Of a stretch of DNA of 64,000 nt, positions 1 through 64,000 are shown piece after piece (position 1 is the stretch's first letter; each line of letters opens with the position of its first letter). The notes beneath the pieces are model-generated. The model saw only the letters and a list, made by a program, of their open reading frames with translations. It made no database searches and had not been told where the DNA came from. The DNA comes from Saprospiraceae bacterium (GTDB lineage: Bacteria; Bacteroidota; Bacteroidia; Chitinophagales; Saprospiraceae): contig JABDMH010000024.1 in NCBI GenBank assembly GCA_013001595.1, positions 1 to 64,000 of the forward strand, given 5' to 3'. A program made the position numbers and the translations under genes.

Positions 1-1199
1 TTTTCCACCTTTTCTTTAAAATAGGGATCCAGCAGCAAATTGGCGAGGTCTGGATTCTGATCAAAGGCCTTCTTGATATCACCCAAGAACACGGAGCGGA
101 TAATGCATCCTCCACGCCACATAAGGGCGATTCCTCCATAGTTCAAATCCCAATTATGTTCCTGGGCAGCTTCCATCATCAGATTGTAGCCTTGAGCATA
201 GGAAATAATCTTTGCACCAAACAAGGCATCTTCCAAGTCATCGATCATTTGTTTCTTATCACCATCAAAATCTACCGCAGGACCTTGCAGAATTTTTGAT
301 GCTTTTACCCGCAAATCCTTTTGAGCAGAAAGACAACGGGCAAAAACTGATTCGCCTATCAAGGTCAGTGGGATACCCATATCGAGTGCAGCCACACCAG
401 TCCACTTTCCGGTACCCTTTTGACCGGCGGTGTCCAGGATTTTCTCTAACAGCGCTTCACCATCTTCCTTATATCCCAAAATATCACGAGTAATTTCAAT
501 AAGGTAAGAGTCCAGATCACCCTCATTCCACTCTTTGAATACTTCGTGCATCTCGTCGGTCGACATACCGAGCAATTCTTTCATCAACTGGTAAGCCTCG
601 CAAATAATTTGCATATCTCCATATTCGATCCCATTGTGCACCATCTTCACAAAATGACCTGCACCATCTTGTCCAACCCAATCACAACATGGCGAACCAT
701 CCTCGACCTTGGCAGAAATGTTTTGAAATATATCCTTTACAGCAGGCCATGCAGCAGGAGATCCTCCGGGCATTATTGATGGACCCAAAAGTGCACCTTC
801 TTCACCTCCAGAAACACCTGTTCCAATATAAAGCAACCCCTTACTCTCTACGTATTTGGTTCGGCGAATGGTATCGGGAAAATGAGAATTTCCACCGTCA
901 ATTATGATGTCGCCCTCTTCCAAGTGTGGTATAATCTTATCAATGAAATCATCCACTGGTTGACCCGCCTTGACTAGCATCATGACTTTTCGAGGCCTCT
1001 CTAACGATGCACAAAGTTCTTCGATGGAGTGTGCTCCAATAAAATTCTTATCTTTTCCACGACCGCCGATAAATTTATCAACCTTCGCCACGGTCCGATT
1101 ATACACCGCTACGGTATATCCTTTGCTTTCCATATTTAACACCAGGTTTTCACCCATTACGGCCAACCCGATTAGACCTATGTCTGCCAACTTTGTCAT
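1..1199 (-). CDS. gnd: 6-phosphogluconate dehydrogenase, decarboxylating (3' end off window)
   Basis: Catalyses the NADP-dependent oxidative decarboxylation of 6-phosphogluconate to ribulose 5-phosphate in the cytosolic pentose phosphate pathway. The reverse-strand translation starts MTKLADIGLIGLAVMGENL, an N-terminal Rossmann dinucleotide site. It then shows the substrate-binding GVSGGEEGA stretch near residue 130 and the catalytic FVKMVHNGIEY segment near residue 185, where the Lys and His-Asn are active-site residues of the family. About 399 residues lie in the window; the family is about 470 long, so some 70 C-terminal residues are beyond the left edge. The ATG at 1199 is the first in-frame Met and opens directly into the Rossmann motif. 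It reads in the same direction as pdxB, 11 bp downstream of that gene's stop. In many Bacteroidota zwf follows gnd, which would place it off the left edge; that is inference. Confidence 0.95.
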   Translation of the reverse strand, partial: MTKLADIGLIGLAVMGENLVLNMESKGYTVAVYNRTVAKVDKFIGGRGKDKNFIGAHSIEELCASLERPRKVMMLVKAGQPVDDFIDKIIPHLEEGDIIIDGGNSHFPDTIRRTKYVESKGLLYIGTGVSGGEEGALLGPSIMPGGSPAAWPAVKDIFQNISAKVEDGSPCCDWVGQDGAGHFVKMVHNGIEYGDMQIICEAYQLMKELLGMSTDEMHEVFKEWNEGDLDSYLIEITRDILGYKEDGEALLEKILDTAGQKGTGKWTGVAALDMGIPLTLIGESVFARCLSAQKDLRVKASKILQGPAVDFDGDKKQMIDDLEDALFGAKIISYAQGYNLMMEAAQEHNWDLNYGGIALMWRGGCIIRSVFLGDIKKAFDQNPDLANLLLDPYFKEKVE

Positions 1200-1210
1200 T
1201 GTATTTAATT

Positions 1211-2350
1211 TTAAGGTTCACTATTTTTCTCAATGTTAAATCCCAATATCTTTAGTTTCTCCACGGTTGAAGAACTCATATTTTCCGGTAAAATTGAATA
1301 TGCTGGAAATTCTCTTCTCACAGGATATTCACCACGATGTTTTTCAAAATCTTGCGGCGTATTTCTTAAGGTAAGGTCGTCTTTTCGAACATCATAAGTA
1401 CCTAAGACGGCCTCATCAATTATTCGTTCTTCATCCTTGCCATGACCATCCAATTTAATATGACTTCTAATTGGAGCTTCTATATGTTTAGGCTCCCAGT
1501 CATCAATACCCAGACCAAAAAACCTACTGATGGCTCTGATACTCATTGTGGTACCATTTGCTTTGCCATCCTTAGAATAGCCAGCAATATGCGAGGTGCC
1601 TAGGTCGCATTGTTCCAGTAAATCAAGATCTATGTCGGGTTCGTTTTCCCAACAATCCAGGACCAAACCAGAGATACTTTCAGAAGCCAATGCCGATTTC
1701 GCCGAAATGGAATCGACTACTTCACCGCGACAAGTATTAATCAGAATGGGACTTTGGCCAAGTGTTTGGAAAAAACTAGCATCAGCTAGATGAAAGGTTG
1801 CATCTCGGCCTACTAGGTTTAGTGGTACATGCAGCGAAATAATATCAGCTTCTTGCTTAATTTCCTTCAGAGATACAAATTGGTCGGCTCCTTCATGCCG
1901 CTCCCGGGGTGGATCGTTTAGTAGAACCCTCATCCCTAATAAATCACAGACACTAGCCACCTTAGAACCTACATGTCCGACACCAACGATTCCGATGCTT
2001 ATGTTTCTTAGACTAAAATTATTATTGCGAGCTAGAACAAATAAAGTAGATAAGAGATACTGCTCCACAGATTTACTGTTGCATCCTGGAGCATTTGACC
2101 ATTCAATTCCAGCTTGCTCACAATAAGTGGTATCAATATGATCAAATCCAATCGTAGCTGTGGCAATATATTTTACCGTTGAGCCTCTGAGCAATTGACG
2201 ATTACAAGCCGTACGTGTCCGGGTAATAATGGCGTCCGCATTGTTGACAATTTCTGCGGTTGTCATAGCTCCCGGTAAGTATACTACCTCACCGAAAGGT
2301 TCTAATGCACCTTGTATATATGGGATCTTATCATCGACTATAAATTTCAT
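1211..2350 (-). CDS. pdxB: 4-phosphoerythronate dehydrogenase
   Basis: Oxidises 4-phospho-D-erythronate to 2-oxo-3-hydroxy-4-phosphobutanoate in the DXP-dependent pyridoxal phosphate pathway. It is a D-2-hydroxyacid dehydrogenase of 379 residues, normal for PdxB (about 380). An N-terminal split catalytic domain is followed by the NAD-binding motif GIVGVGHVG at about residues 120-128. Next come a catalytic Arg in the INTCRGEVVD segment, a Glu in DCWENEPDI and the catalytic His in TSHIAGYSKDGK. The C-terminal dimerisation region, ending near FNIEKNSEP, separates PdxB from shorter 2-hydroxyacid dehydrogenases. ATG start at 2350. Only 7 bp separate it from the LarA-type gene upstream and 11 bp from gnd downstream, so it is probably in one operon. 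The sugar-acid neighbours leave open a role with a related aldonate substrate. Confidence 0.88.
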   Translation of the reverse strand: MKFIVDDKIPYIQGALEPFGEVVYLPGAMTTAEIVNNADAIITRTRTACNRQLLRGSTVKYIATATIGFDHIDTTYCEQAGIEWSNAPGCNSKSVEQYLLSTLFVLARNNNFSLRNISIGIVGVGHVGSKVASVCDLLGMRVLLNDPPRERHEGADQFVSLKEIKQEADIISLHVPLNLVGRDATFHLADASFFQTLGQSPILINTCRGEVVDSISAKSALASESISGLVLDCWENEPDIDLDLLEQCDLGTSHIAGYSKDGKANGTTMSIRAISRFFGLGIDDWEPKHIEAPIRSHIKLDGHGKDEERIIDEAVLGTYDVRKDDLTLRNTPQDFEKHRGEYPVRREFPAYSILPENMSSSTVEKLKILGFNIEKNSEP

Positions 2351-2357
2351 CCGTAAA

Positions 2358-3632
2358 TCACCCTTTAAATCTACCTCGATAGGCCCATAGTCCCAATGCC
2401 GGATTAGATATGTAATATATTTCTTCCCCGTCAGGCATCGTATTAAATCCTTCCCTCAAATCATCTGGATTATAAACATCCAGCATTTCTTTGAGGTCGG
2501 CATATTGATAGTTTATACTTTCGATTTCTTCCTGAGTCACAAACCCTGGACAGTACGTAATGGAAAACCTACCCTCACTACTAGAGTGCATTAAATGCGC
2601 TGCAGCACCTAAATTCTCTTGCAGATCTTCATTTTCCCTAATTGCTTCCTGTACTGCTGCCCTACCACAATAACCGTACTTTCGTATCAATTTATCGATC
2701 TGCTTATCCTCACCAAATTCTTTCAAGCCAGGAGCTAACACGATCAACTCTCCTCCATCTGCCATTGCCATCCGAGTACGATAAATACTTTTGTTTCCGA
2801 GCCAGGTAGTCTTAAACTCGGCTGGATCCAAATAGACGACCACCTTCTGCAGAGGTTCATCAAGCAAATTGAAATTTACCTTCAGCGATAATTCTACTGC
2901 AAGTTTAAATACCTCCACATCATCACCGATAAATAGGCCCCTCATGACCAAATCACCTTCTTCGTTCCTACCAATGACTGTCTGAATGTAAATAACTGGG
3001 AGCTCCTGAATAAAATGATCCGATGCATAATTTAGCAATGCCCGAACAGGGTTGTCAGCTCTCCCCAAAACATTTTCGATGCCTTCTACAGCCCCAACGT
3101 AATGACTTTGATTGATTCCTTCAGAACCACCGGTTCCTACGAACAGGTTCTTGTTATAGTTTGCCATGCCAATTACTTCATGCGGTACAACCTGTCCCAC
3201 GGACAAGATCAAATCATGTCCACCTTGGGATACAAGCTTATTTAATTGAGCAGGCCACTTACGATCAACCAATCCATGAGTAATTTCAGACACTTTGTCT
3301 CCAGGAATAACACCTACTGTAACTACATCATTCCTCCAATCATGTACCCGAAATAATTCTTTCGGAACTCCCGAAAACATCATTGAGATTTCATCCCCTG
3401 TCATCGGAACATGCGTCCCAAGAGCAGGCATGATATCTTTCAGACTAGTACCATAATAAGCATAGATGTCCCGTGTGATCTCTCCGGCCCGCGAATGATA
3501 TCTCGTGATGTCAGGAGGTACCACTAATACCTTTTCCCTCAGACCAAGCTTATCCAGGGCAGAGAATATAGCTGCCTTTACTTCTTGGGGGGAAATCTCT
3601 ATAAACTCAGATCCCTGCTGAAAATATATCAT
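2358..3632 (-). CDS. LarA-family (nickel-pincer) racemase/epimerase homolog
   Basis: 424-residue protein with the lactate racemase N-terminal fold (DUF2088/LarA). In LarA the pyridinium nickel-pincer cofactor is tethered by Lys184, with His174 and His200 around it. Here His151, Lys161 and His177 keep exactly the same spacing (10 and 26 residues), and DITR (41-44) and GTHVPM (72-77) match the Asp-x-x-Arg and His108 positions. This supports a cofactor-dependent 2-hydroxyacid racemase or epimerase rather than a dead paralog. The substrate cannot be read from sequence. The adjoining PfkB kinase (9 bp upstream) and PdxB suggest a longer sugar acid rather than lactate. No LarB, LarC or LarE cofactor-maturation gene lies in the window. 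ATG start at 3632. Confidence 0.8.
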   Translation of the reverse strand: MIYFQQGSEFIEISPQEVKAAIFSALDKLGLREKVLVVPPDITRYHSRAGEITRDIYAYYGTSLKDIMPALGTHVPMTGDEISMMFSGVPKELFRVHDWRNDVVTVGVIPGDKVSEITHGLVDRKWPAQLNKLVSQGGHDLILSVGQVVPHEVIGMANYNKNLFVGTGGSEGINQSHYVGAVEGIENVLGRADNPVRALLNYASDHFIQELPVIYIQTVIGRNEEGDLVMRGLFIGDDVEVFKLAVELSLKVNFNLLDEPLQKVVVYLDPAEFKTTWLGNKSIYRTRMAMADGGELIVLAPGLKEFGEDKQIDKLIRKYGYCGRAAVQEAIRENEDLQENLGAAAHLMHSSSEGRFSITYCPGFVTQEEIESINYQYADLKEMLDVYNPDDLREGFNTMPDGEEIYYISNPALGLWAYRGRFKG

Positions 3633-3641
3633 TACTTGTTT

Positions 3642-4721
3642 TTATCGCTTAACTCGAGCATTTCCTTCCCAAATGCTCCAGACCATTTCCTCGTCCGTAG
3701 CTCTGGCATAATCGGTATATAAGGTAGTAGCGAGTGCTCCTGTTGCCCAGCCGAATTGTGCCCACTTTTCAGGTTCCCAACCCCGCAATATTCCATATAG
3801 CACTCCCCCGACAAAACCATCTCCCCCTCCGATGCGATCTAAGATCTCAATTTTTCGCGGCTCTATAACCTGCCACTCGTCACCAGCGAGGAGGATCGCA
3901 CCCCAAAGATGCTCATTTGCGCTGACTACTTGCCGTAGTGTTGTAGCAAAAACAGTGGCGTTGGGGAAAGAAGATTTTGCCCTGGTTATCATCTCTTTAA
4001 AGCCATCAATCTTGGCCTTCAAGCCTGTTCCACCTGCTTCAGGTCCTTGTACACCAAGACACAATTGAAAATCCTCCTCATTCCCGACAAGAATATCAGC
4101 CAAGGACGCGATCTCCCCAAAATTGGCGCTTAGTTCTTCTTGCCGGCCTTTCCAAAATGACGCCCGATGATTAAGATCAAATGAAATAAGGCTGCCATGT
4201 CTCTTAGCTGCTCGTGCTATCTCCAAGCAGAATAGACTGGCCTCCTCAGACAATGCCGCAATGAGGCCTGACATATGCACAATCTGAACACCTTCATCTC
4301 CAAATATTCTCTCAAGATCAAAATCTTTGACGTTCAGTGTCCGTCCCACTTCACCAGCTCTATCATTGTGCACTCTTGGTCCACGAATGCCAGCACCACT
4401 ATCTGCAATATTAATCTGATGCCTATAGCCCCATGGTCCTCCTTGCTCAACCTCAGGCCCTTCAAAGTCCATATGCCTAGCCTTAAGATCACTCTTGATA
4501 AGATCTGCAATGGGGCTGCCTTTTACAAAAGCTGTAAGCACCTTGGCAGGTAAGCCCAAAAATGAAGATACACTGGCTACATTGGACTCTGCACTAGTAG
4601 TATGAAGTTTAAAGAGATCACTACAATAAACAGGTTGGCGGTCTGCAGGTGTCAGCCGAACGCCCATACTCGTGGGCACTAGGATGGCATATTTACAATT
4701 TGGTTTAAGCGTTAGACTCAT
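3642..4721 (-). CDS. PfkB-family sugar-acid kinase (2-keto-3-deoxygluconate kinase-like)
   Basis: Ribokinase/PfkB-fold kinase of 359 residues. The C-terminal signature reads DRIGGGDGFVGG: the anion hole is GGGD instead of the commoner GAGD, and the catalytic base Asp is kept. The N-terminal half carries a substrate-lid region, and VGNEEDF is the conserved PfkB segment before the ATP site. The protein most resembles KDG kinases, which convert 2-keto-3-deoxygluconate to KDG-6-phosphate, but the exact substrate is inferred. I start at the ATG at 4721; an in-frame TTG two codons upstream is a weaker candidate. It is the first gene of the kinase-LarA-pdxB-gnd run, so the operon promoter should lie just upstream of about 4721. 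Alternatives are other 2-keto sugar-acid kinases or a fructokinase. Confidence 0.78.
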   Translation of the reverse strand: MSLTLKPNCKYAILVPTSMGVRLTPADRQPVYCSDLFKLHTTSAESNVASVSSFLGLPAKVLTAFVKGSPIADLIKSDLKARHMDFEGPEVEQGGPWGYRHQINIADSGAGIRGPRVHNDRAGEVGRTLNVKDFDLERIFGDEGVQIVHMSGLIAALSEEASLFCLEIARAAKRHGSLISFDLNHRASFWKGRQEELSANFGEIASLADILVGNEEDFQLCLGVQGPEAGGTGLKAKIDGFKEMITRAKSSFPNATVFATTLRQVVSANEHLWGAILLAGDEWQVIEPRKIEILDRIGGGDGFVGGVLYGILRGWEPEKWAQFGWATGALATTLYTDYARATDEEMVWSIWEGNARVKR

Positions 4722-5044
4722 GGACAAAGATATTTAGTGGTGGTAATAGTTTTCTCTCTGCTGATTTGAGCCCAATGATGTGGCAATGTTTCGCTACTAC
4801 ACCTGCTAACATCCAAGGACACCTTCAGCCTGATAATTTTTGCGAAAGGTAAAGAAATAATTAGGTCATAGGAAACATCAAACCAGCGATTCAATGGTTG
4901 GCCATTGCAAACATGAAATCCCGATGTTAACGGTCATAGATGAGGGGATTTCTCACTTTTAGGGTAGCTCAGGCATATGTAATAAAAAACAGCTTCCGTT
5001 TTACATCGAAAGCTGTCACGAATCGTACTTAGATCTGGGTTTAA
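4722..5044. other. intergenic region between the PfkB kinase and the secreted basic protein
   Basis: About 320 bp without a credible gene. It should hold the promoter of the minus-strand kinase operon. It also contains the terminator of the gene at 5045-6121, annotated separately. I see no RNA gene or long repeat. Confidence 0.5.
4983..5016 (-). terminator. Rho-independent terminator of the 5045-6121 gene
   Basis: An inverted repeat (ACAGCTT at 4989-4995 against AAGCTGT at 5010-5016, extendable by three more positions with one mismatch) is followed on the minus strand by a T-rich tract, from the A-run at 4984-4989. It lies about 30 bp past the stop codon of the minus-strand gene, the expected place and orientation for an intrinsic terminator. 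Confidence 0.75.
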
Positions 5045-6121
5045 CTAGCGCTTGCGGGCTGTCTTTTTGACCGTCCTAGTTCTTTTGGTAGTGGTTACTC
5101 CCTTTCCTTTGGGGGTTCGCTTCACTTTAGTGCTTTTCCGTTGAACAGCACCTTTCTTTTGCTCCTTATTCACCGCTGCCTTTTGAGTCACACGTTTACC
5201 ATGAACAGCCCCATTTCGTCCCTTGACCACGGTGGTCTGTTGATTCGAAACCGATGTATTTCCACGGGAGGTCCTTGTTATCTTGGTGCTGGTCTTCTTC
5301 ACCGCATGGGTCTGCCCCCTTTTATGCACCACTTGCGTTGATGTAGTGCCAACCTTGCCACGGTGCCGTTGCAATGCAGGCTGATGCCGTGTTCGAACTG
5401 TGATCGAAGTCCGCCTGCGGGGAGTATATATGCGATGTGCCCTGACTACACGATGAGTCTGCACAACATGAAAATGTCTATGATATCTCGGCCTATTGGC
5501 GTGAAACCAACCGAGAGGGTGAGGCCTCCAAGGTGTCCACCCTCTGGGATAGAGACGCCATCGCCACGGTGAAACCCAAACGCGATAGCCAGGGCGGTAC
5601 ACATAGCGAACAGAAGGCCAGAGCCAAACATTGACTGTTAATCGTACAGCCGCAGATAATACTTCTGGTCCTTGAGCGTCATTAAGCTCCTCCTCAAATG
5701 GTTCAATGATCACAGGTTCGCCGTAAATATCTTCATCGCCCACTATCTGCAAGATGGCCTCACCTTCATCACGTTTTTCAATTTCGATCACCGCGATGTC
5801 CTGTTGCTCATCTTCACTAATAGGCACTTGAAGCACAAGGGCATGTACATCACCCTCTGTGTGGTCTTCTACTCGAATATAATCTACTTGCTGGTCACCA
5901 TTGAGATCCAAGTTATTTACCACATGGTCTGCAGCATTTAGCTTTTTCTCAAAATCTTTGGGCGACTTAGACTCTTTGAAAAGTTCCAGAGCTCCTTCCA
6001 AGCAAAAGTGTTCTCCTGGTAAGTCAACAGCATTAATTTCTTGACCTGGGGCCTCAAATGGTAAAATCCCAACAAGACCTAGTATAGCAAAGGCACGCAA
6101 CGCTTTCATATAGTTTTTCAT
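5045..6121 (-). CDS. secreted uncharacterised protein, acidic N-half and very basic C-half
   Basis: 358 residues with an apparent signal peptide (MKNYMKALRAFAILGLVGILPFEAPGQ, cut near GQ/E). Residues about 28-165 are acidic and include a DLNGDQQVDYIRV segment that looks like a Ca-type DxNxDxxxD loop. A Trp/Pro/Tyr-rich stretch at about 170-215 precedes a tail of about 140 residues made almost entirely of Arg, Lys, Thr, His and Val, with repeated TKxTRT-like words. I recognise it only as a type of exported hypothetical protein found in Bacteroidota. The tail could bind polyanions such as nucleic acid, polysaccharide or the outer surface, but that is inference. Single-gene unit with its own terminator. 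Start is the ATG at 6121; Met5 is possible. Confidence 0.75.
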   Translation of the reverse strand: MKNYMKALRAFAILGLVGILPFEAPGQEINAVDLPGEHFCLEGALELFKESKSPKDFEKKLNAADHVVNNLDLNGDQQVDYIRVEDHTEGDVHALVLQVPISEDEQQDIAVIEIEKRDEGEAILQIVGDEDIYGEPVIIEPFEEELNDAQGPEVLSAAVRLTVNVWLWPSVRYVYRPGYRVWVSPWRWRLYPRGWTPWRPHPLGWFHANRPRYHRHFHVVQTHRVVRAHRIYTPRRRTSITVRTRHQPALQRHRGKVGTTSTQVVHKRGQTHAVKKTSTKITRTSRGNTSVSNQQTTVVKGRNGAVHGKRVTQKAAVNKEQKKGAVQRKSTKVKRTPKGKGVTTTKRTRTVKKTARKR

Positions 6122-6268
6122 GGATAGGTATTTATTTATGACCCTTCGACCAATGATTGGGCAAAAGGTTTAATCCGGCGGGCCATTAAATGGCAAGATG
6201 AAGCGAGAAGTCAGTGTCAAATACTTGTAGTTCAGAGCAATGCAGACCATGAGAGGCATAGAAGATGG

Positions 6269-8188
6269 TCATCCCTGCCGCTCCCATTGTTCTACCAAGC
6301 GTTCCCACTTTTGTTCCAACTTTGATAGTTTTACTTTTAGTGCAGCATACTCCTTCGCCTTCTGTTGCGCTTCTGGCTTTTCATAAAAGTCATCAGCAGA
6401 CATCACTTGCTCTATTTCTTTGATCTTCCCTTCAATTGCGAAAACATCCCGTTCGGCATATTGTACTTCTCGTTGTAGAGACTTGCGTTCTTCCCTGTTG
6501 AGCGTGCTTTCTTTAGATTGGTCTTGAGTTTTTGATAATGGGATCTCTGACTTGTACATAGCTACATGTCTGAGGTCATCCATAGATCTCTTTTCAAGAA
6601 AATAGTTGACATCTCCTAAATAGGTGTGCATACGATGATCCCTGAGCTCTATAGTTTTGGTGGTCAAATCACTGAGAAAGTCCCGATCGTGCGAAACGAC
6701 AAGTAGGGTGCCTTCATAGTCCATGAGTGCTTGCTTCAAGATCTCCTTCGAGGCCATATCCAGATGATTCGTAGGTTCATCCAGTACGAGCAAATTGATA
6801 GGTTGCATCAGCAAATGAGCAAAAGCCAATCTTGCTTTTTCGCCTCCTGATAAGACTTTAATCTTCTTGTCTACATCGTCTCCACTAAACATAAAGGCGC
6901 CCAATAGTGATCGTACGCGAGTTCTCATACCATCCGGAGCCTGTAGTTCCATAAACTCTAAGATGGTCGCATCATCATCCAGCAGATCGGATTGATTCTG
7001 AGCGTAGTAGCCAATTGCAAGCTGGGTGCCATGGGTGACTTCCCCACTAGTAACTTCCAACTTATTCAGCAGAATTTTGGCAAGTGTAGTTTTGCCTTGC
7101 CCATTTTGACCCACGATCGCTACCCGGTCTCCTCTCTCTATCTCCACGGATAAATCTCGTAATACTGCTTTCGATCCATAGCTCTTAGTAATGTTCGTTC
7201 CTTTAACCACTGTTCTTCCACTTCTGGGAACGGGTAGGAACCGAATGCGCATATCGCCCACCTCATGATCATCCAATTCGATGCGATCAATTTTATCCAA
7301 CTGTTTCCGCATGGATTGAGCCATACTGGTCTTAGTGGCTTTGGCCATAAATCGCTTGATGGTCCGCTCCTTCTCTGCGATTTCCTTTTGTTGATTCTTG
7401 TATGCAGCCTCTTGTTGGATCCGTATCAGTTCTTTCTGAGCTAAGAAGCGATCATAATCTACATGATAATCTTGCGTCTTGCCATGTTCAATTTCAATAA
7501 TTCTGTCAGCAGTATTTCGTAAAAAGGCTCGGTCGTGCGAAATGACAATTGCTGCAAAGGGATACCGCTGAATAAACGCTTCCAACCAGATTATCGCTTC
7601 GATATCTAGATGATTAGTCGGTTCGTCAAGAAGCAGCAGATCTGGCTGCTGGAGCAGTAACTTTGCTAACTGAACCCGCATTTGCCAACCCCCGCTCAGG
7701 GTTCCAACTTTATTGTCGAAGGAGGAAGGTTCAAATCCCAACCCCCTTAATACAAGTTCGATCTGCTTATCCTTGTCGTCAACATCGTGGTGATTAAGCA
7801 ACTCGAGATTCTGATTGAATCGCTCCAACAATTTCATGTAGGCATCACTCTCATAGTCAATACAAGTTTCTAGTTCCTTTTGCAACTCGTCGTGCTCAGT
7901 TGCAAGCGCAATCAGGGCTTGAAAAGCTTCCTCGGCAGCGGCTCTAATCGTTAGTTCTTGATTGATGGTGATGGTTTGCTCAAGGTGTCCAATTCTGACG
8001 CCCTTTTGGCTTTGGATTGTTCCAGAATCTGGAGTCAACTCTCCAGTGATAATATTGAAGAGCGTGGACTTACCCATGCCATTTCTTCCAATCAAGGCAA
8101 TCTTATCTGTTGGATTGATCTGAAAAGTAACTCCTCGAAAAAGGATTCGTTCTCCGTACTGGATTTTTATATCCTGCAGCTGAATCAT
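6269..8188 (-). CDS. ABC-F family ATPase (Uup/YheS-like)
   Basis: 639 residues with two fused ABC domains and no membrane segment, the architecture of ribosome-acting ABC-F proteins. Domain 1 has Walker A GRNGMGKST, signature LSGGWQMRVQLAK and Walker B LLLLDEPTNHLD. Domain 2 has GQNGQGKTT, LSGGEKARLAFAH and LLVLDEPTNHLD. A charged linker lies between them, and a C-terminal coiled coil follows (SLQREVQYAERD through KLEQKWERLVEQW). The likely role is translation-factor or ribosome-rescue ATPase; antibiotic resistance is possible but nothing here points to it. I place the start at the ATG at 8188 (MIQLQDIKIQYGE), where the first ABC domain begins. A TTG 27 codons upstream would add a tail overlapping the preceding gene. 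Confidence 0.93.
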   Translation of the reverse strand: MIQLQDIKIQYGERILFRGVTFQINPTDKIALIGRNGMGKSTLFNIITGELTPDSGTIQSQKGVRIGHLEQTITINQELTIRAAAEEAFQALIALATEHDELQKELETCIDYESDAYMKLLERFNQNLELLNHHDVDDKDKQIELVLRGLGFEPSSFDNKVGTLSGGWQMRVQLAKLLLQQPDLLLLDEPTNHLDIEAIIWLEAFIQRYPFAAIVISHDRAFLRNTADRIIEIEHGKTQDYHVDYDRFLAQKELIRIQQEAAYKNQQKEIAEKERTIKRFMAKATKTSMAQSMRKQLDKIDRIELDDHEVGDMRIRFLPVPRSGRTVVKGTNITKSYGSKAVLRDLSVEIERGDRVAIVGQNGQGKTTLAKILLNKLEVTSGEVTHGTQLAIGYYAQNQSDLLDDDATILEFMELQAPDGMRTRVRSLLGAFMFSGDDVDKKIKVLSGGEKARLAFAHLLMQPINLLVLDEPTNHLDMASKEILKQALMDYEGTLLVVSHDRDFLSDLTTKTIELRDHRMHTYLGDVNYFLEKRSMDDLRHVAMYKSEIPLSKTQDQSKESTLNREERKSLQREVQYAERDVFAIEGKIKEIEQVMSADDFYEKPEAQQKAKEYAALKVKLSKLEQKWERLVEQWERQG

Positions 8189-8234
8189 AGACTTGCGCTG
8201 ATGGTTAAGCAGTGCACGAAGATATCCACATTTT

Positions 8235-8798
8235 TCAATTCCAGTTGACGGTATCGGGCATTTTGGCAATTACTGAATAGGGATCACCTTTATGAGACAT
8301 GATCACCTCCCATAGTCTTTCTGGTTGTGACTTAAATAGATAGTTGGCGTGCATATCAGCTAACACCCAAGAGCCATAATCAAGTTCATCTGACAACTGC
8401 CCAGAAGACCAGCCAGAGTATCCTACATAAAACCGAATGTTCTTAGGGAGAACCAGTTTTGTGGAAATGAGGAACTTTAATTTTTCGAAATCACCACCCC
8501 AATATACGCCATGCGAGATCCTTTCGCTGCCCTCCAACAATTCACCAACGTTATGTAAATAGTGGATGCTATCTGTAGCAACGGGACCACCGTAATAGAC
8601 TTCAGACTCAAATTCAGGAAACTCTGTCAGGAGGTCTTCGACATTGACATCCAACTTCTTATTCATGATAAATCCAACGGTACCTTCATCCTGATGCTCA
8701 GCCAGTACCACTGCAGACCTCTTGAAGTTTGTATCTAAACTGAAAGGCTCTGCTAGCAAAACTGCCCCTTTTTCTACTTTTGCAATACGATTACTCAT
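8235..8798 (-). CDS. YqgE/AlgH family protein (UPF0301)
   Basis: 187 residues, the usual length for YqgE/AlgH. It shows the family landmarks near the N-terminus (KGAVLLAEPFSLDTNFKRS followed by VVLAEHQDEGTVGFIMNK), a YYGGPV segment and YVGYSGWSSGQLSDEL. These are cytosolic proteins with a compact fold; AlgH was named for an effect on alginate regulation, but no biochemical activity is settled. It lies 10 bp downstream of fabD and upstream of the ABC-F gene, all on the minus strand, so co-transcription is likely. ATG start at 8798. Confidence 0.92.
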   Translation of the reverse strand: MSNRIAKVEKGAVLLAEPFSLDTNFKRSAVVLAEHQDEGTVGFIMNKKLDVNVEDLLTEFPEFESEVYYGGPVATDSIHYLHNVGELLEGSERISHGVYWGGDFEKLKFLISTKLVLPKNIRFYVGYSGWSSGQLSDELDYGSWVLADMHANYLFKSQPERLWEVIMSHKGDPYSVIAKMPDTVNWN

Positions 8799-8808
8799 AG
8801 TTTCTCAT

Positions 8809-9687
8809 CTAAGATAACGAAGATGTTGTCAAAGATCGGTCAATGCGCTTAACCATTCCCTGTAACACCTTGCCTGTACCTCCCACTTCCACAAAAGCAT
8901 CTATACCGTCTTTGACCATATTCTGGATGGTTTCCGTCCATCTAACTGGAGAGGTCAGTTGCTTAATCAAGTTGCCTTTAATCTGATCGATGTCTTTTTG
9001 CTTGCCACCATCCACATTTTGATAGATGGGACAGGAGGGGCTCTGAAAAGGCGTATTTTCAATGGCCACTGCCAGTCTCTCTTGTGCAGGTTGCATCAGG
9101 GGAGAATGGAAAGCTCCACCTACAGGAAGTGCAATGGCACGCCTAGCTCCAGCCTCCCGCAATTTTTCACAAGCCAGTTCAACTGCTTGATGTTCACCAG
9201 AAATGACCAGCTGACCTGGACAATTATAGTTTGCAGCAATGACTATACCTTCAACAGCAGCACAAATCTCCTCAACCACCTGGTCATCAAGCCCCACAAT
9301 GGCAGCCATGGTGCCCGGTACCTTTTCACATGCCTCTTGCATTGCTTCAGCACGCACCTTTACCAAATTCAAACCTGCCTCAAAAGACAAAACATCGTTA
9401 ATAACCAACGCAGAGAACTCACCCAGTGAATGACCAGCCACAGCACTGGCCTTTTCTCCCTCATTTAGCTCTGCCATAATCGTGGAATGTAGAAAAACAG
9501 CTGGTTGAGTGACATTGGTCTGTTTAAGTTCATCGGCAGTGCCGGAGAACATCACCTTACTTATGTCAAAACCCAACAAATCATTAGCCTCGTCAAATCG
9601 GCGCTTGGCAATTTCAGATCTCTCCCATAGATCTTTGCCCATGCCTGTAAATTGTGAAGCTTGGCCCGGCAATAAGAATCCAACCAT
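8809..9687 (-). CDS. fabD: malonyl-CoA:ACP transacylase
   Basis: Transfers malonyl from CoA to acyl carrier protein to supply fatty-acid elongation in the cytosol. The 292-residue protein has the FLLPGQASQFTGMG N-terminus, the nucleophile elbow GHSLGE (Ser87), the catalytic His in GAFHSPLM (about residue 196) and the GxGKVL segment near the C-terminus. Length is within a few residues of typical FabD. ATG start at 9687, with 5 bp to the folE stop upstream. No other fab gene is adjacent, so it is not in a classical fabD-fabG-acpP cluster here. Confidence 0.96.
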   Translation of the reverse strand: MVGFLLPGQASQFTGMGKDLWERSEIAKRRFDEANDLLGFDISKVMFSGTADELKQTNVTQPAVFLHSTIMAELNEGEKASAVAGHSLGEFSALVINDVLSFEAGLNLVKVRAEAMQEACEKVPGTMAAIVGLDDQVVEEICAAVEGIVIAANYNCPGQLVISGEHQAVELACEKLREAGARRAIALPVGGAFHSPLMQPAQERLAVAIENTPFQSPSCPIYQNVDGGKQKDIDQIKGNLIKQLTSPVRWTETIQNMVKDGIDAFVEVGGTGKVLQGMVKRIDRSLTTSSLS

Positions 9688-9692
9688 ACTGA

Positions 9693-10307
9693 CTAGTGTA
9701 GATTTGAACTAATCAAGTTAAGAAATTCTGATCGAGTCTCTTCCTTTCTAAATTGTCCAGTAAACGCAGATGTAGTAGTCACTGAATTTTGCTTTTGTAC
9801 TCCACGCATCATCATACACATATGCCTAGCTTCTATCACGATCGCTGCACCAAGCGGCTGGAGGACGTCTTGGATACAATTGAGGATCTCATGGGTTAAT
9901 CTCTCCTGCACCTGAAGGCGCCGTGCGAAAATATCTACAATGCGAGGTATCTTGCTCAATCCTACGATATGACCATTTGGAATATAAGCAACATGAGCCT
10001 TTCCAAAGAAAGGCAAAATATGATGTTCGCAAAGTGAGTATAACTCAATATCCTTGACCAATACCATTTCATTGTATTCTTCTCTAAACAATGCAGACTT
10101 TAGGATCTGCTCAGGATCTGTCTCATAGCCCGATGTTAGAAATTGCATGGCCTTGGCTGCTCGTTCTGGAGTTTTCAATAAGCCTTCTCGATCAGGGTTC
10201 TCGCCTATTCCCTTCAAGACTTCTTCGAAGTTATCTTTCAAGGCACTCGTGACTTCATTATTGTAGGTCTCCAACTTTGTGTAATTGGATGAATTGTTAT
10301 TTGACAT
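9693..10307 (-). CDS. folE: GTP cyclohydrolase I
   Basis: Converts GTP to 7,8-dihydroneopterin triphosphate, the first step of folate/pterin synthesis. The C-terminal two thirds match the family: [19 protein letters not shown], the zinc ligands in [12 protein letters not shown], the [12 protein letters not shown] segment, and [16 protein letters not shown], which supplies the second zinc Cys. ATG at 10307 gives 204 residues, close to the usual size; an in-frame GTG ten codons upstream is less likely. A candidate Crp-type palindrome lies about 100 bp upstream, in the region shared with the divergent histidine kinase gene. Confidence 0.95.
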
Positions 10308-10405
10308 ATGGTTGACAAACTTTTGCTTAGATATCACAAAAATATCAATCTATACAATGATTAATGGACAAAAAGGTTTCGATCTTTCGAAGAAGTAGTT
10401 TGAAA

Positions 10406-10419
10406 GTGACGTAAATCAC
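10406..10419. promoter_or_regulatory. candidate Crp/Fnr-type palindrome between folE and the LytS kinase
   Basis: GTGAC-GTAA-ATCAC reads as TGA-N6-TCA with one extra matching base on each side, the spacing of Crp/Fnr family operators. It lies about 100 bp upstream of folE and about 150 bp upstream of the divergent kinase gene. A similar site is found at 60121-60134. No binding evidence exists. Confidence 0.3.
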
Positions 10420-10569
10420 CTTTGGAGTGAATTGTACATCGAATTTGCCCCATAAACAACTCGCAGAGTAAGCTTGATTAAACGTTCATCGGAGTAGGGA
10501 CTGGTTTCATCTAGTATATGCGCATATTAGAAACGAACATCTAACTTCGTGTGTTCAAGGACTTAGTGG

Positions 10570-11622
10570 ATGAGAGCTTTTGCCATTAGAAGGATGCTGG
10601 AACGAACTCCGATATGGGAGCATCGGGGATGGATTGGCCATGTAATATTTTGGCTGATACTGCTGATCGTGCTTGTTCTCATGGACTTTAATAAAGTGGG
10701 GTGGCCACTTGTTTTTTACCAAAAGTTGGTGGATGTCATTTTCTATGCTCTCATTATTTATGTCAACCTTAATTATCTAATTCCAAAATTCCTATCGAAG
10801 AAAAGCTTTTGGACCTATGTAGCTCTTCTCATATTGGCGGTTTTATTATTGACGCCAATAAAGATCACGATACAGGTTATGCTCTTTTCTGAAGCCCCAT
10901 CTTTTCAAGGGTACTTCATAGAAAATCAATCCTATTTCTTCATGTCTATGTTCTTAGTGGGCAGTTCTTCTACCATTTATGGCATCATCTCAGATTGGTT
11001 TATTCACCAAAGTGAAAAAATCGAATTGCAAACGCAGACGATGGAGTCTGAGCTAAAGTTCCTTAAGTCGCAGATCAATCCTCACTTCCTCTTTAATACT
11101 TTAAACAACTTGTACGCATTGACCTTAAAGAAATCGGATGATGCTCCGGAAATCGTGCTAAAGCTCAGTGAAATGATGCGTTACATGCTCTACGAATGCA
11201 ACGAACCGTTGGTACCATTATACAAGGAAGTTTCCTACATGCGCAACTACCTAGATTTGGAGAGGTTACGTCAGCATGAGATGATTAATTTAGATTTTGA
11301 AGTAACTGGGGAAATCGAAACTCAAAGGATAGCTCCACTTCTATTGATTCCATTTATAGAGAATAGCTTTAAACATGGGTTGAGTAATCAAATTAACCAA
11401 GGATGGGTTGGAATTAAAATGAAAATTGACTCCGAAAGGCTCACCTTCACCATTGAAAACAGTAAGTCTCCGTCACAACCCAAATTGACACATCGCAAGA
11501 GTGGAGGGATCGGTTTGGTAAATGTACGAAGGAGACTTAATCTACTATATCCAGATCAATATGAATTAAAGATTAAGAATGAGCCTGATAAGTACTCCGT
11601 TCATTTGACACTAAACCTTTGA
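10570..11622 (+). CDS. LytS/YehU-type sensor histidine kinase
   Basis: 350 residues with about four transmembrane helices in the first 155 (WIGHVIFWLILLIVLVLM, VIFYALIIYVNLNYL, YVALLILAVLLL, FFMSMFLVGSSSTIYG). A His_kinase (PF06580) dimerisation and phosphoacceptor segment follows: LKSQINPHFLFNTLNNLYAL, with His172 as the probable phosphorylation site. The HATPase N-box is LLLIPFIENSFKHG, and a glycine-rich lid GGIGLVNVRRRL follows. No extracellular sensor domain is present, so the signal is probably sensed within the membrane. It is followed 45 bp later by its likely partner, a LytTR response regulator. ATG start at 10570. Confidence 0.93.
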   Translation: MRAFAIRRMLERTPIWEHRGWIGHVIFWLILLIVLVLMDFNKVGWPLVFYQKLVDVIFYALIIYVNLNYLIPKFLSKKSFWTYVALLILAVLLLTPIKITIQVMLFSEAPSFQGYFIENQSYFFMSMFLVGSSSTIYGIISDWFIHQSEKIELQTQTMESELKFLKSQINPHFLFNTLNNLYALTLKKSDDAPEIVLKLSEMMRYMLYECNEPLVPLYKEVSYMRNYLDLERLRQHEMINLDFEVTGEIETQRIAPLLLIPFIENSFKHGLSNQINQGWVGIKMKIDSERLTFTIENSKSPSQPKLTHRKSGGIGLVNVRRRLNLLYPDQYELKIKNEPDKYSVHLTLNL

Positions 11623-11667
11623 TTATGTGATCAAACGATCCTTCTCGAAAACAAAAATCCTGAACAA

Positions 11668-12393
11668 ATGAAAATCAACACCATTATTGTCGACGATGAA
11701 CCCTTGGCACTAGACGTGCTAGAAACCTTTATTGCTAAAATTCCCGAGCTGAACCTTGTGAGTCGATGTGTAAATGCATTTGAAGCCAATCAAGCCTTGA
11801 CAGAACATGACATTGATCTCATGTTTTTGGATATTCAGATGCCACAATTGACAGGTGTCGACTTTGTAAAAACACTGACTAACCCTCCACTTGTCGTTTT
11901 TACGACCGCCTTCCCAAATTATGCCATTGAAGGGTTCGAGCTAGATGCAGTAGACTACTTATTAAAGCCGATTTCTGCGGAACGCTTTATGAAAGCAGCC
12001 AACAAGGCAATTGACAAACTTAAAATGATGCATGCCCAGGAGGGAGACCATGAAGAGGCTAACGCTGATTTCATCTTCATAAAGGCAGACAAAAAATTTG
12101 TGAAAGTACCTTATGATGATGTACTATATATTGAAGGACTGAAAGACTATGTCATCATAAAAAGAACCAAAGGCAGATTGGTTACACTACAGACCATGAA
12201 GAGCTTGGAAGAAAAGTTGCCAGCTGATAAGTTCAAGCGGATCCATCGCTCTTACATTGTTGGCCTAAATCAAATTAAGGCTATAGTGGGGAACATGATC
12301 GAGATCTCTGAAGATGGTAAAACCAAGCATCTGCCCATCGGTAAAAACTACAGAGACGATCTGCTGGATATGGTCAATGAAAACAGACTATAG
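11668..12393 (+). CDS. LytTR-family response regulator
   Basis: 241-residue two-domain regulator. The receiver domain (residues 1-120) has the acidic pair DD at 9-10, the phosphoacceptor Asp55 in MFLDIQMP, a conserved Thr in VFTTAFPNYA and Lys in LLKPIS. The C-terminal LytTR DNA-binding domain (about 130-235) shows VLYIEGLKDYVIIK, the MKSLEEKLP stretch and FKRIHRSYIVGLNQI, which are characteristic. Presumed to be phosphorylated by the kinase just upstream; targets unknown. The pair is free-standing, with no obvious target operon beside it other than the fructosamine kinase-like gene. Confidence 0.95.
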   Translation: MKINTIIVDDEPLALDVLETFIAKIPELNLVSRCVNAFEANQALTEHDIDLMFLDIQMPQLTGVDFVKTLTNPPLVVFTTAFPNYAIEGFELDAVDYLLKPISAERFMKAANKAIDKLKMMHAQEGDHEEANADFIFIKADKKFVKVPYDDVLYIEGLKDYVIIKRTKGRLVTLQTMKSLEEKLPADKFKRIHRSYIVGLNQIKAIVGNMIEISEDGKTKHLPIGKNYRDDLLDMVNENRL

Positions 12394-12456
12394 CGTAACG
12401 TCTCACAATTGATTACACAGTTTGGCATGTTCTTTTGCACCAACTCTTCATCACCA

Positions 12457-12476
12457 ACCCCGATAGTTATAGGGGT
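12457..12476. repeat. extragenic palindrome, copy 1
   Basis: A 20-bp near-perfect palindrome (ACCCC-GATAGTTATA-GGGGT) sits in the 172-bp gap after the response regulator. Inner ATA/TAT pairs extend the stem, leaving one G-A mismatch. A related sequence lies at 60706-60731. Without a run of T it is not a convincing intrinsic terminator; a dispersed REP-like element is the better guess. Confidence 0.4.
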
Positions 12477-12565
12477 ACGTAGCACGGCTATGCTCGGTTT
12501 TGCTTCTTCGATATGGCACAAAATTACCATCTCAAACTGCACATTTATTTACAAAACGTTACACT

Positions 12566-13426
12566 ATGCATGCCAAGCTGCATAAACACCTAGAGAACCA
12601 GTTAGGTCATGACAAGCTAAAGGTTCGATCCATTCAAGGTGGTGACATTAATCAAGCCTATTTATTAGAAACGAGCGAAGCATCATACTTCGTAAAATGT
12701 AACAATGATGATTGCGCTGTTGATATGCTCGAAAAGGAAGCCAAAGCCCTTCGATTATTTGCCGACCTTAAAATAATAGGAGTGCCCGATGTCATATTAT
12801 CGGACAAGTGTGGCGACGATGCTTACCTAGTACTCGAATACCTCAAGCCGAAACCACCGAATACAAAATTTTGGAGGCATTTCGGAGCGCAAATGTCAGC
12901 ACTGCATCAGGTTTCCACAGATCGGTTTGGTTGGAGCTTTGACAATTACATTGGAACCCTTCCTCAGTCCAACCAGAGACATCAGAAGTGGTCTGATTTT
13001 TACGCTGCAGAACGGATCCTTCCACAGCTTGTACTAGCCAGAAATAAAGGTCTGATCGACAGAGAAGAATGGGCAAAAGGAAATCGTCTAGCTGCCAACA
13101 TTCGTGATGTGTGTCCGGAAGAACCACCGAGTTTAATCCACGGGGACCTATGGTCGGGGAATTTTATTGCGTCTCAAGGAGACATACCAATTCTAATCGA
13201 TCCCGCACCCTACTACGGGCACAGAGAAATGGATCTGGCCATGAGTATGCTATTTGGTGGATTTAGTAAGGATTTTTATGATAGCTATTTGGCATCCTCA
13301 CCACTAGAAGGTGATTTTAAACAACGCTGCGATATCTACCAGCTCTACTACCTACTCGTACATCTGAACCTGTTTGGAATGAGTTACCATTCGGCAGTAT
13401 CCAGTATCCTGGCTAAATATAGCTAA
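12566..13426 (+). CDS. fructosamine kinase (FN3K/YniA) family protein
   Basis: 287-residue aminoglycoside-phosphotransferase-fold kinase of the FN3K family, which phosphorylates sugars attached to amines (ketosamines) and so helps repair glycated protein. Seen: SIQGGDINQAYLLET and FVKCN at the ATP-binding end, the catalytic loop LIHGDLWSGNF (about residue 190), and the metal-binding LIDPAPYYGHREMDLAM that is typical of the family. ATG at 12566 gives a normal N-terminus; an upstream in-frame codon would add 22 implausible residues. It stands alone after the LytTR pair. Substrate specificity, and whether it acts on protein or small ketosamines, is not decidable from sequence. Confidence 0.88.
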   Translation: MHAKLHKHLENQLGHDKLKVRSIQGGDINQAYLLETSEASYFVKCNNDDCAVDMLEKEAKALRLFADLKIIGVPDVILSDKCGDDAYLVLEYLKPKPPNTKFWRHFGAQMSALHQVSTDRFGWSFDNYIGTLPQSNQRHQKWSDFYAAERILPQLVLARNKGLIDREEWAKGNRLAANIRDVCPEEPPSLIHGDLWSGNFIASQGDIPILIDPAPYYGHREMDLAMSMLFGGFSKDFYDSYLASSPLEGDFKQRCDIYQLYYLLVHLNLFGMSYHSAVSSILAKYS

Positions 13427-13783
13427 AGGACTGGCAAATAATAAGTCCCCGATTTAGAGGATGTCATTTTGAATTTAGACAACCTATTCTGAGCGTAGCC
13501 GAAGAAAGGCATAAAAAATAAGCATAATGGAGTTAGGAGGCAGTTGAAATACTAACTCTGATTCGTTCGCTGCTTCTTTTGCTCGCATACTTCGCCAAGA
13601 ATACTCGATATCGATGCTATGCCTGTGTTTTTTGGCTCGTCTGCAACCAAAATAAGCTAGCGATCGAAATCGAGCCAGCCTCCTGTGCGAGATTTATTAT
13701 AACGCAATATAAATTCAAAAGAACCAGTAGAAATAAGGAAGTTATTACTTATCAGTCCCTAAGTGAAGTCTCTCGACACTTGG
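13427..13783. other. intergenic region with a REP-like word
   Basis: 357 bp between two convergent genes. No credible gene: the short frames here have no family signature. At 13487-13506 it contains TTCTGAGCGTAGCCGAAGAA, an imperfect palindrome of a kind that recurs in intergenic DNA of many Bacteroidota. Nothing else stands out. Confidence 0.4.
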
Positions 13784-16204
13784 TCAAAAGATTTCAATCT
13801 GTTCTGTTCTCATACTACCATCATCGAGTAGTACCTGCAAGAAGAAATTGCCAGGAGTCAAGGCGTTAAGATTTAGGGCGTGAAGGCTTGTTTTGATTTG
13901 CCTTTCTTGAACTTGGAGTCGTCCCCTGTTGTCGAAAATCCTTATGACTTTAATTTCTCTTTCTCCTCCATCAACTACTAAAAAGGCTTTGGCTGGATTG
14001 GGATAAAAACTAATGGCTTGTTCTTTCGTATCTATATTCCTACGATAGAGCATTGTTCCTTTGGCAGTGGGTAGATTTTGATAGCCCCCGTTTGCTTTCA
14101 GAATCAACAAATTTTTGACAAAAACGTCAAGGTCAAACACATCTTTAAGAGATCGAAACCCATTTAGATCTTCCTCAATGATAAAACTGACCTGCCCTAC
14201 AATACCTTGGTTAGCAACAGCTTGTCCAGTGATGGATACTATACCTATATCATACTGTCCATCATCTGGCGCAATGGTGTAACTCATCACATCCCCTTCA
14301 TGAGCAAATACTCCAGGTTCTTGAAGATCAAAGGTGAATGTGTTCGAGTTTACAAATTGCTCATTGAGCTCTATGGAGAAGCTCAACCCCATGATCTCAT
14401 CTTGCGTATCATTCGTAGCGATAGATATCTGCACTGTGGCCCAATCTCCCTCCTGCACTTCGGGTGTCACCAATTCTACATGGACAGATTGTACATCTCC
14501 AGCCGGTGGATAGGCTGCAGACAATGTATGCGCCTTAGCATAATGCTCCGAAAGTACCGAGATATCATCTTTGCTGATGGAACCATCACCATTTGCATCC
14601 ACATGCTTCAGGTCATGACCACCTAGAGATCTGACATTCTCCCATGGTAAAGCCGGTTTTCCGGACCAACTCAGAAAGCCCTGATCTTTGCGGCTTGGAC
14701 CAACCTTTCCGAGATTTACACCAAGCGGAAGAATGTCACCAACATTGACTTCTCCATCAGCATTCATATCACCAGGCCAAACACAAGCAGTACCGCAGTC
14801 CACCGAAGTAGAAGGCTGTGCTTCCACAAGAACATGCACTTGCACTTGGTCACAATTGAGTTGACCATCATTTATAGTGCAATAATCTACAGTAAAATCG
14901 TCTCTACCGACGAAATCCCTATCTGGTCTGTAGGCAAGGGTTTTTCCGTCTGCAGAAACATCTAATATGCCATGAACGGGTCTAAGGACTTCCTCAAAAC
15001 GAAAATCATCGATGGGCACCAAATAGGGCATATGGAGCGCTTCATTTTGGCTCGTAACCACATTAATGGTGCTGGTTCTAGGGGGATAATTGAAAACTGT
15101 GATGCTCACTCTTTCTTCATCACAGCGGCCATCATAACAGCATATGTAAGTAAACTCAGTTTGTCCTTCCCAATCCGTCGGAGGTCGATATCGAAAGTGG
15201 CCCCCACCAAAGTGTCTCAGTTGTCCCTGCAAACTTCTGGCATCAAAGGACTCCATACTGCTGGCAATGTCATTTTCCAATACGGAAAAATCAATGCCAT
15301 TATCCTGCTCTGTGAAAATTGCGTCGGGATAAGACACACCATTTAAAGCAAAAGGATCAACCACTTCGATAACATACAATTGTGTGTACAGTTTACCGCC
15401 AGTCAACCGAACAAATTTCAATTCCTCCGTGCCTGAATAACCCATACCAGGTCTGTACTCGTACAGCAAATCTCCAGACAAAGCCAGCACACCACTGTAG
15501 TACTTCTGAGTAGGTGGATTAAAACCAGGAGGCACAGCCAAGGTGAGCACCTCATCTTTATCCATTTGGATAAAGGAGGTATCTGATTGTGGGCCACTAC
15601 TGTCATCATAAACATGTATGAAAGCCTTAGCGGTGGCATAAGCTGAACCATCCTTTACCACGTATGTAATCGTGGCATGACCCGGGCCTATAGGACTAAA
15701 GGATAGTTTTGTGCTGTCTTCGTTTAGGGTTGCAGAGCCCTGACTCACAAAAGCGAGTCGATCTATCTTAGCCTCAGCACTATTCAGGAAATCATTGAGT
15801 AGTAGATCTAAATCTTGATTGGGATCACCCAGGTCAATGACGAAGTAATCATCAGCAGCAATGATGGGAGCAACCTCCAAAATATATGCTTCAAAAAACG
15901 GCTGAAGGGATCCACCTTCTTTGCGCAGAGTTTGAAAGACGAGTGTATCGATGCCAACCCACTCCTCAAAAGGCTGATATCTTATCCGGAATTGGGATTC
16001 AAAATTTAATTTAAACTTGTCGACAATGCCATGGCTAGGTGATCCCAAGATGATTGGGTAATCCTCAGATTCCACGGAAAGGTTAATGTAATCGCCTTGC
16101 TTAATCCTTAAGGACTTATATGACCGAACTGATTGTGCATCTGCTCCTAAAAGCCAGATAAGCAACATCATCAGCGTGAGAAGGAAAGGGGGGCTAAGTC
16201 TCAT
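13784..16204 (-). CDS. secreted multidomain T9SS cargo with dockerin-like and cohesin-like modules
   Basis: 806 residues. A signal peptide (MRLSPPFLLTLMMLLIWLLGADAQS) precedes several cadherin/Ig-like repeats of the 'VLENDI' type (about 30-460). Next is a pair of dockerin-like EF-hand loops (GDMNADGEVNVGDILPL and DANGDGSISKDDISVL, about 480-545), then a cohesin-like beta module (VHVELVTPEVQEGDWATVQI onward, about 560-680). A type A T9SS C-terminal domain of about 75 residues ends the protein (SFYPNPAKAFLVV through the final EQIEIF). It is exported across the outer membrane by the type IX system and attached or released at the surface. Function is probably adhesive or structural; no catalytic domain is visible. 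Start is the ATG at 16204, two codons inside a TTG frame opening. Confidence 0.85.
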   Translation of the reverse strand: MRLSPPFLLTLMMLLIWLLGADAQSVRSYKSLRIKQGDYINLSVESEDYPIILGSPSHGIVDKFKLNFESQFRIRYQPFEEWVGIDTLVFQTLRKEGGSLQPFFEAYILEVAPIIAADDYFVIDLGDPNQDLDLLLNDFLNSAEAKIDRLAFVSQGSATLNEDSTKLSFSPIGPGHATITYVVKDGSAYATAKAFIHVYDDSSGPQSDTSFIQMDKDEVLTLAVPPGFNPPTQKYYSGVLALSGDLLYEYRPGMGYSGTEELKFVRLTGGKLYTQLYVIEVVDPFALNGVSYPDAIFTEQDNGIDFSVLENDIASSMESFDARSLQGQLRHFGGGHFRYRPPTDWEGQTEFTYICCYDGRCDEERVSITVFNYPPRTSTINVVTSQNEALHMPYLVPIDDFRFEEVLRPVHGILDVSADGKTLAYRPDRDFVGRDDFTVDYCTINDGQLNCDQVQVHVLVEAQPSTSVDCGTACVWPGDMNADGEVNVGDILPLGVNLGKVGPSRKDQGFLSWSGKPALPWENVRSLGGHDLKHVDANGDGSISKDDISVLSEHYAKAHTLSAAYPPAGDVQSVHVELVTPEVQEGDWATVQISIATNDTQDEIMGLSFSIELNEQFVNSNTFTFDLQEPGVFAHEGDVMSYTIAPDDGQYDIGIVSITGQAVANQGIVGQVSFIIEEDLNGFRSLKDVFDLDVFVKNLLILKANGGYQNLPTAKGTMLYRRNIDTKEQAISFYPNPAKAFLVVDGGEREIKVIRIFDNRGRLQVQERQIKTSLHALNLNALTPGNFFLQVLLDDGSMRTEQIEIF

Positions 16205-16310
16205 GGCCAAGATTACATATGCAATATAAGCCTAATTTGTTGAAGTAGGAAATAATGCCCATCTTCCAACCCTGAATCAAGGACTGATTTGAAATGGATT
16301 TTCTAGTGTA

Positions 16311-17759
16311 ATGGAAAAGACCAAATTATTCAAAGTTGCTTCTCAATTAAGTGCACATGAACTTAGTCGACTGAGAAGTTTCGTTAAAGATGCTGTAAAG
16401 CAGATTAGTAAGCCAAACCGCTTGCTTCTACACATCAGCGAAAGCTTGAAAAGTAAACCAAGTGTAGTTCCGACCAAGGAACTGCTTTGGCAATCCATCT
16501 ATGTAGGGTCGCCTTATGACGATCGTAGGTTTAGGAAGCTATGTGCCGATGCTCTCCAACGAATTGAAGAATTCCTGAGTATGGAGGCATATTTTGCCGA
16601 TGCCTTTGCGGAGTCTACATTCAGGCTCATCGCGTTTCAAAAACGAGGCATGAATCTGCTGCATCGGTCACAACTAGCTCGAGCATTGAGTCTAGGCGAA
16701 AAAGAAGTCACTAGGGATGCGCCGTTTTTTTATCACCAGTATTTGATTGAACAATCACAGTATCAAATGTCGCATGCAAGCGAACGATTTAAGGTTGCGG
16801 ATATTGATCGGATCCTGCAGAATCTGGATAAGTTCTATGTGACAGAAAAGCTCAGGTATCACTGTGAAGTCCTGAGCCGTAAAACTTTTATCGATCACAA
16901 TTATCAGAATCAACTCATTGGACCCATTTTACAAATGGTAAATGAGGGTCCGCTGAAAGATGTGGCAGTCATCGGTATTTACTACCAGATCGTCTTAACA
17001 CATCTCCATCCGGATGAGGAGCAACATTACTTTGATCTTAAAGAGAGGCTTCAAAGGGACACGAAAGTCATTTCTCCTGCCCATTTGAAGGAAGTCTTCT
17101 ATTCTGCACTCAATTATTGCAATAGAAAAATTAACAAGGGTAAAAAATACTTCCTAAGAGAGGCCTTTGATATGTATCGAGAGGTACTAGAAAAAGGGCT
17201 CATCTATGAAAAGGGACATCTTAGTCAATGGACCTTTAAGAATGTTCTCATTCTTTCTTTAAGATTGGGAGAGTATGATTGGGCAGAGCAAGCGCTTGAT
17301 GTATATGGGCAAAAACTGCATCCAAAGTATCGCCGGAATGCCTTAACCTACAATCGAGCGCAACTGCATTTCTATCGGCAGGATTACCCTAATGTACTTT
17401 CTCTGCTGCAAACCGTCGAGTATGATGATGTGACATATAATCTGGGAGCTAAAACTATGCTACTTGCTACCTACTACGAATTGGGCGAGTACAAAGCGCT
17501 GCAAAATCTTGGAGATAGCTTTAAAGTCTTTCTGCTAAGAAAGAAGCAGACGATAAGTGAGCAAAGAAGGAAATCCTACTTGAATTTGATTCGAATGACC
17601 TTGAGATTGGCCAATACTCCCGAGCACGCTCATCAAGCAATTCGGAAAATAAATACAGAACTTGAGCAAATTGGTCAACTTGCAAGTGAGAACTGGATTC
17701 GCGAAAAGGTCAAAAGGAAACTTCTCCAATCGCAGAAGAAGATCAAAAACGCTAGATGA
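16311..17759 (+). CDS. uncharacterised alpha-helical (TPR-like) protein
   Basis: 482 residues without signal peptide or membrane helix. The sequence is almost entirely predicted helix with leucine-rich pairs (for example WTFKNVLILSLRLGEYDWAEQAL and LGAKTMLLATYYELGEYKALQNL), consistent with tetratricopeptide-like repeats in the C-terminal half. The N-terminal 100 residues (LSAHELSRLRSFVKD) may be a separate helical domain. I recognise no characterised family. The ATG at 16311 is about 100 bp from the divergent T9SS gene, so the two may share a control region. Its stop overlaps the convergent small gene by 8 bp. Confidence 0.75.
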   Translation: MEKTKLFKVASQLSAHELSRLRSFVKDAVKQISKPNRLLLHISESLKSKPSVVPTKELLWQSIYVGSPYDDRRFRKLCADALQRIEEFLSMEAYFADAFAESTFRLIAFQKRGMNLLHRSQLARALSLGEKEVTRDAPFFYHQYLIEQSQYQMSHASERFKVADIDRILQNLDKFYVTEKLRYHCEVLSRKTFIDHNYQNQLIGPILQMVNEGPLKDVAVIGIYYQIVLTHLHPDEEQHYFDLKERLQRDTKVISPAHLKEVFYSALNYCNRKINKGKKYFLREAFDMYREVLEKGLIYEKGHLSQWTFKNVLILSLRLGEYDWAEQALDVYGQKLHPKYRRNALTYNRAQLHFYRQDYPNVLSLLQTVEYDDVTYNLGAKTMLLATYYELGEYKALQNLGDSFKVFLLRKKQTISEQRRKSYLNLIRMTLRLANTPEHAHQAIRKINTELEQIGQLASENWIREKVKRKLLQSQKKIKNAR

Positions 17760-18024
17760 TTTCATCCCAATCATCACTACGAATACGAGCGGAAGTTAGA
17801 TGTGTGAATTTAGTTTTAGCCAGGGCAATAAAATGAACCTCGACTTCCATCAGTAGGTCTGTGGTGAGTAGATCCTTGATGTCGCTCACACCTTTGACTT
17901 CTCCATCTCGAAATTTAATCGAAATATCGTATTCACCGGCATCAAACTTCAAGAGAAACCGATGTCCCGACTTGAATACGGTAATCTTATATTTCTCATG
18001 TGGAAGCTCTGCCACAATTCTCAT
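17752..18024 (-). CDS. small conserved-looking protein of unknown function
   Basis: 90 residues, predicted cytosolic and mostly beta (ELPHEKYKITVFKSGHRFLLKFDAGEYDISIKF). It starts with ATG at 18024 and overlaps the stop of the plus-strand helical gene by 8 bp. The balanced composition and regular strand pattern look coding, but I cannot assign a family. It lies 34 bp downstream of the DUF697-SHOCT gene and may be co-transcribed with it. Confidence 0.6.
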   Translation of the reverse strand: MRIVAELPHEKYKITVFKSGHRFLLKFDAGEYDISIKFRDGEVKGVSDIKDLLTTDLLMEVEVHFIALAKTKFTHLTSARIRSDDWDEII

Positions 18025-18058
18025 TCACAAGTGTATTTGAGATCTAAATGGCCAATAA

Positions 18059-18697
18059 TTAATCTTCGATCAATCGCTTCTTCAACTTAGCAAACTCTTC
18101 ATCAGTCAGTAAACCCTCTTCTTTGAGTCGTCCTAGATCTTTCAATTTTCCCACAACATCTTCACTAGCATTGCTACTTTGCTCCTTTTCAATCTCAGTA
18201 ATTGAGGATTCTGTTTGAATTAGTTCTTCGGCTTCTTGTACCTCCTTGACCCTAATTTCTCTGGCATACTTCTTTCCTTTTTCAAACATCTCATCATACA
18301 TCTTGCGCAATCTCGCAGGATCAAAGTCTAGAAAAGTCCCACCTGTCTCGAAGTGCTTTTTAAAAACCTCTCCAAGGGCGTAGGTAGAGCCCCCAGAAAG
18401 AATGGCCAGTGTCATACCTCCAATCATGGCTCCAACTCCAGGAATAAATTTAAGCACTCGAGCACCAGCTTTAGCTACAATCGATCCAGCGAGGGAACTG
18501 ACAACCGCTTTTAGCTCTGTTTCCTTGTAGTCGACCTCATAGATCTTACATAGCTGTCTGACCATATCCAATTGAATGGCACTCACTGCAAAAATATCTG
18601 CCACCGGTACCGGAATCAGTCCAGCACCCATTGACCACATCATATGACTTCTAATCACCTGGTTTGCATCGACCACCTTCTCTTCTGTTTCTTGCAT
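18059..18697 (-). CDS. DUF697-like membrane protein with C-terminal SHOCT domain
   Basis: 212 residues. Residues 10-120 resemble DUF697 (YcjF-type): MWSMGAGLIPVPVADIFAVSAIQLDMVRQLCKIY, then two hydrophobic Gly-rich segments (VVSSLAGSIVAKAG and FIPGVGAMIGGMTLAILSGGSTYALG) that could insert in a membrane. A charged helical linker follows. The last 35 residues form a SHOCT motif (KLKDLGRLKEEGLLTDEEFAKLKKRL), a short oligomerisation module. DUF697 is often linked to dynamin-like or Era-like GTPases; none is adjacent here. ATG start at 18697. Confidence 0.75.
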   Translation of the reverse strand: MQETEEKVVDANQVIRSHMMWSMGAGLIPVPVADIFAVSAIQLDMVRQLCKIYEVDYKETELKAVVSSLAGSIVAKAGARVLKFIPGVGAMIGGMTLAILSGGSTYALGEVFKKHFETGGTFLDFDPARLRKMYDEMFEKGKKYAREIRVKEVQEAEELIQTESSITEIEKEQSSNASEDVVGKLKDLGRLKEEGLLTDEEFAKLKKRLIED

Positions 18698-18815
18698 GCT
18701 TTTCAGTTTGTCACTAAGTTAACAACTCTCCTGTCTGAATGATTCAGTAAATCGACAGACTTCATCCTTTCTCAGATCGGTTGCCAATAGACCCTCCTCT
18801 GACACATGAATATCA

Positions 18816-21800
18816 TTATTGCCTTGGACCCACTTTAATCCTGATCCCCTTGGTCTGTGAGGCAAATTCTGGTGCATACATGGACTGCACTGTCCCAATG
18901 CCATTCGAAAATTCTCCTTCTTGCGCCACCCTCAAGGTGTACTCCAGCACATACCTGCCCTTTGGTAGGTAGTCCACAAAAAAATCTGTATAAGTATCGG
19001 AGGTAGATTTATAATAGCCAAGGCCTGATTCCCAATGATAGCGACTGATTACACTAATCGGTTCCATTGTCCCAGCACGTTGGTCTTGAATATGGACAAA
19101 CTCCATATTTTGTTGGGTGGTTACAACGAGCTGAACAACCACTTTGTCTCCAACAACCAAATCTGTCTGTCCGATATCCACCAGCTTTCTTCCGTCTTCA
19201 TCGAGTTGTTCCAGAAACAGCTTCTTCTTTACCGTGACCGGTGTTTGATTGGCTGCCGAGACCTTATCCAGATCCTCCAAGTATTGCCAAAAGACAGACC
19301 CCCATATGGGACGCTGGCCACTGTTCTTCATCGTGACACGACCGTCGGTAGGTCGAATGGAAGAAACAGGTATTTGATGCCGCACCACTAAATTCTGCTT
19401 ACCGACAGCTTCAGATGTCAATGGCAGCGATCTCTCACCAACTACAACTTCAGGTAGTTCGCTAGTTTCCAAGAACCAGTCATTTGGTCCTGAGGCTAAG
19501 GCTCGGATAGCCGCAGTAGTAGATTTAGTACTAGACCATCGAGTAGTTCGCTTTTGATTGATTAACCAGACCTTAAGGCTTTCAACTAGGTGGTGATCAC
19601 TTTCCACTTCATCAAAAACTTCCATAAGCATGACATGCGCTTCAATCGGTGCATGATACCAATGGTGACCTTCGCTATATTTCCAGTGAGGACCCAACTC
19701 CCCATCTTCCAGCATCCGCTCACGCAATGACTTAATGATTAGTTCAACTGCACCCTCTTTATTGTTGCGATGAAAGGCTATAGCCAACAGACCCTGTTCA
19801 TAGAGAGTCCTAGTGGGCCAATGCTGTTCTGCTTGTTGAAGGTAATGGGTCCAAAGCTCCATCATTTGGTCATTAAAGTCATGATCTTTGTACAGGGATC
19901 GTGTGTATAAATAATGAATGATCATGGATGATAGTTGATCATCCTTCCGCTGAGTTGAATCTCGTTGTATCCGCTTCTTGACATTTTCAAAGTATGACCA
20001 TGCTTGTTGATCAATATACCTGATGCCATTGGTCAACATATCGTTGATTACGGGATGCGCAACAGCAGGATTCTGCTGGATTTTCCTAAGTCCTTCTAAT
20101 ACATATTGCGTAATGAACCAATTCGATCGTCCTCCTGGAAACCAACTAAATCCACCATCTGATGATTGCCTGCCGATGAGCTTAGATAGGTTGGTCGTCA
20201 TTTCATAACTCAAGCTATTTGGATCAAATAAGTGAGACAATTTGGCCATCTTAACCCGTTCTGAAATGGCGTCTTGTACCCAAGGAGTTTCATCTATGGC
20301 CGCTGACTTTAGATTTTCATCCCTTAGCAGGGGGTTGGCGCTTTTATCCGCAAGATTCCAGCCAGCAATGGTCTCTTGGATGTCCTTATGCTTAATCAAT
20401 ATTTCTTGAGCAAGAGCGCCAATCAAGTAGCGGTTCAAGATTTGCTCGGAACTTTCGTGTGGATACTCCATCACATATGGCATTGCTTGCAGGGCATACC
20501 ACGCAGGATTGGCCACCACATCAACTGCCAAATTAGTGTGCTGAATAGTTTCAGAGGAGAGACGCACTAGGTTCTCTAATTCCCTAGTTTTTTGCTTGCC
20601 CGGAGCGATAGCCATCGCGAGCGACTCTGTGACGAGTTTACGATTTTGTAGTATGATCCAGGTATCCTTTTGCGCATCCGTATATTGCTCCGAGGAGGCT
20701 TCAATGGTATATGTAATCGGATGCAAAAAATCCAGAGGTACGCTTATGGGCCATGCCACAGAGGTACTGCTTTTTGGAGCAATGTCCACCATCTGACTTG
20801 CCGCGGATCCCAACATGTAATTCAAGTCCTCTTCATTGAAAGGATTCTTAAGATGTAGACGCACTGCAGCGCTCAAGGGCTTTTCAGAGAGGTTATCAAT
20901 CTTTGACACGAATGTAAAATCATCGCCAGCCCGGAGAAAACGTGGACTATTGGGCGTAATCATTAGTTCTTTTTGACTAATCATTTTGGCTTCGTGATAG
21001 CCTACTTCAAGGTCCTGCGTATGCCCTAAAGTCATCATACGCCAGGTGGTCAAGGCGTCATTCATCTCAAATTCAAACGAAAGGTTACCCATGGAATCCG
21101 AGCGCAGCTGAGGAAAGAAAAAGGCAGTTTCGTTGAAGTTACTACGAACGCGAACAGGTTCACTATTTCTGTCCTTGACCTCCGTCCCCAAATCAATTGC
21201 TTCTTGCTCATTTTCCATCTGACCAGGTGATTCTTCCAGCGATTCATCAGCCCTCATTGCAGCTTCGGCCATTGGAGCACTGGTCTTAGTGCGGTAATGC
21301 CTACTTCCTCGCAGTCCGACTGCGCTCGCAATAGCAGGATATCTGTCAGATGGATATGGAGCATAGACCATCCATTCTCTGGCAAACAAGATGGTCCGAC
21401 TGATCCCGAAACCAAATCTGCGTTCTTGCAAAGACGAATGGTGCGTGGGATAGAACTGATAAGTCCATTGGTGTGGTACAAACTGGTCTAATGAGGCATC
21501 GTACATACCAACCAGTAGTTCCGTCCACAACTTCTGGCTATGGTCACTGTCAATGGTGAGTCTTAATTTCTCTGTAGCTCCCGGCCTGGTCTTGTCACGG
21601 AAATTATAGTAGGTGATCTTCAGGTCTTTATGGGACCATGGCACCATAACGTGTATCTTCTTCTGCACTACTCTATTAGCTACACCCATTACGACATGAA
21701 TGGTAAATCCACCAAGGTCAGCGGTAGTAACAGGCACCTGCAATTGAGTCCAACCATTAGCCTCTATCCAACTCCCAGTCTCTAGATTTCCCTGTCTTTC

Positions 21801-24800
21801 GATCTGCCAAAAAATCTTTCCCTCAATCGCAGTCGCTATAGGAATCAACAACTCAGAACCCGGTGAGGATGTTAGGCTCTGTTGTGGTAAAAATAACATT
21901 TCATCTTTGGGTACCTCCGAAGAACCCGGCTCGTAAATGGTAGTACTGGTGGTTACGGATGATGATCCCTGCTCATTGCTGGCCTCTACGACAAAGCGGT
22001 AGTGGCCGGCCTCCAGCAAGTCATCAAGAGCAAGTTGAATCGAACCTTTACTATCGAAGGGCAACTCTTTTATCACACGAATCACTGGCCAATTTGCGGG
22101 ATCACTGTCTTGATGATGATAGTTGGGAAATAAGGAATTCATCGAATCTAGGGAGAGTCGCGTTTTGTCAGGCATTTGCCATCGACGATCTTTTTTCCAT
22201 TTAGCAGGTCCCTGTATGCGTATGATCTTCAATGATCCATTTACGGCAACGGGCTCGTTGACAAAGTTCAATGTTGAGATCTCGATTTCACGAAGGCTGT
22301 CACTTTGAAAATGGTTGGACATCGGAATCCGGATATGAAATGGATCTTCACCCAAATTGAGATGAAGTGTTTGAGTGTGAGTTTCACCATTCACATCGGT
22401 GACATCGGCGGTCACCTCATAAAGATACATCGGCCTTATCCAGGGGTGCGTTGGCAATGCTTCATTTTGGGTTGGAAAAGAGAATTCAAATTGACCATCC
22501 GCATTTAATTGAACTTCACCATTTGCCACTTCTTCATCTGGTTCTTGAGGTAGCGGCCATCCACGACCATAGTGAAAGTACCGCATAGTAGCCTTTCTAA
22601 CCACCCGATATTGCACAGTCGCAGTGCCGAGTGATACTCCGGCATAGCTAGTCGCCGTCCCAGTAAGATCCACCGTGTCGCCGAGAATCAGTGCAGCACT
22701 CGGTTGATTAAGTTCGACAAAAAAAGTTGGTCGCTTATAGGCTTCCACTTGTATTAATTGATGGCTATTATCCAGGTTATTACTGAGCCTAAATCCACCT
22801 TTCAGGCCATCTTGCGGTAGTGTGAAGCTACCCGCAATCGATCCATAATCATTGGTCCTCAGATTATTGGAAGAAATCTCTTGTCCATTGGCATCTATCA
22901 GTGAAATTCTAATATCCTTGCCCTGAATGATTGCAGGCCGTCCCCGTTCACCCTTCACAATTGCTATTCCTTTATAGTAGATGGTCTGGCCTGGACGATA
23001 GATTGATCTGTCTGTAAATAGCTGTAGATGCTGCCCTTTGAAATTAGCAGGTCTCATCGGATAATTATAGAGATGATCGATCCACAATTGATCTTTTCCA
23101 TGCTTGATCAATAAGCCATACCCTCTTCTTAACACATTGGCTTTGGGTATCTGGGCCTCGCCAAGAGAATCCGTCACGGCATTCCCTTTCTTCTTCAATA
23201 CTCTTTGACCATTTTCCTGATCATATTGATACCAAGTGACGATGGCCTGACTAATCGGGCTACCATCCAATCGATCAAAGCAGCGAATTTTCGAGGTGCC
23301 GGGATACTTCTGTTCGATTACCGAAATTCTTGATACGACAAATTTAGCTACTGCTACTGCAGATCCATTCATTGATAGGTCATCCTGGGTGCCAACCAGG
23401 ACGGCATAGGATCCATTGTCCTGGCCAGGAATGGCAAATTCTGTCTTATGCGCTCGAAAATCATCGACTCCCGGACAATCAATTTCGTGTTCATAGATGA
23501 CCGGCATCTTGGTTAGTCGAGCAAGTGCATCTTCATCTCTTTCATTGAACAAATTTGACCTTTGTTGATCATTCTCGGGTAGTCTAGCGACCTTGATGAA
23601 AACCCGTTCAACATTACGATATGAAAGTAGAACAAGAGATGATTCGTCAGGTAAAACCACTTCCTCGATGCGTACATCAAGTGACTTTGCCTCAATGCCA
23701 GCAATCACTCCCTTACATAAGACAGCCCCATAACTTTCAGGATACTGGTCGATTGCATCTAGGCATTGCGCTCGAATTCCCTTTAACAGATCAGGTTTAT
23801 GACCATCATCCTTAGTGAGCATATGCCGTGCTATTACGGCGGTTATGTGTGCATGCGCTGCACTTCCCTCATACTTAGTATGGAGCTGCTGCAAGGCTGA
23901 CATGTAAAGGCTATCCCGATGCGTGGAGATACTCCGCTCATAGACAGTCTGCAACCTCTGCAAGTCCCAATCCACAAGTACGGAGGGATCATCGTCTGCT
24001 TGGTGAAACAGCAATACTTCTTGAAAAATCTTTAGTGCCCATACAATTGGGTTCCGGCTATGGTCTCCTTCAATCGGTAGTGTAGCAAATGATGAGATTG
24101 GCGAAAAGTATGCAGGATTGTCTACCCTAAACTTATTGAGCGGTTGCGGAAGTGGCAGTCTGAGTTGACTGAAGTATAACATAGCTCGACGTGCCAGCAA
24201 GTCATAGATTACTTCATAAAAAGGTGGTGTGGCTGAGGAAATTATCAATTTCGAGAAATCTGCCAAGGGTATTGCTTGTGTCTCACTAACTATTGACTTC
24301 AGATAAGCACTATCTGCACGGTTTAAGAGTGCCTGACGTGATAAATCTTCGAGCCGCCCGAGCACTTCGGTATCCGCTTCATCATTAGGTAGTCTCCAAG
24401 CATTTTCTTGTGCATAGCGATGGTATAATTCCCCAATTCTTGAGTACAGTAAAGCCTCGACACCCACTTGCTCGCCATTCAGTTCTTGTTTTAGGACTGC
24501 TAGACTACTTTCCAACCCATTTTCATTAAGTATTCCCGCAAGGTCCGCTTGGAGAAAGGTGGCACGTACAAAATCTGACGCTCGCTGATCCAAGAGAGCA
24601 TGCTTCTTAATTTGCATGACAAGATCCAAAGTGCTTTTGGGTTGGTTTATTTTCATCAAAGAGTCAACCTGCCTCCATTGGCTCAAATAATCGAAATCAC
24701 TCAATGGTTTGTCGGTCATATCTTTGGTTGGCGTTATACAGCTCTGGATAATTCCCACCAGACAGATCAATGTCAGGACAGATCGTGTTACTCTAAAGGG

Positions 24801-24815
24801 TGTTGTGCAGAACAT
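18816..24815 (-). CDS. bacterial alpha-2-macroglobulin family lipoprotein without thioester
   Basis: 1999 residues. The N-terminus is a lipoprotein signal (VLTLICLVGIIQSC, Cys at about 26). A helical N-terminal region leads to MG1/MG2-type beta domains (for example TDRSIYRPGQTIYYKG, the hallmark of the MG2 region), the bait and alpha-2-macroglobulin central segment (FFFPQLRSDSMGNLSFEFEMNDALTTWRMM) and a C-terminal alpha-toroid. The conserved C-terminal YAPEFA motif is present. At the thioester position, where many relatives have CxEQ, this protein reads PHESSEQ (about residue 1450): the Cys is Ser, so no thioester can form. It is probably anchored to the periplasmic side or surface and traps or senses proteases mechanically. 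No pbpC partner gene is adjacent. ATG start at 24815. Confidence 0.93.
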   Translation of the reverse strand: MFCTTPFRVTRSVLTLICLVGIIQSCITPTKDMTDKPLSDFDYLSQWRQVDSLMKINQPKSTLDLVMQIKKHALLDQRASDFVRATFLQADLAGILNENGLESSLAVLKQELNGEQVGVEALLYSRIGELYHRYAQENAWRLPNDEADTEVLGRLEDLSRQALLNRADSAYLKSIVSETQAIPLADFSKLIISSATPPFYEVIYDLLARRAMLYFSQLRLPLPQPLNKFRVDNPAYFSPISSFATLPIEGDHSRNPIVWALKIFQEVLLFHQADDDPSVLVDWDLQRLQTVYERSISTHRDSLYMSALQQLHTKYEGSAAHAHITAVIARHMLTKDDGHKPDLLKGIRAQCLDAIDQYPESYGAVLCKGVIAGIEAKSLDVRIEEVVLPDESSLVLLSYRNVERVFIKVARLPENDQQRSNLFNERDEDALARLTKMPVIYEHEIDCPGVDDFRAHKTEFAIPGQDNGSYAVLVGTQDDLSMNGSAVAVAKFVVSRISVIEQKYPGTSKIRCFDRLDGSPISQAIVTWYQYDQENGQRVLKKKGNAVTDSLGEAQIPKANVLRRGYGLLIKHGKDQLWIDHLYNYPMRPANFKGQHLQLFTDRSIYRPGQTIYYKGIAIVKGERGRPAIIQGKDIRISLIDANGQEISSNNLRTNDYGSIAGSFTLPQDGLKGGFRLSNNLDNSHQLIQVEAYKRPTFFVELNQPSAALILGDTVDLTGTATSYAGVSLGTATVQYRVVRKATMRYFHYGRGWPLPQEPDEEVANGEVQLNADGQFEFSFPTQNEALPTHPWIRPMYLYEVTADVTDVNGETHTQTLHLNLGEDPFHIRIPMSNHFQSDSLREIEISTLNFVNEPVAVNGSLKIIRIQGPAKWKKDRRWQMPDKTRLSLDSMNSLFPNYHHQDSDPANWPVIRVIKELPFDSKGSIQLALDDLLEAGHYRFVVEASNEQGSSSVTTSTTIYEPGSSEVPKDEMLFLPQQSLTSSPGSELLIPIATAIEGKIFWQIERQGNLETGSWIEANGWTQLQVPVTTADLGGFTIHVVMGVANRVVQKKIHVMVPWSHKDLKITYYNFRDKTRPGATEKLRLTIDSDHSQKLWTELLVGMYDASLDQFVPHQWTYQFYPTHHSSLQERRFGFGISRTILFAREWMVYAPYPSDRYPAIASAVGLRGSRHYRTKTSAPMAEAAMRADESLEESPGQMENEQEAIDLGTEVKDRNSEPVRVRSNFNETAFFFPQLRSDSMGNLSFEFEMNDALTTWRMMTLGHTQDLEVGYHEAKMISQKELMITPNSPRFLRAGDDFTFVSKIDNLSEKPLSAAVRLHLKNPFNEEDLNYMLGSAASQMVDIAPKSSTSVAWPISVPLDFLHPITYTIEASSEQYTDAQKDTWIILQNRKLVTESLAMAIAPGKQKTRELENLVRLSSETIQHTNLAVDVVANPAWYALQAMPYVMEYPHESSEQILNRYLIGALAQEILIKHKDIQETIAGWNLADKSANPLLRDENLKSAAIDETPWVQDAISERVKMAKLSHLFDPNSLSYEMTTNLSKLIGRQSSDGGFSWFPGGRSNWFITQYVLEGLRKIQQNPAVAHPVINDMLTNGIRYIDQQAWSYFENVKKRIQRDSTQRKDDQLSSMIIHYLYTRSLYKDHDFNDQMMELWTHYLQQAEQHWPTRTLYEQGLLAIAFHRNNKEGAVELIIKSLRERMLEDGELGPHWKYSEGHHWYHAPIEAHVMLMEVFDEVESDHHLVESLKVWLINQKRTTRWSSTKSTTAAIRALASGPNDWFLETSELPEVVVGERSLPLTSEAVGKQNLVVRHQIPVSSIRPTDGRVTMKNSGQRPIWGSVFWQYLEDLDKVSAANQTPVTVKKKLFLEQLDEDGRKLVDIGQTDLVVGDKVVVQLVVTTQQNMEFVHIQDQRAGTMEPISVISRYHWESGLGYYKSTSDTYTDFFVDYLPKGRYVLEYTLRVAQEGEFSNGIGTVQSMYAPEFASQTKGIRIKVGPRQ

Positions 24816-24881
24816 AAGTTTCTTCTTCTAGATGTATCCAGAACGTCGACGACATTACGAAAGGTCTGTATTAACACATTG

Positions 24882-25925
24882 TTAACTGTAAAACCTTGAT
24901 ACATCTACTTCTGAAGGTAGTGATTGTTGATTGGTGATGGCAGAGGTTAGGGCTTCTGCCCAGTAGGGTCCCAGTGAAGCCCCCTTGGTACCTAGGCCAT
25001 TAAAAACCCATACTCCTGTATGATCTGGATGTTTTCCAATGATGGGTCTCCTATCCTGTACTGTAGGTCGGATGGCTGCTTTGTAGTCCATTATTTCATA
25101 AGGCACACTTATGAGGTCTTCCAGTGCACGGATGAGATCAATTTTAAATTCAGCAGATGGTAAAGTATCATCAATATCCCAGCTATTTTTGGCCCCAAAC
25201 CAAAATCTGTCTCCAGCCAAACGAATGAGGAAATACTTTTTCTTAATCATTTTATTGACGGGCAAATTGGGAATTTTCAGCAACAAAACGTCGCCTCGTG
25301 AAACATCTAGAATATTGGACTTGAACAAAGGATTGAAGCGAAGTCGCTCACCTTCACAAAAAACAATATGTGATGCCGTGATCTTCTTATAAGTCACAGC
25401 TCTGGAGAGACTTAAAGAATGATGGTCTAACTTTTCTTCATAAATCCGATCACTTTGTGACCACCTTTCTCTCGACCTATTCAGCAGTTGCGGAATGTCA
25501 ATTTGATAGCTCCCACACACTTCTCCAAATCGCCATTTTTTATCGAACGGCTGAAAATAACCTAGGGAAGGATCGTCCAAAATATAACGGCCATATTCCG
25601 AAAAACCTGATCTGGCTAGCCAATCATTCTCTTGCTTTTGATCAGGGAAGATGCGTAGGATATTTCGCTCCGATACCAGGCTGCAATCCAACTTGTTTTC
25701 AATATACCTATAGGTGTCCAGCGCTTTAGGTAGCAAAGTATCGTACATCCAGCTTTTCACAAACCGCCTCCCTGTTATTGGATTCATCACTCCTGCAGCA
25801 AGTCGGCTCGATGAATTGGACTGCACCTCGTCAATAATAAAAAATGAAAACCCTTGAGACTCAAATTGATGTGCCAGTAAGGTGCCTGAAAGACCCTGTC
25901 CTACAATGATAAAATCTACCTTCAT
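24882..25925 (-). CDS. FAD-dependent oxidoreductase (DAO family)
   Basis: 347 residues of the D-amino acid oxidase/glycine oxidase superfamily. It opens with the Rossmann dinucleotide motif FIIVGQGLSGTLLAHQFE and shows SSRLAAGVMNPITGRRFVKSW, which resembles the FAD-binding region of the MnmC C-terminal domain. The C-terminal FAD contact is RPTVQDRRPIIGKHPDHTGVWVFNGLGTKGASLGP. Substrate unknown; an amine or amino acid oxidation is likely from the family. I choose the ATG at 25925, next to the Rossmann motif. A GTG at 25940 overlaps the upstream stop (GTGA) and could give five more residues with translational coupling. Confidence 0.85.
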   Translation of the reverse strand: MKVDFIIVGQGLSGTLLAHQFESQGFSFFIIDEVQSNSSSRLAAGVMNPITGRRFVKSWMYDTLLPKALDTYRYIENKLDCSLVSERNILRIFPDQKQENDWLARSGFSEYGRYILDDPSLGYFQPFDKKWRFGEVCGSYQIDIPQLLNRSRERWSQSDRIYEEKLDHHSLSLSRAVTYKKITASHIVFCEGERLRFNPLFKSNILDVSRGDVLLLKIPNLPVNKMIKKKYFLIRLAGDRFWFGAKNSWDIDDTLPSAEFKIDLIRALEDLISVPYEIMDYKAAIRPTVQDRRPIIGKHPDHTGVWVFNGLGTKGASLGPYWAEALTSAITNQQSLPSEVDVSRFYS

Positions 25926-25936
25926 GCTTAGCTTAT

Positions 25937-26293
25937 TCACAAAGTTTCAAGCAGATCACGCTCCGATTTCTTCAATCCTTTCACTACAAGTTCATACGAA
26001 TGATCAATTAGTTCCCGTAAAAAATAACTGGAAAGTTCTCCTTCAAAATCGACGGTGTTCCAATGTTTCTTATTCATATGATAGCCGGGTTCAATCTCTG
26101 GATATTGATCGCGATAGTCGACAGATTTAGCAGGATCACACTTTAGATTTACCGACAATCTGGTATCGCTGAGGCGGGTTATTGCAAAGATCTTCCCCAC
26201 GACACGGAAAACCAAGGTATGTTCATCAAATGGCAAATCATCAGATGTACCCTGCTTAGACAAACAGTAATCTCGAAAAGTCTCAATATTCAT
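25937..26293 (-). CDS. MmcQ/YjbR family protein
   Basis: 118 residues matching the YjbR fold: MNIETFRDYCLSKQGTSDDLPFDEHTLVFRVVGKIFAI at the start, SVNLKCDPAKSVDYRDQY in the middle and the GYHMNKKHWNTVDFEG segment. The length is typical. These small cytosolic proteins have a CyaY-like, possibly DNA-binding fold and no established function. ATG start at 26293; its stop abuts or overlaps the FAD oxidoreductase gene, so the two are probably one transcript. Confidence 0.9.
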   Translation of the reverse strand: MNIETFRDYCLSKQGTSDDLPFDEHTLVFRVVGKIFAITRLSDTRLSVNLKCDPAKSVDYRDQYPEIEPGYHMNKKHWNTVDFEGELSSYFLRELIDHSYELVVKGLKKSERDLLETL

Positions 26294-26509
26294 AGCAATG
26301 CAGACCTTATGTATTGTCTTCTAAGTAAATGTAAGGTATGAGGCAGGAATACTATAGAAGATCAAACAAATATATCTGATATGGCATGCACTAAATACCT
26401 GAAAGGCGCTGGGGTTGAAGTTGCCGGGCTCTCGCAAAAGAAGATGCTAAACAGTAAAGTTATTTGCTAGACAAAACCTCGTGGGTTATCTAAAATTCCA
26501 GCTGCAAGA

Positions 26510-27319
26510 TCATTCAGCCATTAAAATCCTCATCTCCTTTGCCAACAGCGTTGAGGCGTTGGCTGCGGCTGCACCAAAATGCTCATCAGAACCAGCATAA
26601 ATAATTGATCTTGAAGAATTGACAAGTAATCCTACAGTATCATTCTTTCCATATTCATACACGGCACCCAAGTCTCCTCCCTGGCTACCAACACCCGGTA
26701 CGAGTAGAAAGTGATCTGGTACTATTGATCTTACTTGCTGCAGCGAGGTCGCTTGTGTGGCACCAACCACAAACATCAAGTTGTCAGGATTACCCCATTG
26801 CTGGGCTGTCTCCAAGACGTGCTCATAAAGAAACCTTTCATCAATTGACTTCTGTAATTGAAAATCATGGCTACCTTGATTGGAAGTAAGGGCTAGTAAA
26901 ATCACCCACTTATCTTCAAATTCTAAGAATGGCAAGACAGAATCTATTCCCATATACGGAGCTACCGTGACCGCATCGAAATCGTATCGTTCAAAGAAAG
27001 TACGAGCATACATCTGAGAGGTATTTCCAATATCCCCTCGCTTTGCGTCTGCAATTGTAAAATGAGAATCAGGAATGTAATTAAGTGTTTTCTCGAGAGA
27101 GATCCATCCCTGAGGGCCCAAAGACTCATAGAAAGCAATATTGGGTTTGTAGGCCACACATTGATCGCGAGTGGAGTCTATTATCTGTTTATTGAACTCA
27201 AAAATTGGATCATCAGCATTCCTAAGAAACATTGGTATTCGCTTCACGTCAGTGTCGAGACCAACACATAGAAAAGACTGCTTATCAAATATGTTTTGAA
27301 CCAGGGTTTCTCTCTTCAT
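26510..27319 (-). CDS. pyrF: orotidine 5'-phosphate decarboxylase (type 2)
   Basis: Final step of UMP synthesis: decarboxylates OMP. The 269-residue protein has the longer type 2 form typical of Bacteroidota. Seen: FLCVGLDTD near the start, [11 protein letters not shown], the catalytic [14 protein letters not shown] (the Asp-Lys pair), and [11 protein letters not shown] plus [10 protein letters not shown] at the phosphate site. ATG start at 27319. It follows the NFU-domain gene by 14 bp on the minus strand. Confidence 0.96.
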
Positions 27320-27333
27320 TCTTTAGAGAATTG

Positions 27334-27585
27334 TCACATTTGAATCTCCTCCACACTACTTATCTCTGCCACCTGATTCTTAACGGCCTCTTCAAGTCCT
27401 GCTTTCATGGTCATCTGAGTCATGTGGCAAGTCTTGCATGCCCCATGCCATTTTATTTGGGCAATGAAAGTATCCGTAATGTCTACAAGTTCTACATCTC
27501 CACCATCCGCTCTTAGATGCGGCCTTACAGAATCTAGTGCAGTTTCTACCCGTTGGAACAAATCAGATTTTAGCGATGCCATCAT
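27334..27585 (-). CDS. NifU C-terminal (NFU) domain Fe-S cluster carrier
   Basis: A stand-alone NFU domain of 83 residues. It has RPHLRADGGDVELVDI and the cluster-binding CxxC (WHGACKTCHMTQMTM), and carries Fe-S clusters to target proteins. The open frame extends 36 residues upstream, but that extension overlaps the end of mrp and looks non-coding. Tandem ATGs at 27585 and 27582 are the likely starts. It sits directly after mrp, another Fe-S carrier, which fits a small Fe-S delivery operon with pyrF as passenger. Confidence 0.9.
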   Translation of the reverse strand: MMASLKSDLFQRVETALDSVRPHLRADGGDVELVDITDTFIAQIKWHGACKTCHMTQMTMKAGLEEAVKNQVAEISSVEEIQM

Positions 27586-27602
27586 AATAGAAGATCTTCC
27601 AG

Positions 27603-28703
27603 TTAGCCTTGCGTTTGAACAATTGTTGAGGGCCCGATCGTCCTTAAGCGATGAGCCACACTCTTTAGCAGTTCTTCTGTCACACCTTCCCAAATCTGCT
27701 GTACTGCTGGCTGACCTTCATCTAACATCACGGGTTTTCCTTGCTCACCTCCATCCATAATGCTCTGCACCAAAGGTACTTGGCCCAAGACTATGGTATC
27801 ACTATTCTTGGCTAATAGTGCACCTCCTCCCCTACCAAACAAGAAGTATTTGTTATCTGGCAATTCTTTAGGCGTAAACCAAGCCATGTTTTCAACAACT
27901 CCCAAAATCGGAATATCGACAGATGGCAATTTAAACATATTTATGGCCTTGAGAGCATCTGCTATAGCTACCTTCTGTGGTGTCGTTACAATCACAACAC
28001 CAGTCAAAGGCACTGTTTGTACTAGAGTCAGCTGAATATCACCTGTCCCAGGTGGAAGATCGATGACCAAATAATCTAGTTCGGGCCAAATGCATTCCTG
28101 GATAAACTGCTTGATGATACCTGCTAAACGGGGGCCCCTAAGCACAACCGCCTGCTCCGGTTCGACAATAAATCCAATCGATATGACTGGCATTCCATAC
28201 GCACTTAGTGGTACGATCTTTTGCTTGCCGTGGACTTCTTGGATTCGAGGTTTCTCACCTTCCAATCCCAGCATAGTAGGTATTGAGGGTCCGTATAAAT
28301 CTGCATCTAATAGCCCTACTTTGTAACCAGCTTTCTGTAAGCCCAAAGCAAGATTGGTAGACACCGTAGACTTTCCGACCCCACCTTTTCCTGAAGCAAC
28401 GGCTATGATATTTTTCACTTGGGGCAGCACCGATCTTTGCGGTGAACCCGATGTATGCTGTGTCTCGAGATGGATGTGTACCTGCAGGTCTGGATACTTT
28501 TGGTTAATTGCCTGCATACAAGCGAAGTTCAATCCCGATTTTTGCTGTTGATCAAGTGCTTGCGTAAACACAAGTGAACATTGTACTTTGGATTCATCGA
28601 CCTGAATCGAGCCCACCCTATTAGTAGTTACGATGTTTTGGCCGGTAAGTGGATCTTTAACTTCCTTGAGAAGATCCAACACCTTTTCCTTAGTCAATTT
28701 CAC
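27603..28703 (-). CDS. mrp: Mrp/NBP35 family ATP-binding Fe-S carrier
   Basis: 366 residues. An N-terminal MIP18/DUF59 domain (1-85; KEVKDPLTGQNIV) is followed by a ParA/MinD-type P-loop ATPase: deviant Walker A VASGKGGVGKST (residues about 103-113), DADLYGPSIPTMLG, and DLPPGTGDIQLTL. Mrp proteins deliver Fe-S clusters. The CxxC found near the C-terminus of enterobacterial Mrp is absent; the equivalent stretch reads ENMAWFTPKELPDNKYFLFG, a form I associate with Bacteroidota. ATG start at 28703; the nfu gene follows 17 bp after its stop. Confidence 0.94.
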   Translation of the reverse strand: MKLTKEKVLDLLKEVKDPLTGQNIVTTNRVGSIQVDESKVQCSLVFTQALDQQQKSGLNFACMQAINQKYPDLQVHIHLETQHTSGSPQRSVLPQVKNIIAVASGKGGVGKSTVSTNLALGLQKAGYKVGLLDADLYGPSIPTMLGLEGEKPRIQEVHGKQKIVPLSAYGMPVISIGFIVEPEQAVVLRGPRLAGIIKQFIQECIWPELDYLVIDLPPGTGDIQLTLVQTVPLTGVVIVTTPQKVAIADALKAINMFKLPSVDIPILGVVENMAWFTPKELPDNKYFLFGRGGGALLAKNSDTIVLGQVPLVQSIMDGGEQGKPVMLDEGQPAVQQIWEGVTEELLKSVAHRLRTIGPSTIVQTQG

Positions 28704-28924
28704 CCGCTTGCATTTTTTTTACTGAAAACCTTGCGTCGCAAATATAAACAAATGCCCTGTACACACTTTCTATTAGCCACTGGCAAAACTCAGGCCTTAT
28801 ACCTACCTTTGGGGTTAAATATTTGATCTCCGCTGTAAATTTATTTTCAGTTGACAAAGGACCTATTCAATTGCAATAGAATGTAGTTACATATTAAGGT
28901 TTAATTTTATACATTCACTTCTAT

Positions 28925-30919
28925 ATGAAGATACATCATAGACTCGAAGACCTTCCAACATTTCGCAACGCGGTGATAACCTTCGGATCGTTTGATGGTG
29001 TACACCACGGACATGGAGAATTGGTGGAGTTGATGAAGTCAGAGGCGGCCTCCATCGATGGAGAAACAGTCGTAGTGACATTTGAGCCTCATCCCCGACA
29101 AATTATATATCCTGGTGCCAAAGATTTAAAATTGCTGAGTAGCAAGGATGAAAAGATTCATCTGTTTAAGAATCATGAAATAGATCACCTTGTTTTTTGT
29201 CCATTTACCATCGAGTTTTCTCAAATCAGTGCTGACGAATACATCACAAATTTTATTATCGATCGATTTCATCCCAAATTGATCGTCATCGGATATGACC
29301 ATCGATTCGGGCAAAATCGCACAGGTAATATCGACTTTCTCAAGAGCTACGAAGCATCAGGTGGATTTAAGGTAATTGAGTTGGCTGCACAGATGTCAGA
29401 GCGGATAAAGGTAAGCAGTACTAAGATCCGAAATTATCTGTCGGATGGTCAGATTGAGCTGGCCAATAAATTGCTTGGCCACCCTTATGTGATCGGTGGT
29501 AAAGTAATACGGGGTAAGCAAATTGGGGAACAATTAGGTTACCCCACTGCCAATCTCCGCTTCGACGCTACACTAAAGCTTGTCCCTCCCCAAGGCATCT
29601 ACGCAGTTCATATTCATATCGGAGCAGAAGAGTATGAAGGTATGCTCTACATTGGCAATCGGCCTAGTGTTGCTTCCGATGGTAAGCAGTCTGTGGAAGT
29701 GAATATTTTCAACTTTAACGAGGATATTTATGGTGAATACATTTTGGTAGAATTACTAAAATTCATGCGCGAAGATAAGGTCTTTAAAAACTTAGAACTT
29801 CTGCGCTTACAGCTTGATGAGGATAAACGTGGAGTTTTAGACTTTTTTCAAAATAATGAAGGTCCCAATTCTGTAGCTGTGGTGATTCTAAATTATAATG
29901 GATTACACCATCTACAAAAGCACCTTTCGTCTGTCATCAGACATACTACAGCCAAGATTATTGTAGCTGACAATGGATCTACCGATGAATCTGTGGTCTG
30001 GCTCAAAGAAAACCACCCGGACATAGAGCTGATCGTTTTGCCCACCAATTATGGTTTTGCCGAAGGATACAATCAGGCAATTCGGAAAGTCCATGCAACC
30101 TACGTGGTCCTACTCAACTCAGATGTGGAGGTCACCAGGCAATGGTTAGAACCCATGATTAGTACTCTGAAGTCGAATAAACAGATTGGAGCGATCCAAC
30201 CCAAGGTCAAATCATTTGAAAACAAGTCCAATTTTGAATATGCTGGAGCATGTGGAGGGCTGATGGACACGCTGGGCTATCCATTTTGCCAGGGTCGTAT
30301 TCTCTCAGAAGTTGAACAGGATTTTGGTCAATACGATAAGGCAAGAGAGGTTTTCTGGGCTACAGGTGCAGCCATGTCCATTCGGCGCAAAGTGTTTATG
30401 GACTTTGGTGGATTTGATGGTTCCTTCTTTGCTCATATGGAAGAAATTGACTTGTGTTGGCGTATGAAGCAAGCAGGATATCAAATCTGGACGCAACCCG
30501 ATTCAGTCATCTATCATCAGGGCGGTGGCACACTAAGTTACACCAGTCCGAGAAAGACATATTTGAACTTTCGCAATGGGATGTCTTTGCTCATAAAGAA
30601 TGAAAAAGGCCTCAAACTACTTTGGCTCTTTCCTGTAAGGCTTGCCCTGGATCTATTGGCCGGTTTACGATTCATAATCGTAGCAGAATGGAAAAATGCT
30701 TGGGCGGTCGTCAAGGCCATGCTATATACCTTCCGGCATTTTTTTTCTACCTGGAAAAAAAGGAAGCACATTCTTGCCTTGACCCAAAAACTCTCTATTG
30801 GTGAAGACAACACTAATTCCGGAAGATACCAAGGAAGTATCGTGTGGGAATTCTTCCTTCTTGGTAAAAAGAAATACCATGACCTACGCAAAGTTCCTTC
30901 CTCCAAGCAAATCTCATGA
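28925..30919 (+). CDS. ribF: fusion: RibF riboflavin kinase/FAD synthetase + GT2 glycosyltransferase
   Basis: 664 residues in one uninterrupted frame. Residues 1-311 are a complete RibF: the nucleotidylyltransferase site FGSFDGVHHGH (20-30), the flavokinase motif GYPTANLRF (PTAN at about 206-209), GNRPSV, and the acidic VNIFNFNEDIYGEYI segment. This half makes FMN from riboflavin and FAD from FMN. From about residue 316 a family 2 glycosyltransferase begins (VAVVILNYNGLHHL), with DNGSTDES (about 349), NYGFAEGYNQAI and the LLNSDVE metal/donor site, then two hydrophobic patches near the C-terminus (LLWLFPVRLALDLLAGLRFIIV). No Met lies at the junction. The gene overlaps the downstream RluA-type gene by 4 bp (ATGA). 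RibF is normally a separate protein of about 310 residues, so the fusion is unusual. ATG start at 28925. Confidence 0.88.
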   Translation: MKIHHRLEDLPTFRNAVITFGSFDGVHHGHGELVELMKSEAASIDGETVVVTFEPHPRQIIYPGAKDLKLLSSKDEKIHLFKNHEIDHLVFCPFTIEFSQISADEYITNFIIDRFHPKLIVIGYDHRFGQNRTGNIDFLKSYEASGGFKVIELAAQMSERIKVSSTKIRNYLSDGQIELANKLLGHPYVIGGKVIRGKQIGEQLGYPTANLRFDATLKLVPPQGIYAVHIHIGAEEYEGMLYIGNRPSVASDGKQSVEVNIFNFNEDIYGEYILVELLKFMREDKVFKNLELLRLQLDEDKRGVLDFFQNNEGPNSVAVVILNYNGLHHLQKHLSSVIRHTTAKIIVADNGSTDESVVWLKENHPDIELIVLPTNYGFAEGYNQAIRKVHATYVVLLNSDVEVTRQWLEPMISTLKSNKQIGAIQPKVKSFENKSNFEYAGACGGLMDTLGYPFCQGRILSEVEQDFGQYDKAREVFWATGAAMSIRRKVFMDFGGFDGSFFAHMEEIDLCWRMKQAGYQIWTQPDSVIYHQGGGTLSYTSPRKTYLNFRNGMSLLIKNEKGLKLLWLFPVRLALDLLAGLRFIIVAEWKNAWAVVKAMLYTFRHFFSTWKKRKHILALTQKLSIGEDNTNSGRYQGSIVWEFFLLGKKKYHDLRKVPSSKQIS

Positions 30920-31626
30920 GACTACAGAATGAGGTGATCTATAGTGATCAAAACGTCATCATTGTGAATAAACCAGCGGGTGTTTTGTCCGTTCCAGATA
31001 GGTACAACAGTAGTCTCAGAAATGTATACAGCTGGATAACCGGCATTTACGATGATGCGAGACCCGTTCATAGGCTTGATCGATATACCAGCGGAATACT
31101 GTGCTTTGCCCGTGGCCAGCAAGCCTTCAAGCATTTCTCCGAGGCATTTGAAAAGCGAACTGTTCAAAAGTATTATCATGCCATTGTACTTGGTGTCCCA
31201 TCTTCCAATGCTAGCTTTATCGATAAGTCGCTCGAAAAACTCAACCGGCAAAATCAAGTGATCATTAGTAAGCGGGGAAAAGCAGCACAAACCAATTACA
31301 CTGTGTTAGAGACATATGGTAGCTTCGCATTACTTCATCTACAAATTCTTACTGGTCGTACACACCAGATTCGCGTTCATTTACAATCTATAGGGCATCC
31401 CCTCCTCGTGGATCCCGTTTATGGAGGCAAAGACGAATTTCTGCTCTCAGAAATTAAACCAACCTATAAAAAGCGCGACCAAGAACGCCCCTTGCTCAAG
31501 CGTACGCCACTGCATGCGTCAAAAATCGTCTTACCATTGCCTGATGGCAATAGTCTGACGATTGAAGCCCCTCTTCCAAAAGACATGCGGGCAGTCATCC
31601 GGCAAATGCAGCTCCTGAAAGGATAG
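30916..31626 (+). CDS. RluA-family pseudouridine synthase
   Basis: 236 residues. Isomerises uridine to pseudouridine in structured RNA (rRNA or tRNA). Seen: VIYSDQNVIIVNKPAGVLSVP at the N-terminus, the catalytic motif PVHRLDRYTSG with Asp55, YHAIVLG, and the GRTHQIRVHLQSIGHPLLVDPVYGG block. No S4 RNA-binding domain, so it is the short RluA/RluC-like form; the target position is unknown. The start codon overlaps the stop of the RibF-GT2 gene in an ATGA, pointing to coupled translation. Confidence 0.94.
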   Translation: MRLQNEVIYSDQNVIIVNKPAGVLSVPDRYNSSLRNVYSWITGIYDDARPVHRLDRYTSGILCFARGQQAFKHFSEAFEKRTVQKYYHAIVLGVPSSNASFIDKSLEKLNRQNQVIISKRGKAAQTNYTVLETYGSFALLHLQILTGRTHQIRVHLQSIGHPLLVDPVYGGKDEFLLSEIKPTYKKRDQERPLLKRTPLHASKIVLPLPDGNSLTIEAPLPKDMRAVIRQMQLLKG

Positions 31627-31634
31627 CCCTAGCT

Positions 31635-32861
31635 TCACTCATGCTGCCTAATGATATCACGATCAATTACTTCTGTTGACTTCGAGACTTCTGAGTTGTC
31701 TCCCCAATCTTTTGTCTGCATATCTCCAAAGGAAGGTTGTCCAGCATCGATCCATGCCGTGTACCAGGCACTTCCAATGGCTTGAATAGAGGCCCGCATG
31801 CGTTCCTCGACCATGCCCTTTAGAGCTGATTCATATGCCTTTGCATATGCCCTGCATTGCAACCTGACGGTCGCATTTAGTCTCTGATCAAAACAATATT
31901 GCTGGTCAGAGGGATAGGTTTGGCTTAACTTCTTTTCTACAGACAACACACTATCAACGAGTGCATGGCTTCTAAGAATTATGTCCCAGTAATACGTTAC
32001 TGGATCATCAATATAGGCAGCCTTACCGGTCAGAAAATCGTACTCATTTTCTGCAAATAGTTCTGGTATTCTCGATTCCCAGAATGCATGAATACCTAAT
32101 TGATCTGTAAGCTGTCCATTATAGTTTTTGGTGGTGTGCAAAGGCACATGTGCATCGCCTATGTAGTGTCCAAAATCCGCCGAAGTTCTTACAATCAAAT
32201 TGACATTACCTTCGATAAAAAATCTGGTGAGCTTCCTTTGCATCGCAACTAGATGATAGGGAGCGATGCCATGTTCGGTCAATTTTTCCTGAACCCTAAT
32301 TTCTTTCCATTCAGGCACCAGATCAAGATCAAAAATGGTACAGAATGAATCTACAACTACGATCCAATCTTCTTGATAATACCCAGGCAAAAAGGCACGT
32401 GAATATCGCTTGCGAAATACCACAGAGGCGATGCTTTGATCTATGCCAAAAACCTTCATATCTACGGAATCTGTTGAGTATGCTTGATGATAAATAGGTT
32501 GCCCCTGGATGACCCAGGAGGTATCCTCTCCTATCATATACAGGTCAGCGTGTTTCATGATGGCAGCAGACCAAGTCCTGGGAAGGCCATCAAAGGGAAG
32601 GCCACCCCAACTATCCAGATCAATATAATGCCGAACAGCCTCATAGCGACTCGCATAGCGACGCTTATCAGGATCCACGGCATGAGCAGAAATGAAATTG
32701 AGGTGAGGTTTGTATAGGTACATCATCTCTGGAGGCAAGGTAAATACAGCCATTTTGTTGATTAGCCGATGTGCAAAGAAGCCCCAGTCATCACCTTCAC
32801 TTATCAGAAAGCCATACAGCCCTAAACAAATGACCACGCTTATGTATTTGATCCACCGCAC
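31635..32861 (-). CDS. exported zinc-dependent phospholipase C / S1-P1 nuclease-fold protein
   Basis: 408 residues. An N-terminal hydrophobic segment (WIKYISVVICLGLYGFLIS) leads to WGFFAHRLINKMAVFTLP, where Trp and His match the N-terminal zinc ligands of the PLC/P1-nuclease fold. ADFGHYIGDAHVPLHTTKNYNG supplies further His and Asp ligands, and GIHAFWESRIPEL a later one. The family in Bacteroidota is usually called zinc-dependent phospholipase C, but nuclease activity cannot be excluded. The only in-frame start is a GTG at 32861; an ATG 7 bp upstream is in another frame. It ends 9 bp from the convergent RluA gene. Confidence 0.75.
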   Translation of the reverse strand: MRWIKYISVVICLGLYGFLISEGDDWGFFAHRLINKMAVFTLPPEMMYLYKPHLNFISAHAVDPDKRRYASRYEAVRHYIDLDSWGGLPFDGLPRTWSAAIMKHADLYMIGEDTSWVIQGQPIYHQAYSTDSVDMKVFGIDQSIASVVFRKRYSRAFLPGYYQEDWIVVVDSFCTIFDLDLVPEWKEIRVQEKLTEHGIAPYHLVAMQRKLTRFFIEGNVNLIVRTSADFGHYIGDAHVPLHTTKNYNGQLTDQLGIHAFWESRIPELFAENEYDFLTGKAAYIDDPVTYYWDIILRSHALVDSVLSVEKKLSQTYPSDQQYCFDQRLNATVRLQCRAYAKAYESALKGMVEERMRASIQAIGSAWYTAWIDAGQPSFGDMQTKDWGDNSEVSKSTEVIDRDIIRQHE

Positions 32862-32907
32862 CTGCCATTATTTACTTCCTTAAGGTACGTAATCAGCGTG
32901 TAAAATC

Positions 32908-33873
32908 TTACAAAAAGAAATCTAGGCTCACAAATAGATCAGAAAAAACTGCATGTTGTACTAGATAAGAGGTCCCATTCTGATCTTCGCAGATGTATCT
33001 TCCGATACGATCACGTGAAGTTTCTCCCCCTTTCTGTTGAACTGGATAAAACGTAACCTCTTCTGAGTCTCCAGATTGACTAATGACGGTAATCGAACAG
33101 AATGGATTCATGCGATTAAGAGTAGCTGCGGTGGACTTACTTAATATGGATTCTGCACCCACTTTCTTGTATGCGCGTAAGTAAGCTTCAGCACTACCTC
33201 GTCTAATTTCTTCATTCCCTGTTCCAATCTCATCTGAATGTGGCCGTACCTTCCAATTGGACCCAGTGCGATAGAGCACAAAAGAAGCCTTTGGAGTCTG
33301 ATGATATACCACTTTAACTTCACCAATGTTCTCCTGATCATATCTAAAAACAATACGATCCCGCCAATCCAGATCTACCATATCAAATCTTGTGCGCAAT
33401 GAGCCCTCAAAATTCGGTAGTGTGACTACCGCTGGTTGATCTGACCCTTCCATAATGATATAAGTGCCCCGCTCATCAGGAGTACTACCCCCAATGAAGT
33501 AACTTTTAAGATGCTTATCATTGCGATTGAAAATACTCACCTTAAGTCCTTGACTTGATAATCCTTTCACGATGTTCTTTAGCGCTTGTGGTCCAGGTAT
33601 ATAGGCAAGCTCCATCTGTTGAATCGTCTTAAGGAGATTAAAAATCGCATCTTCCCTGGCTCGATAATCCTCATTAAAGGACCAATAGCCATCCTGTCGC
33701 TCCAGCATAACTTTGCGACCTGCTCGATCTGATATGGTAACTTTCGCTACAGTACTTATTTCAGGGACAGCAAACCGGAAATCTTCGGCAACATCCGGCT
33801 TGTCTTTTGAGTTTTTCCAAGCGAGTAATGCCAACAATGTGAGTCCAATGATTACAATGAGACGTTTCATCAT
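32908..33873 (-). CDS. DUF4340 protein of the Gld transporter operon
   Basis: 321 residues with an N-terminal membrane anchor (LIVIIGLTLLALLAW) and a DUF4340-type body (VAKVTISDRAGRKVMLERQDGYWSFNEDYRAREDAI). DUF4340 proteins commonly sit beside GldG-like ABC-2 transporter subunits and probably extend outside the inner membrane as an accessory to the complex. Its start overlaps the gldG stop by 4 bp, so translation is coupled. Role inferred from context only. Two adjacent ATGs at 33873 and 33870 are possible starts. Confidence 0.85.
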   Translation of the reverse strand: MMKRLIVIIGLTLLALLAWKNSKDKPDVAEDFRFAVPEISTVAKVTISDRAGRKVMLERQDGYWSFNEDYRAREDAIFNLLKTIQQMELAYIPGPQALKNIVKGLSSQGLKVSIFNRNDKHLKSYFIGGSTPDERGTYIIMEGSDQPAVVTLPNFEGSLRTRFDMVDLDWRDRIVFRYDQENIGEVKVVYHQTPKASFVLYRTGSNWKVRPHSDEIGTGNEEIRRGSAEAYLRAYKKVGAESILSKSTAATLNRMNPFCSITVISQSGDSEEVTFYPVQQKGGETSRDRIGRYICEDQNGTSYLVQHAVFSDLFVSLDFFL

Positions 33874-35567
33874 AGCTTAACCCCAAATTTGCGGCGTCTT
33901 AAGTATTGAAACACAAATCCAGAAAAAATCAAGAGAAATAAAGGAACTAGCACATTAATAATTTGCCATTTCGTTTTTTCAGCCTGGATTTTCGGTCTAT
34001 CAAGCAAGCGAAGTTTGACATTCTTGGCTCTTGAATCAATCAGACCTTTGCGGTCCAATAAATACTCTAAGCAATTGGTCAAAAAATCCATATTGTCAAA
34101 GGTATAATTCACATATCTATTATAACCTAAGGGTCTCACCTGCCCATTTAATGGATTGATGGCATTGCGTGCTACATCACCATCCCCAACAATAATGATT
34201 TTCGCTGGTGCACCTTCATCCAGAAATGTAGTGCCGAGTTCTTTCAGTCCTGCCTGCATTTGGGTAGTCACTCTATTTTTAAAAAGTGAAGTAAATGGAC
34301 CTTCGAGCAACCAAGCAAGTTTTTGAGGACCTGCATTAAACTTTGCCTCATCTGGTGCCTTACTCAAGATACTGAAGTCTAAAATCACCGGGCTATATTG
34401 AAGTCTGGTATATGCCGAAGACGTCAACAACGGAACCTTACTAATGGCAGTTTTGGTCTTTACAGTATCAACCGTTGCTGGAAATTGTAAGTCAATTCTG
34501 TCTAATCCCTTCACAATGGGATGGTCACCAAAACCTGAGGCTAGTGGATGATAGTACCATTGAAATAATTGCGGTTGATTATTCTGTGTTGGTCTTCCCT
34601 TAGACATGGGGATCATAGAAGACTCCAAATCCAGCACCAGGTTAGGTACTACTCTGCAGCCGTATCTAAAAAGCAGATCCTCGAGGTTTGTCTCATTATT
34701 GTAAGGTACATATTGGCCATACTTGCCGATCGAATCCAAGCTGACGACCATTGGATCATGAAGAAAAACTACCCGACCACCCCGCATCACATATTGATCA
34801 ATTTTAAAAAGATCTTTGTCCGTAAATTGTTCTGTAGGCTTGGCCACAATCAGTGCAGCAACATCTTCAGGAATTTGCACAATACTATCTAAATAGACAT
34901 TTCCCACATTATAAAAAGCACTGAGATTACCCTTAAGTGATGCTGTTTGTATCGGTGTCAATTCACCTTGCCCTTGACTGAAAACGATGTTAGGTTTATG
35001 ATCAGCCATTAATTTCGCTATCGCATTCGCGAACTTATACTCCAAAAGAGAAACAGAATTATTTATGGCCACTTCTGGAGACATACCTTCTGTATTTCCT
35101 TCCAATAAATTGATGGCTATTTGTCGATCTCCGTAGTTAAAAATAGCAAAGGGATATATACGTTTTCTAGCTTGACCATCTTGACTTCTAATATTTAATT
35201 CGGTCGGTAGAATTCCTACTTTAGACCAGTCCTCCAAACGATCTGCCACCTGATCTGGTTCGCCAAACAGCGGATCCAAAACAGTAAAGGTCAATTCATC
35301 ATTTGTTGCCCTAAAATCTTGAAGCATTTCGATCGCGTCCTGTTTTAGGCGTTTAAAATCAGCCGGAAGTTCCCCCTCCAAAAGTATCTGAATAAATATG
35401 GCGCCATCCACTTCTTCGAGGAGACCTTTTGTGGCCTGACTCAATGTATATCTTTTCTCCTCTGTAAGATCTATTCGACCAAAATAGTAGCTGCCCAGTA
35501 GATTAATTATGACCAGTCCAACCAGTAGAATGATAAACCAACTATGTTTCCTCAACCAATCCATCAT
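33870..35567 (-). CDS. gldG: GldG-type ABC transporter auxiliary protein
   Basis: 565 residues. N-terminal membrane helix (WFIILLVGLVIINLLGSYYFG), then the periplasmic GldG/ABC_transp_aux domain (RIDLTEEKRYTLSQATKGLLEEV is the landmark), and a C-terminal membrane helix (IINVLVPLFLLIFSGFVFQYL) before a basic tail. In Flavobacterium GldA-GldF-GldG is needed for gliding; many non-gliding Bacteroidota also carry it, so motility is not proved. The ATG at 35567 overlaps the gldF stop by one base; Met2 is equally plausible. The next gene, DUF4340, also overlaps. Confidence 0.92.
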   Translation of the reverse strand: MMDWLRKHSWFIILLVGLVIINLLGSYYFGRIDLTEEKRYTLSQATKGLLEEVDGAIFIQILLEGELPADFKRLKQDAIEMLQDFRATNDELTFTVLDPLFGEPDQVADRLEDWSKVGILPTELNIRSQDGQARKRIYPFAIFNYGDRQIAINLLEGNTEGMSPEVAINNSVSLLEYKFANAIAKLMADHKPNIVFSQGQGELTPIQTASLKGNLSAFYNVGNVYLDSIVQIPEDVAALIVAKPTEQFTDKDLFKIDQYVMRGGRVVFLHDPMVVSLDSIGKYGQYVPYNNETNLEDLLFRYGCRVVPNLVLDLESSMIPMSKGRPTQNNQPQLFQWYYHPLASGFGDHPIVKGLDRIDLQFPATVDTVKTKTAISKVPLLTSSAYTRLQYSPVILDFSILSKAPDEAKFNAGPQKLAWLLEGPFTSLFKNRVTTQMQAGLKELGTTFLDEGAPAKIIIVGDGDVARNAINPLNGQVRPLGYNRYVNYTFDNMDFLTNCLEYLLDRKGLIDSRAKNVKLRLLDRPKIQAEKTKWQIINVLVPLFLLIFSGFVFQYLRRRKFGVKL

Positions 35568-36301
35568 TAGTTAGCTCTATTTTCTATAAGTTGATTTCGT
35601 GTCAAGAAAAGAAAAAGGACCACACCACTCAAGAAATAAATAACATCCCTGGAGTCAATCGCTCCCCGACTTATAGAGCGGTAATGAAAACCTATTCCGA
35701 CTTTCTGTAGGACATCATCAATAGTTCCCACAAACGAAGGTACGGCACTAATAAATTCAAAGCCATAATAGACAAGAAAGCAAACGAAGGCAGCCACCAG
35801 AAATGCAATAACTTGATTGTTGCTTAATACTGAGGCATACAAACTTATCGCTACAAAGATGCTCCCAAGAAAAAGAAGACCTATATAAGATCCGATCACT
35901 TCACCACTATCGATATTGCCAACCGGAGAACCAAGCGACCAGACAGAATAGTAGTAAATCAAGGTGGGTAACACGGCAAGACCGACTAGCGCTAGTGCTC
36001 CGAAGAATTTACCTAGAATAATATCCCATTCGGTAAGTGGCTTGGTAAATAATATTTCCAATGTGCCGATCTGCTTTTCCTCAGAAAAGGATCTCATACA
36101 AATGGCTGGTATAAGAAAGAGAAATATCATTGGGGCGATTTCGAATAGTTGATCTAGTGTCGCATAATTATACTCCAGGAGACTATATTCGGGAAAAACC
36201 CACATCATCAAACTCAAGAATGTCAGGAACACTCCAATTACTACGTAGCCCGTCAGAGAACTAAAGAAGTTGGTGATTTCTTTTCGAAAAATAGCCCACA
36301 T
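35567..36301 (-). CDS. gldF: GldF-type ABC-2 permease
   Basis: 244 residues with six hydrophobic segments typical of ABC-2 permeases (for example YVVIGVFLTFLSLMMWVF and IFVAISLYASVLSNNQVIAFLVAAFV). The family landmark MRSFSEEKQIGTLEILFTKPLTEWDIILGKFFG is clear. It forms the membrane channel with the GldA ATPase upstream (5 bp gap) and GldG downstream (1-bp overlap). ATG at 36301. Confidence 0.93.
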   Translation of the reverse strand: MWAIFRKEITNFFSSLTGYVVIGVFLTFLSLMMWVFPEYSLLEYNYATLDQLFEIAPMIFLFLIPAICMRSFSEEKQIGTLEILFTKPLTEWDIILGKFFGALALVGLAVLPTLIYYYSVWSLGSPVGNIDSGEVIGSYIGLLFLGSIFVAISLYASVLSNNQVIAFLVAAFVCFLVYYGFEFISAVPSFVGTIDDVLQKVGIGFHYRSISRGAIDSRDVIYFLSGVVLFLFLTRNQLIENRAN

Positions 36302-36306
36302 AATTG

Positions 36307-37209
36307 TTAGGTTGTCAGCTTTTGAAAAACATCCTCTATTGAAGATTTCTCCTCTCTTAACTCAAGAAGTTTATGCCCTTGTCTGGTTACAAAATCAAAA
36401 ATGGCCAATCTTGGATCAATATTGGTTTTACCAAAAACCAACCCATAGCGATGATGGCCCAGGGATAAAACTTCCTGTATGCCTTCAATGGACCAATTCC
36501 CTTCAAAAGATTGAGTCAATTCAACGACGATCTTCCGTTGTTTGTGCAGCACTCTTTCCAACACCTCGGTACGTTCATCAGCCACTAACTGTCCTTGATT
36601 TAAAATTAAGACTCGCTCACACAGTGCCTGTACTTCCTGCATAATGTGACTTGAAAAAATGATCGTCTTCTCTGTAGCAATATCTCTGATTAATTGTCTT
36701 ATTTCAACCAGCTGATTGGGATCAAGTCCAGATGTTGGTTCATCTAAAATGAGTACAGAGGGATCATGTATCATGGCCTGTGCTAGGCCAACCCTCTGGC
36801 GGTATCCTTTAGATAGTGATCCGATCTTCTTGTGCTGCTCTCTGGTCAATCCGGTCCGTTCGATGATGTGATCTACCTTTGAATTGACCGCTTCCAGCCG
36901 ATAGATTCGCGCGATGAACGTGAGGTATTCACGTATGTACATATCAAGGTATAACGGATTGTGCTCTGGTAAATAGCCAATTTGCTTTTTCAATTCGATT
37001 GGATCGGACCGCACATCCATGCCATTTACATGGGCTTCGCCGCCAAACGTGCTCATATAACCACTTATGATTTTCATGGTAGTGGTCTTCCCAGCACCAT
37101 TCGGCCCCAATAGACCCACGATTTGACCCTTCTCCACTGTGAAAGACACTTGATCTAGTGCATATTGTACACCGTATTGTTTCGAAAGATCTTGAACTTG
37201 GATACTCAT
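36307..37209 (-). CDS. gldA: GldA-type ABC transporter ATPase
   Basis: 300 residues: a single ABC domain with Walker A LLGPNGAGKTT (about 34-42), Q-loop KQIGYLPEHNPLY, signature LSKGYRQRVGLAQAM, Walker B VLILDEPTSGLDP and switch His in SSHIMQEV. A C-terminal regulatory region of about 80 residues ends SSIEDVFQKLTT, as in the GldA group. It energises the GldF-GldG complex. The ATG at 37209 overlaps the truB stop in an ATGA, so it is translationally coupled to truB. Confidence 0.94.
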   Translation of the reverse strand: MSIQVQDLSKQYGVQYALDQVSFTVEKGQIVGLLGPNGAGKTTTMKIISGYMSTFGGEAHVNGMDVRSDPIELKKQIGYLPEHNPLYLDMYIREYLTFIARIYRLEAVNSKVDHIIERTGLTREQHKKIGSLSKGYRQRVGLAQAMIHDPSVLILDEPTSGLDPNQLVEIRQLIRDIATEKTIIFSSHIMQEVQALCERVLILNQGQLVADERTEVLERVLHKQRKIVVELTQSFEGNWSIEGIQEVLSLGHHRYGLVFGKTNIDPRLAIFDFVTRQGHKLLELREEKSSIEDVFQKLTT

Positions 37210-37904
37210 TTCAACTGCTTGATTTGTTGCACCAACTCCTCCACCTGCCAGGCATCTACCACATCAAAACGGCCGATGTGGGTGCGTCGCAAAGCGTTTA
37301 AGTAGGCACCACTATGCAACTTCCTTCCCAAATCATATGCCAATGATCGAATATAGGTGCCCCTACTACAGACGACCGAAAATGAAACATGGGGCATATC
37401 GATGTGCTCAATAGCTAGCGCATGTATTTGTACGCGTCGCGGTTCTATTGCTATGTCTTGATTCTTCCTTGCCAATTTATATAAGCGAACTCCGTTCTTT
37501 TTTATTGCAGAATAGATGGGTGGAACTTGATCAGTTTCACCAATAAAAGATTTACTAGCTTCAACAATCATGTCGTTATTAATATGAGCAAGGGCATACT
37601 GAGCATCTTCTTCGGCTTCGGCATCATAGGTAGGCGTCGTGGCACCTAACTTCAATACCCCCTCATACCTTTTGTCCAATCCTTGAAAATCTACGATCTG
37701 CTTCGTTGCCTTTCCCACACAAACGATCAATAACCCGGTAGCTAGCGGATCAAGTGTGCCTGCATGTCCTACCTTGATCTTTTTGATTGCAAATGTGTGC
37801 CGAATCGTAGCCCGGATTTTATTCACTACATCAAAAGAAGTCCATTCTAGGGGCTTGTCCACCAGGAGAACCTTTCCTTCCTTTAGATCTTGTAGAGACC
37901 ACAT
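37206..37904 (-). CDS. truB: tRNA pseudouridine(55) synthase
   Basis: Makes pseudouridine 55 in the T-loop of tRNA. 232 residues: VLLVDKPLEWTSFDVVNKIR, the catalytic motif KVGHAGTLDPLATG with Asp52, YEGVLKLGATTPTYDAEAE, PPIYSAIKKNGVRLYKLAR, and CSRGTYIRSLAYDLG. The ATG at 37904 gives the normal TruB N-terminus; the open frame extends 22 codons further but would overlap uppP. It follows uppP by 11 bp and precedes gldA with a 4-bp overlap. Confidence 0.96.
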   Translation of the reverse strand: MWSLQDLKEGKVLLVDKPLEWTSFDVVNKIRATIRHTFAIKKIKVGHAGTLDPLATGLLIVCVGKATKQIVDFQGLDKRYEGVLKLGATTPTYDAEAEEDAQYALAHINNDMIVEASKSFIGETDQVPPIYSAIKKNGVRLYKLARKNQDIAIEPRRVQIHALAIEHIDMPHVSFSVVCSRGTYIRSLAYDLGRKLHSGAYLNALRRTHIGRFDVVDAWQVEELVQQIKQLK

Positions 37905-37915
37905 CTGTTGGGGTG

Positions 37916-38710
37916 TTAGGAGATCGTTGATAAAATGACTGCAATAATGCCCACCAGGGCGCAGTACCATCCGAAATAGCGGAGGTTAGCCCTACGCACC
38001 AATCGTATCATCCAAATGCAAGCAAGGATCCCAGTAAAGAAGGCAGCTAGAAATCCTACGCTTAGGGCTGTAAAATTCTCCACGAGTAGATGATCTCCGG
38101 CAAGGACATCTTTGGCGATTTTTCCGAAGATCAATGGTACTACCATTAAAAAAGAAAAACTCGCAGCTTGATCCCGATCAATATGCAAAAGCACTGAAGT
38201 AGAGATGGTGGCACCTGACCTAGAGATACCTGGAATAATGGCGATGGCCTGCGCAGCTCCAATAACCAGTGCGTTCATGTAGCTCACAGTTTGATCAGTC
38301 TGCTTGGCACGATCTGCTACCACAAGGAGTAGTGCAGTGAAGCACAATGCCAATCCAACTAGCAGAAGGTTCTGGCTGAACATCGCCTCAATGGCTTCCT
38401 CGAAAAACAGTCCGATGAAGACAGCCGGTATCATGCTCAACACAATTTTTATTGAAAACGATTGGCTCGCATTAACTGGGCTACCAAACAATCCCTGTAG
38501 GATCTTCCAAACCTCCTTTCTGAACACATACAGCGTAGCACAGGCTGTGGCGAAATGTAACACGACGGTCATCAATAGGCTCTGTTCACCCGTTGATTCG
38601 TTCCCGAGAATAAACTTCATCAATTCCAGATGTCCACTGCTAGAAACAGGCAAAAACTCAGTTAGCCCCTGAACTATACCCAGCACAAGTGCTTCTAACA
38701 ATGCTCGCAT
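37916..38710 (-). CDS. uppP: undecaprenyl-diphosphatase
   Basis: Inner-membrane enzyme that recycles undecaprenyl pyrophosphate to the lipid carrier used for peptidoglycan and O-antigen. 264 residues with about eight membrane helices, EALVLGIVQGLTEFLPVSSSGHLEL (the Gln/Glu-rich motif 1) and IIPGISRSGATIS (motif 2 with the catalytic Arg and Ser). The acidic residues in LTEFLP are kept. ATG at 38710. Part of the ftsX-DUF3098-uppP-truB cluster common in Bacteroidota. Confidence 0.96.
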   Translation of the reverse strand: MRALLEALVLGIVQGLTEFLPVSSSGHLELMKFILGNESTGEQSLLMTVVLHFATACATLYVFRKEVWKILQGLFGSPVNASQSFSIKIVLSMIPAVFIGLFFEEAIEAMFSQNLLLVGLALCFTALLLVVADRAKQTDQTVSYMNALVIGAAQAIAIIPGISRSGATISTSVLLHIDRDQAASFSFLMVVPLIFGKIAKDVLAGDHLLVENFTALSVGFLAAFFTGILACIWMIRLVRRANLRYFGWYCALVGIIAVILSTIS

Positions 38711-38740
38711 AACAAAGTGTGGATCGAATTATTTTGGGGG

Positions 38741-39052
38741 CTAGGCTCGCTTAAAGATGGCAAATACTTCAACCACTAATCCAGCTACAATCACAAGCGG
38801 GGCCAGGACAGTTCGACGAAAACTATAAATGATTGATTCATCCCAAACATCATCACTAGGCATACTTCCCCCCAACATTAATATCATGCCTAGAAAGACC
38901 AGACCAGCTCCTATGCCCATCAAGACATAATTCTCCTTCTTGAAAATCAGTGTTGGAGCCTTTCGCTTAATAGCTCCTTTCCGAACCTTTGCAGAAGTAG
39001 GTGAAACCCTCTTCTTCGTGGTAACGACTTTCTTTTTTTTGGACTGACTCAT
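38741..39052 (-). CDS. DUF3098 membrane protein
   Basis: 103 residues: a strongly basic N-terminal tail (SQSKKKKVVTTKKRVSPTSAKVRKG), then LIFKKENYVLMGIGAGLVFLGMILMLGG as helix 1, GSMPSDDVWDESIIYSFRRTVLAPLVIVAG, and a second helix at the C-terminus. This is the DUF3098 pattern, and the position between ftsX and uppP is where the family usually occurs. Function unknown; a link to cell envelope or division is inferred from synteny. ATG at 39052 preferred over a TTG two codons upstream. Confidence 0.85.
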   Translation of the reverse strand: MSQSKKKKVVTTKKRVSPTSAKVRKGAIKRKAPTLIFKKENYVLMGIGAGLVFLGMILMLGGSMPSDDVWDESIIYSFRRTVLAPLVIVAGLVVEVFAIFKRA

Positions 39053-39128
39053 ATGCAAGATTTAGGACAAAGCTAGAGAATATATCTGCAAAAACATAGA
39101 TATGTTAAAGGACTCGCCGGCAACCCAC

Positions 39129-40001
39129 CTAGTGCAAATCGTTTACATTCATTTTCAAAAACCTGGTAACGATAAAAAAAGTACTGATCAAATTAATCAG
39201 CACCCCAGCAGCTATGGTCATAATCACCAAATACACCAGGTATTGGATATTTAGATACTGCATGAGTTCAGGTACTTGTTCGAACACTAAGTAGCCTACA
39301 AGACACATTGCACAAATGGCCGTCAGTGCACTAAAAAGGCCATGTCTCACTCCTTTCCATACAAAAGGCCTGCGGATGAATGACCATGATGCACCTACCA
39401 GTTCCATGTTCTTAACCAAAAACCGATTGGCATAGAGAGAGAGTCTGATAGAATTGTAGATAAGTGTCAGTGCGAGGATGGCAAGAATTAGACCACCAAC
39501 CAGGAGGGCATAGCTCATTTTTTCCAAATTTGCAGCCACTTGCTCGACGAATCCTTGGTCATAGTAGATTCCAGCAATGTCATTAAATTTAGCTGAGAGC
39601 CGCTCCTGCAATGCCCTAAAAGTCTCAGAATTGAATCGATCTGCAATCAACCCAAAGGTGTATACGTCTGAAAGCGGATTTGGCATATCCATCGACAGCA
39701 CATCATCTCCAAGTTCAGCTGCCAATTGCTTTAGACCAACTTCCTTAGAGACAAATTTGACTGAAGACCCCAGCACATCAACATCTTTCTGCAGAAAAGC
39801 GCTGATATCATCAACTTCCTTTGAGGAAATTTCAGATTTAAGTTCTACGACTACTTGAAAATCTTCCTTTAGGTTATCCACAATATCATTGGAGTGCAAT
39901 GATATAAATCCAAAAACACCAAGTAAAAAAAGGACACCGGCAACACTTACTATTGACCACAAGTAATTGGGCTTGGGTCTAAATTTCTTTAGATTCCGCA
40001 T
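39129..40001 (-). CDS. ftsX: cell division ABC transporter permease FtsX
   Basis: 290 residues with an N-terminal helix (YLWSIVSVAGVLFLLGVFGFISL), a periplasmic loop of about 110 residues, and three further helices, the 4-TM FtsX layout. The conserved segment ALTLIYNSIRLSLYANRFLVKNMELVGASWSFIRRPF identifies the family. With FtsE it controls peptidoglycan hydrolases during division; no ftsE is adjacent, as is common in Bacteroidota. ATG at 40001 (MRNLKKFRPKPNYLWS); an upstream in-frame extension of 20 codons looks non-coding. Confidence 0.94.
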   Translation of the reverse strand: MRNLKKFRPKPNYLWSIVSVAGVLFLLGVFGFISLHSNDIVDNLKEDFQVVVELKSEISSKEVDDISAFLQKDVDVLGSSVKFVSKEVGLKQLAAELGDDVLSMDMPNPLSDVYTFGLIADRFNSETFRALQERLSAKFNDIAGIYYDQGFVEQVAANLEKMSYALLVGGLILAILALTLIYNSIRLSLYANRFLVKNMELVGASWSFIRRPFVWKGVRHGLFSALTAICAMCLVGYLVFEQVPELMQYLNIQYLVYLVIMTIAAGVLINLISTFFIVTRFLKMNVNDLH

Positions 40002-40136
40002 AGTCAATTTCCACGTGAATGATTCATTTTCACAAATATATAAATTAAACTTAATGATCAAGTGTTATGTAGGCACAATGGCTGAATCAATATGACCAAC
40101 TGTTCATGGCATGCGCATCATAAGAGATAGGATGCG

Positions 40137-40164
40137 AAAAGTCACCATAAGGGTGGTCACTTTT
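40137..40164 (-). terminator. probable intrinsic terminator of the 40157-40609 gene
   Basis: On the minus strand AAAAGT pairs with ACTTTT around an inner CACC/GGTG stem with a CTTAT loop and a 3-nt bulge. The right arm ends in four T. The hairpin overlaps the stop codon of the gene, a compact arrangement. Stem strength is moderate. Confidence 0.5.
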
Positions 40165-40609
40165 CCTTTCTCATAATCTTGTCGAAAAATCTGCCCGTCT
40201 CATCAGCCAATTTTCTCAATTCCTCATCAAGGTCTTTGCCACGATCCAATATCTCCTCATCAGGATTTTCTTTGGCTAGTTCTTCTTCAATTGACTCTTT
40301 CTCCTTTTGCAATTTTTCTTTCTGCTGCTCTAACTTATCTAGTTCGGCATTTGCCTCTTTATCTGATTTATCGACTTTTTCCTTTAAGCCCTCGTACATT
40401 TTGCCCAGATTTTCAAAAGCCTTGTCATATTTTCCATCGGCAAATTTTTGCCTTTCATTCTTGATCAAGCTACCGATAGATTTTCCTACCTCCTTAACCT
40501 GTTTAAAGACTTTTTCGGAAGTAGCCTTCTCTTCTTCTGATCCCAAGAAGTAGTTGTAGACAAGAAGTCCTCCAATGATAAGTAGCGCTAGTTTTATTAG
40601 TGTTCTCAT
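40157..40609 (-). CDS. membrane-anchored coiled-coil protein, unknown function
   Basis: 150 residues: an N-terminal membrane helix (LIKLALLIIGGLLVYNYFLG), then a highly charged helical body with heptad-like Leu/Glu/Lys (DKLEQQKEKLQKEKESIEEELAKENPDEE). It probably projects into the periplasm or cytosol as a coiled coil. No family recognised. It is separated from ftsX by about 155 bp and has its own terminator, so it is likely a single-gene unit. ATG at 40609. Confidence 0.7.
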   Translation of the reverse strand: MRTLIKLALLIIGGLLVYNYFLGSEEEKATSEKVFKQVKEVGKSIGSLIKNERQKFADGKYDKAFENLGKMYEGLKEKVDKSDKEANAELDKLEQQKEKLQKEKESIEEELAKENPDEEILDRGKDLDEELRKLADETGRFFDKIMRKEK

Positions 40610-40778
40610 CTATTTTAGGTATGATGTAGTGTAAACATGGTCAAATTATAGAATATTGCACGGTTGAGGAAATATCATCGACTTGCTCCTGCCCTTAATC
40701 ATACCAATACATCTGCAGTTGTGGTAAAGAGGGAAGTAAATCTTTGCTAATTTTGATCGCTTATCAAGTGGAATCTAG

Positions 40779-43646
40779 ATGCAGGAATACAACCATTCGG
40801 AGATTGAACAGAAATGGAGACAATACTGGGAGGATCATCAGACCTACCGAGTAGAGGAAGATGAAAGCAAAACCAAATACTATGTGCTCGATATGTTTCC
40901 CTATCCATCGGGTGCAGGTTTGCATGTTGGCCATCCCCTCGGCTACATTGCCTCAGACATCTACGCTCGATACAAACGACTAAAAGGCTTCAATGTATTG
41001 CACCCAATGGGCTATGATGCCTTCGGACTTCCTGCGGAACAATATGCCATTGAAACCGGCATTCATCCCGCTAAATCTACCTCACAAAACATCGATCGCT
41101 ATCGCAAACAGCTCTCTCAATTGGGCTTTTCATTCGATTGGAGTCGTGAGGTCAGAACATGTGAACCAGGTTACTATAAATGGACACAATGGATATTTAC
41201 ACAACTCTTTGATCACTACTACGACCTAAGCGACAACAAGGCGGTTCCCATCTCAAAGCTCATCTCGACCTTTGACCAAAGTGGAAATGCCGATGTACAT
41301 GCTTTTGCTACACCAAGTCGAGATTTTACCGCAGCAGAATGGCAGTCGTTTGATGCCAAACAACAGGCAGAGATACTGATGGACTACCGACTGGCTTACC
41401 GTCGCATTGGCTATGTCAATTGGTGTGAAGCCCTGGGTACAGTGCTTGCCAATGATCAGATCAAAGATGGTGTCTCAGAACGGGGAGGACACCCAGTCGA
41501 AAAACGGGCCATGACCCAATGGTATCTAAGAATCACAGCCTATGCTGAACGTATGCTAAATGATCTAGCTCAGATCGATTGGTCTGAATCACTAAAGACC
41601 ATGCAGGTCAATTGGATCGGTAGATCTGAAGGAGCGGCCGTATTTTTTGACATAGTGGACCATAGTGCTCAAATCGAAGTCTATACCACAAGACCTGATA
41701 CCATCTTTGGAGCCACCTTTATGGTGCTGGCACCGGAGCATCCCTATGTCCAACAAATCACCACTGACGATCAACGGGAGGAAGTAGACGCATACTTGGA
41801 ATATGTAAAATCCAGATCTGAAAGAGATCGCCAGGCAGAGGTTAAAACGGTCACTGGCACCTTTACGGGAGCATATGCCATCAATCCATTAAATAAAGCC
41901 AAAGTACCCATTTGGATCGCAGAGTATGTACTTATGGATTATGGTACGGGGGCAATAATGGCTGTGCCCAGTGACGATGAAAGAGACCAGAAATTTTCTG
42001 AAAAATTTGGTATCGAAATCATTGATGTAGTTGATAAATCTGACTATCCAGGAGCTGGTCTGCATGATAAAGTTGGCAAAATGATAAACTCAGGATTTAT
42101 CACCGGAATGCAAGTGCCTGAAGCCATTGAAGCGGTCTGCCAAAAGGTGGAAGATGAACAGTTGGGAAGCCGTCAGGTAAATTTCAAAATGAGGGATGCC
42201 AATTTTAGCAGACAACGCTACTGGGGAGAACCATTTCCCATTGTATATGATGATGCTGATATTGCCCATGTGCTCCCCATAGCAGAACTTCCGGTAGAGT
42301 TGCCACCTTCGGATGACTTTACACCTACCGCCGCTGGAGAATCTCCTTTGGCTCGAATGAAAGACTGGGTAGCGCTGCCTAACGGAATGAAACGAGAAAC
42401 AGATACGATGCCCGCCGTAGCGGGATCTTCCTGGTACTACCTCCGGTATATGGATCCCCACAATGATGAATCCTTTGTGGCCACTGAGAAAGTAAATTAT
42501 TGGAAAGATGTCGATCTGTACATCGGAGGTGCAGAGCATGCCGTATCGCATCTCATGTACGCACGCTTTTGGCATAAGTTTCTCTATGACCTGCAACTGG
42601 TACCAACCGCCGAACCCTTTAAGAAATTGATCAACCAAGGTATGATTCAAGGCGTAATTGAGTCAGTACTTCTGGATAAAGATCCAATTGACGGTAAACA
42701 ACGATTTGTCTGTGCCAAATTAGCTGCTGCCAGAGGAGATGCTGATTTTGCCCGAATTCCAGTCAAGATCGAATTTGTCAATGACTATGGTTCGGACGAA
42801 AGCCATCTCGATCTTGCAGGTATTCAGAAGTTCATCGATTGGCGATCGACTTACCAGGATGCCATCTTCGAATGCATTGAAGGGGAGGTTATTAATGGCG
42901 TATTCCATCCGCGTGAAAATGCCGTCTCACCCACCTTCTATACTCATTCAGAAGTTGGCAAAATGTCGAAGTCTAAGTATAATGTCATTAATCCAGATGA
43001 TGTCATAAACCGGTACGGTACAGATTGTTTTCGCATGTACGAGATGTTTCTAGGACCCTTGGAAAATAGTAAGCCATGGGATACCAATGGCATTGATGGA
43101 GTCTCCAAGTTCATCAAGAAATGCTGGAGGCTATTTTTCGATCTAGAGGGTCGATTGACGGTTAGCGATGAAAACCCTTCTAAAGATGAGCTCCGCATTC
43201 TACATCAGACTATAAAGAAGGTGGAAGAAGATATCGAACGTCATTCTTTCAATACGTGTATCAGTCACTTTATGGTCGCGGTCAATCAGCTTAGAGCATT
43301 TAAAACCCAGAAGCGAGCAATCGCCGAAGCCTTGACCATTCTATTGGCTCCATTCGCACCACACTTGGCTGAAGAACTTTGGCAGCGATTGGGACATCTG
43401 GCCTCTGTACATCAGGCCTCCTTTCCCACCTTTGAAGCCGAGCACTTAGTGGTCTCCGAAATAAGTTATCCCATCTCCATCAACGGTAAAAAGAGGGCGG
43501 AGGCGTCATTTGCAGCCAATGCTTCTAAGGAAGATGTTGAGCGAGAGGCGCTAGCCTTAGATTCGATTCAAAAATGGATTGATGGTAAAACAGTTCGAAA
43601 GGTAATCGTTGTTCCTAAGCGGATGATCAACATCGTCGTTGGTTAG
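40779..43646 (+). CDS. leuS: leucyl-tRNA synthetase
   Basis: Charges tRNA-Leu. 955 residues, in the long range for bacterial LeuRS. Seen: the HIGH-class motif GAGLHVGHPLGY (about residues 45-56), a CP1 editing domain (TTRPDTIFGATFMVLAPEHP with the conserved Thr-rich and Asp elements), DTMPAVAGSSWYYLRYMD, and the KMSKS loop VGKMSKSKYN (about 727-731). An anticodon-binding domain follows. An insertion of roughly 80 residues precedes KMSKS (about 635-715), as in other Bacteroidota LeuRS. ATG at 40779. Confidence 0.97.
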   Translation: MQEYNHSEIEQKWRQYWEDHQTYRVEEDESKTKYYVLDMFPYPSGAGLHVGHPLGYIASDIYARYKRLKGFNVLHPMGYDAFGLPAEQYAIETGIHPAKSTSQNIDRYRKQLSQLGFSFDWSREVRTCEPGYYKWTQWIFTQLFDHYYDLSDNKAVPISKLISTFDQSGNADVHAFATPSRDFTAAEWQSFDAKQQAEILMDYRLAYRRIGYVNWCEALGTVLANDQIKDGVSERGGHPVEKRAMTQWYLRITAYAERMLNDLAQIDWSESLKTMQVNWIGRSEGAAVFFDIVDHSAQIEVYTTRPDTIFGATFMVLAPEHPYVQQITTDDQREEVDAYLEYVKSRSERDRQAEVKTVTGTFTGAYAINPLNKAKVPIWIAEYVLMDYGTGAIMAVPSDDERDQKFSEKFGIEIIDVVDKSDYPGAGLHDKVGKMINSGFITGMQVPEAIEAVCQKVEDEQLGSRQVNFKMRDANFSRQRYWGEPFPIVYDDADIAHVLPIAELPVELPPSDDFTPTAAGESPLARMKDWVALPNGMKRETDTMPAVAGSSWYYLRYMDPHNDESFVATEKVNYWKDVDLYIGGAEHAVSHLMYARFWHKFLYDLQLVPTAEPFKKLINQGMIQGVIESVLLDKDPIDGKQRFVCAKLAAARGDADFARIPVKIEFVNDYGSDESHLDLAGIQKFIDWRSTYQDAIFECIEGEVINGVFHPRENAVSPTFYTHSEVGKMSKSKYNVINPDDVINRYGTDCFRMYEMFLGPLENSKPWDTNGIDGVSKFIKKCWRLFFDLEGRLTVSDENPSKDELRILHQTIKKVEEDIERHSFNTCISHFMVAVNQLRAFKTQKRAIAEALTILLAPFAPHLAEELWQRLGHLASVHQASFPTFEAEHLVVSEISYPISINGKKRAEASFAANASKEDVEREALALDSIQKWIDGKTVRKVIVVPKRMINIVVG

Positions 43647-43747
43647 ACGAAGCCGATTCTAGGCCTTTGCACGATCAGATGTACTAAAATAGTTGACGTA
43701 CTCTGAATATTTTCAATTAGTTTGGATCAAAATCTCAAATAAAAATC

Positions 43748-44146
43748 ATGGACTTTTCAGCCACCGCATATATGCAAGTCCTCTTCTCCTCTTTCACCGC
43801 TATCCTTTTTCTACAAAGTGGTATTGATAAAGTCCTGAACTGGAGTGATGAGAAGTCTTTCTATAACCAGCATTTTGAAAAGACGTTCCTGCGCAATATG
43901 GTTTTTCTTTTGATGCCGATCATTACCTGCATTGAATTGGCAGCTGGCATCTTGTCAGCTCTCAGCATCCCGCTACTACTTATCAATGGATCTTCAGCTC
44001 TTGGATGTTGGGGGATGTTGTTAGCTTGTTTTGCGATTTTGATGCTATTTTTTGGGCAAAGAGTGGCAAAAGACTATGCAGGGGCAGCTACGTTAGTCCC
44101 CTATTTCCTATGTTCTGCTGCCGGATTATACTTTTACGTCATATGA
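43748..44146 (+). CDS. DoxX-like four-helix membrane protein
   Basis: 132 residues with four hydrophobic segments (VLFSSFTAILFLQSGIDKVLNW, MVFLLMPIITCIELAAGILSAL, MLLACFAILMLFFGQRVAKDYAGAA and a final helix to YFYVI). The FLQSGIDKVLNW start and internal layout match DoxX/MauE-like proteins. Function not assigned; such proteins are often associated with redox processes. ATG at 43748, about 100 bp after leuS; probably a separate promoter. It ends just before the convergent esterase gene. Confidence 0.75.
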   Translation: MDFSATAYMQVLFSSFTAILFLQSGIDKVLNWSDEKSFYNQHFEKTFLRNMVFLLMPIITCIELAAGILSALSIPLLLINGSSALGCWGMLLACFAILMLFFGQRVAKDYAGAATLVPYFLCSAAGLYFYVI

Positions 44147-44166
44147 CCAGGAGATTACTTCACAGC

Positions 44167-46260
44167 TCATTCTGTGGACATTTTCCATTCTGAGATACTT
44201 TGTAGTATGGCCAAATTCTCATCCTTCAAAACATCCCTATGCAGTTCCAGAGCCCAATCATAGCTCAACGGGAGTCTGCCGATGCTGAATAATTTAGTAT
44301 CCCCAAGGATACCTGCAACTTGAGGCAAATCTGTGACTTGTAGACAATGCATCATTTCGATTGCTTCACCTCGACCATCCCGCCTACTAGGTTGATCTTG
44401 AGTGGGAGGAGGATCCTGCACGATCAGTGATGCAAGTTGACCATCCAGCAGTGCTGCATACATGGCCACTGCTGCCATCCCATCCCTGGCGGCAAGACTG
44501 ATGTTTTCCTTTTGAATAACTGGTAAGCTTCTCAGGAAAGCGAGCGATCTGATCACATCATATACTTGCATAGAAGCGATCGTCCTTCCGATCCATGCGG
44601 AAGCTCTCCGAATGTGCCATTGCTGATTCGCGGCCCAACCCAATTCACCCACGCCCCTTACTTCCAGGTATGCATGAGAAATTTCCGTATCTGATTTACT
44701 TACAAACGACTCTGACTCGTATCGATCTTCATCTGGACTGCGCAATACAAGTAGCAAAGGTTGAACCTCATGAGGGGGTCGTCGCCATTGAATGTCAACC
44801 TTCAGTCTCCACCCTTCCTCGCTCATAAAGCTGTACACATGTCTTCCAAAAGGTCCGTCATCATGCGCTCGATGGGACCATTGTGCATCAAAATCTACAG
44901 GTATGCGTGGAAAGTGGTTGAACGTCCGATCTTTTAAGAATGTCAGAACTTGTCTTCGGTATTGCTCAAGCTCTTCGCCAGATGCTAGAGCAGGTGGTAC
45001 GGCAAGTTTAACGAATTCGTCTTGGATGTACTTTGTTCGATCATTGGCGGGAGCTCCATCTACGTAGACCGCCAGATCTCCATCAGGAATTGTGGCAGCA
45101 TCCGACATATCTATATCTCCCACCGTTTCTGGATTGACGTTCTGATTCATCAGATGTTTTAGAAAAAAGGAAAAAATTTGGGGCCGCAAGGTATCGCGGT
45201 CTCCATGACCTCCTTGGCAGTGAATGAACTCCAGGGTCTCCAAAGAATTGTAGAAATCATAAACATCTGCTATACTTTGATGAGTCTCTGAAACAGATTC
45301 GATGGCAAACATAGCATCACGGCTAGGAGCAGCAATCATCAAGGGCCTGGGTGCAATCAAGGCACCCATGTCTGAAAAATCTTGATGATAGATATTGTGA
45401 GGCATCATACAGTCACAATGATGATCCACTGTCTTTTGGAAGATCTCTGCTTCAATAGTCTCCCCTCCTGCTACTGGAACGGCAGCTTTGATACGGTCGT
45501 CTAATGCTCCCAAATACCAGCTCTGAGAGCCTCCACCCGATGCACCCGTGACTCCTATCTTATCAGCGTCTACTTCTGGCAAGCTTGCTAGTAAATCAAT
45601 TCCTCGAATTCCATTCCATACTTCTACACCTCCGGGATGATACCCTCTGCTCAACCAATGGAACCATCCTCTTGCATAGGTGCCCCAATGCTCCCCCTCT
45701 ACTTCTCCCCATTGGATTGTTTCGATCACCAAGCAGACGAATCCCAGTTCCGCAAATTTCCTGGCATTGCCTTGATATTTCTTATATGCTTTCTGATTGC
45801 GCGCATGACCACAAACATATAAGATAGCGGGTGTGCGACCCCTAATGTCATTCGGTATATAAAGATTTGCTGGCACATATAAGCCTGGAGATGACTCATA
45901 TATGATCTTTTCAATGCGAAATTTCTCCTTCTTCAGTATCCCTACCTTTTGAACAGGTGGGGTTTCTCTCATCCCTGTAAGTGGAACATCCGTCAATCCC
46001 AACATTTCGATCAACTGGTCCCTGTGTGCAGATCTTTTGCCTTCCCAGATGGATTTGCTGGGCACACGGTTAGTAAAACCCTTAGATATCTTCGAAGCCT
46101 CTTGAATTAAATATTTACGAATGCTGTTACAATCCTTTTGGCTCTCATGATCCAGGCCAAAAGAAGGTTGTTGAGCCCACATCGGATCAATAAAAAGGAT
46201 AGCAAGCAAAATGGTTGAAACTACTTGATTGGCGTGTATCATTGTGCAGATCTTTAGCAT
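44167..46260 (-). CDS. secreted tandem alpha/beta-hydrolase, acetylxylan esterase-like
   Basis: 697 residues with a signal peptide (VVSTILLAILFIDPMWAQQ). Domain 1 (about 40-390) is an AXE1-type alpha/beta-hydrolase: TPAILYVCGHARN, the nucleophile elbow VTGASGGGSQSWYLG, a catalytic Asp region (APRPLMIAAPSRDAMF) and a His in IHCQGGHGDRDT. Domain 2 (about 440-690) has the same fold in outline, but at the elbow it reads LAARDGMAAVAMYAA with no Ser, so it looks catalytically dead. It probably removes acyl or methyl-ester groups from polysaccharide in the periplasm or outside. Start is the ATG at 46260 or the one at 46242. The VOC pseudogene lies just upstream in the same direction. Confidence 0.8.
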   Translation of the reverse strand: MLKICTMIHANQVVSTILLAILFIDPMWAQQPSFGLDHESQKDCNSIRKYLIQEASKISKGFTNRVPSKSIWEGKRSAHRDQLIEMLGLTDVPLTGMRETPPVQKVGILKKEKFRIEKIIYESSPGLYVPANLYIPNDIRGRTPAILYVCGHARNQKAYKKYQGNARKFAELGFVCLVIETIQWGEVEGEHWGTYARGWFHWLSRGYHPGGVEVWNGIRGIDLLASLPEVDADKIGVTGASGGGSQSWYLGALDDRIKAAVPVAGGETIEAEIFQKTVDHHCDCMMPHNIYHQDFSDMGALIAPRPLMIAAPSRDAMFAIESVSETHQSIADVYDFYNSLETLEFIHCQGGHGDRDTLRPQIFSFFLKHLMNQNVNPETVGDIDMSDAATIPDGDLAVYVDGAPANDRTKYIQDEFVKLAVPPALASGEELEQYRRQVLTFLKDRTFNHFPRIPVDFDAQWSHRAHDDGPFGRHVYSFMSEEGWRLKVDIQWRRPPHEVQPLLLVLRSPDEDRYESESFVSKSDTEISHAYLEVRGVGELGWAANQQWHIRRASAWIGRTIASMQVYDVIRSLAFLRSLPVIQKENISLAARDGMAAVAMYAALLDGQLASLIVQDPPPTQDQPSRRDGRGEAIEMMHCLQVTDLPQVAGILGDTKLFSIGRLPLSYDWALELHRDVLKDENLAILQSISEWKMSTE

Positions 46261-46272
46261 TCAGCATACAAA

Positions 46273-46643
46273 CTACGCAGATATAATGAGATAATATTGA
46301 TCCAGATCTCTGAGTGCAAATTCTAATTTTCTCGAATTCTGGTTGATGTGAGGAGCATAAGCAATCTCAGATTTGAGCTCTTAAGCACGGTGCCAAACAG
46401 ATTCTAACTTATTCATATGAAAATCGAGGATCAGACCATGACCATGGTGATTGAGAAAACCGGATAGGGTCGGATGGTCATACTCAACCCATTTATGCAA
46501 ACACAAGATGACGTTGCCATCTGATCTGCCAGAATCTCAAATATTGGACCGTGATGCAGCGCAGAGCAATCTAGGAGATCTTGATACCATCGAGCACTTT
46601 TCTCGACATCCTGCACGGCAATTATCGGCTCACTTCGCACCAC
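46273..46643 (-). pseudogene. VOC/glyoxalase family pseudogene (one frameshift, one nonsense codon)
   Basis: Read on the minus strand with one frame correction, the segment encodes a near full-length vicinal-oxygen-chelate protein of about 123 residues. Frame 1 gives SEPIIAVQDVEKSARWYQDLL through FEILAD. After a one-base loss near 46520-46522 the sequence continues in another frame as DGNVILCLHKWVEYDHPTL and HHGHGLILDFHMNKLESVWHRA. An in-frame TAA at 46381-46383 interrupts it, then ELKSEIAYAPHINQNSRKLEF and ALRDLDQYYLIISA follow to a natural stop at 46273. The order and content match glyoxalase/bleomycin-resistance-like proteins. Two independent lesions argue for true decay rather than sequencing error. 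The start is probably the GTG at 46643 or slightly upstream. Confidence 0.8.
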
Positions 46644-47003
46644 TTCTTTTCTTGTTAATGTACATGCAGAAAGGTATTAGTTTATGCATAGATTGTCCCA
46701 AATTGGTCTGGGCCTCTAGATAAAAAGCGATAATTTACGATTTCAACCAAATCGGGTCCAAATTATAATCCATTTTCCAAAGTCTCAGCATCAGTCATTT
46801 CGGGACCTGGCGCTTGCATATCTTTCTGCTGTATTTGACACCATGGGTTTGATATCATCTAGCTGATCAGAAGTGCTGGAGGGGAGTGGTGAATGCGTAC
46901 TTCGATCTGCCATAGAAATGTGGAATTTTACAATAGGTAATCAAATGAAGGAAGGGAACCCGAAGAATGTCTGTGGCAAATTGATTGATAAGAAAAGAAC
47001 AGC
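46644..47003. other. non-coding stretch with an unidentified coding remnant
   Basis: 360 bp with no intact gene. On the minus strand, between about 46850 and 46682, one frame reads QKDMQAPGPEMTDAETLENG, a TAA, then FGPDLVEIVNYRFLSRGPDQ and FGTIYA to a stop. This has coding-like composition on both sides of the stop and may be the tail of a second degraded gene. I cannot name the family. The right end should hold the promoter of the lipoprotein gene at 47004. Confidence 0.35.
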
Positions 47004-47893
47004 ATGAAAGACGTACTCCTAATTATTTCCGCAAGTTTTCTGATGGCCATTCAATTTGGATGCTCTGAAGGACCTAGTTTCTCTAATGAGATCCACTTTT
47101 ATATCGATCAGAACCATAAAAGCGAAGCACCGGTGGAGAAGCTCACCTATGGTCTCTTTATCCCTGCGCCTTGGGACAATGGTGGGGTTTTCTATGTAAA
47201 TTTCCCTGAGCATCTGGAATACAATCCAGTGGGAAATACAATTCTTCGGCATTTTGATACCATTCCTAATCCCTGGATCATTTCACCTGATGGGAAACAG
47301 GCCTCATACAAGGTGCAAAGTCTGGCCTTGAAGGATGTCTATGTAGAATCCTTTTCATGGGTGATGAATCCTGGAGACCTTCCTTTTGATGTACAAGGGG
47401 TGCATGTTTCCATGAGAATTAGCAATTTTGGTTCTACGACACTACCGGTAAACGCCCACTGATCTGCAATCAGTTTAAAAGCATGACCGGTTTCCCACAA
47501 CGCCATCACGATTTTCGGCATAACCATATCGTAGTCGATGGTCAGATCACTTCTCTGGCAGATCTGCCGACCACAAATATTGACTCTGAATTTAAGGGTT
47601 GCGTGGTCAAAGGTTGTTCGCAAAGAGATACGCGTGCAGAAAGGAACGGCGGGCTCATTGAAAAAGACATGGATGCCGCCTTATCGATCGTTACATCAGA
47701 GAACCATGAGCGAAAGGTGATTATATGGTGGACTCCCGGGAAAAGTATGATTGCAAATGCGTTTATTCCCTGCATCCATGCCGATCCCTATTTCGGAACT
47801 TTAGGGCCAGGGGAAGAGGCCGAAGCTGAGGGGCTCATTCTTTTTACGGAGGGTGAAGTTGAACCCATTATTCAATTTTTATTAGCGGACTAA
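47004..47893 (+). pseudogene. lipoprotein gene split by a single frameshift
   Basis: The first frame (47004-47462) begins with a lipoprotein signal (VLLIISASFLMAIQFGC) and runs to VSMRISNFGSTTLPVNAH. The second frame continues in register to a stop at 47893. Restoring one T in the T-run at 47426-47429 joins them as SNFWFYDTTGKRPLICNQ, giving a coherent protein of about 296 residues with IHFYIDQNHKSEAPVEKLTYG, HHDFRHNHIVVDGQ and WWTPGKSMIANAFIPCIHAD. Family not recognised; the His- and Asp-rich middle could bind metal. The lesion may be a real loss-of-function change or a homopolymer sequencing error. The neighbouring VOC pseudogene makes genuine decay plausible. Confidence 0.75.
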
Positions 47894-48026
47894 TTATAAA
47901 TCATATAGTGCCTAGAATTCACAAAGATGCTTGGTTAGATCAATGTTAAGAGGTGTCTGCAACCCTGCCGCTGTTTTGATTAAATGGATCAATCTTGGTA
48001 GTCCTGATAATAAGGTAGCGCTCGAT

Positions 48027-49514
48027 CTAATCAATTTCGGTATCAGGTTGCTTGAACATCTTTCCACTGTATTTTACACCCAAATAGATGATCAGGATAG
48101 TAGCTGCCATAAGAATGAGGGCAACTGGTCGGTCAAAAAAGCTCGACATATCCCATCTGGATTTAATCGCGCTGACCATAAAATTTTGCTCTAGGATCGG
48201 ACCCAAGACCATTCCAAGCACGACTTGAGCTAAGGGAAACCCGCCACGTTTCAGTAAAAAAGCGAGGAGGCCCATTCCTGCCATAATCCAGACATCAAAG
48301 ACATCATTATTGATGGCATATGCGCCTACAATACATAGAGCTGTCACCACGGACAGGAGCAACGGCATGGGAGTCTTGATCAACTTCTTTGCCATCAATG
48401 CACTCAAGTACCCAAAGCATGGTAGGAGAATTACATTACTAATAATGAATGTCAGGTAAAGGGAGGTAATCAATTCAGGTTGTTGATCGAAGAGTAAAGG
48501 CCCTGGACTGATTCCTTTCATCATGAATATACCCAGTACAATGGCGGTAATCGTGTCTCCCGGCAAACCCAATGACAATGCGGGAATCCATGCACTGGCC
48601 ACCGCAGCATTATTCGAACTTGTACCAGCCAATATTATCTCGTCATCATGCTCTGCATCGCCCTTGCCTTTACTTTTAATCTTCTCAATACTACTAGATA
48701 CCCATGAGCCGATATCCGCACCTGCTCCGGGAAGAAAGCCAACCATGACACCCACCAAAGAGGAGCGAATGACTAACCACTTCTTCTGAAGTATGAGTAA
48801 CATTGGCCGCATAAAAAAAGCACGAGCTGAACGCTCCGCTTCAAGTTCAGCTTCAAAGTTCTTTTCCGGTCTAAATACATGTCCCAACACCTCCGAAAAT
48901 CCAAACAATCCGATCATAGCCACGATGTAGTTTAGTCCCCCCATCAGCTGAGCATTCCCAAAGTGAAACCTAGGAAATCCCAAGGTAGGATCGACCCCCA
49001 CGGTAGCAAAGAGCAGTCCAAGTAGTAGCGATGCAAATGATTTGAGGGCTGAACCACCCGAAGCGAAGACTCCTGCCATGAGCCCTAGAACGGCAATCCA
49101 AAAGTATTCGAAGGAACTGAACTGTCGTGCCACCATGACGATCAGCGATGCCGTCAAAATCAGTAGTAGCGCCCCAATAACACCTCCAATGGCCGAACCA
49201 ATGGCACTTATACCCAGTGAGTACAAGGGACCCTCTTTTCTTGACAGCCTGAATAATTGGCCAAAGTATGCTGCACTCGCGGGGGTGCCAGGGATCTTTG
49301 CTACGGTAGATCCCACATCACCTGCAAAAATCGCCACGGAGGAAATAGCAATGATGGCAGGCAGCGCTACCGATGGATCGAGAAAAAACGCAATGGGTAT
49401 GAATAGAGCCACCGCAAGGGTTGCTGTGAGTCCGGGTATGGCGCCAAAAATCGAACCATATAAACCACCCAAGAGGAGAGCCAATATCCCTTGCACACTA
49501 AATAGATCACTCAT
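48027..49514 (-). CDS. tctA: TctA-type large permease of a tripartite tricarboxylate transporter
   Basis: 495 residues with about 11-12 membrane helices. Family landmarks: GLYGSIFGAIPGLTATLAVALFIP near the N-terminus, VAKIPGTPASAAYFGQLF, VGFLPGAGADIGSWVSS, and SLGLPGDTITAIVLGIFMMKGISPGP. It is the main translocation subunit of a TTT importer that works with TctB and the binding protein TctC, driven by an ion gradient. The ATG at 49514 overlaps the tctB stop by 4 bp. Substrate cannot be told from the permease; citrate and other di- and tricarboxylates or aromatic acids are typical. Confidence 0.94.
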   Translation of the reverse strand: MSDLFSVQGILALLLGGLYGSIFGAIPGLTATLAVALFIPIAFFLDPSVALPAIIAISSVAIFAGDVGSTVAKIPGTPASAAYFGQLFRLSRKEGPLYSLGISAIGSAIGGVIGALLLILTASLIVMVARQFSSFEYFWIAVLGLMAGVFASGGSALKSFASLLLGLLFATVGVDPTLGFPRFHFGNAQLMGGLNYIVAMIGLFGFSEVLGHVFRPEKNFEAELEAERSARAFFMRPMLLILQKKWLVIRSSLVGVMVGFLPGAGADIGSWVSSSIEKIKSKGKGDAEHDDEIILAGTSSNNAAVASAWIPALSLGLPGDTITAIVLGIFMMKGISPGPLLFDQQPELITSLYLTFIISNVILLPCFGYLSALMAKKLIKTPMPLLLSVVTALCIVGAYAINNDVFDVWIMAGMGLLAFLLKRGGFPLAQVVLGMVLGPILEQNFMVSAIKSRWDMSSFFDRPVALILMAATILIIYLGVKYSGKMFKQPDTEID

Positions 49515-49951
49515 AGGGGAACTTGCAGTAATTTATTAAAAAGGAGGAACACGACCAAAGTAGTCGATGTACCAACTATAATGGCTTTCCAATGTAAAAT
49601 CTTGAGTAACATGGCGACTCCACTGATGGATATGGCCAATGCTATTGGGAAACCAGCGAGATTCCTCAGCCATGGAAAGACGATGAGAATCAGAAGTAGA
49701 ATACCAATGGAGATCCAGTCCCCAACCATGGAATGTTTGTTTCCGTCATCTTGACTTCTATATTGAACCATCAAAGCCAGGCCAATCAAAGACATACATG
49801 CTCCCATAATCAAGGGAAAAAGTCCTGGACCGGGATGCCCTTCCGGTAGTCCTGGAAAGGCATTACTTACTACAAAAGTGAATACACCCAACGCCGAAAA
49901 TGCCAGCCCGTATATGAAAGACCGATTCGGCCGCCATCCAGATTTGAACAT
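49511..49951 (-). CDS. tctB: TctB-type small permease
   Basis: 146 residues with four hydrophobic segments (SFIYGLAFSALGVFTFVVSNAFPGLP, GLFPLIMGACMSLIGLALMV, WISIGILLLILIVFPWL and the C-terminal pair). The LPEGHPGPGLFPLIMG motif after helix 1 is characteristic of TctB. It lies between tctC (4-bp gap) and tctA (4-bp overlap), the usual C-B-A order. Confidence 0.9.
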   Translation of the reverse strand: MFKSGWRPNRSFIYGLAFSALGVFTFVVSNAFPGLPEGHPGPGLFPLIMGACMSLIGLALMVQYRSQDDGNKHSMVGDWISIGILLLILIVFPWLRNLAGFPIALAISISGVAMLLKILHWKAIIVGTSTTLVVFLLFNKLLQVPL

Positions 49952-49955
49952 GAGA

Positions 49956-50951
49956 TTATTGCTTCAGCCCTGCTAAGGTCATGGATTCTTCATTCTTTGT
50001 ATGTTCCCCTTCCAAGAATTTCACCAGTAGATCTCCTTGAATCTCCCTGATATTTGAGCCTGCTTGATTCATGGCATCCCGAAATTCAGGGTCTTCCATG
50101 GTTTTGAGAATCGCTTCTTCCAATTTGGCTTTGACAACATCTGGCAGACCTTTCGGTGCACACACAGAAACCCATCCGCCCAAGGACCAATCAATGCCTT
50201 GCTCTTTGAGAGTGGGAACATCAGGAAAATTCTCCAGCCTTTCATCAGCCATGACCGCAAGGGTCTTGACTTGACCAGCCCTTCGTAAGGCATCTACCTC
50301 CGTCAATGATGCAGTGACTACGTCAACACCACTTGCTAACAGTTCTTGCAATGCAGGTGACGCTCCCTGGCTTGGAACCCAAGGCATATCCGAATCTTTT
50401 AATCCAACCGCACGTAAAAACCCAATCCTCGCCAGGTCCCAAATACCTCCTCGAGAAGTTCCAGAGGCTTGCAGATTGCCTGGATCAGCCTTGACAGCAT
50501 CGATTAGGTCCTGAACCGTTTCATAAGGGGAATCCATTCGCACCGTGATGCCAGCAGCATTGTCAACCATTAAAGACAGAGGCGTGAAATCTTCCCATAT
50601 AAGCTCGGTCAGACCCATATTATGCATCATCGTTATCTCTACGGTCACAGCACCAATTGTATAACCATCAGGACGAGCTTGGCTTAAGGCTAAATGTCCA
50701 ATGACACCACCACCTCCCGTTCTATTCACCACGTTAACTGACACACCCAAATGCTTTTGCAATACAGCCGCCAGAGCCCTGGAGCTCAGATCAGTCATTC
50801 CTCCAGCAGCCCATGGTACCATCATCGTCACTGGCCGGGCTGGATAGTTCGCATCACTACTTCCACCGCCTTCTCCACATCCATTGGAGAGCGTTATAGA
50901 TATGAACAGGGCCATGATCCCCAACAACTTTTTAATGGATCGTTCTCTCAT
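49956..50951 (-). CDS. tctC: TctC/Bug-type substrate-binding lipoprotein
   Basis: 331 residues. The signal (KKLLGIMALFISITLSNGC) ends in a lipobox Cys, so the protein should be lipid-anchored. In Proteobacteria TctC proteins are usually free periplasmic. Body: YPARPVTMMVPWAAGGMTDLSSRALA (the Bug family opening), VVNRTGGGGVIGHLALSQARPDGYTIG, and the APKGLPDVVKAKLEEAI segment. These contacts hold a carboxylate through water-mediated loops in the family. ATG at 50951 gives the cleanest signal; Met codons at 50972 and further upstream are possible. It heads the operon tctC-tctB-tctA. Confidence 0.93.
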   Translation of the reverse strand: MRERSIKKLLGIMALFISITLSNGCGEGGGSSDANYPARPVTMMVPWAAGGMTDLSSRALAAVLQKHLGVSVNVVNRTGGGGVIGHLALSQARPDGYTIGAVTVEITMMHNMGLTELIWEDFTPLSLMVDNAAGITVRMDSPYETVQDLIDAVKADPGNLQASGTSRGGIWDLARIGFLRAVGLKDSDMPWVPSQGASPALQELLASGVDVVTASLTEVDALRRAGQVKTLAVMADERLENFPDVPTLKEQGIDWSLGGWVSVCAPKGLPDVVKAKLEEAILKTMEDPEFRDAMNQAGSNIREIQGDLLVKFLEGEHTKNEESMTLAGLKQ

Positions 50952-51339
50952 CTTCCTTTTCCGTTTGTACATCTGGTTAGTAAGGGCAAAAGATAGTAAA
51001 AAACTTTGGCGCTTCTTCATTACAACATGACAATGCATCCGGGATATAACTGGCCTTCACTACTACCAAGCCCTAGGTCGTAGATTATAATTCCCAGTAG
51101 AGACAAACCTAAATGATTGCAACTGCACTCATTGTCTTCCATCAGCCCATATGCATACGTATAGGGACTGAAAGATCTGAGAATTCTTCGTCCAGTGAAT
51201 CCCCTTAACATTTTTCAGCTTTTGGTCAGACGCTCCAAACTGTGGCTCGAGATGGGACATCAAAGGCATACGTTGATAAGAAATAATTCTCAAACCTGTC
51301 CAGCATTAATTCGCTACCTTGGTGCTAGATCTGGTAATG
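50952..51339. other. divergent promoter region between tctC and the cobalamin riboswitch
   Basis: About 390 bp with no convincing gene. It should carry the tctCBA promoter (minus) and the promoter of the riboswitch transcript (plus). The word TACCTTGG at about 51316-51323 approximates the Bacteroidota -7 consensus TAnnTTTG and lies just ahead of the riboswitch, but I see no matching -33 element. Confidence 0.35.
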
Positions 51340-51510
51340 TTTACCAACGTTTTTTGGTGAACATCTTAATAGGGAATTCGGTGCAAATCCGAAACAGTCT
51401 CCGCTGCTGTAATCTCAACCAAGCTATCTGACCTAGTGCCACTGTTCAAATTGACTCAATGGAATGGGAAGGCGTCAGAAAGATCGAGAAAGTCAGAAAA
51501 CCTGCCAGCT
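51340..51510 (+). ncRNA. cobalamin (B12) riboswitch
   Basis: The core is unmistakable: GGTGAACATCTTAATAGGGAA then TTCGGTGCAAATCCGAAACAG (51380-51400 region), TCTCCGCTGCTGTAA, GCCACTG (51438-51444) and AATGGGAAGGCG (51463-51474), ending near ACCTGCC (51500-51506). These correspond to the P3-P6 adenosylcobalamin/B12-box elements. It lies 135-305 bp upstream of the TonB receptor start. It should repress the receptor and its coupled downstream gene when cobalamin is plentiful. A small hairpin-like sequence (CCTTCGGTGTAAAGG, about 51529-51543) after the aptamer may be part of the expression platform. Confidence 0.93.
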
Positions 51511-51644
51511 TCTATTTTGCATAATAAACCTTCGGTGTAAAGGCGATGGCAAATGGATATCCGTGCACGGCCACAACGATTGGCTTATCATGCATTGATT
51601 CGCATGCTTATCTTTTGCACTCTGGGATAGTCTGGTGTAGATTT

Positions 51645-53534
51645 ATGAGGTTAGCTTTCACCATTGCTCTGCTTTCTCTGTCTATTTTGATCGACCTTCC
51701 CGCTCAGATTGTGGATTCGGTGCAATTGGATTCAATCGAAGTCAGAGCGACACCTTTGCGAAGTACCATCGCAGGAGAAGTTAATGTGCACTGGGACAAT
51801 CAGCAGTTGGTGGACCTACCTTCAACCAATCTCTCAGAAGTATTACAGAGATCCGGAACCGCCTTCGTAAAATCCTATGGTCTTGGGAGCATTGCTACGA
51901 CCAGCATTCGTGGAGGCAGTGCTGAGCATACCGCAGTCCTTTGGAATGGTATCCCCATTCAAAATCGCATGTTGGGCCAATCAGATTTTTCTCTTATCAA
52001 TCCACTTCTTTTGGATCAGGTGAATCTGCAGTTGGGTGGTTCTGCTACCTTATGGGGAAGTGGAGCCATCGCAGGAGCCATCAATCTGCAAAATAAACCG
52101 CGATTTGGAGATCAAATGAAACTGACTTCAATGAGTAGTGTCGGCAGTTTTCAGCAATTTGGACAACACTTGAGACTAAAACTAAATGGACCACGATGGA
52201 GCAGTAGCACTACGCTCTTCCACGACCAAGCGACCAATGACTTTGATTATTCGCCCTACAATGGGGCTGCACAGATTGCTCAAATAAACAACCACTATCG
52301 GTCTACTGGAGCAATGCAGTCGATCTTCCATCAACCCAATGCCCAATCTCTAATAGGGTTCAACCTTTGGTTGCAAGACACAGACCGAGAAATACCACCG
52401 CGCACTTCTCAACGGACTAGCGACGCCAGGCAGGTAGATCAATTCATCCGATCTATGCTCACCTTTAACAAGTCCACAGACCAAAGTACCATTGAAGGTA
52501 AAGTATCCTATTTCAATGAATATCAATTATTTAGCGATGCACAGATTTTGCTAAAATCCGAACATCGCATCCAGACAGCTACCGCCGAAGTTAACTATCA
52601 GACCAAGTGGCGCAAAGCACTACTCAGCTTAGGATCAACCCATGTCTATACAAATGCTATCTCAGAAAACTACGCCAACAAAACCGATGAGACACGAAAT
52701 GCAATAATCTTCTCAGGTCGTTTCGTCTGGAGGAAATGGCATTTGCAGACCGGACTTCGTCAAGAATTGATTGATGGTTCGCTTGCACCTCCGCTACCCA
52801 ATCTGGGTATCCGCTGGGTATTATCAAGCTCCTTTGACATTGGTGGTAGGATAAGTAGAAATTATCGACTGCCGACCTTGAATGATCGATATTGGCATCC
52901 AGGTGGCAACCCAGAGCTAGAGCCTGAGCGAGGTTGGAGTCAATCAATAAACTTGACTTTCAGATCCAGATCTCCCCAGCCATTGGTTAAGTATCGCGTT
53001 TCCGTGTTCAATCGTCAGATAAAGGACTGGATTCTTTGGGCCCCCGCAGAAAATGGAGTATTCTGGCAAAGTCATAACCTGACTAGTGTCTGGAGCAGAG
53101 GCCTGGAGCAGTGCATTGAGTTTTCGCCGAAAGTGCGATGGATTAAGAAGCTATACATCACTCATCAATATGTGAAGTCAAGCAACCAAATTGCTCTAGA
53201 CATTCCTCGTATGGACAAAGGTCAGCAGATTCTCTATACACCCACTCAGCAGGGTGGAGCAGGTATAGACTTACAGCTTCATAATTGGTCCGCCGCATAT
53301 CGACATCGGTTTACAGGATCCTATGCAGGCATAAATCGGCAGCTCACTCCGTATAACCTGGGTGATTTGACGATTTGCTATGACAACATCGTCTGGCAGT
53401 TGCCCACGCGCCTATCCATTGACATTAAAAATTTATTCAACACAGATTTTCAGGTGATAGAAGACCGGCCAATGCCTGGAAGACATTATCGGTTCACCTT
53501 ACGATTCAATTTTACTAAAACAAGACGATTATGA
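51645..53534 (+). CDS. btuB: TonB-dependent cobalamin receptor
   Basis: 629 residues. Signal peptide MRLAFTIALLSLSILIDLPAQ, then a plug domain (SIEVRATPLRSTIAGEVNVHWDNQQLVDLPSTNLSEVLQRSGTAFVKSY followed by TTSIRGGSAEHTAVLWNGIPIQNRM), and a beta-barrel of about 480 residues with the NYRLPTLNDRYWHPGGNPELEPERGWS stretch typical of these receptors. Assignment to B12 uptake rests mainly on the riboswitch immediately upstream. The longer open frame starts 33 codons earlier inside the leader; the ATG at 51645 begins the signal peptide. It overlaps the next gene by 4 bp (ATGA). Confidence 0.9.
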   Translation: MRLAFTIALLSLSILIDLPAQIVDSVQLDSIEVRATPLRSTIAGEVNVHWDNQQLVDLPSTNLSEVLQRSGTAFVKSYGLGSIATTSIRGGSAEHTAVLWNGIPIQNRMLGQSDFSLINPLLLDQVNLQLGGSATLWGSGAIAGAINLQNKPRFGDQMKLTSMSSVGSFQQFGQHLRLKLNGPRWSSSTTLFHDQATNDFDYSPYNGAAQIAQINNHYRSTGAMQSIFHQPNAQSLIGFNLWLQDTDREIPPRTSQRTSDARQVDQFIRSMLTFNKSTDQSTIEGKVSYFNEYQLFSDAQILLKSEHRIQTATAEVNYQTKWRKALLSLGSTHVYTNAISENYANKTDETRNAIIFSGRFVWRKWHLQTGLRQELIDGSLAPPLPNLGIRWVLSSSFDIGGRISRNYRLPTLNDRYWHPGGNPELEPERGWSQSINLTFRSRSPQPLVKYRVSVFNRQIKDWILWAPAENGVFWQSHNLTSVWSRGLEQCIEFSPKVRWIKKLYITHQYVKSSNQIALDIPRMDKGQQILYTPTQQGGAGIDLQLHNWSAAYRHRFTGSYAGINRQLTPYNLGDLTICYDNIVWQLPTRLSIDIKNLFNTDFQVIEDRPMPGRHYRFTLRFNFTKTRRL

Positions 53535-54493
53535 GATCATACCTTTGGCTACTTTACCTACTTTGCTTTCATGGATTGTTTGGTCAAACCGTGGCCGACT
53601 TCGAAAACATAGATATTGCCATAGATACGTTCAACAATGGGAGCGATGGTGAAGGAGGTTTTCACAGTGGAGACGTTTTTTTACCCAATGAATATGACGA
53701 TGCCTTTGGAGCCTGGCGAGGTTGGGCCATTTCCACCAAGAGAGACACCATAACATCGGGCTTCAGCAATCAATACAGTGCCATTGATGGGAAGGGTGCC
53801 TCTGGCACAGATACTTATGCCGTTGGTTACGCATTCGATCCGATCACCATACATATTGCATCTGTATCTGGACCACAGATTGTTGACGGATTACATCTTT
53901 CAAACAGCACGTACACTTATTTGAGTCTCCTGAATGGAGATGCTTTCTCCAAAAGGTTTGGAGGTGCATCTGGGGATGAGCCTGATTACCTATTGATAAC
54001 CTTTAAATACTATGTCGACGGTACATTAGGCGCTGACAGCATCAACTTTTATCTGGCTGACTTTAGGGCTGAAGACAACTCTTCCGACTATATCATTGAT
54101 GGGTGGACCTACCTAGACTTAGGTTCCTTCGGTACAATCGATAGCTTACGTTGTACCATGTCCTCTACCGATGTAGGTGCATTTGGTATCAACACACCTA
54201 CCTTCTTTTGTATTGACAGGGTGAGCACTTCAGGAACAACTACTCGGGCAGAGACTCAAAATTGGCGGCGGACGCCTATTTCCCCAAATCCCACTCACGG
54301 TCCCATAGAGATTGGAAATACCGGTCTGATATCCCAGTTGAGTATTCATAACTCTGCTGGTCATCTCCTTGAAAGACATTCATATCTGCCTAGAAATACC
54401 ACCTTAGATCTACAATCATATCCAGCTGGCACCTATCATATATCTTATAGCTCTGCAAGCATCTATTATTCAGGAACGGTGTTCAGGAAATAA
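53531..54493 (+). CDS. DUF4465 protein with T9SS sorting domain, coupled to btuB
   Basis: 320 residues. Signal peptide (SYLWLLYLLCFHGLFGQ), then a DUF4465 body: VADFENIDIAIDTFNNGSDGEGGF, the W-containing AFGAWRGWAISTKRDT, DYLLITFKYYVDGTLGADSINFYLADF and SSDYIIDGWTYLDLGSFG. A type A T9SS C-terminal domain (TPISPNPTHGPIEIGN to the end) ends it, so it is exported to the cell surface. Its ATG overlaps the btuB stop and it lies under the same cobalamin riboswitch. It is therefore probably a surface cobalamin-binding partner of BtuB, comparable in role to the surface B12-binding proteins BtuG and BtuH of gut Bacteroides; I have not been able to check homology. Confidence 0.85.
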   Translation: MRSYLWLLYLLCFHGLFGQTVADFENIDIAIDTFNNGSDGEGGFHSGDVFLPNEYDDAFGAWRGWAISTKRDTITSGFSNQYSAIDGKGASGTDTYAVGYAFDPITIHIASVSGPQIVDGLHLSNSTYTYLSLLNGDAFSKRFGGASGDEPDYLLITFKYYVDGTLGADSINFYLADFRAEDNSSDYIIDGWTYLDLGSFGTIDSLRCTMSSTDVGAFGINTPTFFCIDRVSTSGTTTRAETQNWRRTPISPNPTHGPIEIGNTGLISQLSIHNSAGHLLERHSYLPRNTTLDLQSYPAGTYHISYSSASIYYSGTVFRK

Positions 54494-54523
54494 GCTATCA
54501 GCGCTTACTGCTAACATCAGCAT

Positions 54524-54539
54524 CACTTTTATGAAAGTG
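54524..54539. terminator. weak hairpin after the btuB operon
   Basis: CACTTT pairs with AAAGTG around a TATG loop about 30 bp past the DUF4465 stop codon. It is in the right place for a terminator but has no T-run directly after it, so the assignment is tentative. Confidence 0.3.
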
Positions 54540-54779
54540 GATATTATAGATATTTAGCATTGCAGTCTTGGACCTTTTTGCTACTTTTCTAGCTCATAGA
54601 CCACTAGAAAAGAGTTGTTGATGCAAAGTGCTACCTCCAGAAGAAGATTCTTTATCAATTCTGCCACTTTTGATTGGAAAAGAATTCCGCGTCCTATCTT
54701 CCCATTGGATGGTATTTGACCCTTAAGTTCATTTATTTCTCTCCTTACATCTTTACACCGATTAAAAAGACACAATTTT

Positions 54780-56099
54780 ATGCAAAGAAGAAGTTTTATC
54801 AAGACCAGTTCCATCGCTACCGCAAGTTGGATGACCCCGGGTTGGAGTTTCCGTCCTCAGGAGGGACGAATAAAGATCGGTATTGTCGGAACCGGATGGT
54901 GGGGTACTGATTATCTCTTGAAATATGCACTTGAAAGCGAGGCCTTTGACATAGTGGCCTTATGTGATGTCAGTAAAGTGGCACTACAAACAGCACTCGA
55001 TAAATTGGCCGAAGCGGGGGTTCCTGCACCCAACACTTATAAGACATATGAAGCGTTGTATGATCACCCAGGACTGCAAGCAGTGATTATAGCTACGCCC
55101 ACACATTGGCATGCGCTGCAGTTTATTGCCGCTTGTCAAAAAGGATTGCATGTCTGGCAAGAGAAACCCATAAGTTATGATATTAGGGAAGCCCAGGCCA
55201 TGAGTCGTGCATATCAGCAAGCGGGTGTTGCCGTAAACATAGATTTTCCAAGATTACAAGCTCCCATTAATGATCAAGTCAAAGATTTTATTCGAAGTGG
55301 ACAATTGGGAGAAGTCCATCAGATAGAGTTTAATATTCATAATCCAGTAGGAATTCCAAAAGAAGTAGAAATTCCTAAGAGCATAGATTTTGATGCATAC
55401 TGTGGTCCAGCCCCGTTACAAAAGTACCTTGAACATCCGCGTCCGGGCAGGCTTAATTGGCGAGTTCAACAAGGATTCAGCCGAGGTATATTGGCCGATT
55501 GGGGAATTCATTACCTGCAGAATATCAGATCAGTTATGGACCTTGACCTACCCATTGGTGTAGAAGCCATTGGAGGAATTACTCGAAAAATCAAAGGTGT
55601 GCAGCATCCTGATCATCTACAAGTACATTTCGACTACGATGGACTGCCAGTCATCTGGAATCACAAAACATGGGGATTTACATCTACCCTTCCGCACACG
55701 AAAATTGGCACTTTTTACTACGGTGACAAGGGAACCATCTTTGCCGCCGATTCAGGCTGGGAATTCTATCCGGCAGACGGAAGTTCACGCAAAGCTTTTG
55801 GTAATCCTAGGGTGAAACTGGGCTCAAAAGAGTTCGAAGCAGAGATTCGTCGCGAGTTCGTGGCTCAGTTTTTATCATTTGCTGAGGCAATCAAGCATAA
55901 AGAGGAAAATGCTATTAAAGGCACATTTGAAGAAGGATTCAATTCGACATCTGCCGTCATCTATGCTGACTTGGCGTATCTGACTAAATGCAAATTAGAT
56001 ATAGAGCCTACGACCATGAACGTCAAAAATAACGACGTGGCGCAAGAGATGCTTAAGAGATCATATCGAGCGCCATATGTGCACCCTTATTCCACATAA
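54780..56099 (+). CDS. Gfo/Idh/MocA family oxidoreductase with Tat-like signal
   Basis: 439 residues. N-terminal twin-Arg signal (MQRRSFIKTSSIATASWM), so probably exported folded via Tat. Rossmann motif GIVGTGWWGTDYLL, then TPTHWHALQFIAACQKGLHVWQEKPIS with the EKP dinucleotide/catalytic Lys (about 128-130). A C-terminal domain has DWGIHYLQNI with a catalytic-type His, and the RSYRAPYVHPY tail is common in these Bacteroidota enzymes. Acts on an unknown sugar or sugar-acid substrate using NAD(P). It stands alone, between the B12 operon and the aminotransferase. Confidence 0.88.
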   Translation: MQRRSFIKTSSIATASWMTPGWSFRPQEGRIKIGIVGTGWWGTDYLLKYALESEAFDIVALCDVSKVALQTALDKLAEAGVPAPNTYKTYEALYDHPGLQAVIIATPTHWHALQFIAACQKGLHVWQEKPISYDIREAQAMSRAYQQAGVAVNIDFPRLQAPINDQVKDFIRSGQLGEVHQIEFNIHNPVGIPKEVEIPKSIDFDAYCGPAPLQKYLEHPRPGRLNWRVQQGFSRGILADWGIHYLQNIRSVMDLDLPIGVEAIGGITRKIKGVQHPDHLQVHFDYDGLPVIWNHKTWGFTSTLPHTKIGTFYYGDKGTIFAADSGWEFYPADGSSRKAFGNPRVKLGSKEFEAEIRREFVAQFLSFAEAIKHKEENAIKGTFEEGFNSTSAVIYADLAYLTKCKLDIEPTTMNVKNNDVAQEMLKRSYRAPYVHPYST

Positions 56100-56282
56100 T
56101 ATTTTAGGCAAGGTAACTCCTTTGAGTTCTTCATTTAGATCTCCAGGTCTCCAATGAGATTTTTGGTACGGATTCACATGCTGTTGGCACTACTTCTTTG
56201 ACAAAAACTGTTACAAACCGATTTCGGATTCTTGTCGATCTTCTGTCACCGCTCTCCATGAAAATTAAATCAGCTCAGCAAC

Positions 56283-57434
56283 TCAAACTTGTTCTAAACC
56301 ATGTTTCAACCGCCGTATTGTTTCATCGATGTTCTGTAGCTTGTCAAGTCCAAAAAAGCCCAGACGAAAGGTTTGAAAATCAGAAGGTTCATCACATTTA
56401 AGTGGTACGCCACCGGCAATCTGTATTCCTGCTTCCATAAACTTCTTACCAGAACTGATGCCCTTATCATGGGTATGGCATACTACCACTGATGGTGATG
56501 CAAAACCTGCTGCAGCCACACTTTGGTAACCTTTGCTAGTCAACAAGTCGCGAGCTTTTAGCCCCAACTCCCATTGTAAAGACATGGAGTAGTCCCATCC
56601 CAGTGCTTTAGTCTCCAACATCACTTCATGAAATTTCCTCAAACCATCTGTAGGCATAGTTGCATGATATGCATGGCCACCTCCGAGATAGGCATCCATA
56701 ATCTCCAACCATTTCCTAAGGTCACAAGAGTAGCTGGTGCTGGTGGTCGATCGAACCTTATTCTCTGCATCGCTACTCATCATGACCAGCGCACAACATG
56801 GCGAACCGCTCCACCCTTTCTGTGGAGCACTAATTAAGACATCAACACCTAGTGCCTTCATATCAACCCATATGGTACCTGATGCAATACAATCTAAAAC
56901 AAACAAGCCACCAACTTCGTGCGTGGCAGTGGCAACGGAAGAAATGTAATCATCCGGTAGAATCATGCCTGCAGATGTCTCCACATGCGGAGCAAATACA
57001 ACCGCTGGCCTCTCTTTGTGGATCGTTTCCATTACTTGGTCCAAGTCAGGTGGAGCCCAGCCTGCTTGTGCAGTTTTGGCTGTGGAATGGGCTTTTAACA
57101 GGATTTCCTCGCTGGGTATCGACGCTCTTTCAAAAATCTGCGTCCATCGATAACTGAACCACCCATTACGCATGACCAAACACTTCTGCCTAGTCCCTAG
57201 TTGTCGAGCTACAGCCTCCATACCAAATGTCCCGCTACCTGGCACAACAGCCACGGAATCAGCCTGATATACATCCTTTAAAGTGTTAGAAATATCTCGC
57301 ATCACTTGTTGAAAAGTCTGCGACATATGGTTTAGCGCCCTATCGGTATAGACAACAGAGTATTCTAGCAGTCCATTCGGATCAACTTGAGATCGTAGTT
57401 GTGACATTTGCTCTTTTTCTTTGGTGCATTGCAT
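56283..57434 (-). CDS. class V aminotransferase (alanine-glyoxylate/serine-pyruvate type)
   Basis: About 383 residues of the PLP-dependent fold type I, class V group. Seen: NHMSQTFQQVMRDISNTLKDVY, the VVPGSGTFGMEAVARQL cofactor region, APHVETSAGMILPDDYI, the Asp in FVLDCIASG, and the Schiff-base Lys in LISAPQKGWSGSPCCALVM (about residue 200). Probably transfers amino groups between alanine, serine or aspartate and glyoxylate or pyruvate; the amine donor is not certain. Candidate starts are the ATGs at 57434 and 57407. About 490 bp separate it from the lipoprotein gene upstream. Confidence 0.85.
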   Translation of the reverse strand: MQCTKEKEQMSQLRSQVDPNGLLEYSVVYTDRALNHMSQTFQQVMRDISNTLKDVYQADSVAVVPGSGTFGMEAVARQLGTRQKCLVMRNGWFSYRWTQIFERASIPSEEILLKAHSTAKTAQAGWAPPDLDQVMETIHKERPAVVFAPHVETSAGMILPDDYISSVATATHEVGGLFVLDCIASGTIWVDMKALGVDVLISAPQKGWSGSPCCALVMMSSDAENKVRSTTSTSYSCDLRKWLEIMDAYLGGGHAYHATMPTDGLRKFHEVMLETKALGWDYSMSLQWELGLKARDLLTSKGYQSVAAAGFASPSVVVCHTHDKGISSGKKFMEAGIQIAGGVPLKCDEPSDFQTFRLGFFGLDKLQNIDETIRRLKHGLEQV

Positions 57435-57930
57435 CTTATTCAATTACGAAATGCTACGCGAAGGTGCTAAGAATTTGGCTGAATTCAATGCTAGTAGATG
57501 ATTGCACTGGAAATTAGCGAGTATTCTAATTCCTCTTGGCCTCACTCTTCGTTGCGAAGCCTCGCCAGGGCTTCGGCACTCCCTACGTTTCGACGTCCGT
57601 TCGAAAGGCCTAACCGGGCGGGCCTTGATTGTATTTTGTCCACTGGAAGATTGTCGACAATTTATGGCCCCATTTTGCGAAAGTCTTTGCAGACGATATC
57701 CCATCGGGGGCAACATGGCTATAGCCCTGACTCCGTTTTGACGCCTTGTCTTTCACAAAAATGACCTCAAAATTATTCAAACATATTCCACGGACAGAGT
57801 ACTAATGCAACAATTTCTGCTTATCGAGAGCGCATAATCACCAATTGATGGAAAAAGGAGAAGAAAGGCACAAGAAGGAGCTATAACTAGACCTTGATCT
57901 TTAGAAATAGGGAATGGCACCCCTATCCAA
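57435..57930. other. intergenic region upstream of the aminotransferase
   Basis: About 495 bp without a supportable gene. A short minus-strand frame at 57444-57716 has an Arg/Ser-rich composition that reflects GC-rich structured DNA rather than a protein. The notable content is the cluster of stem-loops at 57547-57625, annotated separately. Confidence 0.5.
57547..57625. repeat. cluster of GC-rich stem-loops
   Basis: Four inverted repeats sit within 80 bp. CTTCG (57547-57551) pairs with CGAAG (57555-57559). CGAAGCC (57555-57561) pairs with GGCTTCG (57569-57575). TTTCGA (57588-57593) pairs with TCGAAA (57601-57606). AGGCC (57606-57610) pairs with GGCCT (57621-57625). The first two share an arm, so they are mutually exclusive. 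The segment is clearly richer in G and C than its surroundings. It may be a REP-like repeat or a structured RNA leader. Confidence 0.4.
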
Positions 57931-58338
57931 TTAGGGAGCTCGTCGCGTAGCTTCGAGAGGAAAGCTCACCAATGTCACAGCAAGTTTTCCGGACAGTGTA
58001 TTGTCATCAAAAGTACCCTTCACATTGACTCTGAATCCCTTATACCTAAAATGCCCTTTCAGGTATTCGTCCTTGATAGAGATTTGATCAAGCTCCACTT
58101 TTCCAATTTCCGAATCTAGCAAGGCTCGATAAGATGCTCCAATGCGCTCAATTTCAATGACTCCTTCTGCATCACCAGAGGGAGTATCCTTTACAATAAA
58201 ATCCCACACTCCCATGTATGGATCTGCGACAGATAAACCCTTCGATTGAAGATCGCTGGTCTTTTTTGAGGTATGGCAACTTGTTATCAAACAAACAAGG
58301 CACATCAACGGAATCAGAAGGTACTTTTTACACTTCAT
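57931..58338 (-). CDS. small lipoprotein of unknown function
   Basis: 135 residues. A lipoprotein signal (YLLIPLMCLVCLITSC, Cys at about 21) is followed by a Ser/Thr/Lys linker and a compact beta domain (YMGVWDFIVKDTPSGDAEGVIEIERI, then HFRYKGFRVNVKGTFDDNTLSGKLAV). This layout resembles small lipocalin-like or outer-membrane-associated lipoproteins, but I cannot assign a family. ATG at 58338. A 15-bp inverted repeat lies about 85 bp upstream. Confidence 0.7.
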   Translation of the reverse strand: MKCKKYLLIPLMCLVCLITSCHTSKKTSDLQSKGLSVADPYMGVWDFIVKDTPSGDAEGVIEIERIGASYRALLDSEIGKVELDQISIKDEYLKGHFRYKGFRVNVKGTFDDNTLSGKLAVTLVSFPLEATRRAP

Positions 58339-58423
58339 GATGTTTGAGTTGAGTTAGTGATTCTTGGGAAAAACGAGTATTTGGTCACTTTTATTGATAA
58401 ACTTGCAGAGTTTTTCTAGAACT

Positions 58424-58438
58424 TGCTGATCATCAGCA
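58424..58438. promoter_or_regulatory. perfect inverted repeat upstream of the lipoprotein gene
   Basis: TGCTGAT and ATCAGCA flank a single C. It lies about 85 bp upstream of the minus-strand lipoprotein gene and 160 bp past the end of the regulator gene. It could be an operator or a small hairpin; the spacing is not that of Crp/Fnr sites. Confidence 0.3.
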
Positions 58439-58599
58439 CATTGGGGAGATAATAATTCGACGGGTACAGCCTAGCCTCCTACTATTTTGTTGTAGAAATG
58501 ACTTGGCAGATAAAGGTAGAGGAAAAGGATGCGGTGAATTTCTAGAAAGTGAGTCTTAGGTTGCAGGGAGCAAGGGCTCTCTATAAAATTGGCACTTGT

Positions 58600-59700
58600 T
58601 TAGATCATTACCTTTTCAGCAGGTCCTACCATTCCAAATTCAGCGACGAGCAACAGCCTTTTCCTATCCAACACTCTAATTCGTCTTGCTTGATCTGTAG
58701 TAATAAGTCCTTCTTGCCGAAAATCGGAAAGGGTGCGGATTGCGGTTTCTGTGGCTGTTCCGATCATGCTTGCAAAATCCTCACGATTTATTCGGATTCC
58801 CGGCTTGGTTCCTTCATCAATTACAGTCGAATCTTCAAGTTTAAGCAATGCTTTGGCCGCTCTTTCGCGAACTGAACTATATGCCATAACAACTAAATCC
58901 TCTTTCGTCTGTAAAAGATCATTGGAAATGAGACTTAGAAACCTGCGCATAACCTCTGGATGTTGATTGATAACGTGAATGAAATCAGTTTTGGGAATAC
59001 GGTAGATCAAAGCATTTTCTATAACAAAGGTAGATTCGGCGTAAAGACTCTTGTTGCTAAATACCGAAGATTGACCTAAGAAATCACCAGACCTATATAT
59101 GCCGGTGACAAGTTCTTTGCCCGTCCTAGTAGATTTATATGTTTTCACTGTCCCCGCTTCAATGTAGAATAGCCGATGGGCTGCATCACCTTCCATAAAC
59201 ACAAAGTCTCCCTTTTTGTAAGGATCAGCATGGTAGATCTGTTCGATGTACTTAACTTTGAGGAATTGGGAAGCGCTCTTGAAGAATTTATTGACACCAC
59301 TTATATCCGGTGAGAACTGACTGAGCAGAAAACTGCTTTTTCGTAGTCGAGACTCCACTGCATTTAATAGTTCATCTTCTGTGAAAGGCTTTGTAAGGTA
59401 ATCATCAGCGCCAAGGTTCATACCCTTTCGAACATCAGATTTCTTTGACTTTGCGGTTAGGAAAATAAACGGAATGCTTGCCATTGGTGTAGATCTTCTT
59501 AGTTGCTCCAGCACTTGATATCCGTCAACCATTGGCATCATAATGTCGCATAGGATCAGATCCGGCCAAAAATTGCTTATATGTTCTCTCACATGCTCCC
59601 CATTTTCGGCAGTTTTAACCTGATAATGGGACAACTCAAGAATCTCAGCCGTGTTTTCCCTCACGTCCTTATTGTCCTCTAACAACAGTATTCTTTTCAT
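58600..59700 (-). CDS. response regulator with receiver, cNMP-binding and Crp-type HTH domains
   Basis: 366 residues. The receiver (1-120) has LLLEDNKDV with the acidic pair, the phosphoacceptor Asp52 in LILCDIMMP, Thr in FIFLTAKSK and Lys in YLTKPFTEDE. The cNMP-binding beta-roll (about 150-265) contains YKKGDFVFMEGDAAHRLFYIEAG. The Crp HTH (about 285-350) includes RINREDFASMIGTATETAIRTLSDFRQEGLI as the recognition helix region. The combination puts phosphorelay input and Crp/Fnr-type output in one protein. It is divergent from the hsp20 gene 500 bp away, where a Crp/Fnr-type palindrome is present. No histidine kinase is adjacent. ATG at 59700. Confidence 0.93.
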   Translation of the reverse strand: MKRILLLEDNKDVRENTAEILELSHYQVKTAENGEHVREHISNFWPDLILCDIMMPMVDGYQVLEQLRRSTPMASIPFIFLTAKSKKSDVRKGMNLGADDYLTKPFTEDELLNAVESRLRKSSFLLSQFSPDISGVNKFFKSASQFLKVKYIEQIYHADPYKKGDFVFMEGDAAHRLFYIEAGTVKTYKSTRTGKELVTGIYRSGDFLGQSSVFSNKSLYAESTFVIENALIYRIPKTDFIHVINQHPEVMRRFLSLISNDLLQTKEDLVVMAYSSVRERAAKALLKLEDSTVIDEGTKPGIRINREDFASMIGTATETAIRTLSDFRQEGLITTDQARRIRVLDRKRLLLVAEFGMVGPAEKVMI

Positions 59701-60198
59701 GATCCAATCATTAAAAACAATATCAAAAAATACTACTTCTGATTAACCATTATATTGCTCAAGTCGCATTTCCCATTTCACCTTTGGAAACGGTACCAGT
59801 ATCTTAAAGAAACCTTGTACTCATTCCAACCTGCAAGATCATGCCTGCGTTCCCAAATATCTCAGGACTTGCAAGTTTTAAGACCCTGGTCACAACTCCA
59901 CATCTCAATACAAGTAGATTCCATCAAAACTTCATGCGGCAGGTTTACATAAATTATAGCTGGTCAATCAGTTAAAGAAGGAACTGGCGGAAACGGATTC
60001 CTAGCTAATTACTACTCTTGCACCTCCGTCATCTTTAAAAATGTATTGTTTTCTACCTAAGCATAAGATTGGCTAAAGGGTAATCATATGGCACTCTATT
60101 TTAATTTCAAGCATCTGATCATGACCTAGATCATGGCAATCAATTGACTTAGGACCTATATTGCTAAGAAAGATAGTTGAAGGATTAAAGTTAATATC
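59701..60198. other. divergent control region between the Crp-type regulator and hsp20
   Basis: 498 bp with no convincing gene. The hsp20-proximal end holds the palindrome at 60121-60134. The remainder presumably contains the regulator's own promoter near 59701-59800; no repeat or RNA gene is visible. Confidence 0.5.
60121..60134. promoter_or_regulatory. candidate Crp/Fnr-type operator of hsp20
   Basis: ATGAC-CTAG-ATCAT reads TGA-N6-TCA, the half-site spacing of Crp/Fnr proteins. It is extended by one C/G pair outside (60120 and 60135), making a 16-bp inverted repeat with one mismatch. Its centre lies 71 bp upstream of the hsp20 ATG. A TA-rich TATATTG (about 60157-60163) falls about 33 bp downstream of the centre, compatible with an activator site near -41. 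The regulator at 58600-59700 is the natural candidate binder. Confidence 0.45.
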
Positions 60199-60645
60199 AT
60201 GGAAAAACGTACAATCGAAAAGGGACCATTTGACCGATTTGCTACAAGATTTAAACCTCAGATAGATCCCACACACTTTTTAGGATACGATGCATTCGAT
60301 GTGCCATGGAGTCGTACTTATCCACGGGCTAACGTTAGGAGATCTGGAGAAGCCTATCACATAGATCTTCTTGTACCGGGTTTTGCAAAAGATGAACTCG
60401 AGGTCAAAGTTCAGAGTGGAATTCTGACGGTAAAGGGAAGGAAAGAACGAAGTGTCGAGCCCGACAACCGAGCGTTTGTTCAGGAGGAATTTGACATTGA
60501 GTCTTTTGAGCGATCATTTAAGTTGGTTACTGAACACACGGACAACGAAGTAGATGCTTTTTACGAAAATGGCATCTTGAGCATTGTCTTTTACACCAAG
60601 CACGATCCAGTTGTATCCCCTGCCAAACGGATACCGATCAACTAG
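60199..60645 (+). CDS. small heat-shock protein, Hsp20/alpha-crystallin family
   Basis: 148 residues with the alpha-crystallin domain at about 40-140. Seen: PRANVRRSGEAYHIDLLVPGFAKDELEVKVQSGILTVKG, the QEEFDIESFERSFKL beta strand, and the conserved A/G-x-L-type segment DAFYENGILSIVF. An ATP-independent chaperone that holds unfolding proteins. The C-terminal IPI motif (RIPIN) needed for oligomer assembly is present. ATG at 60199; a Crp/Fnr-type palindrome upstream suggests control by the neighbouring regulator rather than only heat shock. Confidence 0.95.
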   Translation: MEKRTIEKGPFDRFATRFKPQIDPTHFLGYDAFDVPWSRTYPRANVRRSGEAYHIDLLVPGFAKDELEVKVQSGILTVKGRKERSVEPDNRAFVQEEFDIESFERSFKLVTEHTDNEVDAFYENGILSIVFYTKHDPVVSPAKRIPIN

Positions 60646-60705
60646 ACTTTTCTTTGTCAGTTGAAAAGGACACTTATTGCTTCCAGCAGTTCAAAATTGC
60701 TATAG

Positions 60706-60731
60706 ACCCCCTATGGTTATAGCTATCGGGT
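60706..60731. repeat. extragenic palindrome, copy 2
   Basis: An ACCCCCTATGGTTATAGC core runs on to TATCGGGT, an imperfect palindrome that on the minus strand contains CCCGATAGCTATA, nearly the same as CCCGATAGTTATA in the copy at 12457-12476. It lies 60 bp after the hsp20 stop. Confidence 0.35.
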
Positions 60732-60800
60732 GGCAGTGAGGATCTTTCATCCTTGTTATTAGGTATCTCTTTTCCTATGAAGACAAACTGAAGATCGTGA

Positions 60801-60827
60801 TCACTAAAAACACTTGACATTTAGTGA
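60801..60827. other. 8-bp perfect inverted repeat
   Basis: TCACTAAA (60801-60808) pairs exactly with TTTAGTGA (60820-60827) around an 11-nt loop. It lies in the gap upstream of the phosphatidyltransferase gene, 155 bp after hsp20. It may be an operator or a hairpin in the leader; no T-run follows. Confidence 0.35.
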
Positions 60828-60909
60828 CCGCTGTCATCTCGCGAGCAGTTTTGCCGCCCTATATTTACCCTGGAGAACCAGCACTGGAACGCTGATAAGC
60901 AGTACGGCC

Positions 60910-61491
60910 ATGCTCACATTCAGAAATTATAACATCGCAGATTGGTTTTCTTTCTATCGTATTGCCATAGTGCCTATACTACTTTTAATTTTATGGTTGG
61001 AAGAGCGGGAGGTATTCACATGGATGCTTTGCATCAGCTATATTACTGATGCCATTGATGGATATTTGGCGAGAAAGCTCCAGATAAACAGTGCCCGTGG
61101 AGCTCAGCTGGATTCGTTTGGAGACCAGCTGACCTTTCTAGTTAGCCTGATTGGTTTATGGGTATTTGAAAATCAATTTATCAGGGATCAATTATTTCTT
61201 ATCCTACTGGCCTTTACGCCTTACCTCATACAAATGCTGCTTGCATTCAGAAAATATGGCAAGGCGACGGCATTTCACACCTATCTAGCAAAAATTTCGG
61301 CTATTATTCAGGCGGCTTTTGTCCTCTATACGCTGTTCTTTGGTGTAATTCATGGCTTCTTCTACCTTATGATTGTTGTGGGAATCTTGGAAACTGCGGA
61401 AGAAATTACACTCATTTTTTTGTACAAGAAGTGGGAGAAAGATGTAAAAGGGGTTTACTGGGCGTGGCGAGAAATCCGTACTGGAAAATAA
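60910..61491 (+). CDS. CDP-alcohol phosphatidyltransferase
   Basis: 193-residue integral membrane enzyme that joins a CDP-linked lipid to an alcohol. It shows the complete family motif D-x2-DG-x2-AR-x8-G-x3-D-x3-D: Asp47, Asp50-Gly51, Ala54-Arg55, Gly64, Asp68 and Asp72. Around it are about six hydrophobic helices. The acceptor (glycerol phosphate, serine, inositol or other) cannot be told from the motif. The longer open frame begins with a TTG 32 codons upstream, but the ATG at 60910 (MLTFRNYNIADW) fits the family start. Confidence 0.9.
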   Translation: MLTFRNYNIADWFSFYRIAIVPILLLILWLEEREVFTWMLCISYITDAIDGYLARKLQINSARGAQLDSFGDQLTFLVSLIGLWVFENQFIRDQLFLILLAFTPYLIQMLLAFRKYGKATAFHTYLAKISAIIQAAFVLYTLFFGVIHGFFYLMIVVGILETAEEITLIFLYKKWEKDVKGVYWAWREIRTGK

Positions 61492-61820
61492 AACCATTGT
61501 CCCATGTAGGCTATTTATCCGATTAACTATGGATGTTTACTGAACCTTTTCAGAAGTCGATTTCTGAAACGGAGTCTTACCGATAATTAATGGAGAAGAA
61601 TTGGAATTTTATTCGTATTCCTTGTAGATCGACTGTTGGGTCCATGCTGATGTGTTTGCCCTAAGATTTGGTAGGATCGTTTCGCTAAGTTCGCAATGTT
61701 TATTTTCATCATAGCATCCGATTTACTGAGGCTGACTGTCTTACCTTATTGTTCAATTGTCTATCTTCCCACCTGCCGTTAGGCCACAAGTAAACCACCA
61801 TATACAAGTTGACTAAATAC
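61492..61820. other. intergenic region before the TRAP operon
   Basis: About 330 bp with no gene. It contains an 8-bp perfect inverted repeat (TTTCAGAA at 61548-61555, TTCTGAAA at 61562-61569) about 55 bp after the phosphatidyltransferase stop, a possible weak terminator without a T-run. The right part should hold the TRAP operon promoter. Confidence 0.45.
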
Positions 61821-62873
61821 ATGTATTCCTACTTTGTAAGTACATCAAGGTTCGGGAGAATGGTCAAACTGGTTATACTTCTTTTCACTTGCACTTTGCT
61901 CTGGCAATGCAATAGGGTTGATAACAAACCTCAGTACGTCTTCCGAGCCAGCATTCTCACAAATGAAAACCACACTTGGTTTAGGGCTTTCGCCTACATG
62001 AGCGAGTTGCTGTGGGAACGAACAGATGGAAGGGTGAAGATGGAAGTCTATCATTCGGAGCAACTGGCAAAGGAGATGGAAGCCATTCGCCTGATCGAAA
62101 CTGAAGTGATCGACATGACCATCATTGGATCAACACTCACTAATTGGGTGGAAGTGGCAGCTTTTTGTGGGATGCCTTATTTACTCGACAATGCTGAACA
62201 ACAGGAACTGCTAGTGAATGGAATGTTGGGTAAGCGGGTGGAGGAAGGAATCCGCGCTGCCACTAATCTCATGCCCATCGCTTGTTTTATGCGCACACCC
62301 AGGCACTTGACATCCAATCGACCGATCCGTCATCCTGATGATTTGCGTGGATTGATCATTAGAGTGCCGAGTGTACCACTCTTCGTAACTGCTTGGAGTG
62401 CCATGGGTGCAAAACCAACCCCGATGGCTTTTTCGGAGGTCTTCACCTCATTGCAACAAGGTGCCATAGAAGGTCTGGAAAACCCTGTCGATATTATTTT
62501 GAATGGTGGCTTTTATGAAGTACAGAAGTACGTTAACTTGACCGGACATGTAAGGAGTTGGGCTTATGCAGCCGTCGGTGAAAAGCAGTTTGAGAAGCTG
62601 CCGCCGGATTTGCAAGAAATCTTCTTAGAGGTCGCCAGAGAAATGGAGAAATATGAAGCTTCAATTCGGAAAAAGGCACAGGAAAAGATAGAGCAGACCT
62701 TGCGAGATCGAGGTATGGAGTTTATCGAAGTAGATCGATCGGCCTTTAGTGAAAAATGTAAGCTTGCCGTAATAGAAAGTCTATCACCTGAGATGCAACA
62801 GCTTTTTCGAGAAGCAGAAGCACTTAAAAAGACCATTAAAAAGAATGAAAACTTACATCACAAGGATCTTTAA
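61821..62873 (+). CDS. dctP: TRAP transporter substrate-binding lipoprotein (DctP family)
   Basis: About 351 residues. The signal LVILLFTCTLLWQC ends in a lipobox Cys, so the receptor is probably membrane-anchored. Body: RASILTNENHTWFRAFAYMSELLWERTDGRVKMEVYHSEQLAKEMEAIRLIETEVIDM, then RPIRHPDDLRGLIIRVPSVPLFVTAWSAMGAKPTPMAFSEVFTSLQQGAIEGLENPV, with the family Arg that clamps the carboxylate. Binds a C4-dicarboxylate, sugar acid or similar. Starts possible at ATG 61821 or 61860 (the latter gives a short clean signal). It overlaps dctQ by 29 bp. Confidence 0.93.
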   Translation: MYSYFVSTSRFGRMVKLVILLFTCTLLWQCNRVDNKPQYVFRASILTNENHTWFRAFAYMSELLWERTDGRVKMEVYHSEQLAKEMEAIRLIETEVIDMTIIGSTLTNWVEVAAFCGMPYLLDNAEQQELLVNGMLGKRVEEGIRAATNLMPIACFMRTPRHLTSNRPIRHPDDLRGLIIRVPSVPLFVTAWSAMGAKPTPMAFSEVFTSLQQGAIEGLENPVDIILNGGFYEVQKYVNLTGHVRSWAYAAVGEKQFEKLPPDLQEIFLEVAREMEKYEASIRKKAQEKIEQTLRDRGMEFIEVDRSAFSEKCKLAVIESLSPEMQQLFREAEALKKTIKKNENLHHKDL

Positions 62874-63306
62874 ATATGGTACCCTGATCAGTTGTTATCT
62901 TTTGATCGGAAGTGTCTTACTTCAGATTTACGCAAGATTTTTCATGGCTAATACCCCACCGTGGACAGAGGAGGCTTCCCGCATCTTTTTTATTTACACG
63001 ATTGCCTTTGCGTCTGGCCTAGCAGTAAAGAGCGACTACTACGTACACCTAGATTTGATTTTTACTAAGTTATCAGAGACCGCACAACACAGGCTTCTGC
63101 TGTTGGTACATCTTATCACTGCCCTGATGTTCTTAGTGATGTTTTTATATTCTTTTCAGCTGATTGATTTGGGATTTCGGGAGAAGTCGACCAGCATGGA
63201 TATACCGATGGCCGTGGCCTTTGTCAGTATCCTAATCATGTCAGGATCAGTAGCCTATTACACCTTACTTGAAGTAGATCGTGACATTAAAAACATGCGC
63301 CAATGA
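62845..63306 (+). CDS. dctQ: TRAP transporter small permease (DctQ family)
   Basis: 153 residues with four membrane helices (YGTLISCYLLIGSVLLQIYARFF, then PPWTEEASRIFFIYTIAFASGLAVKSDYYVHLDL, the DctQ landmark with WTEE and the conserved His, and two more helices). Its ATG lies 29 bp inside dctP and its stop overlaps dctM by 4 bp (ATGA), so the three subunits are tightly coupled. Confidence 0.92.
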   Translation: MKTYITRIFKYGTLISCYLLIGSVLLQIYARFFMANTPPWTEEASRIFFIYTIAFASGLAVKSDYYVHLDLIFTKLSETAQHRLLLLVHLITALMFLVMFLYSFQLIDLGFREKSTSMDIPMAVAFVSILIMSGSVAYYTLLEVDRDIKNMRQ

Positions 63307-64000
63307 TACTTCTGATCATCGTGGTATTTATTGCCGGTCTGCTCCTGCGTTTTCCCATAGCTTTTGCGCTTGGTCTATCCTGCTTCATTTATGTGATCGG
63401 AGAGGGTATTCCCCTAGTAGTGGTACCTATTAAAATGTATGCCGGTATTGATCTATTTGTCTTGTTGAGTATCCCGGGATTTATCTTAGCGGGAAATCTC
63501 ATGAATCTTGGTGGGCTCACAGCCAAAATTATAACCTTTTGCAATCGTGTACTCGGCCATGTGCGCGGTGGATTGTCACTAGCGAATATTGGTGCATCCA
63601 TGCTATTTGCTGGAATCTCAGGGACGGCGGTTGCCGATACTGCCAGTATTGGATCCGTCATGATACCGGCAATGAAAAAGGAAGGCTATGATGAGGGATT
63701 TTCCTGTGCGGTCACTGCTGCTTCCTCTACTGTCGGTCCAATTATTCCACCCAGCGTGCCCATGATTATCGCAGCGACATTGAGTGGGCTGTCGGTGGGG
63801 AAGTTGTTTTTAGCTGGTGCCATTCCTGGCCTATTGCTTGGTCTGGGTATGATGACTGTAGCGTACAGTATTGCGGTAAAAAGGAAATACCCCAAACATC
63901 CACGCAGCAGCCTCAAGAAAATTGCGATGGGATTTCTTGAGACATTCTGGGCTTTACTTATGACTTTCATTATTCTCTTTGGAATCGTAGCGGGTGTTTT
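63303..64000 (+). CDS. dctM: TRAP transporter large permease (DctM family), 3' end off window
   Basis: The first 232 or so residues of a protein that is normally about 430. It shows LIIVVFIAGLLLRFPIAFALGLSCFIYV, SIPGFILAGNLMNLGG, FAGISGTAVADTASIGSVMIPAMKKEGYD (a sodium-site region in the family) and AASSTVGPIIPPSVPMIIA, the classic DctM hairpin motif. It is the ion-coupled transport subunit. Start ATG at 63303 overlaps the dctQ stop. Confidence 0.94.
   Translation, partial: MILLIIVVFIAGLLLRFPIAFALGLSCFIYVIGEGIPLVVVPIKMYAGIDLFVLLSIPGFILAGNLMNLGGLTAKIITFCNRVLGHVRGGLSLANIGASMLFAGISGTAVADTASIGSVMIPAMKKEGYDEGFSCAVTAASSTVGPIIPPSVPMIIAATLSGLSVGKLFLAGAIPGLLLGLGMMTVAYSIAVKRKYPKHPRSSLKKIAMGFLETFWALLMTFIILFGIVAGV

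Follow-up and report, generated by a model that had tools for sequence, protein, structure and literature searches.

The question raised by this locus is whether RibF, an FAD synthetase, is genuinely encoded in one polypeptide with a family GT2 glycosyltransferase and, if so, how the two came to be joined and how the joint is read. The window, by which we mean the whole stretch of 64,000 nucleotides that was analysed, comes from a Saprospiraceae genome of 6.2 Mb (161 contigs, 99.1% complete). An earlier note on this DNA had described a complete RibF running in-frame into a GT2 domain, and this description is borne out by one 664-codon ORF that is recognised by Pfam and by the ribF model TIGR00083. 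The features of the locus are:

28925..30919, + strand: ribF–GT2 fusion gene, a single open ORF from ATG to TGA, 664 codons (664 aa)
28964..29422, + strand: FMN adenylyltransferase domain, residues 14-166 (FAD_syn, Pfam PF06574)
29474..29836, + strand: riboflavin kinase domain, residues 184-304 (Flavokinase, Pfam PF01687)
29840..29869, + strand: junction or linker, residues 306-315 (DFFQNNEGPN), with a T6 run at 29843-29848 and no A-run
29870..30889, + strand: GT2 glycosyltransferase domain and C-terminal helices, residues 316-655 (Pfam PF00535 and the AlphaFold model)
30916..31626, + strand: rluA-like RNA pseudouridine synthase gene, the ATG of which overlaps the TGA stop of the fusion (ATGA)

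The T6 run was also in the earlier note, as was an ATG at 29856 that meets a stop after six codons; both are seen when the sequence is read by eye. Elsewhere in the window, an ORF of 1999 aa on the reverse strand (18816-24815) resembles, by eye, bacterial alpha-2-macroglobulin-like proteins.

Domains, active sites and predicted structure

All three Pfam domains of the window protein score far above their cut-offs, with Glycos_transf_2 (PF00535) matching residues 319-492 at an E value of 1.1e-20. The NCBIfam equivalog TIGR00083 covers residues 18-308 with 240.8 bits, against a curated cut-off of 184.35. RibF proteins are marked by an HxGH-type nucleotidyltransferase motif and by the PTAN motif and catalytic Glu of the riboflavin kinase, and GT2 enzymes by a DXD-like metal site and an acidic catalytic residue. 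In an alignment of 34 fused proteins, the adenylyltransferase positions H27, H30, G123, D125 and H126, the kinase positions T208, A209, N210 and E258 (P207 nearly so) and the GT2 positions N398, D400, E506, E507, D509 and W512 are invariant, while the linker varies; the GT2 metal site of the fused proteins reads NxD, not DXD. A search of the window's own genome at E <= 0.001 returns the fusion as its single RibF match, the second match being a distant GT2 paralogue of 31% identity. Since this search gave no second RibF, the RibF half of the fusion is probably active and probably carries out FMN and FAD synthesis. The activities of the two halves, and the acceptor of the GT2 half, are putative assignments.

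The AlphaFold model of the window protein (mean pLDDT 88.4, pTM 0.57) predicts two well-folded parts, the relative placement of which is not firm; with this pTM, the model supports no fixed contact between the RibF and GT2 halves. When the whole two-domain model was used as the Foldseek query, the first 22 rows were RibF-type structures, followed later by GlfT2 and GalNAc-transferase structures at E values of about 1e-15 to 1e-14, which points to a GT-A fold. The RibF/FAD synthetase structures 2x0k, 1mrz and 3op1 (the top match, deposited under 'Macrolide-efflux Protein SP_1110'), which lead the matches in sequence and fold, cover both RibF domains at full length in chains of 293-338 residues, whereas the window protein adds a GT2 in the same chain.

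Distribution of the fusion

In a search of 60 genomes that included the window's, each of the five congeneric genomes covered (G001-G005) has the same in-frame fusion, at 59-64% identity. In two of them (G001 and G002, loci L006 and L007) a contig end cuts the gene at one side, with the junction present in both. The check on close relatives proposed earlier thus turned up no separate genes among the five genus members searched. Fused junctions also occur in nearly complete assemblies that consist of one contig (G090/L193), four contigs (G152/L134) and seven contigs (G362/L190). A sequencing or assembly error, or a recently lost stop in one genome, joining two ordinary genes is suggested by the T6 run at the joint, where one extra T would end ribF, but is ruled out for practical purposes by the five congeners, by most sampled family members and by these assemblies. 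The window ORF is a genuine gene with fused RibF and GT2, as the earlier note had favoured; no evidence against the fusion itself was found in this analysis.

The fusion extends over much of the family, with 40-64% identity to the window protein among fused family proteins. In a sample of the order (n = 298), a co-linear match at E <= 1e-135, a threshold that would overlook fusions with a long insert, was found in 78 of 87 Saprospiraceae genomes, nine being listed without one, and in none of 211 genomes of other families (a number obtained by subtraction and from the sort order of the listing). A sample of the phylum gave 5 co-linear matches in 395 genomes, all in Saprospiraceae, with one family genome listed without. 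Among 398 family genomes searched, 360 matched at E <= 1e-60. Two matches were obtained in 64 of these and a single weaker one in ten, which leaves, by subtraction, about 286 in which one co-linear match spans both halves. Eight of the ten best named hits carrying both genes are fused; the other two (L058 and L095) are split. Among 23 genomes of other families in the search of 60 genomes, both genes were listed in 21, either on separate contigs or with 9 kb or more between them. The view that RibF is normally free-standing therefore holds outside Saprospiraceae as far as sampled.

Junctions were read in 154 family genomes, including the window's; this set is not random, as two-match genomes were chosen deliberately (42 of the 64). 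Of the single-match loci, 110/112 are truly fused, while the remaining two (L017 and L192) consist of separate genes that share a frame; the co-linear-match criterion therefore slightly overcounts fusions. Of the two-match loci, 3/42 are fused with long linkers and 39/42 are split; G026, a candidate long-linker fusion, was rejected because its locus, L138, is split. Linkers of fused genes range from 10 to 78 residues, the longest being that of L173 (G410), which is fused and contains short internal repeats (TGDGGR- and RPPSTVH-like). Flags of internal stops in fusion matches proved, in the loci read, to be mostly the natural C-terminal stop. One genome, G260 (87% complete, 4% contamination), has two co-linear RibF–GT2 matches, on contigs C56 and C202, perhaps from two strains binned together.

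Judged from titles and the openings of abstracts, we found no description of a RibF–GT2 fusion among the best-matching open-access papers, and the pair is not named in the passages seen of a survey of B-vitamin fusions (PMC4921024). As far as the open-access literature shows through these parts, the fusion is an undescribed trait of much of the Saprospiraceae.

The free-standing glycosyltransferase

In other Bacteroidota the GT2 that is fused to RibF in the window is a separate gene; at most loci it aligns to almost all of the GT2 half with 45-51% identity. We examined the surroundings of 70 such non-fused loci (L060-L130), the best hits of one scan, seven of which have less than 1.2 kb of upstream sequence. 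The free GT2 is immediately preceded by a lipid A acyltransferase gene in 24/70, follows ybaB in 14/70 and follows neither in 32/70; neighbours were called by tblastn, and Pfam confirmed three of the acyltransferases and one YbaB. These neighbours hint that the free GT2 might act in sugar transfer to lipid A or LPS. Four of the GT2 records (L063, L069, L074 and L111) are titled Saccharibacteria, Verrucomicrobia, Chlorobiota and Glaciecola, reflecting misbinning, mislabelling or transfer.

The suggestion in the earlier note that the fusion ties flavin synthesis to surface glycosylation is not supported, given the freedom of the GT2 elsewhere, where it adjoins a lipid A acyltransferase gene in the proportion given above, and the occurrence of ribF and GT2 as separate neighbours within the family itself. 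We know of no pathway link between RibF and GT2, and see no biochemical reason for joining them. Co-expression, or the bringing of RibF to the membrane, are possible reasons.

Probable origin from neighbouring genes

In a FastTree phylogeny of the RibF and GT2 domains of 154 family and 10 outgroup genomes, the Saprospiraceae fall on one branch (support 94) with two clades within it (90 and 91). The outgroup is printed as not monophyletic since it falls on two branches at the three-way root. Every pair is split (18/18) in the first clade, which comprises 18 genomes of genera g80, g22, g23, g59, g94, g6, g122 and g4, and ribF and GT2 adjoin except in L149, where more than 1.3 kb lies between the genes. 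Every fusion falls in the second clade. A minimum of 13 changes between the fused and split states is needed on the tree, the direction of which is not given by the method. One locus, L155 (G150), is labelled g17 and sits far from the g17 members L021 and L219, owing to transfer, a mislabel or a weak tree.

Many of the split pairs overlap or lie close together. By manual count over 41 of them, the GT2 start overlaps the ribF stop in 17, lies at most 60 nt off in 14 more and is further away in 6. A start before the domain in the GT2 frame is an ATG in 28/41 and only a GTG or TTG in 9/41, with none in 4/41. Among the 50 family loci for which 600 nt or more of downstream sequence is available, 42 have a pseudouridine synthase gene as the next gene. 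Because split pairs adjoin or overlap and the first clade is split throughout, separate neighbouring genes are likely to be the ancestral state. Separate fusion events probably occurred more than once, re-splitting being the alternative. With at least 13 changes of state, and split neighbours throughout one clade, a single polypeptide is common in the family and is not required.

The ancestral Saprospiraceae cluster would thus have comprised adjoining ribF, GT2 and rluA genes, the first two of which often overlapped and were probably coupled in translation. Loss of the ribF stop and the GT2 start would have fused the pair, probably several times. The lost stop codon mentioned as an origin in the earlier note may come close to this, but it would have acted on adjoining, often overlapping genes, and repeatedly. 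In the window's genus, a single product of about 75 kDa is most likely, while in relatives with a run of 9-11 A at the joint, slippage of polymerase or ribosome may give free RibF and RibF–GT2 from one gene. To this explanation as a whole, a bifunctional ribF–GT2 gene derived from a cluster of neighbouring genes, with slippage possible in A-run relatives, we assign a probability of about 0.85.

A-runs at the joint in relatives

A run of A9–A11 is found at the joint in 30 of the 154 family genomes (26 fused, 4 split). The linkers contain 31 runs of at least nine A in 12.1 kb (9 A9, 21 A10 and 1 A11), whereas 301 kb of RibF and GT2 domain sequence from these genes is free of them; these counts cover 157 loci, being the 154 genomes plus four named loci (perhaps duplicates), minus L149 with its long gap. 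The window's joint has its T6 and no A>=9 run, the five congeners have no run of six or more at the joint, and 87/113 fused genes, the window's included, are without an A>=9 run. On the tree, A-runs have been gained or lost at least 20 times.

Synonymous resampling of the linkers with their own codon use predicts 9.6 linkers with A>=9, against 26/113 seen, so that chance AAA among Lys codons can be rejected as the source of the runs. This suggests that the lysines follow the A-run, although the resampling takes the linker protein as given and so is not a proof of selection. For the domains, the same procedure predicts 7.3 runs of A>=9 (never fewer than one in 200 draws), where 0 are seen. Genome-wide, A10 is not rare everywhere. 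When overlapping matches are included, its count over the ten genomes tried ranges from 4 to 145, with 14 in G322, 9 in G343, 4 in G356 and 145 in G020, itself an A-run genome. In G322, G343 and G356, 15 of the 19 other distinct A10 places lie outside sense ORFs of 200 codons, and the other 4 fall within such an ORF or at its beginning.

After a slip of one nucleotide, in whichever direction, a stop is reached in no more than 20 codons in 22/26 fused A-run genes versus 44/87 run-less ones; the longer of the two stop distances has a median of 11 versus 20 codons (Mann-Whitney p = 0.0007, uncorrected for relatedness). In the clade of g121, g21 and g2, eight genomes have a stop right after the run upon a -1 slip, which is TGA, TAA or TAG depending on the species; L040 and L045 of this clade have no A>=9 run. 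Among the split A-run genomes, the GT2 frame of L144, L155 and L165 has no ATG, GTG or TTG ahead of the domain and that of L159 has one TTG, while among the other split pairs only 1/37 (L136) is start-less. The sister species L144 and L159 share the same out-of-frame A10, which argues against assembly error.

These features recall dnaX. In the passages seen of PMC1088944 and PMC5009743, the A9 run of Thermus thermophilus dnaX causes RNA polymerase slippage that yields a short and a long product, the long one in one ORF and about half short, with nearby stops in the other frames; A10 occurs in other dnaX genes, according to the part seen of PMC3711429. Of the 26 in-frame runs, 22 have stops close by in both other frames and 4 do not, so that a slip would in most of them give a shorter product. 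The genes and products are unrelated to dnaX, however, and the window gene is without a run. A second precedent is mxiE, in which, by the same portion of PMC1088944, the long product needs slippage; similarly, the start-less GT2 frames of L144, L155 and L165 would be reachable only by a slip. Most A-run relatives thus appear to fit the dnaX scheme, and three or four species the mxiE one. The name ribF was not found in titles within the best-matching part of the open-access papers on slippage.

A possible decoding switch or tolerated runs

The fullest reading of these patterns is that a decoding switch has evolved recurrently at the ribF–GT2 joint, where slippage at A9-A11 would yield free RibF and RibF–GT2 at a set ratio, with the GT2 being slip-dependent in some species. 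We infer RNA polymerase slippage as the process, which sequence alone cannot separate from ribosomal frameshifting. The reading excludes the window gene, which has no such run, and we consider its chances evenly poised. It is weakened by the 87 run-less fused genes, by four A-run loci (L014, L015, L034 and L241) in which a +1 slip stays open for at least 35 codons, and by the abundance of A10 in G020.

An alternative that is about as likely as not holds that the fusion is near-neutral, the halves being independent and neither a joint function nor a dual product being selected; this is compatible with a real bifunctional fusion. The repeated changes between fused and split states, the varying linkers, the model's lack of a fixed domain contact and the lack of any pathway link known to us all agree with it. 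Against this, the fusion has been maintained over much of the family despite the sequence divergence noted above, and near-neutrality alone accounts neither for the peak at A10 nor for GT2 frames that have no start.

The main rival to slippage is neutral tolerance: as RibF stays intact when a slip occurs in the linker, A-runs may simply be tolerated at this place. Such sparing of RibF would also explain the absence of A-runs from the domains, but it explains the A10 length peak and the start-less GT2 frames less well than the decoding switch does.

It is improbable that the A-runs are a phase-variation switch working through replication slippage. Homopolymers are mutable, and the four split A-run genomes are out of frame; yet 26/30 are in frame, where free drift would presumably leave about a third, and two members of genus g121, L034 with A9 and L042 with A10, differ, by eye, by a base substitution that keeps the frame. 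Slightly less probable still is that the runs provide A-rich surroundings for a start codon at which a free GT2 is initiated internally. Although an in-frame ATG follows the run in L014, L015, L042 and L241, 22/26 fused A-run genes have no such ATG, 17/26 have no ATG, GTG or TTG, and an in-frame linker ATG is present in only 19/113 fused genes overall.

Significance

In a large part of the Saprospiraceae, the fusion joins a cofactor enzyme with one that is unrelated to it and probably envelope-related; in the window's genome, no RibF other than the fused one was found. A length of about 660 residues should be expected when RibF is annotated in this family. Living relatives show separate neighbours, overlaps, start-less frames behind an A-run and full fusions, and the path from operon to fusion is thus testable. 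If the A-runs act as in dnaX, slippage would be a bridge from split to fused genes, and if the decoding switch is true, ribF–GT2 would be a further cellular gene that uses dnaX-like slippage.
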